NCBI RefSeq assembly: GCF_001676655.1
Contig: NZ_LZDB01000002.1
Coordinates: 1,054,001 to 1,118,000 of the forward strand
Source of the DNA: Perlucidibaca aquatica
GTDB lineage: Bacteria; Pseudomonadota; Gammaproteobacteria; Pseudomonadales; Moraxellaceae
Reading direction: 5' to 3'
DNA length: 64,000 bases
The position numbers and the translations under genes were made by a program. Shown in pieces: positions 1 to 64,000 of the stretch. The notes beneath the pieces are model-generated. The model saw only the letters and a program-made list of their open reading frames with translations. It ran no database searches and had not been told where the DNA came from. The stretch's first letter is position 1, and each line of letters starts with the position of its first letter.

Positions 1-116
1 CATCACACCCGTGAATGGTCTTTTACCCATACCAACAGCGTGGCAAGCGGTTATCGCTACCGTGCTATAAAAATAGATCGGCGTATGCCTTGCGTTGATC
101 GAACATCCCGATAATA

Positions 117-132
117 CTGTCCGTATGAACAG
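117..132 (+). promoter_or_regulatory. LexA (SOS) box overlapping the umuD start
   Basis: The sequence CTGTCCGTATGAACAG is a perfect CTGT-N8-ACAG inverted repeat, the core of the gammaproteobacterial LexA operator, and is flanked by TA on the left as in the consensus. The ATG at 125 lies inside it. A GATAAT (110-115) just upstream could serve as the -10. Bound LexA would then cover the transcription start and the first codon. The box is seen directly; binding by LexA is inferred from the consensus and from the umuDC genes it precedes. Confidence 0.85.
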
Positions 133-571
133 CATTATCGGCAAACCCCTCATCCCCTTCATTCGTCGTCGCTTCGCGTTTTTCGATGCGCTGATTCCGG
201 CTGGCTTTCCCTCGCCAGCCGCCGACTACGTACAAAACAGCATCGATCTCCATGAGCGTCTGATTCACAACGCCGCGGCCACATTCTTTGTGCGCGCCTC
301 CGGAGACTCCATGCGCGATGCCGGCATTGTTGATGGCTCGGTGCTGGTGGTGGATGCCTCACGCCCGCCCGTCTCTGGCCATATTGTGGTGGCCTGCTTG
401 GATGGGAAATACGTGGTCAAGCGCCTGCGTCACAGCCAGGGCCGCGTCGAGCTGCACTCGGAAAACAGCCTCACGCCCTACCCCGTGCTGCGCCCCAGCA
501 CCGACTTACAGATCTTCGGAGTGGTCACCAGCCATATTGTGGAACACCTAAAAAAACCGAGGACAGGCTAA
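125..571 (+). CDS. umuD: UmuD-like SOS protease, DNA polymerase V accessory subunit
   Basis: This is an S24 (LexA-like) self-cleaving serine protease. RecA filaments stimulate cleavage to UmuD', which joins UmuC as the error-prone polymerase V. The protein is 148 residues from the ATG at 125. The cleavage site is Ala26-Gly27 in PAGFPSPAADY. The catalytic serine is Ser62 in SGDSM and the general base is Lys99 in VVKRL, close to Ser60 and Lys97 of E. coli UmuD. A TTG at 95 is in frame, but ATG125 puts the cleavage site at the usual distance from the N terminus. Neither start has a clear Shine-Dalgarno. The ATG sits inside the SOS box, so the mRNA could be nearly leaderless. umuC starts 5 bases after the stop. 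Confidence 0.93.
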   Translation: MNSIIGKPLIPFIRRRFAFFDALIPAGFPSPAADYVQNSIDLHERLIHNAAATFFVRASGDSMRDAGIVDGSVLVVDASRPPVSGHIVVACLDGKYVVKRLRHSQGRVELHSENSLTPYPVLRPSTDLQIFGVVTSHIVEHLKKPRTG

Positions 572-575
572 GCTC

Positions 576-1844
576 ATGGCGCTCTATGCTCTGGTAGATG
601 CCAACAATTTCTACGCCAGCTGCGAGAAAATTTTCGACCCCGCACTGGCCGACACGCCCTTGGTGGTGCTATCCAATAACGACGGCTGCATTGTTGCACG
701 CTCGGCCGAGGCCAAGGCGCTGGGCATTCCCATGGGCGCGCCCATGCATCAGTGGCAAGCCTTTTGCGATGCTCACGGTGTGATCAGCAAAAGCTCCAAC
801 TACACCCTCTATGGCGACATGAGTGCGCGCATGCTGAGCATTCTGCAGGACATGTGCCCGCAAGTTGAAAGCTACTCCATCGACGAGTCCTTTCTCGACC
901 TCGCCGGCTATGCCGATGCCCGCGCCTATGGCCTGCGTATCCGCCAACGCTTGCAGCAAGACATCAAAATCACCTGCGGCGTGGGCATAGGCGCGACGAA
1001 AACGCTGGCCAAATTCGCCAACCATCTGGCGAAGAAGCAAGCGGAATTCGCGGGCGTCTGCCAACTCAGCGCCAGCACCTGCGCGCGCACTCAGGCACTT
1101 ATGGCCGCTTACCCGGTGGCCGAGGTTTGGGGCGTGGGGCGACAACTCAGCGCACGCTTACAGGCCGACGGCGTGGAGACCGTTTTAGATTTAGCGCGCT
1201 GCGATCCGCTGGCCATTCAGCAGCGCTATGGCATCGTGCTGGCAAAAACCGTGCGCGAGCTTCGCGGTGAGCCCTGCCTCACGCTCGAGGACGTCGGCCG
1301 CCCGAAACAGCAAATCATCGCCTCACGCTCGTTTGGCACCACAATCACTGACCCCAACGCCATCAAAGCCGCCATCAGCCATCATGTCAGCCGAGCGGCC
1401 GAAAAGCTGCGCGCCCAGCAAGGGCAATGCGCACACCTGTATGTCATGTTGCGCACCAACCCATTTCGCGAACAAGATACGCAATATCGACGCAGCATTT
1501 TGGTGCCACTCGCGCAAGCCTCTGCCGATACCGGTCTACTGCTGGCCGCTGCCATGCGGGGTTTAAAACAGATTTTTGTGCCGGGTTTGCGCTACCACAA
1601 GTGCGGCGTCATGCTCGGTGAAATCAGCCCCGTGGGCCAACAGCAAACCGATTTGTTTGCCCCGGTCGATGACCCGAAACGCTTGCGTCTCATGGGCCTG
1701 ATGGATCGCATTAACCGAGATCAAGGCGCTGGCACACTGCAATTTGCCAGCACACAACTCAGCAACACGTGGCAAATGCGTACCGGCAATCGCTCGCCAC
1801 GCTACACCACCTGCTGGGACGAACTACCGATCGCCTATGCCTGA
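576..1844 (+). CDS. umuC: UmuC, Y-family translesion DNA polymerase V catalytic subunit
   Basis: This 422-residue protein copies damaged templates with low fidelity after SOS induction, as the catalytic partner of UmuD'. The Y-family palm acids are present: Asp8 in VDANNFYASCE, and Asp103-Glu104 in SYSIDESFLDL. A QTDLF pentapeptide at residues 357-361 matches the position and form of the E. coli UmuC sliding-clamp-binding motif QLNLF. Length equals the E. coli protein. The start is ATG at 576 with a GGACAGG ribosome site just upstream, and it is translated in one operon with umuD. No frameshift or missing catalytic residue is seen, so pol V should be functional. Confidence 0.97.
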   Translation: MALYALVDANNFYASCEKIFDPALADTPLVVLSNNDGCIVARSAEAKALGIPMGAPMHQWQAFCDAHGVISKSSNYTLYGDMSARMLSILQDMCPQVESYSIDESFLDLAGYADARAYGLRIRQRLQQDIKITCGVGIGATKTLAKFANHLAKKQAEFAGVCQLSASTCARTQALMAAYPVAEVWGVGRQLSARLQADGVETVLDLARCDPLAIQQRYGIVLAKTVRELRGEPCLTLEDVGRPKQQIIASRSFGTTITDPNAIKAAISHHVSRAAEKLRAQQGQCAHLYVMLRTNPFREQDTQYRRSILVPLAQASADTGLLLAAAMRGLKQIFVPGLRYHKCGVMLGEISPVGQQQTDLFAPVDDPKRLRLMGLMDRINRDQGAGTLQFASTQLSNTWQMRTGNRSPRYTTCWDELPIAYA

Positions 1845-1897
1845 ACGGCAGCGCAATCGTTATACTGACCCACATTGCCGACAGGGAGACTGGCTCG

Positions 1898-2260
1898 ATG
1901 ATGAACACCCGCTTACAAGCCCGCGTCACGGAGCACTTGGAAACGCTGATGGCCGAAATCCGGCCACTCCCCAGCGAGCGAACACACTTAGACTTCAGCT
2001 ATCGCCTCAACGATGACGCCTTTATTGTGCAGCAGCACGCGCGCGCACTCGATGCCGAAATGCTGGTCGCACATCCGGTGTTGAAAGTCCTGCATAGTGA
2101 AGACCCGGATGGCTGGCTGCTCTACGAGCTCAACAGCGACGGCCACTGGCAAGCCTATGCCGACATGGTGTTTAGCGCAGACCTGAGCGATGTCATGGGC
2201 GTCGCCCGACGCATGGCGGGCCTGGAAGAGCAGCGCCCATCCATCTCAGTGGCGAGCTAG
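1898..2260 (+). CDS. DUF3024-like small protein
   Basis: A 120-residue soluble protein read from the ATG at 1898, with AGGGAG ten bases upstream (ATG at 1901 is also possible). The middle resembles the DUF3024 pattern: an Arg/Tyr-rich beta segment (LDFSYRL), then HPVLKVLHSEDPDGWLLYEL and a WQAYADM stretch where the family has a W-hydrophobic-Y/W-x-aD-WH-Y pattern. The biochemical function of DUF3024 is unknown. It lies 53 bases after umuC and before a UvrC-like nuclease on the same strand, so it may be read with the SOS genes. No SOS box of its own was found. The family call is by eye and moderate. Confidence 0.55.
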   Translation: MMNTRLQARVTEHLETLMAEIRPLPSERTHLDFSYRLNDDAFIVQQHARALDAEMLVAHPVLKVLHSEDPDGWLLYELNSDGHWQAYADMVFSADLSDVMGVARRMAGLEEQRPSISVAS

Positions 2261-2305
2261 CCCTGTAGACTTGCAGGCGCACCCAAACTTGCTAGGGTGC
2301 GCGCC

Positions 2306-3670
2306 ATGTCCAACACACAAAGCAACCTGCACAGCCACTCCCGCGACGCTGAACTGCTACGCACGCTTGCCCTAGCGCTGGGTCAGCCCGTGGTCATCGC
2401 CGGCATGACCTTGAGTGGCCCACGCTATCATCGTGACCACCTAACTGCGCTCAGCCTCGCCACGCTCAACGCCGACACCGTGAACCTGCAACACTGGTCC
2501 AGCACCGCCGACATCGCTCCACTGACCACACCCGATCACCCGATCAACGGCCTCTGGCAAAACCATTGGCTCATCGCTCACAGTGCACGCCTGCACTACG
2601 CCTATTTAAAAGCGACTTGGGCACGCGCCGATCAAAACCTACAGCTCCGCACGCTATGTGCTCAGCGGCTAAGACAAACGCTGAATCTTCCGGTCTGGCC
2701 ACTTAAGGGGGACGCCAGTGAACGCCTCCGGCAAACGCTAGACAGCCTCCACGATGCGCTTGAGCAAGCAGGCCTCAGTGCCGTTCAAACCGCCATCAGC
2801 ACGCTGAAAAAGCGCCCCAGCCTGCCGCCGTATTTAGATGAAACGCTGGTGGATGAAATGCCCACCCGCTGTGGCGTGTATTTTTTTCATGGCGACAGTG
2901 GCCTGCTCTATGTCGGCAAAGCGAAGAACATCCGCCAGCGCGTACTCAGCCATTTCAGCAACGACATCAGCGATGCCAAAGAAATGCGCATGGCGCAGCA
3001 GGTACGGCATATCACGTGGGAGATCACCGCCGGTGAACTGGGTGCTCTGCTCCGCGAGGCGCGCTATGTGAAAACCCTACAGCCTCTGCATAACCGACAA
3101 TTACGTCGGCAACAGAAGCTGATCTCGCTCACGCTCGCTGCCAACCCCGATGGCCTGCTGCAACCTCACTGGCTCGATAGCGATGCCGTGAATGCCGCCC
3201 AATCGCTCTACGGTTTGTTCACCTCACCCGCCGCTGGCAGCAAATTCCTGCGGCAACTGGCCAGCAACCACGGGCTCTGCGATTACGCACTAGCCCTGGA
3301 GCGCCGACTCAAGCGCCCTTGCCCCTCACGCCAGCTGAAGCGCTGCCAAGGCCTCTGCGACGGCAGTGAAACCATCATGAGCCACAACCAACGCCTGCAA
3401 GCCGCTTTAACTGCACACGCGGTGATGACTTGGCCCTTTGATGGCGCCGTGGTTATTACCGAAACCGATGCCAGCAATGGCGACACCGATTTTCACGTCA
3501 TTCAACACTGGTGCTGGCTAGGCAGCACAGCACACGCTCACGAAATTGAAGGCATTGCGCGAACACCCACGCAAGCGCTGCTCGATAAAGACAGCTACCG
3601 GCTCTTGGTGAAAGCCCTGCTCGGGCTATCGCCGTTACCGCATCGGTTACTCACGCCAAGCGCCTGCTGA
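2306..3670 (+). CDS. GIY-YIG (Cho/UvrC-like) endonuclease fused to a degenerate DEDDh exonuclease-like domain
   Basis: This 454-residue protein has two parts. Residues about 25-160 follow the DnaQ/epsilon exonuclease layout, but DLETTG is replaced by AGMTLSG (32-38) and the second motif AHNARFD by AHSARLH (91-97), so the metal-binding acids are gone. Residues about 185-265 are a complete GIY-YIG domain: CGVYFF (189-194), LYVGKAKN (201-208), Arg210 and Glu251 in LLREARYVK. This is the fold of the UvrC N-terminal half and of Cho, which makes the 3' incision in nucleotide excision repair. The remaining Cys-rich C-terminal part resembles UvrC/Cho tails. GTG at 2297 is in frame, but ATG at 2306 has GCTAGGG upstream and is preferred. 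Following umuDC, it likely acts in damage repair. Confidence 0.82.
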   Translation: MSNTQSNLHSHSRDAELLRTLALALGQPVVIAGMTLSGPRYHRDHLTALSLATLNADTVNLQHWSSTADIAPLTTPDHPINGLWQNHWLIAHSARLHYAYLKATWARADQNLQLRTLCAQRLRQTLNLPVWPLKGDASERLRQTLDSLHDALEQAGLSAVQTAISTLKKRPSLPPYLDETLVDEMPTRCGVYFFHGDSGLLYVGKAKNIRQRVLSHFSNDISDAKEMRMAQQVRHITWEITAGELGALLREARYVKTLQPLHNRQLRRQQKLISLTLAANPDGLLQPHWLDSDAVNAAQSLYGLFTSPAAGSKFLRQLASNHGLCDYALALERRLKRPCPSRQLKRCQGLCDGSETIMSHNQRLQAALTAHAVMTWPFDGAVVITETDASNGDTDFHVIQHWCWLGSTAHAHEIEGIARTPTQALLDKDSYRLLVKALLGLSPLPHRLLTPSAC

Positions 3671-3711
3671 AAAGAAATGGCGGAATTATGGTCATCTAAA
3701 CGTCGCCGCAC

Positions 3712-3740
3712 TTGCCCAACGCCAGACTAGGCAATACACT
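3712..3740 (+). promoter_or_regulatory. Probable promoter of tRNA-Lys
   Basis: TTGCCC (-35, 3712-3717) and TACACT (-10, 3735-3740) are separated by 17 bases. They are followed by a GC-rich discriminator, ACGCGCCGC. That layout is typical of stable-RNA promoters under stringent control. The expected start is near 3747, about 29 bases before the mature tRNA. Confidence 0.6.
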
Positions 3741-3775
3741 ACGCGCCGCTTGATTAGCTCCATGTTAATCAGCAT

Positions 3776-3851
3776 GGGTCGTTAGCTCAGTTGGTAGAGC
3801 AGTTGGCTTTTAACCAATTGGTCCTGGGTTCGAGTCCCGGACGACCCACCA
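3776..3851 (+). tRNA. tRNA-Lys (anticodon UUU)
   Basis: A complete 76-base cloverleaf. The acceptor stem GGGTCGT (3776-3782) pairs with ACGACCC (3841-3847), followed by discriminator A and an encoded CCA. The D-loop is TAGCTCAGTTGGTAGAGC. The anticodon loop is CTTTTAA with anticodon TTT. The T-arm contains GGTTCGAGTCC. TTT decodes AAA/AAG lysine codons. A hairpin terminator lies 22 bases downstream. Confidence 0.97.
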
Positions 3852-3873
3852 ATAACTTGTTGATTTTCAACAG

Positions 3874-3902
3874 AAAAAAGGCGCCTTATAGGCGCCTTTT
3901 TT
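3874..3902 (+). terminator. Rho-independent terminator of tRNA-Lys
   Basis: AAAAAAGGCGCC, loop TTATA, GGCGCCTTTTTT: a perfect GC stem extended by A/T pairs and ending in six T residues. Because of its symmetry it could also work for leftward transcription. Confidence 0.92.
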
Positions 3903-4106
3903 ATTTCCGGGACACTCTCGGGACACTTCTGAGTCAAATCTCATTTTCCCCGACGTCTCCCCTCATTTGAGTAGCGTCTCAGTGTGCTACCGAACAGAGA
4001 GCGACTCGCTCCAGGGATAAGGTGCTCGAAGTCCGCAACGCTAATTAAATCGCCACGCCAAGCTGCCTAAAACGGACTGAAATTCGGTCTGACTGGAACG
4101 CCCCGT
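3903..4106. other. Intergenic spacer with paired CGGGACACT repeats
   Basis: No coding region is visible. Two direct CGGGACACT copies (3908-3916 and 3919-3927) are spaced one helical turn apart immediately after the tRNA terminator. The rest shows no recognisable promoter or RNA. The position downstream of a tRNA gene is where integrative elements often leave recombination sites, but no integrase is present in the window. Confidence 0.4.
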
Positions 4107-5777
4107 ATGATTAAAAATCCCGACAAGACAGTGGCCATCTATGGCGCGGGCATCGCCGGCCTCACCGTTGCACACGAGCTGGTGCGGCAGGGTTGGCAGG
4201 TGTCGGTCTACGAGGCCAATGCCGATGCCGGTGGCTTCTTTCGCAGCGCCCGAATCGCCGAGGACAACAACATGCCCTCCGAATACTCTTGGCATGGGCT
4301 AGGCCCGTGGTACCACAATGTCTTCGATCTGTTGCGGCAGATTCCATTCGATGCGGCGGGGAGCGTTTACCAGAGAGCCCTGTCGCGACCGATCGCCTTC
4401 GGCGTGGGTGCAGATGACGGGCAGACCACATTCAACGATGGCACAGGCCTGTTGCCGGGCATCGGAAAAGTGTTCCGGATGACGCGGCGCGATCAACTGC
4501 ATTGGAGCTGGCTGCTACTCAAGGCCTGGACAGCGAACCGGCGCAGCACCGAGCATTTCGCCAACCTAAATGCAGCCGAGCAATGGCGGCCCTTGCTGAG
4601 CGCAAAAGCGTGGTCAACCTGGGTGGCCTGCTTTGGTCCCTGGATCGGCTCGGATTGGACTCGCGTGTCCCTGCACCACGTCGGCCTATTTTTCCGCAGG
4701 CAGTTGTTCTGCCGACCCACCCACGACCATCCTGCAGATAGCGACGGCCCAGCCTGGCAACAGGGTGCCGGCAGCGGCTGGCTGCTTCTGCGCGGCCCGA
4801 GCAGTGAGTACTGGTTCAATCATTGGTTGCGTCATCTGGAGGCCAGCGGTGTGCGCTTCCACTGGCAACAGGCCCTGCAGCGCCTGGATTATGACGGCGA
4901 GCGGATAACCGCCGCGCAGCTCGACTCAGGAGCCCAGGTCGAAGCCGCCGTGCATGTGCTAGCGACCCACCCCTTTGCGGCGGCCGAGATTCTTGCCCGC
5001 ACGCCCAGCCTGGAACGGCTCGAGCAGTTGCGCCTGTTTAAACCATTGATCCGGCAAGGCCCGCATGCCCAGGTCTCTTTCCGAGTCGCCTTCGCTGAAC
5101 GCGTGTACTGGCCCCGCCAACGCTGCGCCCTGGTGCTGGCCGACTCCGAATTCAACCTGACCTTGTTTGCCGAAGAGCAGGTCTGGGCGCAGGAGGTGTC
5201 GCTGGGCGATAAGGTAGCTTCGCTATGGACCGGCACCTCCTGCGTCTCCAGCGTTCCCGGCCGCCTGTTTGGGCTGCCGGTGGAGCGTTGCACCAAAGCG
5301 CAATTCATCGCCGAGGTGAAGGCGCAGTTGCTGCGCTGCGGCTCACTGGATGCCATGATTCGCGAGGCCAATGGCGGACGGTCACTGGCCTCGTTCGCGA
5401 TACTGCACTTCGAGGTCTGGCACGAATGGAGGTTTTCGGCCGAAGGAATATTTTCGAGCCAACCGAAATGGGTCAATGCGACTGGCAACTTGCAGTGGCA
5501 ACCGACGCAGGTCACCCCTGTGGCGAACCTGCTGCTCGCCGGTGCCCACACACGCACTGCAGCGGATGTATGGAGTATCGAGGCCGCGGTTGAAAGTGGC
5601 CGGCGTGCGGCACAGCACGTCGAACCGGAAATCACCGTGCTGCCACAATACCGACCGATCTGGCTGCGACTATTTGGCGCGGTCGACGATGTGCTCTATC
5701 GCCTGCATGCACCGCATGTGCTCGACCTGCTTTGCGCGGGATTGCTGACCGGACTCGTCCTGTTGGTGATCAACTAA
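4107..5777 (+). CDS. FAD-dependent oxidoreductase of the flavin amine oxidase/phytoene-desaturase superfamily, C-terminally membrane anchored
   Basis: The 556-residue protein opens with a Rossmann dinucleotide-binding motif (G13, G15, G18 in IYGAGIAGLTVAHEL; Glu36 ends the second strand; then AGGFFRS), which holds FAD in NAD_binding_8-type amine oxidases, carotenoid desaturases and HpnE-like enzymes. A second FAD contact is likely at LLLAGAHTRTAADVWSIEAA near residues 475-495. The last about 20 residues (VLDLLCAGLLTGLVLLV) form one membrane helix, so the enzyme is probably tail-anchored. Substrate cannot be read from the sequence. It stands alone between the tRNA and a convergent metal-transport operon, with no carotenoid or hopanoid partner nearby. 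The start is ATG 4107 with a weak GGA upstream. Confidence 0.75.
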   Translation: MIKNPDKTVAIYGAGIAGLTVAHELVRQGWQVSVYEANADAGGFFRSARIAEDNNMPSEYSWHGLGPWYHNVFDLLRQIPFDAAGSVYQRALSRPIAFGVGADDGQTTFNDGTGLLPGIGKVFRMTRRDQLHWSWLLLKAWTANRRSTEHFANLNAAEQWRPLLSAKAWSTWVACFGPWIGSDWTRVSLHHVGLFFRRQLFCRPTHDHPADSDGPAWQQGAGSGWLLLRGPSSEYWFNHWLRHLEASGVRFHWQQALQRLDYDGERITAAQLDSGAQVEAAVHVLATHPFAAAEILARTPSLERLEQLRLFKPLIRQGPHAQVSFRVAFAERVYWPRQRCALVLADSEFNLTLFAEEQVWAQEVSLGDKVASLWTGTSCVSSVPGRLFGLPVERCTKAQFIAEVKAQLLRCGSLDAMIREANGGRSLASFAILHFEVWHEWRFSAEGIFSSQPKWVNATGNLQWQPTQVTPVANLLLAGAHTRTAADVWSIEAAVESGRRAAQHVEPEITVLPQYRPIWLRLFGAVDDVLYRLHAPHVLDLLCAGLLTGLVLLVIN

Positions 5778-5844
5778 TTCCTGATCCTGTTTTCCGTATC
5801 AACGTCAGCACCGCGGGCACATCGAGATACGACTGCATAATTTC

Positions 5845-6423
5845 TCAAAAACCGACATATGACCCTGCGCCAAACAGCGTAGCCAATCCTAAAATCGCAA
5901 AGATGGCTGCAGCGATTGAGTGAACCCACTTCATCGGTATCCTCGAAGCCAATTTATCACCGGCAAAAACAGCGGGCACATCGGCGATGAGCATGCCAAG
6001 CGTCGTGCCCATGATCACAAGCACAGGAGCCGCATAGTGAGCCGCCAAGGCAACGGTAGCAATTTGCGTCTTATCGCCCATTTCAGCCAGGAAGAAAGTC
6101 ATCAAAGTCGCTCCAAAAACTCCGAAGTGTTTGGCAACTTGAATCTCATCCTCGTCAATTTTGTCAGGGACCAAAATCCAGATAGCCATGCCAAGGAACG
6201 ACACACCAAGAGCCCAGCGCAAAATTTCTGGCGTGACCGCATGCGTAATCCAAGCCCCCAGTGCACCGGCCAAGCCATGATTCAATAAAGTCGCTACGAA
6301 AATGCCCAAAATAATCGGCACGGGCTTCTTGAATCGCGCTGCCAACATAAAAGCCAAGAGTTGAGTCTTGTCGCCGATTTCAGCGAGAGCAACGACACCA
6401 GTGGAGACAAATAACGATTCCAT
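5845..6423 (-). CDS. GDT1/TMEM165/UPF0016 family cation transporter
   Basis: A 192-residue inner-membrane protein with about six helices in two inverted halves. Each half carries the family signature E-x-G-D-K-T: Glu15-Thr20 (EIGDKT) and Glu114-Thr119 (EMGDKT). Known members export Mn2+ (MneA type) or exchange Ca2+/Mn2+ for protons; the specificity here is inferred only. It begins 9 bases after the stop of the RND pump gene with its own ribosome site (AGGAAC), so it is the last gene of the efflux operon. No yybP-ykoY riboswitch can fit in the short gap, unlike many Mn-exporter genes. Confidence 0.88.
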   Translation of the reverse strand: MESLFVSTGVVALAEIGDKTQLLAFMLAARFKKPVPIILGIFVATLLNHGLAGALGAWITHAVTPEILRWALGVSFLGMAIWILVPDKIDEDEIQVAKHFGVFGATLMTFFLAEMGDKTQIATVALAAHYAAPVLVIMGTTLGMLIADVPAVFAGDKLASRIPMKWVHSIAAAIFAILGLATLFGAGSYVGF

Positions 6424-6432
6424 GAAGAGTTC

Positions 6433-9400
6433 CTAGGTAAGGTCCGGTAGCGAGGTATGGCCAGTAAGGGTTTTTTTTGCTCGAACTGCCTCGCCAAAAC
6501 GCAGATAGAGACTGGGCACCACAAACATGTTCAGCGCTGTGGATGACAGCAAACCAAACAGGATAACCACTGCCATGGGGGCTTGAATTTCGCTGCCGGG
6601 CTCACCCGCCGCCAAAGCCAGTGGCACTAAGGCAAGACCTGCCGCCAGAGCCGTCATCAGGATCGGTACCAATCGTTCGCTAGCACCACGCATGACTGCC
6701 GCACGCGCATCAAGCACGCCCTCTACTTCTACGAGATGTCGGATGTGCGAGATCAGCATCACACCGTTGCGAGTGGCAATGCCGAAGAGCGTGATGAAGC
6801 CGATCAGCGTGGCCACAGACAGCACACCGCCCACGACATACATCCCGACCACTCCGCCAATCAGCGCCAGCGGTAGATTCAGCATCACCACCAGCGCATC
6901 TCGTGTTGAGCGAAAGGCGAGGTAGAGCAACATGAAGATGCCTGCCAAAACTAACGTGCCCAAGGCTGTCAGCGTTTGTGTGGCTTCACGCGCACTCTCG
7001 AACTGTCCCCCGTATTCGATGTAGTAACCGGTAGGCAGCTTCACCTCACGCTCAACACGAGTACGAATGTCTTCGACCACACTAGAGAGGTCACGATCAG
7101 CGACATTGGCCATGACCACAATCTTGCGCTGAACATTCTCTCGGCTCACCAGATTGGGGCCGCGATCACGTGTGATTTCAGCAAGCGCTGATAGTGGCAG
7201 ACGGGCTCCAGAGGCGGTGGTGATCAACGTCGATTGCATCGCCTCAAATGAGTCGCGCACGACGGGATCAAAGCGCACCACGAGATCAAAGGTGGCTTGT
7301 CCTTCGAGAATCTTTGACACCGCTGTGCCGGCAAATGCCGTCTCAATAGCATCGGCGACCTCACGCATGGACAGCCCATATTGAGCCATTGCATCGCGGC
7401 GGAATCTGATCGTGATGAACGGGATATCAGCTTGCTGCTCTAGTGATACATCCACTGCGCCGGGTACCGCCGCCGCAATGCCTTTGACCTTTTCACCGAG
7501 TTTGCGTAGCTCATAAAGGTCTGCGCCGAAGAGCTTTATGGCGATGTTGGCACGAGTGCCCGAGAGCATGTGATCGATACGGTGCGAGATGGGCTGACCA
7601 ATCACCACGCTCATCCCAGATACCGATGCGAAGTCGGTACGCAAGGCCGCTAGCAGCGCCGCTTTGTCACGATCCTTCATGGCTAGCGTGGTCTCGATCT
7701 CAGACGCGTAGATCTCTTGGGCGTGCGGGTCCGCAGGTGCTCGGCCCGTGCGCCGTGCCGTGGCGACGACTTCGGGTTGTGCCAGCAGGATGGCTTCAAC
7801 ACCCTGTGCCATCCGGTTGGACTCAGCCAGCGATGTGCCTGGCAGGGTGGTGACATTCACCGTCAGGCTGCCCTCATTGAAGTCCGGCAGGAAGGTCCGA
7901 CCAGCGCCAAGCAGCGCAACCAAGGCCACGACCAGCGCAATCCCGGATACGCCGGCAACCAGCTGCCAACGCTCCAGCAGACCCGAGAGGGTGCGCTCAT
8001 ACCACGCCTTCATCTGCGTCAACAGACGAGGCTCATGATGCGTGAGCACCGTCGGGTCATTGAGCAGGAAGCGCTCGGCCAGCACCGGCGTAACGGTAAT
8101 CGCCACCAGCAGCGACGCACTGAGGGCAACGACATAGGCAAAGCCCAAGGGAGCCAATAAGCGCCCTTCTACGCCGGTCAGGAAGAAGATCGGCAAGAAC
8201 ACCAGCATGATGATCAGCGTGGCGAACACAATCGAACCCTGAATCTCACGCGTCGCCTCGAAGACAACTTGTCGGATGGGCAGGCGCTCGGACTCGTCTA
8301 GGCTCAGGTTTTGGCGCAGCCGTCGCATGATGTTCTCAACGACGATAATCGCATCATCCACCAACGCACCCAACGCAATGGCCAGACCACCCAATGTCAT
8401 TGTATTGAGAGATGCCCCCAGGGCATGAAGGATCAGAATGGCCACCATCAAGGATAGTGGTAGTGCCACTAGTGTCACCGCTGTTGCCCGCCAAGACAGC
8501 AAAAAGGCGAACACAATCGCGATCACTAGAATCACGCCATCCCGGAGCGCCGACAGCAAATTGTCGAGTGCTCGTTCGATGAAGTCTGACTGACGAAAGA
8601 TCTTGGTTTCGATCTTCATGCCAGCCGGCAGGCTGCCCTTCAGGCTGGCAAAGGTCTCATCCAGTCGATGCGTCAATTCCAGCGTATTCACCCCCGGTTG
8701 CTTTTGAATGGCGAACACGACCGACGGCTTGCCGTTATGCGCGGCCGTGCCACGGACAACGCCGACACCCATGCCGACCTCTCCCAAGTGCCGCACCAGT
8801 ACGGGCTGTCCAGCAACCAATGCGACTACCGACTCACCAATATCTTCCGGCTTTTGCAGACGGCCAAGGCCTTGAATCAGGTACTCCTGACCGCCTTCCT
8901 GATAGAAGCCTGCAGGCGCGTTCTGGTTACTCTCGCGCAGCGCTTTTAACACCTGATCTACGGTAATGCCGTAAGCGGACAAGCGCTCCGGGTTGAGTGT
9001 GACCTGATATTGCTTTTCATCACCGCCAATAGTCAGTACCTCGGCAACGCCGGGTAAAGCCAGCAGACGACGCCTAACAACCCAGTCTGCCGTGGTCTTG
9101 AGATCAGCGGCGCTGGCGCGATCAGAGGTCAGGGCAACAAACATGATTTCGCCCATGACCGATGCTGCGGGTGCCATCTGCGGTGGCGGCAAGTCAGGCG
9201 GTAGTGTGGAGCGAGCCAACTGCAGCTTTTCAGCCACAATTTGGCGTGCCTCACGCACCTCGACGCCCCAGCCGAATTCAACCGTGATCACGGCCAAGCC
9301 AACGGTGGTGCTCGAGCGCACACGACGCACACCGGGCGAACCATTCAATGCGGTCTCAATCGGGAAAGTGATGAGACTTTCCACTTCCGTGGGTGACATC

Positions 9401-9585
9401 CCATGCGCTTCAGCCACGACGGTCACAGCAGGTGCGGTGAGGTCTGGGAAAACATCGACGGGCATGCGTGTGGTTTGCCAAGCACCCCAAACCATAAGGA
9501 GAAGTGCTATCACGAAAACCAAGAGCCGGTTATCGAGAGACCAGAGGATCAGGCGAGAAATAACGGAAGAATGCTCAGTGCGCAT
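6433..9585 (-). CDS. Heavy-metal efflux RND pump, CzcA/CusA family
   Basis: A 1050-residue inner-membrane proton antiporter that drives metal export through a tripartite envelope complex. It has the RND plan: an N-terminal helix (about 12-35), a large periplasmic loop starting at MPVDVFPDL, a block of helices from about 345, a second periplasmic loop, and a second helix block at the C terminus. The proton-relay helix 4 reads ALGALVDDAIIVVEN (Asp410, Asp411, Glu417). This matches HME-RND proteins but not exactly the classic CzcA (DFG...DGAV..VEN) or CusA (MVDAAIV) patterns, so the metal is unassigned. The start at 9585 overlaps the adaptor gene by 11 bases; an upstream in-frame ATG at 9639 would only add a Pro/Gln-rich stretch. 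Confidence 0.95.
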   Translation of the reverse strand: MRTEHSSVISRLILWSLDNRLLVFVIALLLMVWGAWQTTRMPVDVFPDLTAPAVTVVAEAHGMSPTEVESLITFPIETALNGSPGVRRVRSSTTVGLAVITVEFGWGVEVREARQIVAEKLQLARSTLPPDLPPPQMAPAASVMGEIMFVALTSDRASAADLKTTADWVVRRRLLALPGVAEVLTIGGDEKQYQVTLNPERLSAYGITVDQVLKALRESNQNAPAGFYQEGGQEYLIQGLGRLQKPEDIGESVVALVAGQPVLVRHLGEVGMGVGVVRGTAAHNGKPSVVFAIQKQPGVNTLELTHRLDETFASLKGSLPAGMKIETKIFRQSDFIERALDNLLSALRDGVILVIAIVFAFLLSWRATAVTLVALPLSLMVAILILHALGASLNTMTLGGLAIALGALVDDAIIVVENIMRRLRQNLSLDESERLPIRQVVFEATREIQGSIVFATLIIMLVFLPIFFLTGVEGRLLAPLGFAYVVALSASLLVAITVTPVLAERFLLNDPTVLTHHEPRLLTQMKAWYERTLSGLLERWQLVAGVSGIALVVALVALLGAGRTFLPDFNEGSLTVNVTTLPGTSLAESNRMAQGVEAILLAQPEVVATARRTGRAPADPHAQEIYASEIETTLAMKDRDKAALLAALRTDFASVSGMSVVIGQPISHRIDHMLSGTRANIAIKLFGADLYELRKLGEKVKGIAAAVPGAVDVSLEQQADIPFITIRFRRDAMAQYGLSMREVADAIETAFAGTAVSKILEGQATFDLVVRFDPVVRDSFEAMQSTLITTASGARLPLSALAEITRDRGPNLVSRENVQRKIVVMANVADRDLSSVVEDIRTRVEREVKLPTGYYIEYGGQFESAREATQTLTALGTLVLAGIFMLLYLAFRSTRDALVVMLNLPLALIGGVVGMYVVGGVLSVATLIGFITLFGIATRNGVMLISHIRHLVEVEGVLDARAAVMRGASERLVPILMTALAAGLALVPLALAAGEPGSEIQAPMAVVILFGLLSSTALNMFVVPSLYLRFGEAVRAKKTLTGHTSLPDLT

Positions 9586-11113
9586 GGCCGTGCCCCATGG
9601 CAGCGGGGGCTGTTGCTGCCAACCTGACCTGATAGGCACCTTGGCTCACCACACGCTCACCCGCTTTCAGCCCGGAGAGGATGGCCACCTGATCACCATC
9701 ACGCGGACCTGACATGACTATCCGGCGTTCGAATGACTCCCCCTCCCGCATGACGAACACCACACTTTGACCGGCATCATCCATCAGTGCGGTTGCCGGA
9801 ATGGCGACACCCTGATGGCCTGCACCACTGTAGAGTCTGGCACGTACACTCATCCCAGCTCGCAAACGGCCGCCCGGATTATTAAATTCAATGATGACGG
9901 GAACGGTTCGCGTGGTGGCATCGACCAGACCGCCATAAGCAATCAATCGTGCATTGCGACCCACATCCAAAACGATGGCTTTAGGGGCGCCATCGAGTGT
10001 GAAAAAAGCACCCGTCGGGGTAGTGATCTTGCCCAGATCGCTTTCGGCAACATGAGCCTCCAGCCAAAGCGTGTCTAGGGACGCGACATGGATAACCATC
10101 TGCCCCTCCGTGGCAGCAGAGCCGACGGAGCCGTTCACGGCCACAATCGTACCGGTAATAGGCGACTTCAGTGCAATGCCGCCAGCACCGCCTTGATAGC
10201 TGCTGGCGCGTTGCTGTGCAGCTATCAGTTCGGCTTGGGCTAATTTCAATTCGATATGTGCGTCATAGACTCGCTTGGCGGGAATGGCTTCATCAGCCAA
10301 CAGTGCTTCCAGACGCTTGACATCATAGCGCCCTCGCTCAACCGCAATTCGGGCGCGCTGAACATCCAGTGCGAGGCGCGCTACATCCGTTTCACCCCCG
10401 AGACGCGGGACGAGGTAGGCCAGTACCTGTCCAGCCTTGACCTTCATGCCCACTTGCGGGAAACCGCTTGAGCCGGCGCGCAGAATGCCTGCACCTGGTG
10501 CTGTGAGCAGCGCCTCGCCCGATGCGCGAGGACGAATAACGGCGGAAACAGCGACAGAGTCTCGAATCGACTGATCGACTGCCGGCACCGTCGCGAATGG
10601 AATTTTCCATTGCTGCTCTTTCGTAAAGCTGATCAGGCCGGGCTCATCTTCCTCATGCGGCATGCCACGGGCGGCGCTGGCCGGATCATTAAAGACAACG
10701 ACTTCACCCAGATCATGAATGCTGGTCTGAGCATCCGTGTAAAGCGTCATCGTTAGGTGTCGTAGCCCGGCATGCTGGGGAGTCAGGACAGGGCGAAAGA
10801 TACCCGGTGTTTTGCTGACGGGGACTTCAATGCTTTCCTCGGGTAAGTCTCCGCCGCTCAACGTCACCACCAGCTTGCCTTCATTGACGGCCTTGAAATC
10901 TTTGAGCCAGGTCATGTGTGCAGCAAAGGCAGATGCTTGCCCCTTGACGAGTGCGGGATATTCAACAAAAAGCTCCGTGACTGCCGTGTAGTGAGTGACG
11001 GCAATGCCGGCACCATGGCCGTGATCATCATGCGCCTGTTCAACAGGGGCCGAGCAGGCACCCAACGCCATCATCAGTGCTGCGCAAATCACTGCTTTCT
11101 TAAATACGTTCAT
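9575..11113 (-). CDS. RND periplasmic adaptor lipoprotein, CzcB/CusB family
   Basis: A 512-residue membrane-fusion protein linking the RND pump to the outer-membrane channel. The N terminus is a lipoprotein signal with lipobox LGAC (Cys20), followed at once by a His-rich stretch (AHDDHGHGAG). An N-terminal extra domain (about 35-145) precedes the barrel-sandwich, hairpin and beta-barrel regions, as in metal-type adaptors. The hairpin region is around ARIAVERGRYDVKRLEALL and QRASSYQG. The protein ends in GHGHAH. Histidines at both ends suggest periplasmic metal capture; this is inference. Its ATG overlaps the stop of the channel gene (ATGA). Confidence 0.93.
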   Translation of the reverse strand: MNVFKKAVICAALMMALGACSAPVEQAHDDHGHGAGIAVTHYTAVTELFVEYPALVKGQASAFAAHMTWLKDFKAVNEGKLVVTLSGGDLPEESIEVPVSKTPGIFRPVLTPQHAGLRHLTMTLYTDAQTSIHDLGEVVVFNDPASAARGMPHEEDEPGLISFTKEQQWKIPFATVPAVDQSIRDSVAVSAVIRPRASGEALLTAPGAGILRAGSSGFPQVGMKVKAGQVLAYLVPRLGGETDVARLALDVQRARIAVERGRYDVKRLEALLADEAIPAKRVYDAHIELKLAQAELIAAQQRASSYQGGAGGIALKSPITGTIVAVNGSVGSAATEGQMVIHVASLDTLWLEAHVAESDLGKITTPTGAFFTLDGAPKAIVLDVGRNARLIAYGGLVDATTRTVPVIIEFNNPGGRLRAGMSVRARLYSGAGHQGVAIPATALMDDAGQSVVFVMREGESFERRIVMSGPRDGDQVAILSGLKAGERVVSQGAYQVRLAATAPAAMGHGHAH

Positions 11114-12384
11114 GGTGTGGCTCCAGCCAGCGAATCCAGTTCTATGCGAGCCTTGCGAGCACGAAGCTCTAGGTCCAGGGCAGTCAGTTCGGCATCCAGC
11201 TCGCCACGATAGGCATCGAGTAGTTCGAGCACCCCGGTCTCACCCGCGCGGTAGGCACGCTCGGCGATCCTGGACAGCACTTGTGACTCAGCTAAGGATT
11301 CCTGACGAAACTCCACGGCAGCGCCCTGCAACAGGTGCAACTGCTCCCAGAGGCCGTTGATGTCCGCCTCAGCCGTCGTCAGACGCAGGCTTTTCTCTGC
11401 CTGAATGGCACGAGATTGCGCGTCTAGGCGCGCCGCGCGCGGGCTGCCACGATCAAACAACGGCAGAGGTACTGCAAATGAAAGCGCCAGGCCTTTTTCG
11501 GAGCCTGTGGTGGTTTCAACTTCCTTCTGACCCACACCCACCGTGACATCCGGTGCCCAGCCACGACCGGCTGCACGACCCTCACGGGCATAGGCATCGG
11601 ACTGCGCGCCCAACAGTTTTACATCGGCACGCTCAGGAATTTGGGCGATTAGCCATGGCAAGTCCGTTGCCGGTGACGGCAGTAGCTGGCCCACCGCTTG
11701 CAGCCCGGCGCTATCACTGGCCGCGACCAGTCCGGCTAATTGATGGCTCGTCCGAATGAGACTAGCTTCGGCTTGCTGGCGTTTTGCCTTGGCCATTTGC
11801 AGCTCGCGCTCCAATCGGCGTTTGTCATAGCCCGATACTTCGCCTGACTTGGCCAGACGTGTAACTGTCGCACTGGCTTTAGCGATACGGTCTTGCCATG
11901 CCTGCATGGCCTTGCGTGTTTGCTCACCCGCGAGTGCCTCAGCAAAGACCTGACGCACTTGGGTGGTCATGCTTTGGCGGTTAACGCCCTGTTCAGCGTG
12001 GGCGGCATCGACGCGTTTCTGCGCTCCCTCGCGCAGCAGTGAGCGTTTGCCTGACACATCCAGCGTCTGTGAGATTTTCCAGGTGGTTTCGGTGGTATTG
12101 CCAGTGGCTGCACGTGTTTGATCACGATCCATGGACACCACGGGGTTGGGCCAAAGACTGGCCTCTCTCACCGCACTTTCAGCGGCCAGAAGGTGCTGGC
12201 GCTCCATATCCACAACGGCAGGACGCATCAACGCACGAGTAATGGCTTGTTGCTCGGTAAGCATTTCGGCATCGGCGGCGGACGAGCAAGCGAAAACACA
12301 CACCAGCAACATTAAGTGGGGCACTAAAACACCTGTTTTGTCAGCAGGTATCTGTTGTTTGCCCGAGGGGGTGTATCCCGACAT
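11110..12384 (-). CDS. TolC-family outer membrane efflux channel, CzcC/CusC type
   Basis: A 424-residue outer-membrane channel completing the tripartite pump. A hydrophobic export signal (LMLLVCVFACSSAADA) follows a polar start, and the mature part is mostly helical with the duplicated OEP repeats (ARLDAQSRAIQAEK and AERAYRAGETGVLELLDAYR). The start at 12384 has an excellent AAGGAG site seven bases upstream; an ATG at 12411 is in frame but has no such site. The 3' end overlaps the adaptor start by four bases, indicating translational coupling. Confidence 0.92.
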   Translation of the reverse strand: MSGYTPSGKQQIPADKTGVLVPHLMLLVCVFACSSAADAEMLTEQQAITRALMRPAVVDMERQHLLAAESAVREASLWPNPVVSMDRDQTRAATGNTTETTWKISQTLDVSGKRSLLREGAQKRVDAAHAEQGVNRQSMTTQVRQVFAEALAGEQTRKAMQAWQDRIAKASATVTRLAKSGEVSGYDKRRLERELQMAKAKRQQAEASLIRTSHQLAGLVAASDSAGLQAVGQLLPSPATDLPWLIAQIPERADVKLLGAQSDAYAREGRAAGRGWAPDVTVGVGQKEVETTTGSEKGLALSFAVPLPLFDRGSPRAARLDAQSRAIQAEKSLRLTTAEADINGLWEQLHLLQGAAVEFRQESLAESQVLSRIAERAYRAGETGVLELLDAYRGELDAELTALDLELRARKARIELDSLAGATP

Positions 12385-12453
12385 AGGGGATCTCCTTCTC
12401 GATAAAACCAAAATAGACAGGCCAGCAAAACTAACCCGGCAGGATTTGAAGTC

Positions 12454-12846
12454 TTAAACGAGAAGGCTTAACGGGGGACGAAAAAGTCGATCAGGAATGG
12501 CGTGAGACATGCTGTCAGGCGGTGGTGCATTCAGCACCATCCGACCCGTGGGCGCATCGAAGAGTTGAATATGTGCAAGGCTTGCCGGCATATGCCCGAG
12601 CAAGTGACCCATCATGCTATGGGCATCAAAGTGTGTATCAGGTGAAGCTAGATCAGCGCCATCACCTATGTCTTCATGATGAGCACCCTGGTCGTGATGA
12701 TGATCCAACACTCCCACATGATGCCCTGTACGCCCATCATGATCATGCACGATCACCATCTGCCAGCCGAGGCTGGGAGACAGAAAGGTGGCCAACATGA
12801 GCAAGAGCGTCATGCGGCAAATCAGATGATGAGTGAGCGTCTGCAT
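12454..12846 (-). CDS. His/Asp-rich exported protein, CzcI-like
   Basis: A 130-residue protein with a hydrophobic N-terminal export segment (MTLLLMLATFLSPSLGW). A middle part (about 30-80) is dense in His and Asp (VHDHDGRTGHH, DHHHDQGAHHED) and suits metal binding. It ends in PDRLFRPPLSLL, similar in style to the short conserved tail of CzcI/DUF2946-type proteins found at the head of czc operons. It lies 69 bases upstream of the channel gene and is probably the first cistron. CzcI is thought to modulate czc expression or periplasmic metal handling. The family call is by context and composition, not detailed homology. Confidence 0.6.
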   Translation of the reverse strand: MQTLTHHLICRMTLLLMLATFLSPSLGWQMVIVHDHDGRTGHHVGVLDHHHDQGAHHEDIGDGADLASPDTHFDAHSMMGHLLGHMPASLAHIQLFDAPTGRMVLNAPPPDSMSHAIPDRLFRPPLSLLV

Positions 12847-12909
12847 AGGTGTGAGAAACTAGCACTGGCCTTGGGGCAACACAACCGATAGCGCAGGATG
12901 AAAACACCC

Positions 12910-15165
12910 TTAGTTTTTCAGCGGAGGCTGTTTTCTAGCCCGCTCCACTTTCGCCCAGCGCTGCAAATACGCTTCCGCCGAACGAAATACATACTTCAGT
13001 GCTTTCTCACCATCGGGCTGCATTTGGATATCGGCCAAGTAGTCGGGAAACAAGCCGTAATGCGCCACGCCATCCACATTTAAGTCGTAGACACGCTGCC
13101 CAGAAACTTGTTTGTCAAAAACCACGCGCCCGTCATAGGACTTGAACGGATATTTCAAAGGCTTAGTAGCCACATCTTCGCGTGGGCGCGCTTGAATATG
13201 CAGGCCATTAATGTCCGAACCCATGCCTGTTGCCAGCTCGCGCGTATTGCCAAAGAGCTTAAGGTGCAAGGCCTCCAAGTCGTTCACAAAGGTAATGAAA
13301 TCCGTACTCGTACTATCGGGTAACTGGGAAATGAGCCCGCCGGTTTGCAGAATACGGTCGGAGTCTTTGGTTTTGGCAGAGACCTCCCCCGTGTGCCCGG
13401 AGAACACGGGCACGCCACGCGCTTGAGCAATATCAAAGATGCGATTGCGCGCCAAAGTGCCCGTGTGATCGGTCTCGACCCAAATCCCGTAGTCAATCAA
13501 GCGATGGATAAAGTGATCCCCCAGCGGCGTCAGCCCTCGGGCATTACGTTGGCATCCCGTGACGGGCTGCACCGGCGGCGGGTTTGTGAACATCAGCAAA
13601 ATCGTGTCAAAAATGCTGCGTGACTCGACTTGGGCCTCATTCGGCTGAATGTTATCGGGGCCATCACAAGGCACGGTGGCGTATGGGTGACCGGTTTCCA
13701 CTAAGTTCGCCACGCTATAAAGCGCATTCATGGCCGGCTCATCGGTCAGTCGCGTACCGCCAAAGGCGTTGTCCACGAGGTGGATCGGGAAAATGGCGCG
13801 TATGCCGCGTTCATACCACGTGTTCAGATCGCGCTCGATGGATGCCTCCGTGCAGTCCGGCCGGTCCAGAAACTCACCACAATCAAAGATTTTTTCATTT
13901 TCGGTACCGAGCACTACCGCCATCTGCCCTGACTCAATCACGCGTCTGGCTTCGGCCGAGCTGGTCACAATGCGGAAAAATCCTAGTCCGGGGCCACCCG
14001 CCTGAGCATCAATATAGTCTTGCAAACTCAGTACTAATTGCCGCTGCACCTCAATGGTTTCCATTTCATTGCAGTCGGTGCCTTTCAGCGGCCAGAGCAG
14101 GCAAAGCCCCTCGTTGGCCACCAAATGATTAACCATGAGGCGCAGCCCGCCCATCCAAGCGCGCTTAAGCCACATGTAATAGGTCTGCTGGTGAGTCTGG
14201 CCGCCATAACTCGGCCAGTCCTTAAACGTTGGCCAGCCCACCACATCATGTTGCGGTGGCCCTTGATTCGGATTAACCACCACATCCACCAGCGCCAGCT
14301 CCCCCGTTGGGCCATGGTTTTCTTCACAGCGACCCAAGGCATGGGCAACACCAAACTTATGAAATGGCTTGCCGTAACCTAAGCGGCCACCGAACATTTC
14401 ATGTCCGCCTAAATGCATATGTGTTTCGGCATAGCCAAAAACTGTGCCATCCGGGTTACGGCCTTTGAAGGGCTCGCCTTGGGCATTAACGGATATCTCG
14501 GGAAAATCGGTGCAACCGGTGGCCGGAATAAAACGAAATTGACTGGCACCGAATTCAGCTAAAAGCCCCTGCTCGGTGACCACATTCACTACATCTAACG
14601 CGTCGGCAGCTCCACTGATTCGCCATTCCGAGCTGTCGTCCGGCTTGGCTTGCATGGCTAAGGATCGTCCGGCGCCCTCCCGCACAGCACCACTCACCAC
14701 CAAAGACTGTGCGGTGACTTGCTCCCCGACCTGATCCACGCCATCTGCTACAGGGTGCACATCCGCATTCAGGTCAATAAAATCACCCAGACCTTCCACC
14801 GTCTGACCCAGCTGCTTCAAGATATTTTCTAACTGACTGGCAGGCACTTCTGCTGCCGAGGTTTGGCTGAGAAAGCGCTCTTTAGTATCAAAAAAAACGT
14901 AATGACCCAAACGCGTGGGCTTCATAAAAAAAGGCGTGGCGTCTGCAGGCTTCATCACTAAGGAGACCGAACCGGAGGGGCTCGTCTGAAGATAGCCACC
15001 CGTACCCTGATGTCGCGCGATGAAGCACTGATTGGCTAACTGATATCGGGGTTCTGCGGTGCGCATGGAGGGTGCCGCATCGGAGTTGCGGCTATTTGGG
15101 CGCTCGCTACCACAGCCCGCTACCACGATCGCGCAGGCAATAAATAGTAGGTTTCTAGTTCTCAT
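12910..15165 (-). CDS. Large lipoprotein with a peptidase M19 (membrane dipeptidase)-like amidohydrolase domain
   Basis: A 751-residue lipoprotein with lipobox VAGC (Cys18). Residues about 40-240 are an unrecognised extension. From about 245 it follows the M19 metallo-amidohydrolase barrel: H249-x-H251 (ETHMHLGG), a Glu in VVLGTENEK, histidines in VETDHTG and FSGHTGE, and a GSD in ATGMGSDING. In M19 enzymes these bind two Zn ions and cleave dipeptides or beta-lactams. The substrate here is not known. ATG 15165 is preferred over ATG 15180 because AGGATC precedes it. It is followed 63 bases later by the metal operon on the same strand and preceded by an AT-rich palindromic region. Confidence 0.72.
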   Translation of the reverse strand: MRTRNLLFIACAIVVAGCGSERPNSRNSDAAPSMRTAEPRYQLANQCFIARHQGTGGYLQTSPSGSVSLVMKPADATPFFMKPTRLGHYVFFDTKERFLSQTSAAEVPASQLENILKQLGQTVEGLGDFIDLNADVHPVADGVDQVGEQVTAQSLVVSGAVREGAGRSLAMQAKPDDSSEWRISGAADALDVVNVVTEQGLLAEFGASQFRFIPATGCTDFPEISVNAQGEPFKGRNPDGTVFGYAETHMHLGGHEMFGGRLGYGKPFHKFGVAHALGRCEENHGPTGELALVDVVVNPNQGPPQHDVVGWPTFKDWPSYGGQTHQQTYYMWLKRAWMGGLRLMVNHLVANEGLCLLWPLKGTDCNEMETIEVQRQLVLSLQDYIDAQAGGPGLGFFRIVTSSAEARRVIESGQMAVVLGTENEKIFDCGEFLDRPDCTEASIERDLNTWYERGIRAIFPIHLVDNAFGGTRLTDEPAMNALYSVANLVETGHPYATVPCDGPDNIQPNEAQVESRSIFDTILLMFTNPPPVQPVTGCQRNARGLTPLGDHFIHRLIDYGIWVETDHTGTLARNRIFDIAQARGVPVFSGHTGEVSAKTKDSDRILQTGGLISQLPDSTSTDFITFVNDLEALHLKLFGNTRELATGMGSDINGLHIQARPREDVATKPLKYPFKSYDGRVVFDKQVSGQRVYDLNVDGVAHYGLFPDYLADIQMQPDGEKALKYVFRSAEAYLQRWAKVERARKQPPLKN

Positions 15166-15184
15166 GAATAGATCCTGCAATACA

Positions 15185-15255
15185 AAGTGATGAAACTCAC
15201 TTGGTATTATTTTTAAGTTATTGTTTTAATTATATATATTGAAATTATATTTCAA
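15185..15255. promoter_or_regulatory. AT-rich spacer with two inverted repeats
   Basis: The 15166-15347 gap has no gene and is far richer in A/T than its surroundings. It contains AAGTGA-TGAAAC-TCACTT (15185-15202) and TTGAAAT-TAT-ATTTCAA (15239-15255), both perfect dyads. The first is just upstream of the lipoprotein gene and could be an operator or a leader hairpin. No regulator can be named. Confidence 0.45.
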
Positions 15256-15347
15256 ATTAAATCCTAAAATAAACTATTTATGTAACTAAATCCAGCCAAC
15301 GCATCTACGCTACGATGCCAAGAGACGAATCTACTGGGCATTTAGGC

Positions 15348-15752
15348 ATGTGCAGCGGCATTGAATACGAAGGACAAATGCATCTCTGGAAGGACCCCGC
15401 TGTTCATCTGCCCATTCGCTTGCGTGATGGCTCATTAAAATGGGTACGCTGGGGTGAGCGTCACGGCATCGAAAGCCCCTTTTTCCAAGGCCCCTGCGCT
15501 CGCTTAGAGTCCATCCATGAGGGCAAGTGGAGCCGATTCAGTCCAGTTGCCGTAAAAATCGTGATGGACCGCTACATGGAACGCGACTTAAGGAACAAGC
15601 CCTACTGGGTGAAAGCGCCTGAAGGCGCCGTGCTGCAAGGCCTGCTCGCGACGTGGGGCGATGCGCAGCGGGTTTATGTTGTGACCACCGACACACCAGC
15701 CGAATTTCAACATGTGCAACCGCGCTGGCCTCGTGTGCTTGAATCGGCATGA
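15348..15752 (+). CDS. Compact SRAP-like (YedK/HMCES-related) protein
   Basis: A 134-residue protein when started at the ATG at 15348, which gives Met-Cys at the N terminus. SRAP proteins expose Cys2 after Met removal and crosslink it to abasic sites in single-stranded DNA. Other SRAP-like features are an ARLES segment (51-55, where YedK has ARAE), YMERD (76-80, where the family has a conserved Glu in Y-E-W) and VYVVTTDTPAEFQHVQPRWP (109-128, like the family's TT...H.RMP with its catalytic His). It is much shorter than YedK (about 220). An in-frame ATG at 15315 would bury the Cys and is less likely. The family assignment is inference from these spaced motifs. Confidence 0.6.
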   Translation: MCSGIEYEGQMHLWKDPAVHLPIRLRDGSLKWVRWGERHGIESPFFQGPCARLESIHEGKWSRFSPVAVKIVMDRYMERDLRNKPYWVKAPEGAVLQGLLATWGDAQRVYVVTTDTPAEFQHVQPRWPRVLESA

Positions 15753-15886
15753 TCTGCAGATGAACTAAGCGCTTATGCCGCTTCCCGTTCCGTTGAGAAG
15801 CCACTTTGCTAATAGCACCCTGTGCCGTTAGGCTACAGCGCTTAGTACCCAAGCCACTAAAATAAAAATACTGTGGAGTGCTTAAC

Positions 15887-16738
15887 ATGAACGGGTTTCA
15901 AGCGGCCGCTGTGCTGGCCATTTTTGTCATATTCGCCGCCATTGAACTTAAACGTGGCCGCTTTTGGGCCAAAGAAGCAACGCAGGAAGATAAGTGGCTG
16001 GACGCCGTGGTGATGGTTGTTTTTCCCATCATGATCGTACCCACCATCTTTTTCACCAGCTACTGGCTAGGCACTCAACACTTTCCAGAATATCGCGATG
16101 CCCTCGCGCATTGGCCGTGGTGGGCCATGGCCGTCACCCTCCTGCTCGCCGACGACCTCACGCAGTACTGGTGGCACCGTATGTCGCATAGCACATGGAT
16201 GTGGCCTTTCCATCGTGCGCATCACTCGGCAGCCTATATGGGCGTGCGCGTGGTCTACCGGAATAATTTCTTCTACTACGCAGTCATGCCCGGGCTATGG
16301 CTGTCTGGCGCTCTCGTATTCTTAGGGTTTGGCTGGATTTACGTGATTTATTCTGTCATCAAAATGGCCGTGATTGTGGGCGCTCACTCGGAGGCGCGAT
16401 GGGATGAAGCGCTGCACCGGCACCGTTGGTTGCACCCTCTCGCCTGGGTTTTGGAGCGCACCATCTCAACACCCGCAACACACTACGCACATCATGCCTT
16501 GAGTCAGGATGACGGCATTGGGCATTACCAAGGAAATTACGGGAACCTTCTGTTTTTTTGGGACATTCTCTTTGGTACCGCCTTGATTTCCCGGCGCTAC
16601 CCACCGGCTTTTGGCCTTCCCGATGATCGTCGCTTAGGCAGTGAGCGTTGGTATATCCAGTTTTTCTACCCGATATTTCGCTCTAAGCGAGCTGAAACGG
16701 TGCTTTCTGGACGCCCGGTTAAGGCACCAGAGAATTAA
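15887..16738 (+). CDS. Sterol desaturase/fatty acid hydroxylase superfamily membrane protein
   Basis: A 283-residue integral membrane diiron enzyme. It has several hydrophobic helices and the superfamily histidine boxes: WWHRMSH, HRAHHS and HYAHHA, which ligate two irons. Members hydroxylate or desaturate sterols, fatty acids, carotenoids and ether lipids with O2. The start at ATG 15887 has GTGGAG eight bases upstream; the in-frame GTG at 15878 lies within that site. It converges on the TetR-type gene and starts the lipid/hydrophobic-compound cluster. Substrate unknown. Confidence 0.85.
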   Translation: MNGFQAAAVLAIFVIFAAIELKRGRFWAKEATQEDKWLDAVVMVVFPIMIVPTIFFTSYWLGTQHFPEYRDALAHWPWWAMAVTLLLADDLTQYWWHRMSHSTWMWPFHRAHHSAAYMGVRVVYRNNFFYYAVMPGLWLSGALVFLGFGWIYVIYSVIKMAVIVGAHSEARWDEALHRHRWLHPLAWVLERTISTPATHYAHHALSQDDGIGHYQGNYGNLLFFWDILFGTALISRRYPPAFGLPDDRRLGSERWYIQFFYPIFRSKRAETVLSGRPVKAPEN

Positions 16739-16757
16739 TTAAGACCGGCCTTGTCAG

Positions 16758-17414
16758 TCATCGGCTCAGTTTCGCCTGCAGCAGCAATCCATTAAAGACG
16801 ATTTTCAAGGCTGCAATCACCTCGTCACGAGGCTCTCGATAATGGGATAGCAGCCAATTCATGGCCGAGCCACTGACGGCACTGATGACTGCGCGAGACA
16901 CTAAATTCGCTCGCGTATCGTCGGGTATCCATCGCGGGAAATTGTGCTGCGTTAATTGCTGAAGAAAGGTCACGAAAAACTGAAGCGATGCCGCATAGCG
17001 TTGGTCAATTCGTGGGCTGACTCCTAAGACCTCCAACCAAACCACGCGTGCTGTCACCGGGTCTTCTACAAACTTAAACAGGGCATTAAGCGCTGCCGTC
17101 ACCATGGCATCCCAATCGCTTTTTTCATCCACCGCGTTTATGGCGGCAAGGACGTGAAGCTGCATCTGCCCAATGCGTTCGTCATAGACCGCTTCCAGCA
17201 GGTCCTCCATGTCCACAAACGACTCGTAAAAATACCGATCCGTTAAACCCGCGGCTTTGCACAGCGAACGCATATTGGTTTTTCGGTACCCCACGGTACC
17301 GAATAAGGTCAGGCCGGCTGCAATAAAGGCAGCGCGCCGACGTGCTTGGCGTACGTCTGGGGCTTCACCGCCATAGAGGCGTGAAGGCGCAATTTCTTTT
17401 GCAGGTACGTCCAT
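16758..17414 (-). CDS. TetR/AcrR-family transcriptional regulator
   Basis: A 218-residue one-component regulator. The N-terminal helix-turn-helix is at about 25-70 (RRRAAFIAAGLTLFGTVGY, then MRSLCKAAGLTDRYFYESF), a variant of the TetR signature. The C-terminal ligand domain is helical. ATG 17414 is chosen over 17477 because the upstream stretch would cross the intergenic promoter region. It is transcribed away from the flavin monooxygenase gene 127 bases away, the classic arrangement for a local repressor acting on that promoter. Ligand unknown; probably the substrate of the monooxygenase operon. Confidence 0.85.
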   Translation of the reverse strand: MDVPAKEIAPSRLYGGEAPDVRQARRRAAFIAAGLTLFGTVGYRKTNMRSLCKAAGLTDRYFYESFVDMEDLLEAVYDERIGQMQLHVLAAINAVDEKSDWDAMVTAALNALFKFVEDPVTARVVWLEVLGVSPRIDQRYAASLQFFVTFLQQLTQHNFPRWIPDDTRANLVSRAVISAVSGSAMNWLLSHYREPRDEVIAALKIVFNGLLLQAKLSR

Positions 17415-17467
17415 GAGTATCCAAATCAACCATTCGTCAGTTCGCACTAGCATACGAAGAAAATAAT

Positions 17468-17504
17468 TTGACGACAACTGTATTCAGATATAAATTGACA
17501 ACAC
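17468..17504. promoter_or_regulatory. Divergent promoter/operator region of the monooxygenase operon
   Basis: Two direct repeats, TTGACGACAA (17468-17477) and TTGACAACAC (17495-17504), bracket a TATAAA (17489-17494). TTTGAC at 17467 with a 16-base spacer to TATAAA is a possible promoter toward the monooxygenase. The repeats could be regulator half-sites. This is a reading of the sequence only. Confidence 0.35.
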
Positions 17505-17541
17505 GCAACATCAGATAGCAATACATCGTCGAGGATATCCA

Positions 17542-18999
17542 ATGCAGCAACATGACATCATCATTATTGGCAGCGGTTTCGGCGGCCAATGTGCCGCCAT
17601 TAACTTGCTCAAGCGCGGCATCACGGACTTCCGTATCCTCGAGCGTCGCGACTTCATGGGGGGCACCTGGTGCCAAAACAGCTACCCCGGCGCGGCCGTT
17701 GATGTGCAGTCACCGCTCTACTCCATCTCTTTTGAGCCCTACAAATGGACGCAAATGTTCGTCGAGCAGGCCGAGCTTGAGGAATACACGAACTTCGTCA
17801 TCGATAAGTACAAACTGCGCGAGAGAACCGAGACAAACTGCAATGTTGAGCAGGTGATCTGGCAAGCTGATAAGCAGCGTTGGATGATTGAGACCAGCGC
17901 CAAAGGGGTATTCGAAGCGCGTATTGTGATCAATGCATCGGGCCCATTAAGCACGCCAGTCATTCCGAACATCCCCGGTCGCGATAGCTTCCAGGGTGCA
18001 ACCTTCCATACCAATCACTGGGACCACGACGTCAGCCTGAAAGGTAAGCGCGTGGCCATTATTGGCAGTGGTGCCTCGGCCGCTCAGGCCATTCCGGCCA
18101 TCGCGCCAGAAGTGGGTCACCTGCACGTATTCCAGCGCACACCTCACTGGGTCATGCCTCGCCCAGACCGTAAATTCTCCGGCTGGCAACGCACACTGCT
18201 CGGCATCAAGCCGCTGCACAAAGCCCTGCGCTCGCTGATTTATTGGGAACTTGAAACCCGTGTGATTGGCTTCAAATACTCTTCTTGGGGGCTGAAGCAG
18301 TTCGCCCAGAAAGTCGCACTTCGGCATATTGCGAAACAGATCAAAGACCCCGAACTTCGCGCCGCCGTCACGCCGGACTACACCATTGGTTGCAAGCGCA
18401 TTATTTTGTCGAACACGCTTTACCCTGCCCTGTGCCGCGACAATGTATCGCTACACACCAAGGGATCCGGCATTGCCGAAATCACCCCAACCGGCATTCG
18501 TACTCAAGATGGCCAGGATATTGCGCTTGATGTCATTGTCTACTCCACGGGCTACGATGCCACCGACGGTGTGATCTCCTACCCTGTCACTGGGCGTACC
18601 GGCTCCACGCTTCAGCAGCAGTGGGCGGAGTTCCCACGCGCCTATTTAGGGACAACCATGCCGGGTTTTCCAAACTTCTTTGTGGTCACCGGCCCGAATA
18701 CGGGCATCGGCCATACCTCGGCGATCTTCGTCATTGAAGCGCAGATGAACTACATCATGAAGAGTATTGATGCGCTCAAGCAGGCGGGCAAACAAGCCAT
18801 TGAAGTGAAGCCCGAAGCCGAAGCCAACTACACTCAAATGATCCATGAAGAAATGAAGCAAACGGTATGGAAATCTGGCGGCTGCAATAGCTGGTACCAA
18901 TCCAAAAGCGGTCACGTCATTGCGATGTTCCCGGGCTTCAGCTTCTCCTACCGGCAAATGGCCAATCGTTTTAAGCCCCAACATCACCTGTTTACCTGA
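17542..18999 (+). CDS. Flavin-containing (Baeyer-Villiger type) monooxygenase
   Basis: A 485-residue class B flavoprotein monooxygenase using FAD and NADPH to insert oxygen into ketones or hydrophobic substrates. It has two Rossmann motifs: G10-S-G-F-G-G15 for FAD and G175-S-G-A-S for NADPH. Between them is the fingerprint F150-Q-G-ATF-H156-TNH-W160-D161, a variant of F-x-G-x3-H-x3-W-[P/D]. GGTW...YPG (40-50) is the second BVMO motif. AlmA long-chain-alkane monooxygenases belong to the same wider family. It is the first gene of a three-gene run with SDR and DUF2505 genes, spaced 11 and 10 bases. Confidence 0.9.
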   Translation: MQQHDIIIIGSGFGGQCAAINLLKRGITDFRILERRDFMGGTWCQNSYPGAAVDVQSPLYSISFEPYKWTQMFVEQAELEEYTNFVIDKYKLRERTETNCNVEQVIWQADKQRWMIETSAKGVFEARIVINASGPLSTPVIPNIPGRDSFQGATFHTNHWDHDVSLKGKRVAIIGSGASAAQAIPAIAPEVGHLHVFQRTPHWVMPRPDRKFSGWQRTLLGIKPLHKALRSLIYWELETRVIGFKYSSWGLKQFAQKVALRHIAKQIKDPELRAAVTPDYTIGCKRIILSNTLYPALCRDNVSLHTKGSGIAEITPTGIRTQDGQDIALDVIVYSTGYDATDGVISYPVTGRTGSTLQQQWAEFPRAYLGTTMPGFPNFFVVTGPNTGIGHTSAIFVIEAQMNYIMKSIDALKQAGKQAIEVKPEAEANYTQMIHEEMKQTVWKSGGCNSWYQSKSGHVIAMFPGFSFSYRQMANRFKPQHHLFT

Positions 19000-19010
19000 G
19001 GAATCCGAAC

Positions 19011-19826
19011 ATGTCTTTAAAGGATAAAGTCGTCGTTATTACCGGTGCGGGATCAGGCATGGGGCGTGCTTACGCGAAAGTGTATGCTGCGGCTGGCGCA
19101 CGCTTAGCACTGAATGATTTTGATGCCGCGAGCTTGGCAGAAACGGTTGCGCTGCATGGTGGAAAAGACACATTAAGTGCCGCCTTTGACGTGTCTGATC
19201 GGGAGGCTATGTTTGGCTTCGCTGAAGACGTGATGCGCGCCTTTGGTCAAGTGGATATCGTAATTAATAATGCGGGTGTTGCCGGCGGAAACAAGCCCGT
19301 TTGGGAGCTCTCCGTTGCCGACATGGAACGCACTCTGCGCATCAATTTCTATGGCGTGGTGCATGGCACACAGGCTTTTCTGCCGCACATGCTCGCCGCG
19401 GGCAGTGGTCAACTGGTGAATGTCTCTAGCATTTTTGGGCTGGTAGGCGCCCCGTTTAGTGGTGATTACTGCGCCAGCAAATTCGCTGTTCGCGGCTACA
19501 CCGAGGCTCTCATGGCCGAGCTACAAGATACTGGCGTGACGGCTCATCTCGTACACCCCGGCGGCATCGCGACCAATATTGGCAAAGTAGATGGCCAGGA
19601 ACTTGAGTTCTCTAAGCATTATCTGGTGACGCCGCCTGAAGCGATTGCGAGGCATGTGTTACAGGCGCTGTTGAAAGGTCGCGCCAAAATTGTTTACGGC
19701 AAAGATTCGTTCAAAACCTGGGTGGGCTCAAACCTTGTACCGACCGGCCTGATGGCTAAGCTCGTCTGGCGCGACATCAAGCCGGTATTAGACCTCGCGC
19801 CCTACAAAGGCCTGCGTAAAAAATAG
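19011..19826 (+). CDS. Short-chain dehydrogenase/reductase (SDR)
   Basis: A 271-residue classical SDR. The coenzyme motif TGAGSGMG is at 11-18, NNAG at 86-89, and the catalytic Ser140, Tyr153 and Lys157 (YCASK) are all present. An aspartate after strand 2 (NDFD) suggests a preference for NAD(H). It follows the flavin monooxygenase by 11 bases with a GAGGAATCC ribosome site, so it probably interconverts an alcohol and ketone made or used by the neighbouring monooxygenase. Substrate not determinable. Confidence 0.92.
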   Translation: MSLKDKVVVITGAGSGMGRAYAKVYAAAGARLALNDFDAASLAETVALHGGKDTLSAAFDVSDREAMFGFAEDVMRAFGQVDIVINNAGVAGGNKPVWELSVADMERTLRINFYGVVHGTQAFLPHMLAAGSGQLVNVSSIFGLVGAPFSGDYCASKFAVRGYTEALMAELQDTGVTAHLVHPGGIATNIGKVDGQELEFSKHYLVTPPEAIARHVLQALLKGRAKIVYGKDSFKTWVGSNLVPTGLMAKLVWRDIKPVLDLAPYKGLRKK

Positions 19827-19836
19827 AGATCAGCGT

Positions 19837-20340
19837 ATGAAGTTTCGTTGTGACCATGCTTTCGAAGCGCCCATTGAGCGTGTCTTGGCGATGTATACCG
19901 ATGCGGCCTACATCCCTGCCAAGTATGCGGTCATGGGCCTGCGGGAGGTCAGTGTAGTGCGCCGCGATCAGGATGAAGTGCATCTGGATGTCACCCACCG
20001 GTTCCTTGAGCAGGCCAGCATTACGATACCCGCAATGGCTCGCAAGCTCATCGGAGACAGTGATTGGTTTTACGTGGCGCAAACGGAGCGCTGGCACTTT
20101 GCCAGCCTGACCGGTGAGCTCATAGTAGACATTGAGCCCTTTAAACAGTTCACGAGCATTCGCTGTGATATGAAGTTACTGGCCACCGCGAGTGGCTGTG
20201 TGAACCAAATGCATTGGGATGTGACCTGCTCCGTACCGCTCCTGGGCGGCACCCTGGCAAAGTTCTTGGCTGACGATATTCAGCGAAAAACTCAGCGCGA
20301 TGGCGACGTAGCGCGCCAACTTTTGGCCAGCCACTACTGA
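19837..20340 (+). CDS. DUF2505 family protein (START/SRPBCC-like)
   Basis: A 167-residue soluble protein. The opening F-x-C-D-H-x-F-x-A-P-I-E-R-V-L-x-M-Y followed by D-x-x-Y-I-P-x-K-Y matches DUF2505, a family related to START/SRPBCC hydrophobic-ligand binders. The alternating strand pattern and a C-terminal helix (LAKFLADDIQRKTQRDGD) fit that fold. It is third in the monooxygenase operon, 10 bases after the SDR. A role in binding or presenting a lipid-like substrate is inference from fold and neighbours. Confidence 0.7.
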   Translation: MKFRCDHAFEAPIERVLAMYTDAAYIPAKYAVMGLREVSVVRRDQDEVHLDVTHRFLEQASITIPAMARKLIGDSDWFYVAQTERWHFASLTGELIVDIEPFKQFTSIRCDMKLLATASGCVNQMHWDVTCSVPLLGGTLAKFLADDIQRKTQRDGDVARQLLASHY

Positions 20341-20363
20341 CGCCGCTCACGTCATCAGAGTGC

Positions 20364-21329
20364 CTAGCGGCGCGCGAGAAACGCCAGTGCATCGGCAACG
20401 GTTTGCTCCGGAATTTCTTCCATGATGACGTGGCCTGCGGGCGCATAAACCCTCAGTTCATCGTTGGGCATGAGCGCCGAGAAGGCTTGTGCCACGGCCA
20501 AGTTGCGATGCGTGTCCTGATCTCCCCACATCAACAGCGTGGGCTGTTGAATGCGCTGCAAAGAAGCCGCAGCTTGCGGAATCACCTCATCGTAGGTTTT
20601 CATGATAGCGGTAAAGGCTCGGCGATTCCCCTCACGCAGCATTAAATCGTAGTAGCGATCTTTATTGGCCTGAGTCAACTTGGCAGGTCGTGCATAGACA
20701 TGCTCTAAGGACTGCTCTACCAATGATTTAGGTGTGATGTACCAAGAAAACACACTCGATACCGGCCACTTCGCTAGCTTTAAACCCAAATCAAATGCCT
20801 TCGCCTCAGGCACATCGTAATCCAGTCCACCCGGCGACAGCAGCACCAATTTAGCCACACGCTCAGGCGCATGACGGGCATATTGCCACGCGTACAAGCC
20901 TCCCAAGGAATTGCCCACCAAATGTGTTTGCTTCAACCCCAGCCGGCCGTGAAACGCATCTAAAAAGGCCATCATACGCTCATGACCGTAATCGTTATCG
21001 GGGAACGGGCCGGTTAAACCGAAAGCGGGCAAGTCCAAGGCAATCACACGATAGTGCTTTGCCAGCTCCCGCTGCCAGACCGCCCAGGTGTGCAAGGACG
21101 CACCCGCGCCATGCAGCAGCAACACCGTTTCTGCCCCCTGAGGGTTGCTTTCTCGGTAATGCACGCTCAATCCCTCAATCGTGACGAAGCGTGAGTCGGG
21201 ATAGCTATAGTGCTGAATCAGTTGCTCTACCGGAATGTCGTCAACAGCCCCAATGCCGAATCCGAAACCCGCCAGCAAGATGGCGCCAAGCCCCAGCCAA
21301 CGAAGACGCTTTGATGTGCTCAATGACAT
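20364..21329 (-). CDS. Alpha/beta hydrolase, membrane anchored
   Basis: A 321-residue hydrolase. An N-terminal hydrophobic anchor or signal (about 11-28) precedes the alpha/beta domain. The oxyanion motif HGAGAS is at 73-78, the nucleophile elbow is GNSLGG with Ser141, an acidic residue lies in MWGDQDTHR, and the catalytic His is in PAGHVIMEE near the C terminus. The start is ATG 21329 with GGAG eight bases upstream; an in-frame TTG at 21335 is unlikely. It lies 19 bases downstream of the sterol-desaturase-type gene and is likely co-transcribed. It would suit hydrolysis of an ester, including a lactone or ester made by a Baeyer-Villiger enzyme; this is inferred. Confidence 0.87.
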   Translation of the reverse strand: MSLSTSKRLRWLGLGAILLAGFGFGIGAVDDIPVEQLIQHYSYPDSRFVTIEGLSVHYRESNPQGAETVLLLHGAGASLHTWAVWQRELAKHYRVIALDLPAFGLTGPFPDNDYGHERMMAFLDAFHGRLGLKQTHLVGNSLGGLYAWQYARHAPERVAKLVLLSPGGLDYDVPEAKAFDLGLKLAKWPVSSVFSWYITPKSLVEQSLEHVYARPAKLTQANKDRYYDLMLREGNRRAFTAIMKTYDEVIPQAAASLQRIQQPTLLMWGDQDTHRNLAVAQAFSALMPNDELRVYAPAGHVIMEEIPEQTVADALAFLARR

Positions 21330-21348
21330 GACCAACTCCGGTACTGAA

Positions 21349-22551
21349 TTACTTCACATGAAAGTCTTTGGTGATGGGGGGCGTATACGACACATGCCCA
21401 AACACGCAGCGCCAACGCACACGCCAAGGCTTGTTGTGCCAGAGCTCATAGAGCACTTGCATGATTCCAGAGAGCACGAGTTTTACCGGACTGTGAGTGA
21501 GTTCAGGATTGCCCCATAGCCCCACCCTTGGCGCCGTCGGCACGAGGGGTTGATACGTTTTAAACAGGCGGTCCCAGAGCATGAGGAAACCGCCGGCAAT
21601 ATTCACGTTATTGGTTTTGTTTTGGTTGTAGGGCGAGCTGGCATGATGCAAGTAGTGGTAGACACCATTGCCGCCGAGATAACTACTCCAGCGAATAAAG
21701 CGACTGCGAATGCCATCTTGGTACATCTTGGTTTGGTGGCCGAAAATTTCCGGAATCCACATCACAATGTGATAAGCAAAAATTTCTGCGTAGAGCGGGC
21801 GCTCATAAAACAGCTTACTGATCGTGCCAAAAATAAATACCTTGGGTACGACCAAGACGAGAAAAGCCGGGATAGAGGCGATCACCACGGTGGTCGTCAT
21901 GCCCACCAGAATGGGCGGCATGTGGTGAAAACGATGTAAAACCAACCACAGCACACGGTTGTGATGGCAGAGTCGGTGTATCCAATAATGGAAAAAGCCT
22001 TGCAGCTGATAGACCAGAATAAAGGCCACCAGCAGCGGTAACTGAACCAGCGTTGGCACTTGCTCAATTTGTTGATTAGACCAAGTCACGAGGTTCTGAA
22101 CGAGTTCAAAGCCTTGCTGAAAGGTGTAACCCTGAGTCACGCCAATGGCGCCAATCAACGCCGTCGTCACCACCACAAAAATAATGTTCAGCGTATTGGC
22201 GGTAGTAAACAGAACCAAGGTCTTCAGTGGTAGCTCAGACCCAGCATGACTCACACGCCAATGCCCTAAGGCAAGAATCCAAGTGCGAAAGAGCAAATGA
22301 ATAACCAATACGCCCAAGAGAATGTTGGCCAATACCGGGTATTCGCCATACCACAGACTCACCATGGCCTGAACCTGCTCCACCGTGAACTCATCACCTA
22401 GGCCAAAACCCAACCACGCGCCTGGCAACAGCAGAATAAAGGTCAGCGGAAAAATACAGGCAAAGCCAATAAGAGCAATGCGCTCGACAATCCGCCACCG
22501 CTCTGAAATATCCGGAATTTCGGCAAAAAGTGTGGCAAAAACCTTATTCAT
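21349..22551 (-). CDS. Second sterol desaturase/fatty acid hydroxylase superfamily membrane protein
   Basis: A 400-residue membrane diiron protein, longer than the copy at 15887 and with a different N-terminal half carrying several extra helices (for example ALIGFACIFPLTFILLLPG). The histidine clusters are HRLCHHN, HRFHHMPP and HYLHHASSPYN. The two superfamily members in this cluster are not close copies of each other. It is followed by the alpha/beta hydrolase on the same strand and faces away from the DUF1302 gene. Substrate unknown. Confidence 0.85.
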   Translation of the reverse strand: MNKVFATLFAEIPDISERWRIVERIALIGFACIFPLTFILLLPGAWLGFGLGDEFTVEQVQAMVSLWYGEYPVLANILLGVLVIHLLFRTWILALGHWRVSHAGSELPLKTLVLFTTANTLNIIFVVVTTALIGAIGVTQGYTFQQGFELVQNLVTWSNQQIEQVPTLVQLPLLVAFILVYQLQGFFHYWIHRLCHHNRVLWLVLHRFHHMPPILVGMTTTVVIASIPAFLVLVVPKVFIFGTISKLFYERPLYAEIFAYHIVMWIPEIFGHQTKMYQDGIRSRFIRWSSYLGGNGVYHYLHHASSPYNQNKTNNVNIAGGFLMLWDRLFKTYQPLVPTAPRVGLWGNPELTHSPVKLVLSGIMQVLYELWHNKPWRVRWRCVFGHVSYTPPITKDFHVK

Positions 22552-22712
22552 GACCGCTCCTGTGGTGCTTTAGCTCAGGCATGTTAGGCAGTAGCACATC
22601 ACCTCGCATTGGCCTGTAAGCGGATGGCTAAGCGCCTCGCGACCAATGAAAATTGCCCATGAGCTACTTAAAGTCCAAGTCAATAAAACAACCTCGGAAA
22701 GAGAGTCCAACG

Positions 22713-24749
22713 ATGCATCGCATTGCACTTTTGATTGGCATAAGTGTGCTATCTCAACAGGCCATTGCTCTTGAGGGTGAATGGAATGAGATTCGATTTA
22801 ATTTTAAATCTACCGTGACCGCAGGCTTGGCCATCCGAGCAGAAGAGCGCGACTTAGATCTGGTCGCGAAATTATCTGTGCCCGGGCAGCGCGGTAATGA
22901 CCTCTGTAGTAATGCCAATAACGGTTGCTCCACGGTGGAAGGCAACGCTGCCCTTATTCGCGCCCGGGGTCAATTCGGCGGAGTGAATGCGGATGACGGC
23001 AACTGGAACTACGAAAAAGGCGATATTACGGATTCGTTAGTTTTGTTTAGCCCTGAATTCAAACTCCAACGCGGCGATATCAAAATGGAGTTCTCCGGGC
23101 TGTTCTTTTATGACCCAGTAAACGCGGACTTCACCGAGTTCCATGCCGACAATACATATCAGCCGACTCACACACTTCGCGAACAAGAGGTGGTCGATGC
23201 CTATGCTCGAGGCGGCGAACTTCGCAAAGCCTTCGTGCAAGTCGATCAAGACATTCTGGGACAGTCTTTTAGCCTGAAGGTCGGACGGCAAGTCCTACCC
23301 TGGGGCGAAGCGCTAACGGTTTTATTTAATAACTTAAATCAGCTCAACCCCTTGGATGCAAATGCTGCAGCTCGTCCCGGCTTCCAAGTTAGCGATGTGT
23401 CAGTGCCTGTTAATATGGCCGTACTGAGCTTTCCTATTGGCGATAGCCTGTCGGCTGAATTTGTTGCACCGCTTGAATGGCGTCCAGTGAATGCCCCACC
23501 CCACGGCAGCTTCTCGGCGATTTCGGACATTCCTTACAACCACTTCATTACGCTGGGTGGCAACATTCATGAAGACCCTAACTTCGAGTCCAAAGTCTAT
23601 TACCCAGCCAGCTTAATATCCTCCAGTAGCTACACCTCCAAACTCATGCCCTATGATTACGGTAATGCGTCCAATAAAGGCCAATACGGTGGACGACTCA
23701 CCTATGTCGCGGACTGGCTCAACGATGGCACCGAAATTGGCCTGCACTATTTGCGCTACCATAGTCAGCTGCCCTACTTGAGTGGCTTTGCCGCTAAGAG
23801 CACGTGTATTCGCCCAACGACCACCAACATTGCAATGGCTCTCGTGGATTGTGGGGGGTTTAAGGGCAGTCTATTCCAGGGCGGCCAAGAGCCCTTGCCG
23901 ATTAACACCTCGATATTTTTCTTGGACTATCCAGAAAATATTGATCTATTTGGTTTGAGCTTTAATACCAATGTCTTTGGTGTGGCACTGTCGGGGGAGT
24001 ATGCCTATCGCCCCAATATGCCACTGCAAATTCATACCACGGATGTGGTGTATGCCTTAACTCAACCGGCGCTCCCCAAAAATGAAATTAACGGGGGGGT
24101 TGCCACACTGCCTTCACGAGACCGAGGGCTGCCTTCCTATTTAGCGGCATACCGAGGCGGCATTGAGCCCGAGCAGCTGGTGCGGGGCTATGAACGCTTC
24201 CCCGTCAGTAATGTTTCCATTTCCGGCCTGAAGTTATTCCCCAATAATCCGTTTGGTGCCGACGACATGATCAGTATCTTGGAGTTAGGCGCCACCTATG
24301 TTCACCGCATGACGGACTTTCACGTGTTGCCGCTGAATGGCCCCGGCGATAACACTCACCCCAGTGCAGGTGCTGATGGCACCGGCAATGGCAGTGGCAG
24401 CACCGCCCCGGACACAGGCCGCCTCACCCCAACCACGCAGACGTTTAACATTCCCACGGCGCTGTCTTACGGCTATCGCACGGTCAATCGCTTGATTTAT
24501 CACAAACTCATTCCCGGCGCGGTCTTTGAGCCTACCCTTACGTTCTTCCATGACCTCAAGGGCATTACCCCTTCGCCGGCCACGAACTTTGTTCAAGGCC
24601 GCCGATCAGCCTCATTAACCATGCAATTACGCTTCCCCAATGAGCTTTTACTTGGCGCCGGTTATGAGGCCAAGTTTGGCGGCAGTGAAAAGGAAAATAT
24701 TGAAGCCGATCGTGATCGCATCGTGCTCTACAGCACCTTCAGCTTTTAA
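22713..24749 (+). CDS. DUF1302 family outer membrane protein
   Basis: A 678-residue exported protein. The signal peptide (MHRIALLIGISVLSQQAIA) is followed by strands with alternating pattern and DUF1302 hallmarks: EGEWNEIRFNFKSTVTAG and RAEERD near the N terminus, and KVGRQVLPWGEAL in the first third. A terminal aromatic residue (TFSF) is as in outer-membrane barrels. DUF1302 proteins frequently accompany genes for sterol and other hydrophobic-substrate degradation and may carry such substrates across the outer membrane. ATG 22713 has GGAAAGAGAG upstream; ATG 22653 lacks a signal directly after it. It converges with the AraC-type gene, 2 bases apart. Confidence 0.82.
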   Translation: MHRIALLIGISVLSQQAIALEGEWNEIRFNFKSTVTAGLAIRAEERDLDLVAKLSVPGQRGNDLCSNANNGCSTVEGNAALIRARGQFGGVNADDGNWNYEKGDITDSLVLFSPEFKLQRGDIKMEFSGLFFYDPVNADFTEFHADNTYQPTHTLREQEVVDAYARGGELRKAFVQVDQDILGQSFSLKVGRQVLPWGEALTVLFNNLNQLNPLDANAAARPGFQVSDVSVPVNMAVLSFPIGDSLSAEFVAPLEWRPVNAPPHGSFSAISDIPYNHFITLGGNIHEDPNFESKVYYPASLISSSSYTSKLMPYDYGNASNKGQYGGRLTYVADWLNDGTEIGLHYLRYHSQLPYLSGFAAKSTCIRPTTTNIAMALVDCGGFKGSLFQGGQEPLPINTSIFFLDYPENIDLFGLSFNTNVFGVALSGEYAYRPNMPLQIHTTDVVYALTQPALPKNEINGGVATLPSRDRGLPSYLAAYRGGIEPEQLVRGYERFPVSNVSISGLKLFPNNPFGADDMISILELGATYVHRMTDFHVLPLNGPGDNTHPSAGADGTGNGSGSTAPDTGRLTPTTQTFNIPTALSYGYRTVNRLIYHKLIPGAVFEPTLTFFHDLKGITPSPATNFVQGRRSASLTMQLRFPNELLLGAGYEAKFGGSEKENIEADRDRIVLYSTFSF

Positions 24750-24751
24750 GC

Positions 24752-25780
24752 TCAATGCTCCGGGTTGGTTAGGTGACGAGAGCGAAAGGCCACGGGCGTT
24801 TCGCCGTCACTCCAGCGCTTAAAGGCGCGATAAAATGTGCTGGGCTCAGAGAAGCCCGCCTGTAGCGCGATATCCGTAATGCTGGCTTGGTTTTCTTTCA
24901 GCTTCGAAATAACAAAGTTTTTACGGCAGGCTTCGCGCTCTTTCAGAAAATGCGTGCTCATTTTTTCCAAGCGATACTTCAACTCCGCTGGCGTCAAACT
25001 CAAGCGCTGACTCACTTGCTCTAGGGTAATGTCCCCTAAAGGCAGCATTTCAGTTATCACGTGCTGGGTCAGGTTCAATAAATCAACATCTTCCATTTTT
25101 CGAAGCACGGAACGCGCGTACTCCTGATGCGCGCGCAGCAAGCTTTCATCGGGAGTCGCAAAGGGAATGTTCAGCATGTCTGGGTGAAAATACACCCGAT
25201 GCTCATCACACCCAAAAAGCACCTCACAGCCATACACCTTGGCACGATCACCTAAGCCTGCAGGTGCTGCACACGCAAAATGAATCTGTGAAGGGACAAA
25301 CTGGTTGTTTGTCAGTTCGGCATAAAGTTCAAGCAAGCCCAAAATCAAACATTCAAAAAAATGCCGGATGCCCTGCACCTCAGCACTTGGCGAGCGAACT
25401 TGAACAAAAATGCCTCGCTCATCTTGCCCCGTACTCCACTGCAAGGCATCTGAAACTAAGCGGGAAAATTGCATATTGCCGTACAAGGCGGCACCGAAGT
25501 TGGGGTAACTGAAGTGCAGTGTGCTGAAAATATTGCCGCGACTTGAAGGCAAATATTGCCCCAGCTTGAAGCCGATGTCGGGATCGCCGGTGTAGGCCTC
25601 AAGCACAGGCCAGAAAAAACGATGCGCGTCATGACTGAAACTAAAGTCGTGCTGCCTCACCTGTTCAGACGAGAGGCCAAACTGCCGAAACAATCCCTCA
25701 GCGTCATAGCCGGCGAGACGCATGGCCTCATAGAATTTAGCCGCAAAATGACCGCGATCTATCATCGACGGATTAAACAT
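24752..25780 (-). CDS. AraC-family transcriptional regulator with OruR/arabinose-binding-like N-terminal domain
   Basis: A 342-residue regulator. Residues about 15-200 resemble the Arabinose_bd (PF12625-type) sensor domain. Residues about 235-335 hold the double AraC helix-turn-helix, with the second signature ITDIALQAGFSEPSTFYRAFKRWSDGETPVAFR clearly readable in parts. This architecture is common beside sterol and alkane catabolic genes. It probably regulates the convergent DUF1302 gene or the whole cluster; the inducer is unknown. Confidence 0.88.
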   Translation of the reverse strand: MFNPSMIDRGHFAAKFYEAMRLAGYDAEGLFRQFGLSSEQVRQHDFSFSHDAHRFFWPVLEAYTGDPDIGFKLGQYLPSSRGNIFSTLHFSYPNFGAALYGNMQFSRLVSDALQWSTGQDERGIFVQVRSPSAEVQGIRHFFECLILGLLELYAELTNNQFVPSQIHFACAAPAGLGDRAKVYGCEVLFGCDEHRVYFHPDMLNIPFATPDESLLRAHQEYARSVLRKMEDVDLLNLTQHVITEMLPLGDITLEQVSQRLSLTPAELKYRLEKMSTHFLKEREACRKNFVISKLKENQASITDIALQAGFSEPSTFYRAFKRWSDGETPVAFRSRHLTNPEH

Positions 25781-25846
25781 ACGCTCATAACCATCACTTA
25801 TGTGTACAACTTCAAACTCAGCCTACTCGAATCCAGTGCCCATCGT

Positions 25847-26755
25847 TTAGTTGGGAAACAGTAACTCGCCCTGCCCCATTTTGATCACATTGCCCCCTAA
25901 GCGACATCGCAAGGCACGCCCTGGGCGCTTATCAAACTCGGCATGCAAAATACTCTTGCGGGTGGTCAGACTGCCACGATCGATGGAAAACGTATGCGTA
26001 CCGTCTGTGACATCGGCTTGAGCAGCCAAGTAAGCAATGAACTCGGGCATGACACTGCCAATCGGGGGAACGGCATCGCGAGCCTGCTCAAAACTGAGTA
26101 AGCGCCCATGGAATTGGGTCTTGCCAGTAATGCTGCCCGGGGCAAAGAGAAACAACTGCGGCGTGTAGACATGACCGGCTAAGTCAGCCCAACGCTCCGA
26201 ATTTAAACTCGCCGCTAAGACATGCTCAGGGCGTGTAAACGGAATGATCAACACCGGATGATCCACGCTGACAATTAACGGCTTGTATTTACTGAATGAA
26301 ATATGGCGCTCTTCCGTGTTTAGCATCGCTGCCAACTGAGTCAGAGTGGGCACATAGTGATCCACACTGGGACTCAACGTTCGCGAAAACTGAATCGCGC
26401 CCGGGCCACCTTCTGAGTGATCTATGAAGCTACTAATTTCCTGCGTTTGCTGACTAAATTTTAGGGTACTGAATCGCCCCTCGGGTGTACCCATGCCTTT
26501 TTCATAGGCAATAAAAGAGGCCGCTAAAATTGTGTGCGCACCAAAAAGGCACGGCCCCTTACTATTGAACACACTGGCTGGGTTCTCTGTTGCAGCGGCA
26601 TCAATGAAAACGGTTTCTGTCTGCTGAAACTCGCCCGCTAACGCCTGCTTATGCGCATCGCTAAGTGCTGCTCCCTCCGACCAAACCACAGGCACTTGCA
26701 CGCCTTGAAATGGCGCGTCAGCAAAGACATCTAAGAGTGAATACGTGAGGGCCAT
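25847..26755 (-). CDS. Divergent PhzF-like (phenazine biosynthesis family) protein
   Basis: A 302-residue protein with the PhzF start LLDVFADAPFQG and the LSDAHKQALAGEFQQTETVF segment holding the catalytic Glu48 (Glu45 in PhzF). However, the family's G-N-P-x-A-V after FQG is replaced by GVQVPVV, and the P-F-A-G-H-P motif by LFGAHT. PhzF members are isomerases or epimerases of the diaminopimelate epimerase fold. With these changes the activity may differ. ATG 26755 is chosen for its AGGAAAG site. It is probably co-transcribed with the upstream unknown gene (67-base gap). Confidence 0.68.
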   Translation of the reverse strand: MALTYSLLDVFADAPFQGVQVPVVWSEGAALSDAHKQALAGEFQQTETVFIDAAATENPASVFNSKGPCLFGAHTILAASFIAYEKGMGTPEGRFSTLKFSQQTQEISSFIDHSEGGPGAIQFSRTLSPSVDHYVPTLTQLAAMLNTEERHISFSKYKPLIVSVDHPVLIIPFTRPEHVLAASLNSERWADLAGHVYTPQLFLFAPGSITGKTQFHGRLLSFEQARDAVPPIGSVMPEFIAYLAAQADVTDGTHTFSIDRGSLTTRKSILHAEFDKRPGRALRCRLGGNVIKMGQGELLFPN

Positions 26756-26822
26756 GATGGCTTTCCTATGATGAGTTGAAACACGGCATACCTTGCAATG
26801 TATCAACCCAATAGGACACTGA

Positions 26823-27599
26823 CTACAGCGGCTCTAGTCCTTTCAGACCAACTACCTTCATCGGATATTGCTGGCCGCGATACAGCGGATATCGATGCTC
26901 TGTGGCCTGAGGATCAAAGCTGTCATTTGGCGAGGCAATCGTCACCATACCGAAAAAGCCCTTGCTGTTAGGTACTTTCTCCGCCATGAATTTCACTTTT
27001 TCTGCCCAACCAGCCGGCATGGGCGCATCACGGTGGGGAAAGCGTAAACCCCGAATCACAATCCAATTCGGATGGCCATCTGCACTACGAAACCAAATGG
27101 CTGGTGCACCCTGAGGGTCTACTTCGGAAGCTAAAATGGGCAGGTCATACTTCTCTAAGTGCATCATCATGGCTTGAGTGGCACAGCGCTGAAGCTCCCA
27201 GTCAGAAATAACAACCAGTTCCTCCGTTACCAAGCGCTCAGGCTCAATCGGCGTATCAAAGTCCAGCGCAAACAAGCTATAGCCCTGACCCAAGGGTTTG
27301 AACTGCCCATCTTCGGAACGCGTCATTAAAAGCAGGCAAGCAATTCCATTCGCCTCTGCAGCCAACTCTTCCAATGCCTCTAAAGAGCCTGGGCTTTCAA
27401 TATCTTCTTCCGCCGAGGCCACCAACATGAAGAACAACCGATTGCCGAGTCGAAACGACAAATGATCTCGGAAAGGGAAATTGAAGTCGGTGCGCAGCCA
27501 ATCTAAGGTGTCGCCACCCACGTGCTGGAGATGTTGGCGTGCCGCACGAAATAACTCAATAAACTCTCGGCTGACTTCTGGGACTTTTAGTTCTTGCAT
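26823..27599 (-). CDS. Conserved-looking protein of unknown function
   Basis: A 258-residue soluble protein with no signal, no membrane segments and no family I recognise. It is acidic and aromatic-rich, with ordered alternating segments: HLSFRLGNRLFFMLV, then a hydrophobic strand IACLLLM, VVISDWELQRCATQAMM, PAIWFRS and WIVIRGLRFP near the C terminus. A Lys-Phe-Met-Ala-Glu-Lys stretch and GFFGMVTIAS follow. It lies just upstream of the PhzF-like gene on the same strand, so the two may work together. Codon use is like the neighbours'. Confidence 0.7.
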   Translation of the reverse strand: MQELKVPEVSREFIELFRAARQHLQHVGGDTLDWLRTDFNFPFRDHLSFRLGNRLFFMLVASAEEDIESPGSLEALEELAAEANGIACLLLMTRSEDGQFKPLGQGYSLFALDFDTPIEPERLVTEELVVISDWELQRCATQAMMMHLEKYDLPILASEVDPQGAPAIWFRSADGHPNWIVIRGLRFPHRDAPMPAGWAEKVKFMAEKVPNSKGFFGMVTIASPNDSFDPQATEHRYPLYRGQQYPMKVVGLKGLEPL

Positions 27600-27622
27600 A
27601 TCCGCTCATTGAAATTTTAGAC

Positions 27623-27661
27623 AAAAAAAATCGGCAATGACTGTTTAGGTCATCCACCGAT
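27623..27661 (-). terminator. Rho-independent terminator of the cold-shock gene
   Basis: Read leftward, ATCGG(TGG)ATGAC, loop CTAAACA, GTCAT(TG)CCGAT forms an interrupted stem followed by eight T residues. A second small hairpin (GCGTTGAG/CTCAA-CGC, about 27672-27695) lies between it and the stop codon. Confidence 0.8.
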
Positions 27662-27710
27662 ATTTTCCAACGCGTTGAGGATGAACTCAACACGCTACAT
27701 TACGGGCTGG

Positions 27711-27917
27711 TTAGAGCGCCACAACGTTGTTTGCGCAAGGACCTTTTTGGCCTTGGCCGACGTCAAACGAAACCGCTTGACCTTCGTTCAGTGTGGCATA
27801 GCCACCACCGTTCTTGATTTCGGAATGGTGTACGAACAGGTCTTTGCTGCCGTCTTCAGGCGTAATGAAACCAAAACCTTTGTCCGCATTGAACCACTTC
27901 ACTGTACCTTTGCTCAT
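27711..27917 (-). CDS. Cold-shock domain protein (CspA family)
   Basis: A 68-residue single cold-shock domain that binds single-stranded RNA/DNA and loosens RNA structure. RNP1 is KGFGFI (residues 13-18) and RNP2 is DLFVHHS (26-32); most homologues have VFVHFS here, so one aromatic is a His. The rest, including KGTVKWFN and the GxxA.NV end, is normal for the family. The gene is monocistronic between two terminators. The region upstream has TATAAT (27956-27961) and a small leader hairpin. Confidence 0.96.
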
Positions 27918-27929
27918 GTTCTACTCTTT

Positions 27930-27961
27930 AATAATTGGCTGTTTGCAACACAGCCATTATA
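27930..27961 (-). promoter_or_regulatory. Probable promoter -10 and leader hairpin of the cold-shock gene
   Basis: Leftward, a consensus TATAAT (27956-27961) would start transcription near 27949. The leader then begins with GGCTGT-GTTGCAA-ACAGCC, a 6-bp hairpin. No good -35 is visible. The leader would be only about 32 bases, shorter than the long cold-responsive leaders of E. coli cspA. Confidence 0.45.
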
Positions 27962-27989
27962 GACACTACGGGCAAATTAGCTCGTTAAA

Positions 27990-28012
27990 TAATAAAACGG
28001 CTGAAAGCCGCC
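27990..28012 (-). terminator. Terminator of the histidine kinase gene
   Basis: Leftward, CGGCT-TTC-AGCCG is followed by TTTTATTATTT. The GGCTGAAA arm can alternatively pair with TTTCAGCC at 28022-28029, giving two exclusive hairpins. Confidence 0.65.
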
Positions 28013-28099
28013 TGTAGCTTGAGTTTCAGCCCATCAACCAAGATAAAAACAGCGTTTTGCAGAATTTAATTTTAGCCAAAAGGACGATTTAATCTGCAT

Positions 28100-30733
28100 T
28101 TATGGCTGCGCTTGCGTCACCACAATGGGTAGCTCAATGAAGAAGGTACTGCCCTTAGCAACGGTCGAGACAAAATCGACACGACCACCCATGCGCTCAA
28201 TTAACGACTTGCAAATACTCAGGCCCAGCCCCGTCCCCCCTTGCTGTCGTCGATCGGAGCTATCCACTTGTGCGAAACGCTGAAAAATTTTATCCCGGAA
28301 CGATTCCGGAATACCTTGGCCCCGGTCTGTGACGTTGATCTTTACCTGGTGGCCATGCGTTTCAACCACGAGGCTCACTTCACCCCCTGGGGGCGAAAAC
28401 TTGATTGCATTCGACAGCAGATTCGCCATGACTTGGTGCAAGCGCAATTTATCGACCCGGACTAGCGTTCCTGGAGCTAGATCCTGAACATTCAAATTCA
28501 AAGTGACTTTATATTTTTCGGCATAACCCTGACTATGATTCATAGCTTCATGCAAAAATGGAACAAGAAAATGCTCTCTTAAATCCAAACCAACCTGGCC
28601 ACTTTTTAATTTCTCTACATCTAAAATATCATTTATCAAGACATTTAGCCTATCGGCATTTTGCAACGAAATATCCATTAGCTCGTTGCATTCCTTACTC
28701 ACCTCACCAACAACACCCATCTTAATTAGTTCTAGCGTTCCTTTAATAGATGTTAGCGGCGTACGTAACTCATGACTGACCGTCGCCAAAAACTCACTCT
28801 TTAAACGTTCCACTTGCTTTCTTTCTGAAATATCTCTTAACAAACAAATATATCTATGTCGATTAGCTAAATCATAGTGGCTTAGAGCTAATTCTAACTC
28901 TATGCTTTCGCCATCTAACGTTAAACCAAAACATTCAATATTTTCGCCAAAGCTCTTTTCAAGATCCTTAAACGTCAATGATTTTAAACTTGGCAAAATA
29001 TCTAATACCTGTCGCAGGGCTATTTCTTTTTGCGAACCTTTGAATATTTTTTCAGCCGCTGGGTTAGCTAGTTCAATCCTGCCCTGCTCTGTGAAAATCA
29101 AAATAGCGTCAGCTGCATTCTCTAAGATTGCACTGAGTTCCATGGTTTGCCTGCGCACCTGTTGCCGAACCAGCTCTGCTCGGCCAGAAAGGATTAGTAA
29201 GAATCCGCCCAGCATGGCTGAAAGCACTAGGCCGCCTGCAAGCACTGTCCATGACTGCAGGCTTTTATGTCTCTGCAGATAAGCCTCCGTCGGAGAAATC
29301 TCAAATCTTAGCTTACGCCCACTAAATTCAAAGGTTTTATTAAAGGTAAAACTAGCTGCATAGGGCGAGTTTTTATTTAATTTCTCTTCATAAATATCCG
29401 CTGATGCAGCGTCGGTAATATCACGCAATGCCACACTATAATTTTTTCTATCAACACCACCAAATGTGTAATCAACAATCTCACTAGCATCAATAACCAC
29501 AACTACAAAGCCCATCAACGTGGACTTTTCGTCGTTTGTATGTACGGCCTTTACCAGCAAAAATCCTGAACTCTTTGGGTTCTGCACCAAAGCAACCAGA
29601 GGACTAGCTTTTGAACCACGGGAATTTATTGCCGAGAGGAACGTGTATAATCTAGTTAAGTCTGAAAGCGGATTGTAACCCAGAAATCTATAATTAGAAT
29701 TATAAGGTTCTATTAAGGTAATGGGCGCATAAAAATCTTGTTTAGGCGCATATATAAATCCACCCTTAGGATGGATTGCTTTTATCATAAAACCTTTATG
29801 TTTTTTTTGCTGTTCTCTTTCAAATCTCAGCCGTTGCTCATGAGGCACATAGACATTCCAGGTTAGAGCCATAATGCCTGGAAAGTCCTTAAAAATGGGG
29901 TTAACAAACTGTCTGAAATGATTGCTATCGATATCTGTTCTGGAGCTATGGTGTCGCTCAAGAAAGCTCACAATTTGCTCATATTGCAAAAAACGAAATT
30001 CTAGCTTTTGGGCGGCCAAGCGAGCTTCTTCTTTAAAGCTGAGTCGTTGCGCTGATTGCTCTGCAAGACTGGTTTGCAAAAACACCACAACAACAATGGC
30101 ACTGGCGGTGACTAATGGTACACCCACCGTCGTGAGTCGCGATCGCCAAATGTCTCTGGGCTGAGCAAAAAAGATAAACATCAAAGGTGCAGCGATCAAG
30201 ACACCGATGGAGTCGCCTATCCACCATGTCCACATACTAAAGGCGAGTTGCTGATGATCCATGAGGCCGGCGAAGTACAGCACTAACGGACCTAAGCTCG
30301 CGCTAATTAAACAAGACAGGGGCCCGCCAATGAGCAAGGTCCTGAATATGGCGTGTTCATCCACAAGCGCATTCGGAAAGCCCACAAATCGGCGGATTAA
30401 GTAACTAGCAATACTGCATTGCAAGGTTGTGCCCAGGGCTATGCCTGATGCCACCACTACGTGACTGCTATTGAGGTCCGCAAGACTGCTTACGGCGATG
30501 GTGAGGTTAAGAACCGTTGAGCCTAAAAAGACGCCCCATAACAGCGGGTAACCCCAAATGAGTACAGCTGCTAGGGAAATACCGACAGGGGGAAATATCG
30601 CAGTGGCAAATCCTGGCGGTATGGCTAGAAGAAGAGACAAACGGCCAATAACGAGGTAAGCCGAAGCCAGCAATAGAACGGCAACCAGCGTTCGAAGACT
30701 CCCCTGATTAAAGGCTGCTTTCAACATGCCCAC
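28100..30733 (-). CDS. MASE1-CHASE-PAS sensor histidine kinase
   Basis: An 877-residue membrane sensor kinase. Residues about 1-300 hold a MASE1-type block of membrane helices (starting LVAVLLLASAYLVIGRLSLLLA). A CHASE-type extracellular domain follows (FLQYEQIVSFLERHHSS; PGIMALTWNVYVPHEQR), then a helix near 500 (LAGGLVLSAMLGGFLLIL), a PAS domain (about 525-640; ILENAADAILIFTEQGRIELANPAAEKIF), HisKA with His654 (ATVSHELRTPLTS) and an HATPase domain with N-box NLLSNAIKF, DRGQGIP and GGTGLGLSIC. There is no receiver domain and no response regulator gene nearby. The 28.5-29.9 kb part is AT-richer than the surroundings, hinting at later acquisition. The signal sensed is unknown. Confidence 0.93.
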   Translation of the reverse strand: MGMLKAAFNQGSLRTLVAVLLLASAYLVIGRLSLLLAIPPGFATAIFPPVGISLAAVLIWGYPLLWGVFLGSTVLNLTIAVSSLADLNSSHVVVASGIALGTTLQCSIASYLIRRFVGFPNALVDEHAIFRTLLIGGPLSCLISASLGPLVLYFAGLMDHQQLAFSMWTWWIGDSIGVLIAAPLMFIFFAQPRDIWRSRLTTVGVPLVTASAIVVVVFLQTSLAEQSAQRLSFKEEARLAAQKLEFRFLQYEQIVSFLERHHSSRTDIDSNHFRQFVNPIFKDFPGIMALTWNVYVPHEQRLRFEREQQKKHKGFMIKAIHPKGGFIYAPKQDFYAPITLIEPYNSNYRFLGYNPLSDLTRLYTFLSAINSRGSKASPLVALVQNPKSSGFLLVKAVHTNDEKSTLMGFVVVVIDASEIVDYTFGGVDRKNYSVALRDITDAASADIYEEKLNKNSPYAASFTFNKTFEFSGRKLRFEISPTEAYLQRHKSLQSWTVLAGGLVLSAMLGGFLLILSGRAELVRQQVRRQTMELSAILENAADAILIFTEQGRIELANPAAEKIFKGSQKEIALRQVLDILPSLKSLTFKDLEKSFGENIECFGLTLDGESIELELALSHYDLANRHRYICLLRDISERKQVERLKSEFLATVSHELRTPLTSIKGTLELIKMGVVGEVSKECNELMDISLQNADRLNVLINDILDVEKLKSGQVGLDLREHFLVPFLHEAMNHSQGYAEKYKVTLNLNVQDLAPGTLVRVDKLRLHQVMANLLSNAIKFSPPGGEVSLVVETHGHQVKINVTDRGQGIPESFRDKIFQRFAQVDSSDRRQQGGTGLGLSICKSLIERMGGRVDFVSTVAKGSTFFIELPIVVTQAQP

Positions 30734-30834
30734 CTTCTATGGCGTTAGCAAACGGAATGAGGTTATTAGCTTTTGATTATGCGGAATGCCACTGACCAGC
30801 CTAGGCTAGATTTGTTGCCTTGAGGTAAGTTTTG

Positions 30835-32196
30835 TTACGCGACGAGGGCGTGAGATGGCCACACTTGACCGTTAGGCAGGACTACACAAACCAGTATTTC
30901 ATCGGCCCAAATACAGGCGATAGCTTGTCGCTGCCACGGTGGAATAGCCTGCTCTTGGCACCAGTGCTTAAGCAGGACATGATGCAAGCGACCTGCCGGA
31001 CGCCAGCGTTCGCCTCCCTGCCTCGGCGCAATGCGCCATTGACTCTGCCAAAGCGGGTGATGCACCGCGAGACTAACGGGCAACCAACGTCGCCCTGCCC
31101 AGCTCAGTTCCTGCTGAGGATTAAGCCACCGGATGCCTTCGGGTAATTTGATCAAATCCGCGTCACGAATCAGATAAATTTGCCCATGGAAGCGACGCAA
31201 TGACTGCGTAGCCCAGTGCAATACCGGATTGGCATCGTGGCGTGCAAGTAGTAGCTCGGCATGGACACGGGGCCAATAGGCCACAGGCAAAGGCCTCACC
31301 CCATGTAAGCACAACCATCGACTCAGCACGGCCTGAAGACTGGCCGCATCTAGTGCTAATAAGGCTTCAACAGCTAACGTGTCTTGTGATGGCTGCGTCG
31401 TTAACCAAATGTCCGCAAGTGAGTTTAAGGCCTGTGCTTGCTGCGCCACCTGTGCCGCACTGCGCGCCAACAGTGCCGCCGCTTCCGGCCAGCGAGATGT
31501 TAAGAGCGGCAAAACCTGGCCGCGCAACAGTGTGCGATCGAAACGTGCATCCTGATTAGCCGGATCTTGCACAGGCTGCAAAGCGGTCAGTGGCAGATGA
31601 GGCGCATGGCTATGGCAACACGCGACCGCACGGGGCAACCAGCGTGCGATGGTCTGCCGCGGCAAGGCCAGCCATGGACGCCAGCGGGCAATCTCAACAA
31701 TCGCGCCTGACGACCAGGCGCTCACCTCCGCCATGCCCGACAATCCCTGCAAGCCCGCACCGCGCATCAGCCGCAATAAAAGCGTTTCCGCTTGATCATC
31801 CTGATGATGCGCCAGCAGTAGCGCCTCATGGGGCGCCATGGCTTGAGCCAAGGCGTCATAGCGAGCTTGTCGCGCCGCTGCTTCAACACTGGCCTGTTGA
31901 GCAACTCGCACGTGAAGTACTTGGCAGCACACGTTAACGGCAGCGGCTTGCTGAACCGCTTGTTCAGCCCAGCGGTCAGCATCAGCGTGTAAGCCATGAT
32001 GAACATGCAGCGCGCGCAGGTCATAGCCGAGCTGAGGGGCAAGCTGAGCCGCAGCCAGTAACAAGGCTAAGGAGTCCGGGCCGCCACTCAGCGCTACGAC
32101 TAGGCTGTTAATGGTGGGCGAATCTTTTCGACGCGCTTGCAAGAAACCTTGCAAGGCATCGAGGGGATGTTGGGATTGGTCGTTGCTCGCGCTCAA
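30835..32196 (-). CDS. tilS: tRNA(Ile)-lysidine synthetase
   Basis: A 453-residue ATP-dependent enzyme that converts C34 of tRNA-Ile(CAU) to lysidine so that it reads AUA. The PP-loop SGGPDS is at 37-42, followed by the N-type ATPase core ([38 protein letters not shown]). The C-terminal TilS domains follow ([27 protein letters not shown]). Length is close to E. coli TilS (432). Its start overlaps the accA stop by four bases; it is the last gene of the supercluster. Confidence 0.95.
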
Positions 32197-33155
32197 GCGA
32201 TGGGTTGCGTGTTGCCGTAGCTCATCAGTCGCTCGTAGCGTCGATTGAGCAAACTATCGTGATCCAGCGTACGCAGCTTTTTCAGCTGACGCAGCAAGGC
32301 TTTACGCAGGTTGTCGGCCATCACATCCATGTCGCGATGAGCACCGCCCAGCGGCTCCTCCACCAGCTCATCAACAAAGCCCAGCGTGCGTAGACGCGTG
32401 GCGGTGAGATTCATGGCCTCGGCAGCTTCGGGGGCTTTCGCCGCAGTTTTCCAAAGAATAGAGGCGCAGCCCTCGGGTGAGATCACGGAATAGGTGCTGT
32501 ATTGCAGCATCATCAGGCTGTCACAGACGCCAATAGCAAGCGCACCGCCGGAGCCACCTTCACCGATGACCGTGGAAATAATCGGCGTTTTCAGGCGCGA
32601 CATCACCGCCAAATTACGCGCAATGGCCTCACTTTGGCCGCGCTCTTCCGCGTCAATGCCGGGGTAGGCACCGGGCGTGTCGATGAAAGTGAAAATCGGC
32701 ATGCGGAAGCGCTCGGCCATCTCCATCAAACGCAGGGCCTTGCGATAACCCTCGGGGCGCGGCATACCGAAGTTGCGCTTCACTTTCTCGCGCACTTCGC
32801 GACCCTTTTGATGGCCAATGACCATGACCGGCTCGCCGAGAAAACGCGCCGTGCCACAGACCAGCGCGGCATCATCAGCAAAGGCACGATCGCCGTGCAG
32901 TTCGTCGAAATCGGTAAAAATGCGCTGAATATAGTCCAGCGTGTAGGGGCGTTTGGGATGGCGCGAGAGTTGCGAGACCTGCCAGGCGCTGAGGTTGGCA
33001 AAAATATCTTCCGTTAACTTCAGGCTCTTGGTGCGCAAGCGCGCCACTTCATCCTCAATATTGAGGCTGGTACCAACGCCAACGACGCGCAGGCCTTCAA
33101 TTTTGGCTTCCAGCTCGGCAATCGGTTGTTCGAAGTCGAGGTAATTCGGATTCAT
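32193..33155 (-). CDS. accA: Acetyl-CoA carboxylase carboxyltransferase subunit alpha
   Basis: This 320-residue subunit pairs with AccD to move the carboxyl group from biotin to acetyl-CoA, the first step of fatty acid synthesis. It starts [19 protein letters not shown] like other AccA proteins. The crotonase-fold core has [23 protein letters not shown] and [15 protein letters not shown], which form the oxyanion and CoA sites, then [14 protein letters not shown]. Length matches E. coli (319). It lies 79 bases after dnaE and couples to tilS through ATGA. Confidence 0.97.
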
Positions 33156-33234
33156 GGTTGAGTCCTAGGGGTAATGGCTCGAGTGTAGCGGCATGTCGGT
33201 CTGCAATAAACCCTCATAAACGCAAGTTGCAGGC

Positions 33235-36200
33235 TCAATACAGCACCTGCACACCGGTGCCGTCCAAGCGCTGGCGCAGGCCGCGCAGCAAGGCATCAGA
33301 CAAGTTCACGCGCCAGGCGCTACCGCCCTGCAATAGGGCATGAGCGGCAGGATGTTGCACGCGGAAGCGCAGACTGGCGCCGGATTGATCGGGCGCGGCG
33401 CGATGCGCCTGCAGCCATTCGGTGAGTTCATGCACGCCACGCAGACCAAGGCTGACCGGCAGCGTCAGCTCCAGACCCTTGCAATACTGATTGCGCGCCT
33501 GCGCCAGCGGCAGAATCTGCTTGGCCACGACCTTAAGCGCGCCCGCGTATTCATCCATAGACACCTCGCCTTCGATGACCAGCACGCCCTCGTATTGCAG
33601 CAGATGCCGCACCTGCTCCAGCATCTCACCGAAAACGGTGACTTCGACGCGACCGGTGCGGTCATCGAGCGTGAGGAAGGCGCGACTGCCGCGCTGACCC
33701 TTGACGATGCGATGCGCCAGCAGCAGGCCGGCAATGGTGGTGTTCTGACCGCGCCGAGTCGGCTGCAGATCGGCCAGACGCACCTGCACGAAGCGGCCCA
33801 GCTCGCTCTCGTACTGATCGATAGGATGGCCGGTGAGGTACAGGCCCAAGGTTTCCTTTTCGGCCTGCAGGCGCTCATCGTCGGTCCACGCCAGCGCATC
33901 CGACCACTCACCGGCTGGGCCGGCCTCGTGGACATCGCCAAAGAGATCGACCATGCCGATGTCGGCATTGCGCGCTTGCTGCTCGGCGGCGGCCACAGCG
34001 GCTTCAATCGAGGCCATGAGAATGGCGCGATGCTCGCCCTGCTCATCGAGCGCACCGGCGCGGATCAACGCTTCCAGCGCACGCTTGTTGAGGCGCTTGA
34101 GATCGACGCGACGGCAGAAGTCGAAGAGGTCCGTAAAGGGCCCACTCTCAGCGCGCGACACCAGCACTGACTCGATCGGCCCCTCGCCCACGCCCTTGAT
34201 CGCGCCGAGGCCGTAGACGACCTGGCCCTGATCATTGGCCTGAAAACGGAAATTCGAATAGTTCACCGCCGGCGGCAGGATCTTCAGACCCATGGCCCGG
34301 CACTCTTCAATGAAGGTGACGATCTTGTCGGTGTTGGCCATTTCCGACGACAGCACGGCAGCCATGAATTCGGCGGGATAGTTCACTTTCAGCCACGCCG
34401 TCTGGTACGACACCAGCGCATAGGCAGCCGAGTGCGACTTGTTGAAGCCGTAGCCGGCGAACTTTTCCATGAGGTCGAAGATGCCGCCGGCCTGATTGGC
34501 ATCGACGCCACGGCCGCCGGAGCCTTCCATAAACTTGACGCGCTCCTTGGCCATCTCCTCGGGCTTTTTCTTGCCCATGGCACGACGCAACATATCAGCG
34601 CCGCCCAGCGAGTAGCCGGCCAGCACCTGCGCGATCTGCATCACCTGTTCCTGATACAGAATGACGCCGTAGGTGTTCGCCAGCACCGGCTCCAGCTCGG
34701 GATGCGGGTAAGCCACATCGGCGCGACCATGCTTGCGGTTGATGAAGTCGTCGACCATGCCGGATTCGAGCGGGCCCGGACGATACAGCGCCACCAGCGC
34801 CACCACGTCTTCGAAGCGCGACGGCTTGAGCTTCTTGATCAGCTCCTTCATGCCGCGTGATTCGAGCTGGAACACGGCGGTGGTCTTGCCCTCGGACATG
34901 AGCTGGTACGGGCGCGGGTCATCGAGCGGAATGCGTTCGATGTCGATGGGCGCTTCGCCTCGGCGGGCGCGCTTGGCGTTGATGTCTTTCAGCGCCCAGT
35001 CGATGATGGTGAGCGTGCGCAGGCCGAGAAAGTCGAACTTGACCAGACCGACGGCCTCGACATCATCCTTGTCGAGCTGGCTGACCCACTTGCCTTCGTC
35101 GTCGGTGTAAACCGCCGTGAAGTCGGTGAGCTTGCCCGGTGCAATCAGCACGCCCCCGGCATGTTTGCCCACACCACGGGTGATGCCTTCGAGCTTGAGC
35201 GCCATCTCCCAGATTTCCAGCGCATCCTCGTGATCGCTGAGGCCCGGCGTGCTCAGCAGCTCCTCCAGCATCGGCTCCTGCGCCCGCGCCTCCAGCAGCG
35301 AAATGCCGGGCGTGAACGGAATCATCTTGGAGATGCGGTCGGCCAGACCGTAGGCTTTGCCGAGCACACGCGCAACATCGCGCACTACGGCCTTGGCCGC
35401 CATGGTGCCAAAGGTGATGATTTGCGACACCGCCTGACGGCCGTACTGATTGGCCACATATTCGATGACGCGATCGCGGCCTTCCATGCAGAAGTCGATG
35501 TCGAAGTCGGGCATCGACACACGCTCAGGATTCAGGAAGCGTTCGAACAGCAGGTCGTACTTGATCGGGTCCAGGTCGGTAATCAGCAGGGAATACGCCA
35601 CTAACGAACCGGCACCCGAACCACGGCCCGGCCCCACCGGCACACCGTTCTGCTTGGCCCAGCGGATAAAGTCCATGACGATGAGGAAGTAGCCGGCAAA
35701 GCCCATCTGATTGATGATCTGCAGTTCAAAATCCAAACGCGCACGGTATTCGGCCTCAATTGCGGCCATGTCCGGGCGCTTGGGGTCAAACAGCTTGCCC
35801 AGCCGGAAAGTCAGGCCTTCATGCGACAACTGGGCAAAGTACTCGGCCATGGTCATGCCCGGCGGCACCGGGAAATCGGGCAGATAGCTCTTGCCCAGCG
35901 TCAGCCCGAGGCTGCAACGCCGGGCAATTTCCACCGTGTTCTCGATGGCCTCGGGCAGGTCGGCAAAGAGCTCGATCATCTCTGCCGGCGACTTCAGATA
36001 CTGCTGGTCGCTGTACTCGCGCGGCCGGCGTGGATCGCCGAGCACATAGCTCTGGGCGATGCAGACACGCACCTCGTGCGCCTCATACTCTTCCTGCGCG
36101 ATGAAGCGCACATCATTGGTCGCCACCACCGGGCACTGGCAGCGCTCGGCCAGCGCCACAGCCGCATGCAGGTGGTCTTCATCACCTTCTCGGCTGGTAC

Positions 36201-36696
36201 GAATCAGTTCTAAATAGACTCGGGATGGGCACAATGCCAGCCAACTGCGTAACAGGCGATCGGCCTGGGATGCATCGCTGCCAAGCAAGGCCAGACCCAC
36301 ATCGCTGCCGCGGCCGAGCAGAAAAATCAGGCCGTCATGTTGGGCATTAATCCAGCGCCGCTGCACGATAGGTCTACCCTGCTCCTGGCCCTCGACAAAC
36401 GCGCGCGAAATCAGCGCGATGAGGTTTTTGTAGCCCACCTCATTCATCACCAACGCGGTCACGAGCGAGAGGCTTTCACCGTCCCGGACCACCATGTCGG
36501 CACCAAAAATCGGTTTAATGCCTTTGCCCTGCGCGGCTTTATAGAACTTCACCAGACCATAAAAATTACTACGATCTGTCATCGCCATCGCGGGCATGCC
36601 AGCGGCAGCGCACGCCTTTACGGCAACATCAATACGCACGATAGAGTCGAGCAAAGAAAACTCGGAATGAACGCGCAGATGCACAAAGGCCGTCAT
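33235..36696 (-). CDS. dnaE: DNA polymerase III subunit alpha
   Basis: The replicative polymerase of 1153 residues (E. coli 1160). The N-terminal PHP domain starts [14 protein letters not shown]. The C-family palm has [18 protein letters not shown] with the catalytic aspartates, preceded by [16 protein letters not shown]. The fingers include [23 protein letters not shown]. The helix-hairpin-helix and OB-fold ([27 protein letters not shown]) follow. The PHP metal ligands look partly changed, as in other gammaproteobacterial DnaE that rely on DnaQ for proofreading. Its ATG overlaps the rnhB stop by four bases. Confidence 0.98.
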
Positions 36697-37325
36697 GATT
36701 TACTCGAAAGCGAAAGCAGCGCCCTGACAGGCGCGAAGGAGCGACGATGTTCAGGCAATGGCCCTAGGCGTTGCAAGGCCTCGAGATGCGCTGGCGTCGG
36801 ATAGCCCTTGTGTTTGGCGAATCCATAACCAGGATGTTGAAGTTCCAGTGCCTGCATCTCAGCATCACGCGCCACTTTCGCCAAAATACTGGCCGCACTG
36901 ATGGCGGGCACTGTGGCATCACCTTTAACCACCGCTTGAGCTGGCATGGGTAAAGGGGGGCAGCGATTGCCGTCAATCAGCACTGAGGTTGGCGTAATCG
37001 GCAACGCAGCCACCGCCCGCTGCATGGCCAGCATGGTCGCCTGCAAAATATTGATTTGGTCAATTTCCGCCGGCTCGGCACGGCCCAAGGCCCAGGCCAG
37101 CGCCCGCTCACGGATTTGCTCGGCCAGATGCTCACGCTGTGTAGCGCTGAGCTTCTTAGAGTCGTTCAAGCCTGAAATAGGACGTGCTGGGTCCAAGATC
37201 ACTGCGGCGGTCACGACGGCTCCAACGAGTGGCCCACGCCCTACCTCATCGACGCCGGCCAGTAACAGGGCATTCGGGTCTGGGGCGAAAAAATCGCTTT
37301 GCCATTGGCTCGCGTGACGACTCAT
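36693..37325 (-). CDS. rnhB: Ribonuclease HII
   Basis: A 210-residue endonuclease that nicks DNA 5' to misincorporated ribonucleotides. The first catalytic acids are in [18 protein letters not shown] (Asp-Glu), with further acids in LIDGNRCP and in the [12 protein letters not shown] segment. Length is normal (E. coli 198). It overlaps lpxB and dnaE by four bases on each side, so translation of the three is coupled. Confidence 0.97.
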
Positions 37326-38506
37326 GGCGCCAGGCGACTCGACAGTAAGCGCGCAATAGCCGCCGCCCCCGTGGCGCTCGCATCCTGCCGCAGGGCAAGG
37401 TGCAGTGCGTCATAGGCAGCTAAGGTTGTTCGCACCTTATCCGGCGAGTTAAGCCACTCGGCAGTCTCGCGGGCCAAGTTTTCTGGGGTGGCTTGGTTTT
37501 GCAGCAATTCAGGCACTAATCGACGGCCAGCCAGCAGATTAGGCAAACTCACGAAGGGAATTTTCACCAACCATTTCGCGATGAGCCAGGTCAGCCAATG
37601 CAAGCGATAGGCGACGACCATGGGCTTTTTCAGAAGCAGGGCTTCCAGCGTGGCGGTGCCCGACGCCAGCACAATCACATCCGCCGCCGACATCACCACG
37701 CGCCCCACATCGTTCCCAATCTGCTGATCAAAAATCGTTATGGGTAATGCGTCATGGGCCTCAACGGCGGCGCGAATTTGTTCGCTGCGCTCCGCATTAA
37801 TGGCCGGAATCAGGAAGTTAAGCGTCGGAAACTGCGCATGCAAAATCTTCGCCGTCGCCAATAGCAGCGGTAGTAGGCTAGCCACTTCCCCACGACGACT
37901 ACCCGGCAACAACGCCACGGTTGCAGCACGCTCGGATGCCGTCGAAGGCAGCCCGAGACGGACTTGCGCGGCCATCGCATCTGGCACGAGTGGCAAGGTA
38001 TCCGCCAGTGGGTGCCCAACAAAGACCGCCGGAACGGCGTGTTTGTCGTAGAAGGCTTTTTCAAATGGCAGCAAGCACAACATCAGATCGACGCTGGCGC
38101 GAATGCCCTTGACCCGTCCCTGACGCCAAGCCCACACGGATGGGCTGACATAATGGATGGTGGGGATACCCGCGGGTTTGAGTGCGGCGGCGATGCGCAA
38201 ATTGAAATCGGGGGCATCGATACCAATAAAGGCATCAATTTTTTCTGCTTGCAGGCGCTCGATCAGCTGGTCGCGAACCGCAAAAAGCTCGCGTAAACGC
38301 CCTAACACCTCAACCAAACCCATGACCGACAATCGTTCCATGGGCACTAAGGTTTCAGCACCTTCGGCCAGCATTTGTGGGCCAGCGATGCCAATAAATC
38401 GGGCATTCGGAAAGTGAACTTTCAGGGCTCGAATGAGCCCTGCACCAAGGAGGTCGCCTGAGGCTTCACCTGCGACGATGCCAAAGACCGGTGTCGCCGA
38501 CGACAT
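37322..38506 (-). CDS. lpxB: Lipid-A-disaccharide synthase
   Basis: A 394-residue peripheral membrane glycosyltransferase (GT19) that joins UDP-diacylglucosamine and lipid X to the lipid A disaccharide. It starts with [36 protein letters not shown] and [19 protein letters not shown] are conserved family blocks, and [20 protein letters not shown] lies in the donor site. It follows lpxA by eight bases in the lpxD-fabZ-lpxA-lpxB order typical of gammaproteobacteria. Confidence 0.97.
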
Positions 38507-38514
38507 GGTTACGT

Positions 38515-39291
38515 TTATCGGATGATGCCGCGCGTAGAAGCGCGCAGCGAGTCGATAAACAATTGAACCTCAGGCGCTTTGGATGCCAACTCTGCTAAAG
38601 GCGCATAAGCGTCATCTAGATTTAAGCCATCCCGGTAAACCGCTTTGTAGGCCCGGCGCAGTGCGTTAATGGTCTCCGAGGACCAGCCTTTGCGCTTCAT
38701 GCCCTCGAAGTTCATGCCGCGTGGAATCGCCGGATTGCCACTGGCCATGACATACGCCGGAACATCTTTAAACAACGTCGTGCCACCACCCAGCATGGCA
38801 TAAGAGCCAATTCGGCAGAATTGATGAATGCCTGAATTGCCCCCAACGATCACGCCATCACCAATCACAACATGACCTGCAATACCGGCATTGTTGGCAA
38901 TAATGTTGTCATCACCGATCACGACATCATGAGCAATGTGGCTATTCACCATAAGCAAATTGCGTGAGCCAATTTTGGTCAGGCTCTTGTCTTGAATGGT
39001 GCCACGATGCAGCGAGCACGCTTCGCGAATGACGTTGTCGTCGCCGATTTCAAGTCGCGTGGGCTCACCCCGATACTTTTTGTCCTGGCAATCTGCACCC
39101 ACCGAGGCGAATTGATAGATACGGTTGCGCTCGCCAATCCGCGTCGGACCAGAGATCACCACATGAGGGCCAATCCAGGTGTCGGCACCGATCACCACAT
39201 CGGCACCAATGACAGAATAAGGGCCAATTTCAACACCCTCTGCGATGTCAGCTCGAGGGTCAATAATCGCAGTCGCGTGGATAAGGCTCAT
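38515..39291 (-). CDS. lpxA: UDP-N-acetylglucosamine acyltransferase
   Basis: A 258-residue left-handed beta-helix enzyme catalysing the first lipid A step, using acyl-ACP. Hexapeptide repeats fill residues 1-190 (for example VEIGPYSVIGADVVIG). The catalytic His lies in SHIAHDVVIGD, and GGNSGIHQFCRIGSYAMLGG follows. The C-terminal helical part (MKRKGWSSETINALRRAYK) is standard. Length is close to E. coli (262). It overlaps fabZ by four bases. Confidence 0.97.
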   Translation of the reverse strand: MSLIHATAIIDPRADIAEGVEIGPYSVIGADVVIGADTWIGPHVVISGPTRIGERNRIYQFASVGADCQDKKYRGEPTRLEIGDDNVIREACSLHRGTIQDKSLTKIGSRNLLMVNSHIAHDVVIGDDNIIANNAGIAGHVVIGDGVIVGGNSGIHQFCRIGSYAMLGGGTTLFKDVPAYVMASGNPAIPRGMNFEGMKRKGWSSETINALRRAYKAVYRDGLNLDDAYAPLAELASKAPEVQLFIDSLRASTRGIIR

Positions 39292-39725
39292 ATCACTTGT
39301 TCCGCAATTAGCAGGTCGGCACTGGCGGCTAGTTCGCCATCAACCAGGGCACGACACGAAAATTTATAAATATGGCGACGACTTCCCGTCATCGTGGCTT
39401 CCAACACTAAGCGATCGCCGGGGATGACCTGACGCTTAAATCGCACATTATCAGCGCCTGCAAAAACATAAAGATGGCCGGACTCAGGGCTTTTGTTGTG
39501 GGTATAAAAGCCTAAGACCCCGGCAATCTGCGCCATGGCTTCAATCATTAACACGCCAGGCATGATGGGCTTGCCAGGAAAGTGCCCCTGGAAAAAATGC
39601 TCGTTAATGGTGATGTTCTTGAAACCCACAATATGCTTGCCAGCTTCCACTTCAGTGACACGGTCAACCAGCAAAAAGGGGTATCGCTGCGGCAGATAAT
39701 GCATTACCTGCTCAATAGTCATCAT
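39288..39725 (-). CDS. fabZ: 3-hydroxyacyl-[ACP] dehydratase
   Basis: A 145-residue hot-dog-fold dehydratase of fatty acid elongation. The catalytic His is in EHFFQGHFPGKPIMPGVL and the Glu in MIEAMAQ right after it. Length matches E. coli FabZ (151). It sits between lpxD (one-base gap) and lpxA (four-base overlap), linking the hydroxyacyl pool to lipid A synthesis. Confidence 0.98.
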   Translation of the reverse strand: MMTIEQVMHYLPQRYPFLLVDRVTEVEAGKHIVGFKNITINEHFFQGHFPGKPIMPGVLMIEAMAQIAGVLGFYTHNKSPESGHLYVFAGADNVRFKRQVIPGDRLVLEATMTGSRRHIYKFSCRALVDGELAASADLLIAEQVI

Positions 39726-39726
39726 G

Positions 39727-40749
39727 TTAAGTCTTCTCCAAGACGCGAACTCGCTGCGCTAACTCATCTAAACGACGCAGGCGCACCGCCATTTTCTTCC
39801 AGTTATCGGTGCTGTCAAAAGCCGTTCCGGACGAATAGGAACCGGGCTCACTAATGGACTTTGTGATCATGGTCATGCCGGTGATTTGCACGCCATCGCA
39901 AATTTCAATGTGCCCGACAATGCCAACACCACCCGCTAAAATACAGTGCTTGCCAATCCGGGTGCTGCCCGATACACCACAATTAGCTGCGATAGCGGTA
40001 TGGGCACCAATAACCACGTTATGGGCAATCTGAACCTGATTATCAATAATCACACCGTTGTGGATTTCTGTGTCTTCTAACGCGCCACGGTCTATCGTGG
40101 TGTTCGCGCCAATATCCACGTCATCACCAATTACAACACGACCTATTTGGGCGATTTTCCGCCACACACCGCGTTCATTAGCGAAGCCAAAGCCATCACC
40201 ACCAACAATCGTACCCGCGTGAATATTGACACGGTCCCCGAGCACACAATCGTGATAGATCACGACATGGCTACGGATACGACAATTTGCACCGATGTGG
40301 ACGCGAGCATGAATCACCGCACCCGCCTCAATGACTGTGCCCTCGCCGATCACGGCGCCTTCACCAATAACGGCTAACGGCCCGATGCATGCGCTCGCTG
40401 GTACTTCAGCACTCTCAGCAACCACTGCACTGGCATGGACGCCCTGAGGTAACGTCGGGGTTCTATCGAAGCGATGAGATAGGGTCGCAAAAGCCACATA
40501 GGGATTGGGCAGAAACAGCGCTGGCCCCGCAAAGTCGCCCTTATCTTGGGCTCGCATGAGCACAGCACCCGCTTGAGTCGTAGCCAACAAAGGGCGATAG
40601 CGAGGGTTTGCTAAGAAGCTCAGCTGATGCGACTGAGCATTTTGCAAGGTTCCCATGCCCGTAATGAGATGCGCTGGATTCCCTTGCAGCTCAGCTCCTA
40701 GCTCATGCGCTAGCTCGCCAAGCGTGATGCTCATGTGAGGAGTAGTCAT
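39727..40749 (-). CDS. lpxD: UDP-3-O-acylglucosamine N-acyltransferase
   Basis: A 340-residue left-handed beta-helix acyltransferase for the third lipid A step. The N-terminal uridine-binding domain (ITLGELAHELGAELQG; LSFLANPRYRPLL) is followed by many hexapeptide repeats, with the catalytic His in QIAHNVVIGAHTAIAA, and a C-terminal helix (KKMAVRLRRLDELAQRVRVLEK). Length is as in E. coli (341). It follows the skp gene by 24 bases. Confidence 0.97.
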   Translation of the reverse strand: MTTPHMSITLGELAHELGAELQGNPAHLITGMGTLQNAQSHQLSFLANPRYRPLLATTQAGAVLMRAQDKGDFAGPALFLPNPYVAFATLSHRFDRTPTLPQGVHASAVVAESAEVPASACIGPLAVIGEGAVIGEGTVIEAGAVIHARVHIGANCRIRSHVVIYHDCVLGDRVNIHAGTIVGGDGFGFANERGVWRKIAQIGRVVIGDDVDIGANTTIDRGALEDTEIHNGVIIDNQVQIAHNVVIGAHTAIAANCGVSGSTRIGKHCILAGGVGIVGHIEICDGVQITGMTMITKSISEPGSYSSGTAFDSTDNWKKMAVRLRRLDELAQRVRVLEKT

Positions 40750-40773
40750 TGCTGCGAGCTCCGCCTAGCCTAC

Positions 40774-41295
40774 TTATTTGGCTGCGTTCAGACGATCAAC
40801 AACCCGCTTAGTCAGATCAAGATCCGGATCAACATAGATCACGCCACGACGATCTAAGATGACATCAAAATTGCCCGATTTGCGCATCTCGTCCAGCACG
40901 CTTTGCATACTAGGCAAGAGTTTATTTAAGAGGTCCTGCTGAGCATCCTGCGTGCGCTTTTGCACTAGTGTCACCAGCGAATTGAATTCGTTGGCTTTTT
41001 GATCCGCTTGCTCACGCAAGGCTTTCTTATCGCGCTCACTCATGGCGGCAGCTTCTTTCACAAACTTCTCTTCCATGGCTTTGATGTCTTTACGCAACTG
41101 CTCCAGCTTGTCGCGTTGTGGCTTCATGTCCGTCGCCAATTTTTCCTGAGCGGCTTGCGCTGCATTGGTCGCCAAAATAGCCGCCTCACGGTCTAAAACC
41201 GCAATGCGTGTTGGGGCATTGGCAGCCGCCGCCAAAGACATTGCAGACACAGACACTAGGGCAATAGCGCATAAGACATTACGAACGGTTTTCAT
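40774..41295 (-). CDS. skp: OmpH/Skp-family periplasmic chaperone
   Basis: A 173-residue chaperone that holds unfolded outer-membrane proteins for BamA. The signal peptide (MKTVRNVLCAIALVSVSAMSLAAAA) precedes a short beta part (RIAVLDREAAI) and a long charged helical hairpin (about 55-130; EKLATDMKPQRDKLEQLRKD). It ends in VIYVDPDLDLTKRVVDRLN. The ATG at 41295 sits just after the bamA stop codon; an upstream ATG (41349) would lie inside bamA and lacks a signal. Confidence 0.93.
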   Translation of the reverse strand: MKTVRNVLCAIALVSVSAMSLAAAANAPTRIAVLDREAAILATNAAQAAQEKLATDMKPQRDKLEQLRKDIKAMEEKFVKEAAAMSERDKKALREQADQKANEFNSLVTLVQKRTQDAQQDLLNKLLPSMQSVLDEMRKSGNFDVILDRRGVIYVDPDLDLTKRVVDRLNAAK

Positions 41296-41299
41296 CAGA

Positions 41300-43657
41300 T
41301 CAGAATCCTTGTCCAAGAGAGAACTGGAAGGCTTGAGTATCGTCGCCATCCTGAGTATTTAAGGGCTTTGCCACCGCAAATGTTAATGGCCCGATGGGCG
41401 TGATCCAAGACAGGCCTACACCCACGGAGTAACGTAAATTACCCAAGGAAGGCTTGTAGTCTGTGGTGGAGGTTGCCTTCGCATTGGTATCGAAAATATT
41501 ACCCACATCGAAGAACGCCAAGGTGCGAATTTTGCTCTTGTCCTCGATAAACGGCACGGGGAAGATTAACTCCACACCACCCTCGACTTGCACATTACCG
41601 CCAATCGACTCCGACTCCGGCAGCAGGACCGCTGGGTTAGAGAGTGACAGACGCTGGCTGCGCGGGCCCATCGAGTTGTCACGGAAGCCACGGACCGAGC
41701 CGAAGCCGCCACCAAAAAAGTTACGGTAGAACGGTAAGCTGCTACCACTGATGGCGTCGCCATAACCCAAACGCGCGTATCCACGTCCAACCCAGTCGCT
41801 GCGAACGGGGAAGTAGCGCTGAGCGTTATAGGTCAGCTTATAAAAACTCACATCACTGCCAGGCAGGCCTAACTCCATCGCTACCGATTGTGATGCACCA
41901 GCCGTAGGGAAAGTGCCACGGTTCAGGGTATTTCGCGCCCAAGAAGCCGTGCCGGTATAGGTCATCAAGTTATTGCCATTTTCATTGGTGAATTTGAAAA
42001 CGGCCTCAGACGGATTCACACCCAAACTGATTTTCGTTTGGTCAATACCCGCCGAGAAGCTGATGGTTTCTGTTTCATCAATCGGATAGCTAAAACTGAT
42101 GTTTGCGCCCAAGGAATCTGTCGAGTAATTGCTGATGTTTAAATCATCGAGCTTGGTCTGACGCAGATAGAAGTTATAGCCACGGCTAATCCCTTCTGGA
42201 GTGAAGTAGGGGTCCAAGAAGGACACATTGTAGGCATCACGCACATCCGAGCGGTTTAAACCAATAGAGACGCGGTTACCCGTACCCAAGAAGTTGGTTT
42301 GGCTAACATTGGCGCCGAAGACCAGACCCGCATTCTGTGAGTAACCCAAGCTTGCACTGATCGAGCCAGAAGCCTGCTCCGTAACGGCCACATTTAAATC
42401 GACTTGGTCCGTGGTGCCTGGCACGCGGGCGTTTTCAACTTTTACATCGCTGAAAAAACCTAGGCGCTGCAAACGAACCTTAGAAAGATCAATTTTCTCT
42501 GCCGAAGCTTGTGCCCCTTCGAATTGGCGCATTTCACGACGAAGGACGCTGTCATCCGTTTTTAGATTGCCCGTGAAATTAATTCGGCGTACCGACATGA
42601 CCCGATTAGCATTGACGTAGAAAACAATTTTTGCGGTTTTCGTTGCGTCATCCAGCTCGGGCACGCCTTGAACATCGGCCAGCAAATAACCATCACGACC
42701 TAAACGACGCGTAATGATTTCGTTGGTGAGCGTCACCACTTTTTGTGAGTAAACCTGACCTGGCTGTGCCAATAACAGGTTTTTCAATTCCGATTCAGGT
42801 ACCGGCAAGTCGCCCGCCAAGCGTACATCACCGACTTTAAAGGGTTCGCCTTCGCTCACGTTAATATCAATATAGACTTGATCTTTGTTTGGCGAGAGCG
42901 TGACTTGAGTCGAGTCGACGCTGAATCGTAAGTAGCCACGATCGAGGTAGAAAGAGCGCAGGGTTTCGATGTCTGCTGTTAACTTTTCACGCGAATACTT
43001 GTCGTCACCATAAATAAACGACAATAAATGCCTGGATTGGAGCTGTAGCTGCTTAAGCAGTATGGGGTCCTTAAATACCGTATTGCCATTGATGCTAATA
43101 CGCTTAATGCGAGCCGTATCACCTTCTTTAATGGTAATGCTGATGCCCACTCGGTTACGCGGCAATGGCTTGGCTGTTGCCGTCACTGTTGCGCCGTAAC
43201 GACCTTGTGCTGCGTACTGGCGCTGCAACTCCAAACGCACCTGATCCAAGGCGGCACGCTTAAACACTTCGCCCTCACTCAGGCCAATGGTTTTCAAACC
43301 TTTCAACAAGTCTTCCTTATTGATGGATTGGTTACCGCTCAGCTCAATCGTCGAAATACTCGGACGTTCAACCACGCGCACAATGAGCGCATCGCCGTCC
43401 CGCAATGCCTGAACATCCTCAAACTGGCCCGAAGCAAAAAGTGCTCGCACCAAGTCTGCACTACGCTCATCGGTCACCGTTTCGCCGGCGGCAAACGGTA
43501 ATAAGGCATAAACGCTGGAGGCAGATAAGCGCCCTAAGCCTTCCAAGCGAATGTCTTTAACGACAAAGCTGTCAGCATGTGCAGAGACGCTGGCAATGGC
43601 CAGTGCAAGAGGCAATACAGCCAAAGAAGGCCAGTTACGTGTCATGTGAGCAGTCAT
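41300..43657 (-). CDS. bamA: BamA, outer membrane protein assembly factor
   Basis: A 785-residue essential outer-membrane insertase. A signal peptide (cut near ASVSAHA-DS) is followed by five POTRA domains (about 28-420) and a 16-strand barrel. The lid-loop signature GSVRGFRDNSMGPRS is present. The C-terminal strand ends in FQFSLGQGF with a terminal Phe. Two in-frame starts, 43657 and 43645, are equally plausible; neither has a strong ribosome site. It is followed at once by skp, its functional partner. Confidence 0.97.
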   Translation of the reverse strand: MTAHMTRNWPSLAVLPLALAIASVSAHADSFVVKDIRLEGLGRLSASSVYALLPFAAGETVTDERSADLVRALFASGQFEDVQALRDGDALIVRVVERPSISTIELSGNQSINKEDLLKGLKTIGLSEGEVFKRAALDQVRLELQRQYAAQGRYGATVTATAKPLPRNRVGISITIKEGDTARIKRISINGNTVFKDPILLKQLQLQSRHLLSFIYGDDKYSREKLTADIETLRSFYLDRGYLRFSVDSTQVTLSPNKDQVYIDINVSEGEPFKVGDVRLAGDLPVPESELKNLLLAQPGQVYSQKVVTLTNEIITRRLGRDGYLLADVQGVPELDDATKTAKIVFYVNANRVMSVRRINFTGNLKTDDSVLRREMRQFEGAQASAEKIDLSKVRLQRLGFFSDVKVENARVPGTTDQVDLNVAVTEQASGSISASLGYSQNAGLVFGANVSQTNFLGTGNRVSIGLNRSDVRDAYNVSFLDPYFTPEGISRGYNFYLRQTKLDDLNISNYSTDSLGANISFSYPIDETETISFSAGIDQTKISLGVNPSEAVFKFTNENGNNLMTYTGTASWARNTLNRGTFPTAGASQSVAMELGLPGSDVSFYKLTYNAQRYFPVRSDWVGRGYARLGYGDAISGSSLPFYRNFFGGGFGSVRGFRDNSMGPRSQRLSLSNPAVLLPESESIGGNVQVEGGVELIFPVPFIEDKSKIRTLAFFDVGNIFDTNAKATSTTDYKPSLGNLRYSVGVGLSWITPIGPLTFAVAKPLNTQDGDDTQAFQFSLGQGF

Positions 43658-43663
43658 CCAAAA

Positions 43664-45025
43664 TCAAAACAAGCGACGAATATCGTTCAATATAGCGAGC
43701 AGCATGACACTGCCCATCAGAGCGACGCCAACGCGCAAGCCCATCAACTGCACCGCCTCGGGAAGAGGCCGGCGAAATATGGCTTCAATCGCGTAATACA
43801 ATAAATGACCACCATCCAAAACAGGGATGGGGAGTAAGTTCAGTACGCCCAAGCTCACGCTAAGTAAGGCCATGAACCCCACCAGGGACTCCCAACCAAT
43901 ACTCGCACTGTGACCCGCTACTTTCACAATAGTTATGGGGCCACTGAGTGAATCCATACCAATCAAACCGGATAGCATCTTGTACAGGGAAGTCAGCGAC
44001 AAGGCTATGATTTGACCTGTTTTATCGAATGCCTGAAGCAGCGCCGCTATCGGTGCGAGAGCCCGGTCGCGTTGATACTCCGGCGGAATATGAATCGGTG
44101 CGTCAATCACGCCAACGCCCAAGCGACCGACGGGTTGACCAGAGAACTCGTGCGTCAGGTCGGGAGTCACGGTGAGCACCAGTGGTGAGCCATTGCGAAC
44201 CAATTCCCAGGTCATGGCGTGATCGGGATGCTGCTGAATTTGCTCGACGACCTGCTGCCAGTCCGACACGGCAACACCATCAATGCGTTCAATGCGGTCG
44301 TTAATCGCCAATCCGGCTTTGTCGGCGGGACTGGCTGATTCGACGGCGCCAATGACCGGTGGCATGGGTGGCATCCACGGCACAAAGCCCAGTGCGCGGA
44401 AGGGATCTTGGGTGCTGTCGACTAAATATCTATCCACCGTAATAAAGCGTTGCTGCGCTTGCGTGGCACCTTGCGGCAGGACATTGACCGTCAAAGTGGT
44501 GCTGTCGCCAATGTATTCAACTAATGCGTAATTGGCTGATTCCCAATCGGGAACTTTGCGGGTGTTAATGCTTAACAGCTCATCCCCAACGTTTAAGCCA
44601 GCCATGGCCGCGGGCGAATCCGGCAGGACTTTGCCAACAATGGGACGCAAACTTTGCCCAGGCTGCAAAAACAGTACCCAATACAGAAGCACGGCAAAGA
44701 TCAGGTTGATCAACGGGCCGGCGGCAACAATCGCCATGCGCTTGCCCACAGATTGCCGGTTAAATGCTTGAGACTTCAGGCTCTCTGGAACGTCCGCTTC
44801 GCGTTCATCAAGCATACGAACAAAGCCGCCGAGCGGGATGGCCGCCAGTCGATACTCCGTTCCATCCCGCGCTGTGCGCTGCCACAGGGCCGGCCCAAAT
44901 CCGATGGAGAAGGTGAGTACTTTCACGCCGCAACGTCTCGCCACCCAAAAATGGCCAAACTCATGGATGGCAATAAGTGGCCCCAAGACGACTATTCCGG
45001 CAAGCAGGACATAGAGAAACTGCAT
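43664..45025 (-). CDS. rseP: RseP, site-2 intramembrane zinc protease
   Basis: A 453-residue inner-membrane metalloprotease that cuts RseA to release sigma-E and clears signal-peptide remnants. The zinc motif HEFGH is at 21-25 in helix 1. Two PDZ domains follow (about 115-190 and 205-280; SPAAMAGLNVGDELLSIN and SPADKAGLAINDRIERID). The second membrane motif NLLPIPVLDGGH near 390 supplies the zinc-ligand Asp. ATG 45025 has GGAGAGGGC upstream and overlaps the dxr stop; the longer reading from 45145 lies inside dxr. Confidence 0.97.
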   Translation of the reverse strand: MQFLYVLLAGIVVLGPLIAIHEFGHFWVARRCGVKVLTFSIGFGPALWQRTARDGTEYRLAAIPLGGFVRMLDEREADVPESLKSQAFNRQSVGKRMAIVAAGPLINLIFAVLLYWVLFLQPGQSLRPIVGKVLPDSPAAMAGLNVGDELLSINTRKVPDWESANYALVEYIGDSTTLTVNVLPQGATQAQQRFITVDRYLVDSTQDPFRALGFVPWMPPMPPVIGAVESASPADKAGLAINDRIERIDGVAVSDWQQVVEQIQQHPDHAMTWELVRNGSPLVLTVTPDLTHEFSGQPVGRLGVGVIDAPIHIPPEYQRDRALAPIAALLQAFDKTGQIIALSLTSLYKMLSGLIGMDSLSGPITIVKVAGHSASIGWESLVGFMALLSVSLGVLNLLPIPVLDGGHLLYYAIEAIFRRPLPEAVQLMGLRVGVALMGSVMLLAILNDIRRLF

Positions 45026-45026
45026 A

Positions 45027-46226
45027 TCAGCCCTCTCCTGTTTTAGACAAATAATGTGCCACGATGGCATGTGCTCGCTGGCGTGCCTCAGCATCGGCCG
45101 CCAGAATAGTAGCCAATTCCTCTGCGGCTGACACCGGAATTTCATTCAGGACTTGCTCAATCACACGAGCAATCCCCAGGAAATCGAGTTTGCCGGCCAA
45201 AAAGGCCGCCACAGCCACTTCATTCGCGGCATTCAACACGGCCGGATGCGTACCGCCCGCCGTCATCGCTTCTTTCGCCAGGCGTAAGCACGGGAATCGC
45301 TGCAAATCGGGCGCCTCAAAAGTCAGCGCGGTTAGCTGTGCAAAATTTAAGGCCGGCACGCCCGATGCGATGCGTTCCGGCCATGCCAGCGCATGAGCAA
45401 TCGGCGTGCGCATATCGGGCTGACCCATCTGCGCCAGCACCGAGCCATCGGCGTAGCACACCATGGAATGAATCACACTCTGCGGATGCACCACCACGTC
45501 GATCTGATCAGGTCGCGCTGCGAACAACCAACACGCCTCAATAAACTCTAATCCCTTGTTCATCAGGGTCGCGGAGTCGACAGAAATTTTCTGACCCATG
45601 GACCAGTTTGGGTGCTTTACCGCCTGTGCTGGGGTGACTGACTGCAACTGCTCTACGCTAAATTCACGAAAGGGACCGCCAGATGCCGTCAGAAGCAACT
45701 TGTCGACACCCACAGCGGTCAGCCCCTGTGCATGGTTAGGTGGCAAGCATTGGAAAATTGCATTGTGCTCTGAGTCGATAGGCAGCAAGGTCGCACCATG
45801 CTCGCGAACGGCGCGCATGAACAAAGCACCCGACATGACTAGCGCTTCTTTATTGGCCAGCAAGACCCGTCGACCGGCCTTAACCGCTGCTAACGTGGGC
45901 AACAGGCCCGCAGCACCAACAATAGCCGCCATCACGGTGTCCGCTTCCTCAGCGACGCGCGCCAGTGCAGCCTCCCCGACTAAAACCTCAGTGGCGTTAG
46001 CGCCGCCTTGCAGTTTTTCACGCAGTAATAATGCGCTCGCGTCATCCGCCACCACGGCATAAACCGGATTAAACGTCAGGCACAACTCGCTCAGTTCAAT
46101 GACGCGACTAAACGCCGTGAGTGCATACACGCGATAACGTTCGGGGTAGCGCGCCACGACATCCAGCGTACTGCGGCCGATAGAGCCGGTTGCGCCCAAT
46201 ACAGTGAGTGTTTGCAAGGCTGTCAT
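45027..46226 (-). CDS. dxr: 1-deoxy-D-xylulose 5-phosphate reductoisomerase
   Basis: A 399-residue NADPH enzyme making MEP, the committed step of bacterial isoprenoid synthesis. The NADPH motif is [41 protein letters not shown] and [10 protein letters not shown] are the metal and substrate sites, and [18 protein letters not shown] is fully conserved. Length is the same as in E. coli (398). It lies six bases after cdsA and overlaps rseP, so isoprenoid supply and undecaprenyl synthase (uppS) are in one operon. Confidence 0.98.
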
Positions 46227-46232
46227 CGGAAA

Positions 46233-47060
46233 TTAGAAGCCGCCCGCCAGCCACCAACCCGCGAGGAATACGGGCGCGGCAGCGGTGATGGAGTCGATGC
46301 GATCGAGCGCGCCACCGTGTCCAGGAAAAATCTTACCGGAGTCTTTAATGCCCGCACGACGCTTCACCATGGACTCGAACAAATCCCCGAGTACTGAAGC
46401 AAGAACCGTCGTTGCCGAAACCACGGCAAAAAGTAAAAACTGCAGACCCGCTAACTGAAGATTAAACGCCACGACAAGCATAATGATCGACGTGGTCACG
46501 AGGCCGCCATAGAGGCCTTCGCGGGTTTTAGCAGGACTCACCGAGGGAGCCAGTTTGACCTTGCCAAAACGGCGACCGGCGAAATACGCACCCGTGTCTG
46601 CGCCCCAAACCAGCAGCAGCACATACATTAACCACCAGGGTGATTGGCCGTGCAGCTGCACGAGGCCAGCCCATGTTGGCACCAACAAAAGCAAGCCAAT
46701 CAACAGCATCAAAAACGGGCGATCCCAGCGTTGAGCATCGCCGGGGTAGCGACGCACCCAAACCAAGGCCACCAACCAAAACAGCGCGGCGCCGGCCATG
46801 AGCGGCCCTAAGGCATTGACGCCCGCTGCATCAAAGCTCAGTGCCTGCGGCTTAACCCCATACATGGCTGCTGCCACGAGACCGACAAAGCCAAGGCGAG
46901 CAAGCAAGGCCGACACTCGCATCATCGCCGTCCATTCCCAGGCAGCCGCTAAGATAATGGCCGAGGCAAAAAGTGGGAACGCTGAGGCTACACCGCCAAA
47001 AACGCACCACAACACCACGGGTAAAAGAAGAAGTGCCGTTATGACGCGTTCTTTAAGCAT
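46233..47060 (-). CDS. cdsA: Phosphatidate cytidylyltransferase
   Basis: A 275-residue polytopic enzyme making CDP-diacylglycerol from phosphatidate and CTP. Eight or so helices are visible, and the CDS signature reads SPAKTREGLYGGL and, near the C terminus, DLFESMVKRRAGIKDSGKIFPGHGG(AL)DRIDS, with its conserved acids. ATG 47060 (MLKERV) is favoured over 47093, which would lie deeper inside uppS; the two genes still overlap by eight bases. Confidence 0.95.
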   Translation of the reverse strand: MLKERVITALLLLPVVLWCVFGGVASAFPLFASAIILAAAWEWTAMMRVSALLARLGFVGLVAAAMYGVKPQALSFDAAGVNALGPLMAGAALFWLVALVWVRRYPGDAQRWDRPFLMLLIGLLLLVPTWAGLVQLHGQSPWWLMYVLLLVWGADTGAYFAGRRFGKVKLAPSVSPAKTREGLYGGLVTTSIIMLVVAFNLQLAGLQFLLFAVVSATTVLASVLGDLFESMVKRRAGIKDSGKIFPGHGGALDRIDSITAAAPVFLAGWWLAGGF

Positions 47061-47829
47061 GAAGGGCCTCGATTTGTTCTGATGTTCGGCCAAAGCGGCG
47101 TTGCCGCTGTGAAAACTCGTTTAAGGCAGCTTGCAGCTGATCATGACCAAAGTCTGGCCACAAGGCATCGCTGAAATAATATTCCGCATACGCGGACTGC
47201 CATAAAACAAAATTACTAATACGAAGCTCGCCACCCGTGCGAATCATAAGATCCACCGGCGGCACATCCGCCAGTTCGATATGTTCTGCAACCCGTGCCG
47301 GCGTAATGTCTTTAGGCGCCAATGTTCCCGCGGCAACCTGCTCAGCAAGACGACGCGCCGCTTGGGCCATGTCCCACTGTCCACCGTAATTGACGGCAAT
47401 CACCAGCGTCATACGCGTATGCGACTGAGTCAGCGCCTCAGCTTTTAACATGCCGGCTTGAAGCTCTGCCGAGAAGGCACTGCGGTCACCGATAAAGCGC
47501 AAACGAATACGCGCCTTGTTCAGTTCCTGAACGCGAACCTCTAGTGCCATGAGAAAGAGCTGCATAAGCGCAGCGACTTCGTCAGGCGGACGACGCCAGT
47601 TCTCGCTGGAAAAGGCAAACACCGTGAGCACTTCAATTCGCGCTTTTGCAGCCAGCTCGACCACATTACGCAGCGCCAGCTCACCAGCACGATGACCCTC
47701 CGTGCCCGGCAAGCCGCGTACTTTTGCCCACCGATTATTGCCATCCATGATGACCGCCACATGGCGTGGCAAGGCATGGGTACACGCCTCCGCATCTGGC
47801 GCTGAACTACTCGGCTGGTCTTGATCCAT
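47053..47829 (-). CDS. uppS: Undecaprenyl diphosphate synthase
   Basis: A 258-residue cis-prenyltransferase that makes the C55 lipid carrier for peptidoglycan and O-antigen. The catalytic motif is VIMDGNNRWAKVRGLPGTEGHRAG, where Asp and the loop bind diphosphate. NYGGQWDMAQA and DLMIRTGGELRISNFVLWQSAYAEYYF are the C-terminal substrate motifs. The N terminus has an extra polar stretch of about 20 residues compared with E. coli. It is preceded by frr (six-base gap). Confidence 0.97.
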   Translation of the reverse strand: MDQDQPSSSAPDAEACTHALPRHVAVIMDGNNRWAKVRGLPGTEGHRAGELALRNVVELAAKARIEVLTVFAFSSENWRRPPDEVAALMQLFLMALEVRVQELNKARIRLRFIGDRSAFSAELQAGMLKAEALTQSHTRMTLVIAVNYGGQWDMAQAARRLAEQVAAGTLAPKDITPARVAEHIELADVPPVDLMIRTGGELRISNFVLWQSAYAEYYFSDALWPDFGHDQLQAALNEFSQRQRRFGRTSEQIEALHA

Positions 47830-47835
47830 GGCCCA

Positions 47836-48390
47836 TCAAACCTGCATGAGTTCGGCTTCTTTTGCCGCCAGCAGGCGGTCCGCCTCAGCAACAAAGCGGT
47901 CGGTAATTTTCTGGATGTCGTCTGTGCCGCGACGCTCGTCGTCCTCGGAAATCTCTTTTTCCTTGGCCAACTCTTTAATATCGCCAATGACATCGCGACG
48001 AATATTACGCAGAGCCACGCGTGCGCCTTCGGTTTCGTTTCTCGCCAACTTCTGCATGTCGCGACGAGTTTGTTCGGTCAACGCCGGCAACGGCACGCGA
48101 ATCACGTCGGTGGTGACCGGATTTAGGCCGAGATCCGAGTTACGAATGGCTTTATCAATAGCGCCCACCATGTTGCGCTCATACGGCTGCACAATCAGTG
48201 TTCGCGAGTCATCCACATTGACGTTAGCCACTTGCATGAGCGGAGTGTCTGTACCGTAGTAAGGCACCATCACGTCTTTCAACATGGACGGGTGAGCACG
48301 ACCTGTACGCACGCGAGAAAACGCTTGCTCCAGGGCATCCAAGGTTTTTTGCATACGGACTTCACAGTCCTTTTTCAGATCATTGATCAT
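47836..48390 (-). CDS. frr: Ribosome recycling factor
   Basis: A 184-residue tRNA-like two-domain protein that splits post-termination ribosomes with EF-G. It starts [13 protein letters not shown] and has the family blocks [14 protein letters not shown] and [33 protein letters not shown] and the C-terminal helix follow. ATG 48390 is favoured over 48408 because MIND is the usual family start. The length equals E. coli (185). Confidence 0.98.
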
Positions 48391-48426
48391 GAAAACTCCA
48401 AACAACAATACGGTCGAAAACTAAAA

Positions 48427-49149
48427 TTAACGCGTCACCAACGTGCCTTCAGACTCACCCACCACAAGGTTCAGCAAGGCACCGGTCTTATTCATATTAA
48501 AGACACGCAGTGGCATGTTGTGGTCGCGGCACAGGCACATAGCGGTCAAATCCATAACGGCTAGTTGCTTAGTCAGCACTTCATCGAAAGTAATTAAATC
48601 GTACTTGGTGGCGCTGGGGTCTTTCACCGGGTCGGCACTGTAGATGCCATCAACCTTCGTTGCCTTGATGACAATATCGGCATTGATCTCAATGCCCCGC
48701 AAGCACGCAGCGGTGTCGGTGGTGAAGAATGGATTGCCGGTACCAGCCACAAAAATACAGACATCGCCACTTTGTAAATGTCGAATAGCAGCGCGGCGAT
48801 CGTAATGATCAACCACACCACTCATGGGGATGGCCGACATTAAGCGAGTTTTGATGTTGTTGCGTTCTAGGGCATCACGCAGGGCTAAGCCGTTCATCAC
48901 GGTCGCCAGCATGCCCATGTGATCACCAGCCACTCGGTCCAAGCCAGCCTGTTGCAGCGCTGCGCCACGGAACAAATTGCCGCCGCCCACTACAATGCCC
49001 ACTTGCACACCAATACCGACGAGCTGACCCACCTCCAGCGCCATGCGCTTCAGGACTTTAGGGTCAATGCCAACATCGGCATCTCCAGCTAGTGCCTCAC
49101 CCGACAATTTCAGCAGAATGCGCTTGTGCGCGAGACGTTGATCAGTCAT
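48427..49149 (-). CDS. pyrH: Uridylate kinase
   Basis: A 240-residue hexameric UMP kinase of the amino-acid-kinase fold. It has [14 protein letters not shown] at the N terminus and [13 protein letters not shown] for the phosphate loop. [37 protein letters not shown] and [14 protein letters not shown] follow. Length equals E. coli (241). It lies downstream of the tsf terminator, so it probably has its own promoter or depends on read-through. Confidence 0.98.
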
Positions 49150-49195
49150 TAGCAGGGCCTCTTTAAGGGTTTTAGATTGTTGGCAAGCTTACAGC

Positions 49196-49221
49196 AAAAA
49201 GGCCTCATTAAGAGGCCTTTT
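49196..49221 (-). terminator. Terminator after tsf
   Basis: Leftward, AAAAGGCCTCTTAATGAGGCCTTTTT: a GAGGCC/GGCCTC stem extended by A/T pairs, ending in five T residues. It separates rpsB-tsf from pyrH. The symmetric sequence would also work rightward. Confidence 0.9.
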
Positions 49222-49250
49222 GCAGACAGTCAGTGATGACTGGCGACGAC

Positions 49251-50129
49251 TTACTTACCGGCAGCAGCAGCCTGCGTAGCGGCCACTTCAGCAGCGAAGT
49301 CAACTTCTACTTTTTCAATGCCTTCGCCGACTTCCAGACGCACGAACTTGGTCACTTTTGCACCGGCCTTAGCCAACACAGCGCCCACCTTCTGTTCTGG
49401 GTCGATCACAAAGCCTTGCTCAACCAGGGAGACTTCACCACGGAACTTAGCGAGAGCGCCCTGCACCATTTTTTCAACGATGTTGGCTGGCTTGCCGGAT
49501 TCAGCCGCCTTAGCTTCAGCAATTTCCTGCTCTTTCGCGAGCACTTCAGCAGGAATTTCGTCTGCATTAACAACCAGTGGGTTTGCTGCAGCTACGTGCA
49601 TAGCCACTTGCTTACCGAGGTCGATGTCGCCACCTTCGAAAGCAACAACCACACCAATTTTCAGGCCGTGAACATAGGTGGCCAGCTGAGCGCCTTCAAC
49701 CAAAACGGCGCGACGAACTTGGATGTTTTCACCGATCTTCTGTACCAGCAGTACACGAGCCTCTTCAACGGTGATGCCGTCGTAGTTCAGCTCAGCAATC
49801 TTGGCTACATCGGTTTCGCGGGCAGCCAGGGCAATGCCGGCAACCTTGTTGGCGAAAGCGGAGAAGTTGGCATCACGAGCCACGAAGTCAGTCTGGCAGT
49901 TCACTTCCAGCGCGATAGCCACACCAGCATCGCTAGCCAGAATGATGGCGCCATCAGCGGCGATGTTGCCCGCTTTCTTAGCGGCTTTGGCCTGACCCGA
50001 CTTACGCAGGTTATCAATAGCCAGCTCGATGTCAGCACCGGCTTCAACCAATGCCTTTTTGCATTCCATCATGCCGAGGCCAGTACGCTCACGGAGTTCT
50101 TTTACGAGGGCGGCGGTTACGTCTGCCAT
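49251..50129 (-). CDS. tsf: Elongation factor Ts
   Basis: A 292-residue nucleotide exchange factor for EF-Tu. The N-terminal UBA-like domain has [20 protein letters not shown], and the TDFVARD segment ([14 protein letters not shown]) contacts EF-Tu. The core ends with a coiled-coil/dimer region ([24 protein letters not shown]). The ATG at 50129 has GAGGATTTAATC upstream. The C-terminal end is Ala-rich. It lies 182 bases after rpsB with terminator-like hairpins between. Confidence 0.98.
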
Positions 50130-50185
50130 GATTAAATCCTCACAGTGTGTTCAATAAAAAAGGCCTCCGCCTGACGGCGTCGACC

Positions 50186-50218
50186 AAAAAAGGGATGTTT
50201 CAGCAGCGCAGAAACATC
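50186..50218 (-). terminator. Second terminator-like hairpin between rpsB and tsf
   Basis: Leftward, GATGTTTC-TGCGCTGCT-GAAACATC forms a perfect 8-bp stem with a 9-base loop, then CC and six T residues. A further six-T run at 50156-50161 follows a weak GC hairpin. Confidence 0.6.
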
Positions 50219-50240
50219 ATCTGAAACAAAAAACCATCTG

Positions 50241-50266
50241 AAAAAAGGGGCCTAAGCCCCTTTCTT
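50241..50266 (-). terminator. First terminator/attenuator between rpsB and tsf
   Basis: Leftward, AAAGGGGC-TTAG-GCCCCTTTTTT: an 8-bp stem and T run, 46 bases after the rpsB stop. A partial terminator at this position is known in E. coli and sets the rpsB to tsf ratio. Confidence 0.85.
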
Positions 50267-50311
50267 CATCTATCAGCCACTCAAAAGCACGAAACTAAGT
50301 GCCTTCGAAAA

Positions 50312-51055
50312 TTACTCAGCAGCGGCAGCGACTTCAACAAAACCGTCAGCTTCGCGACCACCGGTGGTGGCAGCGAATTCACGACCTTCGATGATGGCAT
50401 CAGCCATCGAACCGACGTAGAGGTGAATAGCGCGAATGGCGTCATCGTTACCAGGGATCACATAATCCACACCCGTTGGGTTGGAGTTAGTATCCACCAC
50501 ACCGATCACGGGGATGCCCAGCTTACGCGCTTCGGCGATTGCAGTGGCTTCGTGATCAACGTCGATAACGAACATGGCATCGGGCAAGCCGCCCATGTCC
50601 TTAATGCCGCCCAGCGATTTTTCCAGCTTTTCCATTTCGCGAGTGCGTTCCAGCACTTCACGCTTGGTCAGCTTGGCGAATGTGCCGTCAGCGAGCTGAG
50701 CTTCCAGATCTTTCAGACGCTTGATCGACTGGCGAATGGTCTTCCAGTTGGTCAGCATGCCGCCGAGCCAGCGGTGGTTAACGTAGGGCTGACCAGCGCG
50801 AGCGGCGTGCTCAGCAATGATCGGCGCTGCCGCGCGCTTGGTGCCAACAAAAAGAACCTTGTTCTTCTGGCTGGACAGACGGTTAACGAAATTCAGGGCA
50901 TCATTGAGCGCTGGAACAGTGTGTTCCAAGTTGATGATATGGATCTTGTTGCGGGCGCCGAAGATGTACGGGGCCATTTTGGGGTTCCAGAAGCGAGTCT
51001 GGTGACCGAAGTGAGCGCCGGCTTGCAGCAGCTCACGCATGGTGACTTGTGCCAT
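50312..51055 (-). CDS. rpsB: 30S ribosomal protein S2
   Basis: A 247-residue small-subunit protein. It starts [27 protein letters not shown]. Conserved blocks [14 protein letters not shown] and [18 protein letters not shown] follow, and then [16 protein letters not shown] and [15 protein letters not shown] 51055 has CTGGAG at a normal distance; the longer reading from 51097 would cover part of the leader hairpin. It heads the translation and envelope supercluster. Confidence 0.98.
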
Positions 51056-51096
51056 GAGAGTTTCTCCAGTTGGGTTATGGCCTCGCAACAGCCCCA

Positions 51097-51133
51097 ATTA
51101 CCAACTCATTTTTCTCAATGAGCACCCGGTAAT
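51097..51133 (-). ncRNA. rpsB mRNA leader hairpin (S2 leader type)
   Basis: The leftward transcript upstream of rpsB can fold ATTACC (51128-51133) with GGTAAT (51097-51102), enclosing CTCATT-GAGAAA-AATGAG. This gives a long imperfect stem of about 37 bases, followed by GGGGCTGTTGCGAGG. Proteobacterial rpsB genes carry a structured leader used for S2 autoregulation. The stem is seen; the family match is inferred and not searched. Confidence 0.55.
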
Positions 51134-51196
51134 CGTGTCGACTGTTGGTCGGATTTAAAAATACACACTTCGTATGTTTGCCGAAATGCGGCGCGC

Positions 51197-51226
51197 TTTA
51201 TACCATAGGCGACTTCTAAACCTCAA
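51197..51226 (-). promoter_or_regulatory. rpsB promoter
   Basis: Leftward, TTGAGG (-35, 51221-51226) and TATAAA (-10, 51197-51202) are spaced 18 bases, followed by a GC-rich GCGCGCCGC discriminator. The start would be near 51190, leaving a leader of about 135 bases before rpsB. The map gene starts 39 bases on the other side and is divergent. Confidence 0.75.
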
Positions 51227-51264
51227 CCACTGCGTGAATTCGCAGGGTTCGTCCGGGACATTGC

Positions 51265-52059
51265 ATGAGCACGCTGATTAAGACCGCTGAAGAAATCGAC
51301 AAAATGCGCGTGGCTGGCCGCCTCGCCGCTGACGTACTCACCATGATTGGTGAGTACGTCAAAGTCGGTGTCAGCACTGAGACACTGAATCAGATCTGTC
51401 ACGACTACATCGTCAATGTTCAAGGCGCTATTCCGGCGCCACTGAATTATCGCGGTTTCCCGAAAAGCATCTGCACGTCGGTGAATCAGGTCATCTGTCA
51501 TGGTATCCCCAGTGACAAGAAAATCTTAAAGGATGGCGACATCATCAATGTCGATGTCACGGTCATTAAGGATGGCTATCACGGTGACACCAGCAAAATG
51601 TTCTTTGTTGGGCAACCTTCCATCTTGGCGCAACGACTGGTTCGCGTAACGCAAGAGTGCTTATACAAGTCATTGGCGTTGGTTCGTCCTGGCTGCACGT
51701 TGGGCGACATCGGTGCCGTCATTCAGCAACATGCACAAGCGAACCGCTATTCAGTGGTACGTGAATACTGTGGTCATGGCATTGGCAAAGTGTTCCATGA
51801 AGAACCACAAATTCTGCATTACGGTAAAGCGGGTGAAGGCATGGCACTGCAAGCAGGCATGACCTTTACCATTGAGCCTATGATCAATGCCGGTTCGCAC
51901 CACACGAAATTGCTGCCCGATGAATGGACCGTAGTGACCAAAGATCACAAGTTATCCGCGCAGTGGGAGCACACCATTCTCGTCACGGATACGGGCGTCG
52001 AAATTCTGACCGCACGCCCCGAAGAAGACTTTACGTTCCTGACCGAGCGTGCCGCATGA
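51265..52059 (+). CDS. map: Methionine aminopeptidase, type I
   Basis: A 264-residue metalloenzyme removing the initiator Met. The five metal ligands appear in the pita-bread order: DIINVDVTVIKDGYHGDTS (two Asp), YCGHGIGKVFHEEP (His), FTIEPMIN (Glu) and QWEHTILVT (Glu). Length equals E. coli (264). Its stop overlaps the glnD start by four bases (ATGA). It is divergent from rpsB, the standard gammaproteobacterial arrangement. Confidence 0.98.
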   Translation: MSTLIKTAEEIDKMRVAGRLAADVLTMIGEYVKVGVSTETLNQICHDYIVNVQGAIPAPLNYRGFPKSICTSVNQVICHGIPSDKKILKDGDIINVDVTVIKDGYHGDTSKMFFVGQPSILAQRLVRVTQECLYKSLALVRPGCTLGDIGAVIQQHAQANRYSVVREYCGHGIGKVFHEEPQILHYGKAGEGMALQAGMTFTIEPMINAGSHHTKLLPDEWTVVTKDHKLSAQWEHTILVTDTGVEILTARPEEDFTFLTERAA

Positions 52060-54662
52060 ACACCTCCCCTTCAGACAAAACCAGTCTGAAAGCAGCGCAG
52101 GCTGAACTCATTGAGCGCTTCAAGGAAGGCCGTGACATTCGTCTCTTAGTGCGCGAATGGGCCAATGCCATTGATGATGTCTTGCGCCAAGCCTGGGTCA
52201 ATCTGGGCTTAGATCAGTTTAATGATCTTGCGCTGTTGGCTGTGGGCGGCTATGGCCGTGCTGAGCTTCATCCGGCATCGGACGTGGATGTGTTGATACT
52301 GCATGACGGTGCAGAGCTGCCCACGGGCGCCGAGGAAGCCGTTAGCCAGTTCATCACGCACTTGTGGGACTTGGGGCTGGACATCGGCTCCAGCGTGCGT
52401 TCGCTCTCGGACTGCGTGCGGCTGGCGACGGAAGACATCACCATCGCCACCAACATCATGGAATCGCGCACGCTGGTGGGTGACGAGCGCCTGCGTCGCG
52501 ACATGCAGCGCCTGACCGGACCGGATCGCTTGTGGCCGGGAAAAGCCTTTTTTATTGCCAAGCGCGATGAACAAATTGCGCGGCATGCCAAGCACAACAA
52601 CACCGAATACAACCTGGAGCCGGACCTCAAAAACGCACCCGGCGGGCTGCGCGACATCCAAACCATTGGCTGGGTCGCCAAGCGCCACTTTGGTGCCGAT
52701 ACGCTGCGTGATTTAGTGGCGCATGGCTTTATAACCGAGGCCGAGTTTGTTGAGCTAGATGAGTGTCAGTGCGTACTTTGGCGCATTCGATTCGCGCTCT
52801 ACATCGTCAGTGGTCGCAGCGATACGCGTGTGCTTTTCGACTACCAGCGACGCATGGCCGAGCTTTTTGGCTATGGTGATAGCCAGGCTAATCGCGGCGT
52901 CGAGCAGCTGATGCAAGACTATTACCGCGCGGCCATGCGCATTTCCATGCTTAATGAAATGCTGCTGCGCTACTTCGACGAAGCCATTCTGGGCGAAGAC
53001 GAAAGCGCTCCCGTGGTGGCGCTCAACAGCCGTTTTCAATTGCGTAATGGCATCATTGAAGTCACCTCCGAAGACGTGTTTAAGCGCTACCCTTCGGCCC
53101 TGCTAGAGATTTTTGTGCTGCTGGGTGATCACCCTGAAGTCACTGAAGTTCGCGCCAGCACCATTCGCCTGATCATGCAGCATGCTGTGCTCATCGATGA
53201 CAACTTCCGCAACGACATTCGAAATAAGTCCTTGTTTATGGAGCTGTTGCGCTGCCGCACCGCCCTGTTTTCCTCGCTGCGCCGAATGAAGCGTTACGGT
53301 ATTTTGGGCCGCTACATTCCGGCTTTTGGCGCCATCATCGGCAAAATGCAGTACGACCTCTTCCACATCTACACGGTGGATGCGCACACGCTACTGGTGC
53401 TGAAGAACATGCGTCGCTTCCGCTACCCCGAAGTGGAGGAACGCTTTCCGGTCGTCGCCAAAGTCGCCAAGAATCTGCCAAAAATTGAGCTGCTCTACAT
53501 CGCCGGCTTGTTTCACGACATCGCTAAGGGTCGCGGCGGCGATCACTCTGAGCTGGGTGCAGTGGATGCTCATGACTTCTGCATTGAGCACGGCCTTGGC
53601 AAGTGGGATGCCAATTTGGTGGCCTGGCTGACGCAGCAACATTTGGTCATGTCGGTGACGGCGCAGAAGAAAGATGTGTCTGATCCTGATGTCATCAACG
53701 AGTTCGCGAAGAAAGTCGGCGACATCGTGCACTTGGACTATCTCTACGCGCTCACCGTGGCCGATATTTGCGCCACCAACCCCACGCTGTGGAACTCCTG
53801 GCGCGCCTCGCTATTACGCCAGCTCTACACGCAGACCAAGCGCGCACTGCGTCGCGGCCTGGTGAATCCGATCGACAAGCAGGAGTGGATCATCGAGAAC
53901 CGCGCCTCGGCGCTGGAGCTGCTCGAAGATCAACAGATCGGCAGCAGCGAAGCCGAAGGCGTGTGGGACAGCCTCGGTGACGACTATTTCCTGCGCGAGT
54001 CGGCAAAAGACATCGCCTGGCATACCACGGCGCTGCTGCGTCACGGACCGGATGCCGGGCCACTGGTGCTGGTGCGCGAAAACCATAGCGAGCCCTACGA
54101 TGGCGCCACGCAGATCTTCGTCTACACCCGCGACCTGCCGAACCTGTTCGCCGCCACCGTGGCCGCGCTGGATCAACTGCACCTGACGGTCATGGATGCG
54201 CGCATCATCACCTCGAACAACGGCTTTTCGCTGGACACCTACATCGTGCTCGACGAAAACGGCGACCGCATTGCCGACAGCTCGCGCTTAGCGCATATCG
54301 GCAACGAGCTGCGCCAGAGTCTGGCGCGCCCGGATCAGTTCCCGGTACTGGTACAGCGCCGCCTGCCGCGCCAGCTCAAGCATTTCGATGTGCGAACACA
54401 AGTGAATTTGAGCAACGATCTGGTGCATCAGCGTACGGTGGTTGAGGTCATTACGCTCGACCGTCCTGGCCTGCTGGCGCGGGTCGGACGCATATTCATG
54501 GAGCACGGCGTTAACTTGCAGAACGCGCGTATTGCTACCCTGGGTGAGCGTGCAGAGGACGTGTTCTTTCTCACGGACGCCGCTCAACAACCGCTTTCCG
54601 ATCCCGAGCTTTGCGAGCGCCTGTGCGCCGCTTTGCGCGATCAACTGGACCAGACCTCCTGA
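52056..54662 (+). CDS. glnD: Bifunctional [protein-PII] uridylyltransferase/uridylyl-removing enzyme
   Basis: An 868-residue nitrogen sensor that uridylylates PII when glutamine is low and removes UMP when it is high. The N-terminal nucleotidyltransferase motif GGYGRAELHPASDVDVLIL (64-82) holds Asp76 and Asp78. The central HD hydrolase motif is LFHDIAKGRGGDHSELG. Two C-terminal ACT domains (QIFVYTRDLPNLFAATVAALD and EVITLDRPGLLARVGRIFMEHG) bind glutamine. The ATG at 52056 overlaps the map stop. Length is normal (E. coli 890). Confidence 0.98.
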   Translation: MNTSPSDKTSLKAAQAELIERFKEGRDIRLLVREWANAIDDVLRQAWVNLGLDQFNDLALLAVGGYGRAELHPASDVDVLILHDGAELPTGAEEAVSQFITHLWDLGLDIGSSVRSLSDCVRLATEDITIATNIMESRTLVGDERLRRDMQRLTGPDRLWPGKAFFIAKRDEQIARHAKHNNTEYNLEPDLKNAPGGLRDIQTIGWVAKRHFGADTLRDLVAHGFITEAEFVELDECQCVLWRIRFALYIVSGRSDTRVLFDYQRRMAELFGYGDSQANRGVEQLMQDYYRAAMRISMLNEMLLRYFDEAILGEDESAPVVALNSRFQLRNGIIEVTSEDVFKRYPSALLEIFVLLGDHPEVTEVRASTIRLIMQHAVLIDDNFRNDIRNKSLFMELLRCRTALFSSLRRMKRYGILGRYIPAFGAIIGKMQYDLFHIYTVDAHTLLVLKNMRRFRYPEVEERFPVVAKVAKNLPKIELLYIAGLFHDIAKGRGGDHSELGAVDAHDFCIEHGLGKWDANLVAWLTQQHLVMSVTAQKKDVSDPDVINEFAKKVGDIVHLDYLYALTVADICATNPTLWNSWRASLLRQLYTQTKRALRRGLVNPIDKQEWIIENRASALELLEDQQIGSSEAEGVWDSLGDDYFLRESAKDIAWHTTALLRHGPDAGPLVLVRENHSEPYDGATQIFVYTRDLPNLFAATVAALDQLHLTVMDARIITSNNGFSLDTYIVLDENGDRIADSSRLAHIGNELRQSLARPDQFPVLVQRRLPRQLKHFDVRTQVNLSNDLVHQRTVVEVITLDRPGLLARVGRIFMEHGVNLQNARIATLGERAEDVFFLTDAAQQPLSDPELCERLCAALRDQLDQTS

Positions 54663-55858
54663 TGAATCCTGAATTGTCGCTGCTGCATCCCTACCCGTTC
54701 GAAAAGCTCGCGACCTTGTTCAAAGGCCATACTGCTCCAACGCAGCTAAAGCCTATTGCGCTGTCCATCGGCGAGCCCAAGCATGCTTCGCCGGCCTTCG
54801 TGGCAGATGCCATCGCCCGCCATATTAGCGGCCTGTCGAACTATCCGACCACGCTGGGCCTGCCGGTGCTGCGCGAAGCTATCGCCCAGTGGCTGACGCA
54901 ACGCTTCGGCCTGAAAGCAGTGGATGCCGGCACGCAGGTACTGCCGGTCAATGGCACGCGTGAAGCGCTGTTTTCGTTCACGCAGGCGGTGGTTAATCGC
55001 AGCGTGAGTGAGCGGCCGCTGGTGCTTATGCCGAATCCGTTCTATCAAATCTATGAAGGCGCCGCCTTGCTCGCCGGCGCCGAACCGGTGTTTCTGCCCT
55101 GCACTCCTGCCACCGGTTTACAACCCGACTTTGATGCCGTGCCCGACTCAGTCTGGGCGCGCACGCAGCTGCTGTTCATTTGCACGCCGGGCAACCCCAC
55201 GGGTGCGCTGCTGAGCATGGCCACGCTGCAAAAGCTGATTGCTCTGAGCGACCGCTTCGGTTTCGTCATCGCCTCCGACGAGTGCTATTCGGAAATTTAC
55301 TTCGATGAAAGCCTGCCACCCGTGGGCTTATTGCAAGCCTGTGCTGAGCTCGGACGCGATGATTTTAAGAACTGCGTGGTCTTTCACTCTTTATCAAAAC
55401 GCTCCAACCTGCCCGGCCTGCGCTCCGGTTTTGTCGCGGGCGATGCTGCCGTGCTCAAGCAATATCTGCGTTATCGCACCTATCACGGCTCCGCCATGCC
55501 GGTTCAGCATCAATTGGCCTCAACAGAGGTCTGGCAAGATGAGGCCCATGTGAGGGACAATCGCGCCCTTTATCGCGACAAGTTCGCGCGCGTGCTGGCC
55601 ATACTGAATCCGGTCCTGCCACTGCAGATGCCCGAAGCGGGTTTTTACTTTTGGGCACGCACGCCGGGCTCCGATGAAGATTTCGCCCGCGAGCTGCATG
55701 CACAGCAAGCCGTTACCGTGCTGCCCGGCCGCTATCTGGCTCGCACCGGCAGCGATGGCCGCAACCCGGGCGAAGGTCATGTGCGGATGGCGTTGGTTGC
55801 CAGTGTGGCGGAGTGTGTTGAGGCCGCCGAAAGAATTCGATCCTTTCTTCAGAAGTGA
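54662..55858 (+). CDS. dapC: Succinyldiaminopimelate aminotransferase, DapC type
   Basis: A 398-residue PLP aminotransferase of fold I. NPFYQIYEGAALLAG and FICTPGNPTGALLS hold the conserved Asn, and ASDECYSEIYFD holds the Asp-x-x-Tyr. SLSKRSNLPGLRSGF contains the PLP lysine, followed by RMALVAS near the end. Placement before dapD and after glnD supports the lysine/mDAP role over other aminotransferases. Its start overlaps the glnD stop by one base. Confidence 0.92.
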   Translation: MNPELSLLHPYPFEKLATLFKGHTAPTQLKPIALSIGEPKHASPAFVADAIARHISGLSNYPTTLGLPVLREAIAQWLTQRFGLKAVDAGTQVLPVNGTREALFSFTQAVVNRSVSERPLVLMPNPFYQIYEGAALLAGAEPVFLPCTPATGLQPDFDAVPDSVWARTQLLFICTPGNPTGALLSMATLQKLIALSDRFGFVIASDECYSEIYFDESLPPVGLLQACAELGRDDFKNCVVFHSLSKRSNLPGLRSGFVAGDAAVLKQYLRYRTYHGSAMPVQHQLASTEVWQDEAHVRDNRALYRDKFARVLAILNPVLPLQMPEAGFYFWARTPGSDEDFARELHAQQAVTVLPGRYLARTGSDGRNPGEGHVRMALVASVAECVEAAERIRSFLQK

Positions 55859-55900
55859 TTCTTGGGAAGTGATTTTTGTTTTGCCTGATTGGAGAGAGTC

Positions 55901-56725
55901 ATGTCGCTTGCCACGTTTATTGAAGACGCCTTTGAGCGCCGCAACGAATTTTCGCCGAAGTCGGCCCCGCAGGATGTGCGCGATGCGGTCAACGAAGCCC
56001 TGACGCTGCTCGATAGCGGCGCCGCTCGCGTTGCCGAAAAGATCAATGGCGAATGGCAAGTCAACCAGTGGCTAAAGAAAGCCGTGCTGCTGTCGTTCCG
56101 CTTAAATGACAATGTGCCGATTCCTGCCGGTGGCGGCATGCAGTTCTACGACAAGGTGCCGACCAAGTTCGCTGATTGGACGCCGGAGCAATTCGCGGCC
56201 AGCGGCATCCGTGTCGTACCGCCTGCAGTGGCCCGTCGCGGCAGCTTTATTGCCCGCAACACCGTGCTGATGCCGTCCTATGTAAACATCGGCGCCTTTG
56301 TGGATGAAGGTTCGATGGTCGACACGTGGGCTACCGTCGGTTCCTGCGCGCAAATCGGCAAGAACGTGCATCTCTCGGGTGGCGTTGGCATCGGTGGCGT
56401 TCTCGAACCCCTGCAAGCCAACCCCACCATCATTGAAGATAATTGCTTCATTGGTGCGCGTTCGGAAGTGGTTGAAGGCGTTATCATTGGCGAAGGCTCG
56501 GTCCTATCCATGGGCGTGTTCATCGGCCAATCAACCCCAATCTACGATCGCGAAACCGGCGAAATCAGCTACGGCCGCGTGCCTGCTGGCTCAGTCGTGG
56601 TGGCTGGCTCGCTGCCCCGCGACAATGGCCGCTACAGCCTGACCTGCGCCGTCATCGTAAAGAAGGTCGACGCCCAGACCCGCAGCAAAACCAGCATCAA
56701 CGAACTGCTCCGCATCGCGGACTGA
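55901..56725 (+). CDS. dapD: 2,3,4,5-tetrahydropyridine-2,6-dicarboxylate N-succinyltransferase
   Basis: A 274-residue trimeric left-handed beta-helix enzyme using succinyl-CoA in mDAP/lysine synthesis. It has an N-terminal helical domain and then hexapeptide repeats. Family blocks [45 protein letters not shown] and [18 protein letters not shown] are present; [20 protein letters not shown] follows. ATG 55901 has GGAGAGAG directly upstream. Length equals E. coli (274). It acts immediately before DapC in the pathway. Confidence 0.97.
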
Positions 56726-56753
56726 CACTGTTTCTTAAAGAGGACACGCGCGC

Positions 56754-57668
56754 ATGTCGCTCCCCGAACACCGCATGACTCACCTCAAGGCACTTGAGGC
56801 TGAGTCCATCCATATCATTCGCGAAGTTGCCGCCGAATTCGACAACCCGGTCATGATGTACTCCATCGGCAAAGATTCGTCTGTGATGCTGCACCTGGCG
56901 CGCAAGGCCTTTGCGCCGGGCAAGCCGCCGTTTCCACTGATGCACGTGAACACGACGTGGAAGTTCAAGGAAATGATCAGCTTCCGTGACCGCATCGCAC
57001 AGGAAGCGGGTATGGAGCTGATTTCGCACACCAATCCCGATGGGCTGGCGGCGAACATTAATCCCTTCGATCACGGCAGCTCGAAATACACCGACATCAT
57101 GAAGACCCAGGCGCTGAAGCAGGCGCTGGATCAACATGGCTTCGATGCCGCCTTTGGTGGCGCTCGCCGCGATGAAGAAAAGTCACGCGCCAAGGAGCGC
57201 GTCTACTCCTTCCGCGACAAGAACCATCGCTGGGACCCGAAAGTACAGCGCCCGGAGCTGTGGAACCTGTACAACGGCCGCATCAACAAGGGCGAGTCGA
57301 TCCGCGTGTTCCCGCTGTCTAACTGGACCGAGCTGGACATCTGGCAATACATCTACCTCGAAAACATCGAGATTGTTCCGCTGTATTTCTCGGCCGTGCG
57401 CCCGGTGGTTGAGCGTGACGGCATGCTGATCATGGTTGATGACGAACGTCTGCCCCTGCGCGAAGGCGAAGTGCCGATGATGAAATCGGTGCGCTTCCGT
57501 ACCCTCGGCTGCTACCCGCTGACCGGCGCGGTAGAGTCCGACGCCGCCACCTTGCCGGACATCATTCAGGAGATGCTGGTCACCCGCACCTCCGAACGCT
57601 CCGGGCGCGCCATCGACCACGATGAATCGGGTTCGATGGAGAAAAAGAAACGCGAAGGATATTTCTAA
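56754..57668 (+). CDS. cysD: Sulfate adenylyltransferase subunit 2
   Basis: A 304-residue PP-loop ATP sulfurylase subunit making adenylyl sulfate with CysN. The PP-loop is [50 protein letters not shown] and [20 protein letters not shown] are family blocks. It ends in [13 protein letters not shown], as usual. The ATG has AAGAGGACACG upstream. The stop overlaps the cysN start by one base (TAATG). Confidence 0.98.
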
Positions 57669-59326
57669 TGATCATCGAACGTATCGACAATATTCAGGAC
57701 TACCTGCACCAGCATGAACACAAGGACATGCTGCGCTTTATCACTTGCGGCAGCGTAGATGACGGTAAATCCACGCTGATCGGCCGCCTGCTGCACGACT
57801 CGAAGATGATCTTCGAAGACCAGCTCGCCGCCATCACCCGTGACAGTGTCAAGCACGGCACCACCGGCGAAGTCGTGGATCTGGCGCTGCTGGTAGACGG
57901 CCTGCAGTCCGAGCGCGAACAGGGCATCACCATCGATGTGGCCTACCGCTTCTTCGCCACCGACCTCCGCAAATACATCATTGCCGACACCCCCGGCCAT
58001 GAGCAGTACACGCGCAACATGGCCACCGGTGCATCCACCGCCGATGTCGCCGTGTTGCTCATCGATGCCCGCTACGGCGTGCAGGTGCAGACCCGTCGTC
58101 ACAGCTTTATTTGCTCGCTGCTGGGTATTCGCCACTTCGTTATTGCCATCAACAAGATGGACTTGGTTGGCTTCAGCGAAGCGCGCTACAACGAGATTAA
58201 GGCTGAATACGAAGCCTTCGTGGCCCAGCTCAATGTGCCGGACGTGCGCTATGTGCCGATGTCGGCCCTGAAGGGCGAGAACGTGGTTCACCAGAGCACG
58301 CAAATGCCTTGGTACACCGGTACGCCGCTGCTGGAGCTCATGGACACCCTGCCGATTCAGCGCGTCGTGCCCTTGGGCAAGCTGCGCCTGCCGGTGCAGT
58401 ACGTGAATCGCCCGAATCTCGACTTCCGTGGCTTCTGCGGCACGCTGGCCGCCGGCAGCGTGAAGCCGGGCATGGCGATTAAGGCCCTGCCGTCTGGCAA
58501 GACCTCCACGATCAAATCGATTGTAGTCTGGGAAGGCGAGATCGCTGAAGCCCATGCGGGCCAGGCCATTACCGTCACGCTCAACGACGAAATCGATATC
58601 TCGCGCGGTGACATGATCATCGCCGCCGATGACGACCTGACCATGAGCCATGCCTTCCTCGCACACATCGTGTGGATGCATGAGCAGCCACTGACCGTGG
58701 GAAAAACCTACGACTTCAAGCTGGGCACCACATTCACCTCGGGTCAGATCACGGAAATCGTGCATCAGATCGACGTCAACACGTTGGCCACCAGCGCCAC
58801 CGATTCGTTGCCGCTCAACGGCATCGCGCTCTGCCGCGTACAGCTAACGCGTGCCGTCGCATTCGACAGCTACGCACTGAGCAAGGCTACGGGCAACCTC
58901 ATCGTCATCGACCGCCTCAGCAACATCACGGTGGGTGCCGGTATGGTGCAAGAGCGCGCCAAGACGCTGAGCGACATCGAGCAACTACCCGCCGTCACGG
59001 CTGCTGCACGTGCTCGTCGCCTCGGTCATTCCGCATTGAAACTGGTGGTGGAAGCCAGTGGCGCGCGTGAGTTAGCTGAGCTTATTGAGCGCGCGCTCTT
59101 CCAAGCGGGCGCATTGCCAGTGGTAGCCAATGCTGACGATCAGGCCATAGAGGCGCTGCAAGCAGCGGGCCTGCTGGTGATTGTGGCGGATGAAGTGGTT
59201 GGCGAGCGCAGCCTGCGCATTCGTGGCAGTGCCGAAGCGATTGCACCTGTACAGCTGGCGAAGAGCAATAGTGAAGCGGCTGAGCAGGTGCTGAAGCTGC
59301 TGCGTGAAAAAGGACTGATGGGCTAA
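57668..59326 (+). CDS. cysN: Sulfate adenylyltransferase subunit 1 with vestigial APS-kinase-like tail
   Basis: A 552-residue GTPase that couples GTP hydrolysis to ATP sulfurylase. The P-loop GSVDDGKST is at 28-36, DTPGHEQY is G3 and NKMDLV is G4, then two EF-Tu-type beta domains. E. coli CysN stops near 475. Here about 100 more residues (448-552) follow the linker RARRLGHS. They resemble APS kinase in order ([46 protein letters not shown]), but the kinase P-loop GLSGAGKST and the PAPS-binding centre are absent and the domain is half-size. It is therefore not a working CysC. No separate cysC is in the window. Confidence 0.93.
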
Positions 59327-59664
59327 TGCTGCAAATCTGCGGCATCAAAGCCTGCGACAGCATGAAGAAAGCCTTCGCCCGTCTCGATGCGGCGTGCGTT
59401 GCTTATGCGTTTCAGGACTTCAAAAAGATGCCGCCGAGCGCTGAGCAGATTTCGTTCTGGTTAGCGCATCTGCCCGCTGATCAGTTAGTGAATCGCCAAG
59501 GTACAACGTGGCGCCAGCTCTCTCCAGAAGCGCAAGCTGCGCTGTTGGATAAAGCGGCGCTAACGGCCTTGCTCATAGCCAAGCCCAGCCTGATTAAACG
59601 CCCCCTGCTCATACACAATGAGCAGGTGACGGTGGGTCTGAACTCCCCGCTATTGCCTGCGTAA
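59326..59664 (+). CDS. ArsC/Spx-family protein, YffB type
   Basis: A 112-residue thioredoxin-fold protein. The start LQICGIKACDSMKKAFARLD carries a single Cys10 in G-I-K-x-C-D, as in E. coli YffB (GIKNCDTIKKA), followed by FQDFKKMPPS and a C-terminal LIKRPLLIHNEQVTVG. It lacks the extra cysteines of true arsenate reductases, so arsenate reduction is not implied. YffB-like genes often sit near dap genes; here it overlaps cysN by one base. Function in the cell is not known. Confidence 0.85.
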   Translation: MLQICGIKACDSMKKAFARLDAACVAYAFQDFKKMPPSAEQISFWLAHLPADQLVNRQGTTWRQLSPEAQAALLDKAALTALLIAKPSLIKRPLLIHNEQVTVGLNSPLLPA

Positions 59665-59673
59665 TAGCCCCGA

Positions 59674-60186
59674 TTAGTGTGACTTTTTGGACTTGTTAAT
59701 CATCCAGTCAGTCGCCGCAATAAAACCTGCCGACACCACCAGTACCATGTGAATAATCACTTCCCATTTCAGGGTGTGCTCAGAAATATTGCCGGCATCA
59801 ATAAAGCTACGCAGCAAATGAATCGACGAGATGGTGATCAGTGCCATGCCCAGCTTGACCTTCAGAACACCGGCATCGACATGCGCGAGCCACTCCGGTT
59901 GGTCACGATGATCCTGCACATCTAAACGACTCACGAAAATTTCGTAGCCGCCAATAATCACCATCACCAGCAAGTTAGCGATCATCACCACATCAATGAG
60001 CGACAGCACATTGAGCAAGATGTCGTCTTCTTTCAGGATGCCGAGGTTAATCGTGAGATCCCACAGCTTGAGCATGAACTTGTAGGAATAGATGCCCAAG
60101 GCCACGATCAAGCCGAGATACATCGGCAACTGCAACCAACGGCTCCAGAAAATAAAACTACCTAACGCTTTCGTTGTATTACTCAT
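59674..60186 (-). CDS. YqhA/UPF0114 family inner-membrane protein
   Basis: A 170-residue membrane protein with four hydrophobic segments (LPMYLGLIVALGIYSYKF; VVMIANLLVMVIIGGYEIFV; KLGMALITISSIHLLRSF; IIHMVLVVSAGFIAATDWM). The FIFWSRWLQLPMYLGL start and VSRLDVQDHRDQPEWL loop are typical of UPF0114. Function is unknown. ATG 60186 has GGAGG eight bases upstream. It converges on the YffB-type gene and diverges from the SIMPL gene. Confidence 0.88.
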   Translation of the reverse strand: MSNTTKALGSFIFWSRWLQLPMYLGLIVALGIYSYKFMLKLWDLTINLGILKEDDILLNVLSLIDVVMIANLLVMVIIGGYEIFVSRLDVQDHRDQPEWLAHVDAGVLKVKLGMALITISSIHLLRSFIDAGNISEHTLKWEVIIHMVLVVSAGFIAATDWMINKSKKSH

Positions 60187-60269
60187 GTCATCCTCCAAGA
60201 CGTTGAAGCGTATTCTACGAAGCAACTGTGCGATCGCACAGGCCTACACGTAAATGGAGTAACGATTTC

Positions 60270-60974
60270 ATGACGCAAAACACGCTTAAAGCCTGTGTAC
60301 TCGCGATGACACTGCTGAGCACTGCCAATGTAGCCCTAGCCTCAGATCATCAAAGCCCCCGTAACCGCGTCGATTTTCAAACGGAAGTGAGCCAAGTTCT
60401 GCCCAATGACCTGATGCGCGCCACGCTCAGCATCGAGTTATCCGATAAAAATCCGGGCCAGCTAGCCCGTGCCTTAACTCAGGCTATGAACGAGAGCCTG
60501 GCCAAGGGCCGCAACTTCAATACGGTTAAATTAGCCTCCGGTAATCAACAAAGCTGGCCGGTATATAACGACAAACAAAAATTAGAGAGCTGGCGCGGTC
60601 GCGCTGAGCTGAACCTGGAATCTAAAGACTTTAAAGCGGCGGGCGAGTTGCTTAGTCAGCTACAAGACAAGCTGCAACTCCAAGGCTTGAACTTCGTGGT
60701 GTCGGAAGAAACCCGTTTGGCTGCTGAGAAAAAACTCACAACGGATGCGATTGCTGCGTTCCGCGAGAAAGCCGATGCCGTTCGCCAAGCCTGGGGCGCG
60801 AAGAGCTATAGCCTGGTACAAATGAACCTTGGTAGCAGCGGTGGCGGTGGTGGCTACCCTCGCCCACCCATGATGATGATGAAAATGGCTGATGCCGCAC
60901 CCGCTGCAGAAATGGCCGGCGGTGATAGTCGTGTTTCAGTCAATGTAAGCGGCAGCATTGAGTTAAAGAACTAA
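60270..60974 (+). CDS. Exported SIMPL (DUF541) domain protein
   Basis: A 234-residue exported protein. The signal peptide (LKACVLAMTLLSTANVALA) is followed by a SIMPL-type alternating strand/helix domain: DFQTEVSQVLPNDLMRATLSIEL, then NTVKLASGNQQSWPVYND and LEGLN-like QLQGLNFVVS. Near the C terminus is a low-complexity Gly/Pro/Met stretch (SGGGGGYPRPPMMMMKMADA), then DSRVSVNVSGSIELK. The family role (periplasmic, possibly oxidative stress) is poorly defined. ATG 60270 has GGAG upstream; the longer reading from 60228 has no signal directly after it. Confidence 0.82.
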   Translation: MTQNTLKACVLAMTLLSTANVALASDHQSPRNRVDFQTEVSQVLPNDLMRATLSIELSDKNPGQLARALTQAMNESLAKGRNFNTVKLASGNQQSWPVYNDKQKLESWRGRAELNLESKDFKAAGELLSQLQDKLQLQGLNFVVSEETRLAAEKKLTTDAIAAFREKADAVRQAWGAKSYSLVQMNLGSSGGGGGYPRPPMMMMKMADAAPAAEMAGGDSRVSVNVSGSIELKN

Positions 60975-60983
60975 GCGCGGTGG

Positions 60984-61018
60984 GCTGGAGGAGGCGTTAA
61001 ATCAATGCCTCTTCCAGC
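60984..61018. terminator. Possible bidirectional hairpin between convergent genes
   Basis: GCTGGAGGAGGC (60984-60995) pairs with GCCTCTTCCAGC (61007-61018), 12 bp with one G-T pair. It spans the stop codon of the leftward gene. There is no strong T run, so termination strength is uncertain. Confidence 0.5.
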
Positions 61019-61458
61019 GCCAAAAAAAGCCAGGTGTCACGATTGGGGGCACGATAGCATCCCACGGCATCCAGGGACGCTACAGCCGCCGCAGCCAGCT
61101 CCCAGGCCATGGTGTCATCGGCTGTAAATGCCTCACCATCAGCAAAGCAGTCATAGTCTGTTTGTTCGCGCAATGCCTTCAAGCGCTCAGCACGCTCTCG
61201 CGCTGTCTGCGGTAACTTGGCATTCGCCCACGCCCACTTCCATGTCTCTTGCGCGCTGGCATACGTACCAATCGGCGTCACACGGAAGCGCAGTTGCTCA
61301 CGGCCATCTTGCGTGAGAAAGCAGAGCACGGATGAGTCCTGCTCCAATTGCCAGCGACTAAAACGATCTAGGCCAAACTGACTTTGTAGAAGTGCCTGCT
61401 TGGCTTGCAGCGCCTGCGCGCAATCGGCAATAAAAACCTCGAATTGCTCTTCGTTCAT
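60997..61458 (-). CDS. DUF6882-like protein of unknown function
   Basis: A 153-residue soluble protein without signal or membrane segments. [35 protein letters not shown], then [10 protein letters not shown] and [25 protein letters not shown], follow the DUF6882 pattern, where a W-K-W-A-W-x-N signature is diagnostic. The C-terminal half is Ala-rich helices ending [14 protein letters not shown]. Function is unknown. Its ATG overlaps the pdxJ stop by four bases, so it is the last gene of era-recO-pdxJ. Confidence 0.65.
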
Positions 61459-62189
61459 CGGCTGCGACGCGCCTCCTGCATTAAGTCTTTCATATCACGC
61501 ACCGCCGTGGCCAAGCCGCTAAACAAGGCGCGTGCAATCAGTGCATGACCAATATTGAGCTCATGAAATTGGGGCAAGGCGGCAATACGCGCGGTGTTGT
61601 GAAAATTCAGGCCATGACCTGCGTTCACCACCAATTTACCGTGGGCATATTCTGCAGCCAATCGAATGCGCTCGAACTCATGTTCAATTTCTGCCGGATC
61701 TTCAGCGTCCGCATAGGCGCCGGTATGCAGTTCAATCGTGGGGGCTCCGGCACGAATCGCCGCGTCAATTTGTGACGGCTCGGGGTCAATAAACAAGGAA
61801 ACATCCATGCCCTGCCGCCCCAAACGCTGGCATGCGGCTTGAATGCGAGAGAAGCCGCCCACCACATCAAGGCCGCCCTCCGTGGTGAGTTCTTCGCGCT
61901 TTTCCGGCACGAGGCACACATGTTTAGGGCGGATGATTTCAGCGAACGCCAGCATGTCTTCCGTAACAGCCATCTCAAGATTCATGCGTGTTTGCAGCAC
62001 CTCAGCGAGGATGCGCACATCCCGCTTTTGGATATGGCGGCCATCTTCACGGGGATGCACAGTAATGCCATCAGCACCATGCTCTTCGGCAATGAGCGCA
62101 GCGTGCACCGGCTCTGGATATCGCGTCCCGCGCGCCTGACGCAGCGTGGCAATGTGATCAATATTGACGCCGAGGTATAACGGACTCAT
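61455..62189 (-). CDS. pdxJ: Pyridoxine 5'-phosphate synthase
   Basis: A 244-residue TIM-barrel enzyme closing the vitamin B6 ring from deoxyxylulose phosphate and aminoacetone phosphate. [23 protein letters not shown] is the fixed start. [14 protein letters not shown] and [18 protein letters not shown] follow, with [11 protein letters not shown] near the end. Length matches E. coli (243). It overlaps recO by four bases, the usual era-recO-pdxJ order. Confidence 0.98.
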
Positions 62190-62917
62190 GGTGTACGCTC
62201 CTGTGCTGGCTTAACCATAGCAGCAAATAAATCACGACTTTTTAATGGCTTACCCGCAAGAAGAGGCTCTAGCGCCAAGCGATACAGCCACTTTGCTAAA
62301 CGCCTGCGGTCGGGTGTATCCAGCGTGTCTGCGGCAACTGCCATGATATCGCCCCCTAAACAAGCGCCCGATTGCCCATCGCGAGCCGGCAGCCAACCCT
62401 GCTCGGGATAAAACTGATAATACTGGTCTGCGGCCAAAGGCTGCTGAGTGTCTGCCTGATGCGTCTGGCTGGCGACTTGGCCCATGGTGTCGAGCAGCTG
62501 TCGCTCAAAACGGCGCAAGACAGGCTCTATGCCCCTAACCTCCGGCTCGACAAGCTCACTTAACTCGCCAATAGCCCCCGCGTAGGCCACAAAAAGCTCC
62601 GGTTGCGGCAATTCACGGGGCAATAGGCGCACCAGCAGTTCATTCAAATACAGTCCGGAAAACAAGGCGGGGCCGACGAGATTCAAGGCCGGACCTGCAG
62701 CTTCGTGAGCAAGAATTTGCTTGAGTTCGCCGGTGCCTGCCAACTGCACAAAGTAGGGTTGAAACGGGGTTGGCACGACACGGCCCTTGCTCCGCGCTCC
62801 GCGCAACACCGTTCCGACTCGACCCAGCTCAGGCAGTAGCCATTCTGCCAACACGCTGGTTTCGCGATACGCGCGTGCGTGGAGCAAATAGGCAGGCTGC
62901 CAAGCTAGTTCACGCAT
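62186..62917 (-). CDS. recO: DNA repair protein RecO
   Basis: A 243-residue RecF-pathway mediator that anneals strands and loads RecA on SSB-coated DNA. The N-terminal OB fold starts [22 protein letters not shown], with [14 protein letters not shown]. The helical C-terminal part has [22 protein letters not shown]. No zinc cysteines of the Deinococcus type are seen, which is normal for this group. It lies between era (26-base gap) and pdxJ. Confidence 0.96.
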
Positions 62918-62943
62918 GGCTGCGGAAAGACCTCGGTGGCAAC

Positions 62944-63903
62944 TTAGAGATCACCATAGCCCAAGCTTTTCAGAGCGCGCTCATCATCGGACCAGCCGCC
63001 TTTGACCTTGACCCACAGCGACAACATGATCTTGCTGTCGAACAGTTTCACCATATCGAGACGCGCCTCGGTGCCGATCAGCTTCAATCGCTGGCCGCCA
63101 TCACCAATAACGATTTTCTTCTGACCGTCACGCTCCACCAGAATGCAGGCGGAGATACGCAACAACTTGCCTTCTTTCTTGAACTCTTCAATTTCAACCG
63201 TGATCTCGTAAGGAATTTCTTCACCGAGCTGACGCATGATTTTTTCGCGCACCAGCTCGGCCGCGAGAAAACGCTGCGAACGATCCGTGATCTGATCTTC
63301 ATCGTAGAACGGCGGCGAGAACGGCAGACGTTGGCCCACGGCTTCGTGCAACTTGTCGAGGTTATGGCCCTTCAGTGCCGATACCGGCACCACTTCAACA
63401 AAGGGTAGGCGTTGCGACAACTGCTCGATATGCGGCAGCAAGGCGGCCTTGTCTTCGATGGTATCGACCTTGTTAATGACCAGCAGCACCGGCACATTGA
63501 CCTTTTGCAGCTTGGTCAGCACCAGCTCGTCATCGGGCGACCACTTCAGGCCGTCGACCACGAACAGCACCACATCCACGTCCTTCAGAGCCGAGGTCGC
63601 CGCCTTGTTCATGTAGCGGTTAATCGCCTTGCGCTCTTCGCCATGGATGCCGGGCGTATCTACATATATCGCCTGTACCTTGTCACGCGAGACAATACCC
63701 AGCATGCGATGACGCGTGGTCTGCGGCTTGCGCGAGGTAATCGCCAGCTTCTGCCCGAGGATGTGATTCAGCAGGGTCGACTTGCCGACATTCGGCCGCC
63801 CAACAATGGACACATAGCCACAGCGATAATCGCTGGGCACCGTGTTCGCAGGATCGGCAGCCGAGCCCGAAAAGAATGAGTTGATGATGTCATCGGATGC
63901 CAT
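62944..63903 (-). CDS. era: GTPase Era
   Basis: A 319-residue GTPase needed for 16S rRNA maturation and 30S assembly. G1 is [13 protein letters not shown]3 is DTPGIHGE and G4 is NKVDTIE. The C-terminal KH domain has [18 protein letters not shown] and the GxxG loop IGDGGQRL. The N-terminal about 25 residues are longer than in E. coli (301). The ATG overlaps the 3' end of rnc by 14 bases. Confidence 0.98.
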
Positions 63904-64000
63904 TTTTTTGCCCTGCTCCCAGTTCCAGCACGGCCAGCGCAGCGGCGGCAGCCTGTTGTTCAGCGACGCGTCGGGTGACGCCCTCGCCTTCCGTAATAAT
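63890..64000 (-). CDS. rnc: Ribonuclease III, C-terminal end (partial)
   Basis: The last 36 codons of a gene running off the right edge. The frame reads [21 protein letters not shown], the end of a double-stranded-RNA-binding domain, very like the E. coli RNase III tail (GEGSSRRKAEQ). It ends with TGA at 63890, inside era. The identification also rests on the fixed rnc-era-recO order. Confidence 0.88.

Follow-up and report, generated by a model that had tools for sequence, protein, structure and literature searches.

The 454-residue protein encoded on the forward strand at positions 2306 to 3670 (ATG at 2306, stop codon at 3668-3670) of the analysed 64,000-nucleotide stretch of Perlucidibaca aquatica DNA, referred to below as the window, belongs to the Cho+Exo subfamily known from the literature and is a GIY-YIG repair nuclease of the Cho type. 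The comparison with homologues and the predicted fold make it probable that this protein is a lesion-incising Cho+Exo nuclease, which has retained its N-terminal exonuclease domain in a non-catalytic, pseudo-exonuclease form. The Cho family is already known, and the noteworthy part is that the inactivation of the exonuclease with retention of its domain is recurrent. The open reading frame itself is as given in a preliminary description of this DNA, which had proposed that a GIY-YIG nuclease is fused there to a dead exonuclease-like domain.

Domain layout and the former exonuclease site

The C-terminal part of the protein was recognized in several searches. Residues 180-439 matched excinuclease Cho (NCBIfam PRK10545, 3.6e-69), with a score of 233 bits, which is below the equivalog cut-off of 367 bits, while residues 157-355 matched PRK07883 (3.1e-30), and solved UvrC N-domains matched residues 184-268 in a PDB sequence search. 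The GIY-YIG domain (2861-3109, forward strand) matched PF01541 at 1.9e-7, and the alignment with homologues showed that it retains not only the Tyr, Arg and Glu residues previously pointed out (Y192, Y202, R212 and E251), but also G204 and N263. It is followed by a cysteine-rich (C4) segment typical of UvrC and Cho (3278-3358, forward strand), in which the cysteines are kept, and then by the Cho C-terminal domain, as assigned from the alignment and the family description (PMC1564403). The cho gene is single-copy in the genome, where one weaker second match lies inside a 646-residue open frame, presumably UvrC.

The N-terminal DnaQ/DEDDh-like domain (about residues 29-170; 2390-2815, forward strand) was compared with that of L009, a fusion from another species of the same genus, in which the motifs DLETTG, AHNARFD and HRALDDA are intact and the C half is 61% identical to that of the window protein. 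Where L009 reads VDLETTG and AHNARFD, the window protein reads AGMTLSG in the former ExoI motif (GMTLSG at 2402-2419, forward strand) and AHSARLH in the former ExoII motif (2576-2596, forward strand), so both acidic motifs are replaced, as had been noticed from the sequence. The ExoIII motif is affected too, with HRALDDA changed to HDALEQA (2750-2770, forward strand). The four acidic metal ligands are thereby gone (D to G33, E to T35, D to H97 and D to Q154). The histidine, H149, is probably kept, although the alignment is gapped in the ExoIII stretch, and it is the only one left of the four acidic ligands and the histidine that define an active DEDDh site. The conserved Glu of the ITE(I/V)G sequence is also lost in the alignment. 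The suggestion that the domain was kept at full size did not hold, since it is about 35 residues shorter (net) than the L009 domain: about 22 residues are missing around the NPxxxIPxxIxxLTGI sequence, so that this segment (LTGI below) is absent, and about 16 around ExoIII.

No exonuclease model matched the N-terminal domain of the window protein in Pfam, NCBIfam or PDB sequence searches, while the corresponding domain of L009 matched PF00929 at 2.6e-31. The two domains are nevertheless homologous, as a BLASTP comparison covering residues 1-200 encoded by the open frame gave 2e-19. Replacement of the domain by one from another family was rejected, because its best BLAST hit is the intact domain of the same genus.

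Predicted fold and distribution of the inactivated state

The domain is predicted to adopt an RNase H/DEDD core fold. AlphaFold2 modelling of window protein residues 1-183 with a 74-row alignment gave a pLDDT of 85.4 and a pTM of 0.81, and modelling of another dead domain (L141) gave 90.4 and 0.85, in both cases with alignments that contained intact homologues, which may favour or impose the exonuclease fold. The window model was similar to epsilon (1j53; Z 11.2, 123 aligned residues, rmsd 2.6 Å) and to RNase T (3ngy; Z 11.7), and the L141 model to epsilon (Z 13.0), so that these models resemble folds of the DnaQ, RNase T and ExoI type. Hence, the structure prediction against epsilon-type exonucleases, which had been put forward as a check, returned a related rather than an unrelated fold. 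Together with the lack of a rebuilt metal site, this upholds the original reading of an inactivated DnaQ-like domain fused to a Cho GIY-YIG nuclease.

Homologues were gathered from the genus, family, order and class, and 103 DnaQ-type fusions were scored. All five DEDDh residues were kept in 97 of them, which indicates that the conservation of the exonuclease residues is more than chance, while six GIY-YIG positions were kept in 103 of 103, the dead fusions included. The six dead fusions are the window protein, three proteins of genus g73 (L102, L141, L142) and two of genus g138 (L148, L149). The statement that the exonuclease stays active in known fusions is thus correct for the large majority, but it does not extend to the five other dead fusions. 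The C-domain tree placed the window protein as sister to the intact L009 with support of 100/99, and the fact that the nearest homologue is intact shows that the loss happened in the lineage of the window protein.

The distribution of the dead state points to repeated inactivation. On the C-domain tree it requires four changes, at least three of which are forced by well-supported branches. On the N-domain tree the g73 proteins form one clade (100) and the g138 proteins join it at 91, which could be a long-branch attraction, while the window protein is placed elsewhere. Judging from these trees, the loss in the window lineage is independent of that in the other dead lineages, and the total comes to a minimum of two inactivations, or to three or four if the C-domain tree is followed. 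Transfer of the domain from another dead lineage was rejected in view of its position outside the g73 and g138 group on the N-domain tree. The LTGI segment that is absent from the window protein is missing from the g73 proteins too.

The survey also returned stand-alone Cho proteins near or inside the fused clade, with five changes, at least three of them forced; for example, L106 lies among fused sisters with support of 100/95. No credible match to remnant exonuclease DNA was found before the stand-alone cho genes L106 and L137. The repeated appearance of stand-alone Cho near or within the fused clade suggests that the exonuclease is often dispensable.

Several individual genomes showed further particularities. 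The fusion L085 (genome G996) has the atypical motifs LENTG and AHDARTD with all five catalytic residues aligned, and it could possibly represent an early stage of change. Genome G1208 contains two fused cho copies on different contigs (L158 and L161) with identical tree rows, which could reflect either a true duplication or an artefact of the assembly. In the low-completeness genome G365, cho is split over two frames (L043 and L044).

Retention of the inactivated domain

To describe the constraint on the dead domains, substitution rates were compared between the two halves of the proteins. The Nei-Gojobori dN/dS ratios of the dead domain were 0.20 in g73 and 0.30 in g138, versus 0.13 and 0.15 in the C half, which shows that these domains are constrained and somewhat relaxed, and supports retention under selection in these two other dead lineages. 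In the window protein, the terminal branch of the N-domain was 6.4 times that of the C-domain on a fixed topology; the 76 intact rows had a median ratio of 0.81, and none of them reached this value. The N-domain excess of the other dead lineages was located in the stems (about 3-fold), and was smaller later (0.9 to 2.7). The C-domain branch of the window protein was ordinary (0.45 versus 0.35 in its sister L009). The substituted core residues of the window domain tracked the hydropathy of the family (r of 0.49 versus a neutral mean of 0.17), with 12 of 2000 simulations as high, when neutral drift was simulated from L009 at 72 ungapped positions; over all aligned positions the result was weaker (30 of 1000 simulations as high). 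This test is supportive only, because L009 was taken as the ancestor and the simulated sequences were not realigned, and it suggests that selection has kept the dead domain in the window lineage as well.

Cho incises on the 3′ side at lesions marked by UvrAB (PMC1564403, PMC518961). According to a proposal cited in PMC1564403, a Cho-exonuclease fusion incises next to the lesion, and its own exonuclease then starts at the nick and degrades the strand past the damage. By analogy with E. coli Cho, the GIY-YIG half of the window protein would make the 3′ incision at UvrAB-marked lesions, while, with its 3′-5′ exonuclease inactive, the protein would no longer trim the nick in cis. If so, the damaged oligonucleotide would have to leave by the UvrC 5′ incision and a helicase, or by the action of another exonuclease. 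The dead domain might then stay because it is needed for protein folding, positioning or some binding surface. The fact that distant relatives independently lost catalysis and kept the domain makes it seem useful beyond cutting DNA.

Two refinements of this explanation differ in why the dead domain stays. The first, which has a substantial though less than even chance of being correct, is that it is a passive vestige in an intermediate between Cho+Exo and stand-alone Cho, retained as a carrier of the start codon that must not misfold. The repeated origin of stand-alone Cho described above is in agreement with this, as are the 6.4-fold faster N-domain in the window lineage and the earlier conclusion that the E. 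coli-type Cho has lost an exonuclease domain (PMC1564403). On the other hand, the constraint on the g73 and g138 domains and their return towards normal rates after the stem speak against it.

The second refinement, which we regard as somewhat unlikely, follows the preliminary description in giving the dead domain an acquired function: by binding to single-stranded DNA or to a partner, it would direct the incision made by the GIY-YIG half. Catalysis was lost recurrently while the domain was retained and constrained, and the ExoII arginine (R95), which is kept in all aligned fusions, is present in every dead copy. In genus g73, two positions around the former active site have changed to Arg, and the large fragment of Bst Pol I can still enter proofreading complexes with DNA although many of its exonuclease residues are missing (PMC5990039). 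The net charge is +2 to +9 in the six dead domains, whereas intact ones average -1.5 (sd 2.9), but the loss of about five acids by itself explains most of this shift, and for this reason positive charge was rejected as a sign of DNA binding. Besides, the LTGI segment, which lies near the DEDDh substrate site, is deleted in both the window protein and g73, the domain is absent altogether in other lineages and so is not essential to Cho, and the observations agree just as well with a passive scaffold that is in the course of being lost. The broader proposal that Cho+Exo exonucleases repeatedly became DNA-holding pseudo-enzymes, with the LTGI segment convergently deleted in two lineages and incision guided rather than followed by resection, appears doubtful.

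It is improbable that the whole gene is decaying, or that an internal translation start leaves the N-domain unmade. The N-domain is very fast, and an ATG at residue 185 could in principle serve as a start; however, the frame is open with all indels in-frame, the GIY-YIG and Cys residues are intact, the C-domain branch is ordinary, the core hydropathy is retained, and a start at 185 would cut residues that stand-alone Cho proteins carry before GVY. An exonuclease still active through shifted or replacement residues is very improbable. The acids D150 and E153 near H149 would speak for it, but the ExoI strand contains no replacement acid, there is none at the position of ExoII, and the ITE(I/V)G sequence has lost its Glu, although two-metal DEDDh catalysis requires these carboxylates. 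Nor is the metal site rebuilt by acids that have shifted.

Gene neighbourhood, related systems and meaning

The cho gene lies downstream of umuD (95-571), umuC, encoding the Pol V catalytic subunit (576-1844, profile match), and a gene for a DUF3024 protein located between umuC and cho (1895-2260, domain match), all on the forward strand. The genome encodes LexA, and a LexA-type box, CTGTCCGTATGAACAG, lies at 117-132, where it overlaps the probable start of umuD. No LexA-type box with at most one mismatch was found directly before cho, between 133 and 3981, so damage-induced expression of cho would need read-through from umuDC, and its damage-inducibility is uncertain. A near-identical box, ACTGACCATATGAACAGT, is present at umuD of a related species (L094, about 9320-9337). 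In that species cho is divergent from umuDC (L094, 7780-11036), while in the window (95-3670) it is downstream on the same strand, which suggests that the gene moved or was inverted beside umuDC within the genus. An eight-base-pair hairpin, GCGCACCC/GGGTGCGC, directly precedes the cho ATG (window 2277-2302), but with a fold z-score of -1.5 it was unconvincing. Just upstream of the window there are tandem near-duplicate open reading frames of 161 and 162 residues with a signal-like N-terminus (L171, 8508-8993 and 9268-9756).

The domains of the window protein (DnaQ-like, GIY-YIG, C4 and Cho C-terminal) follow one another as in members of the Cho+Exo subfamily of GIY-YIG nucleases described by Dunin-Horkawicz et al. 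2006 (PMC1564403), such as L009, but the window protein differs in the loss of the exonuclease residues and the LTGI segment. It shares the GIY-YIG, C4 and Cho C-terminal domains with E. coli Cho, which is stand-alone and has no N-domain, while the window protein keeps this domain in a dead form. The actinobacterial DnaQ-UvrC-like (Cho-like+Exo) proteins of PRK07883 have the same DEDDh and GIY-YIG order, but they are named as DEDD exonucleases, and a UvrB-binding domain replaces the Cho domain (PMC1564403). The Bst/Geobacillus DNA polymerase I (PMC5990039) likewise keeps, in a repair and replication enzyme, an exonuclease domain without critical catalytic residues; however, it is a polymerase in which the DNA-binding cleft still works, whereas the substrate region of the window protein is partly deleted.

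Fusions in which the incision residues are intact and the exonuclease is dead add a case of repeated catalytic loss with domain retention, and they illustrate how stand-alone Cho might have evolved from the fused form. In addition, they provide matched pairs, the window protein with L009 and the g73 proteins with their relatives, that bear on the question of whether the exonuclease step matters.
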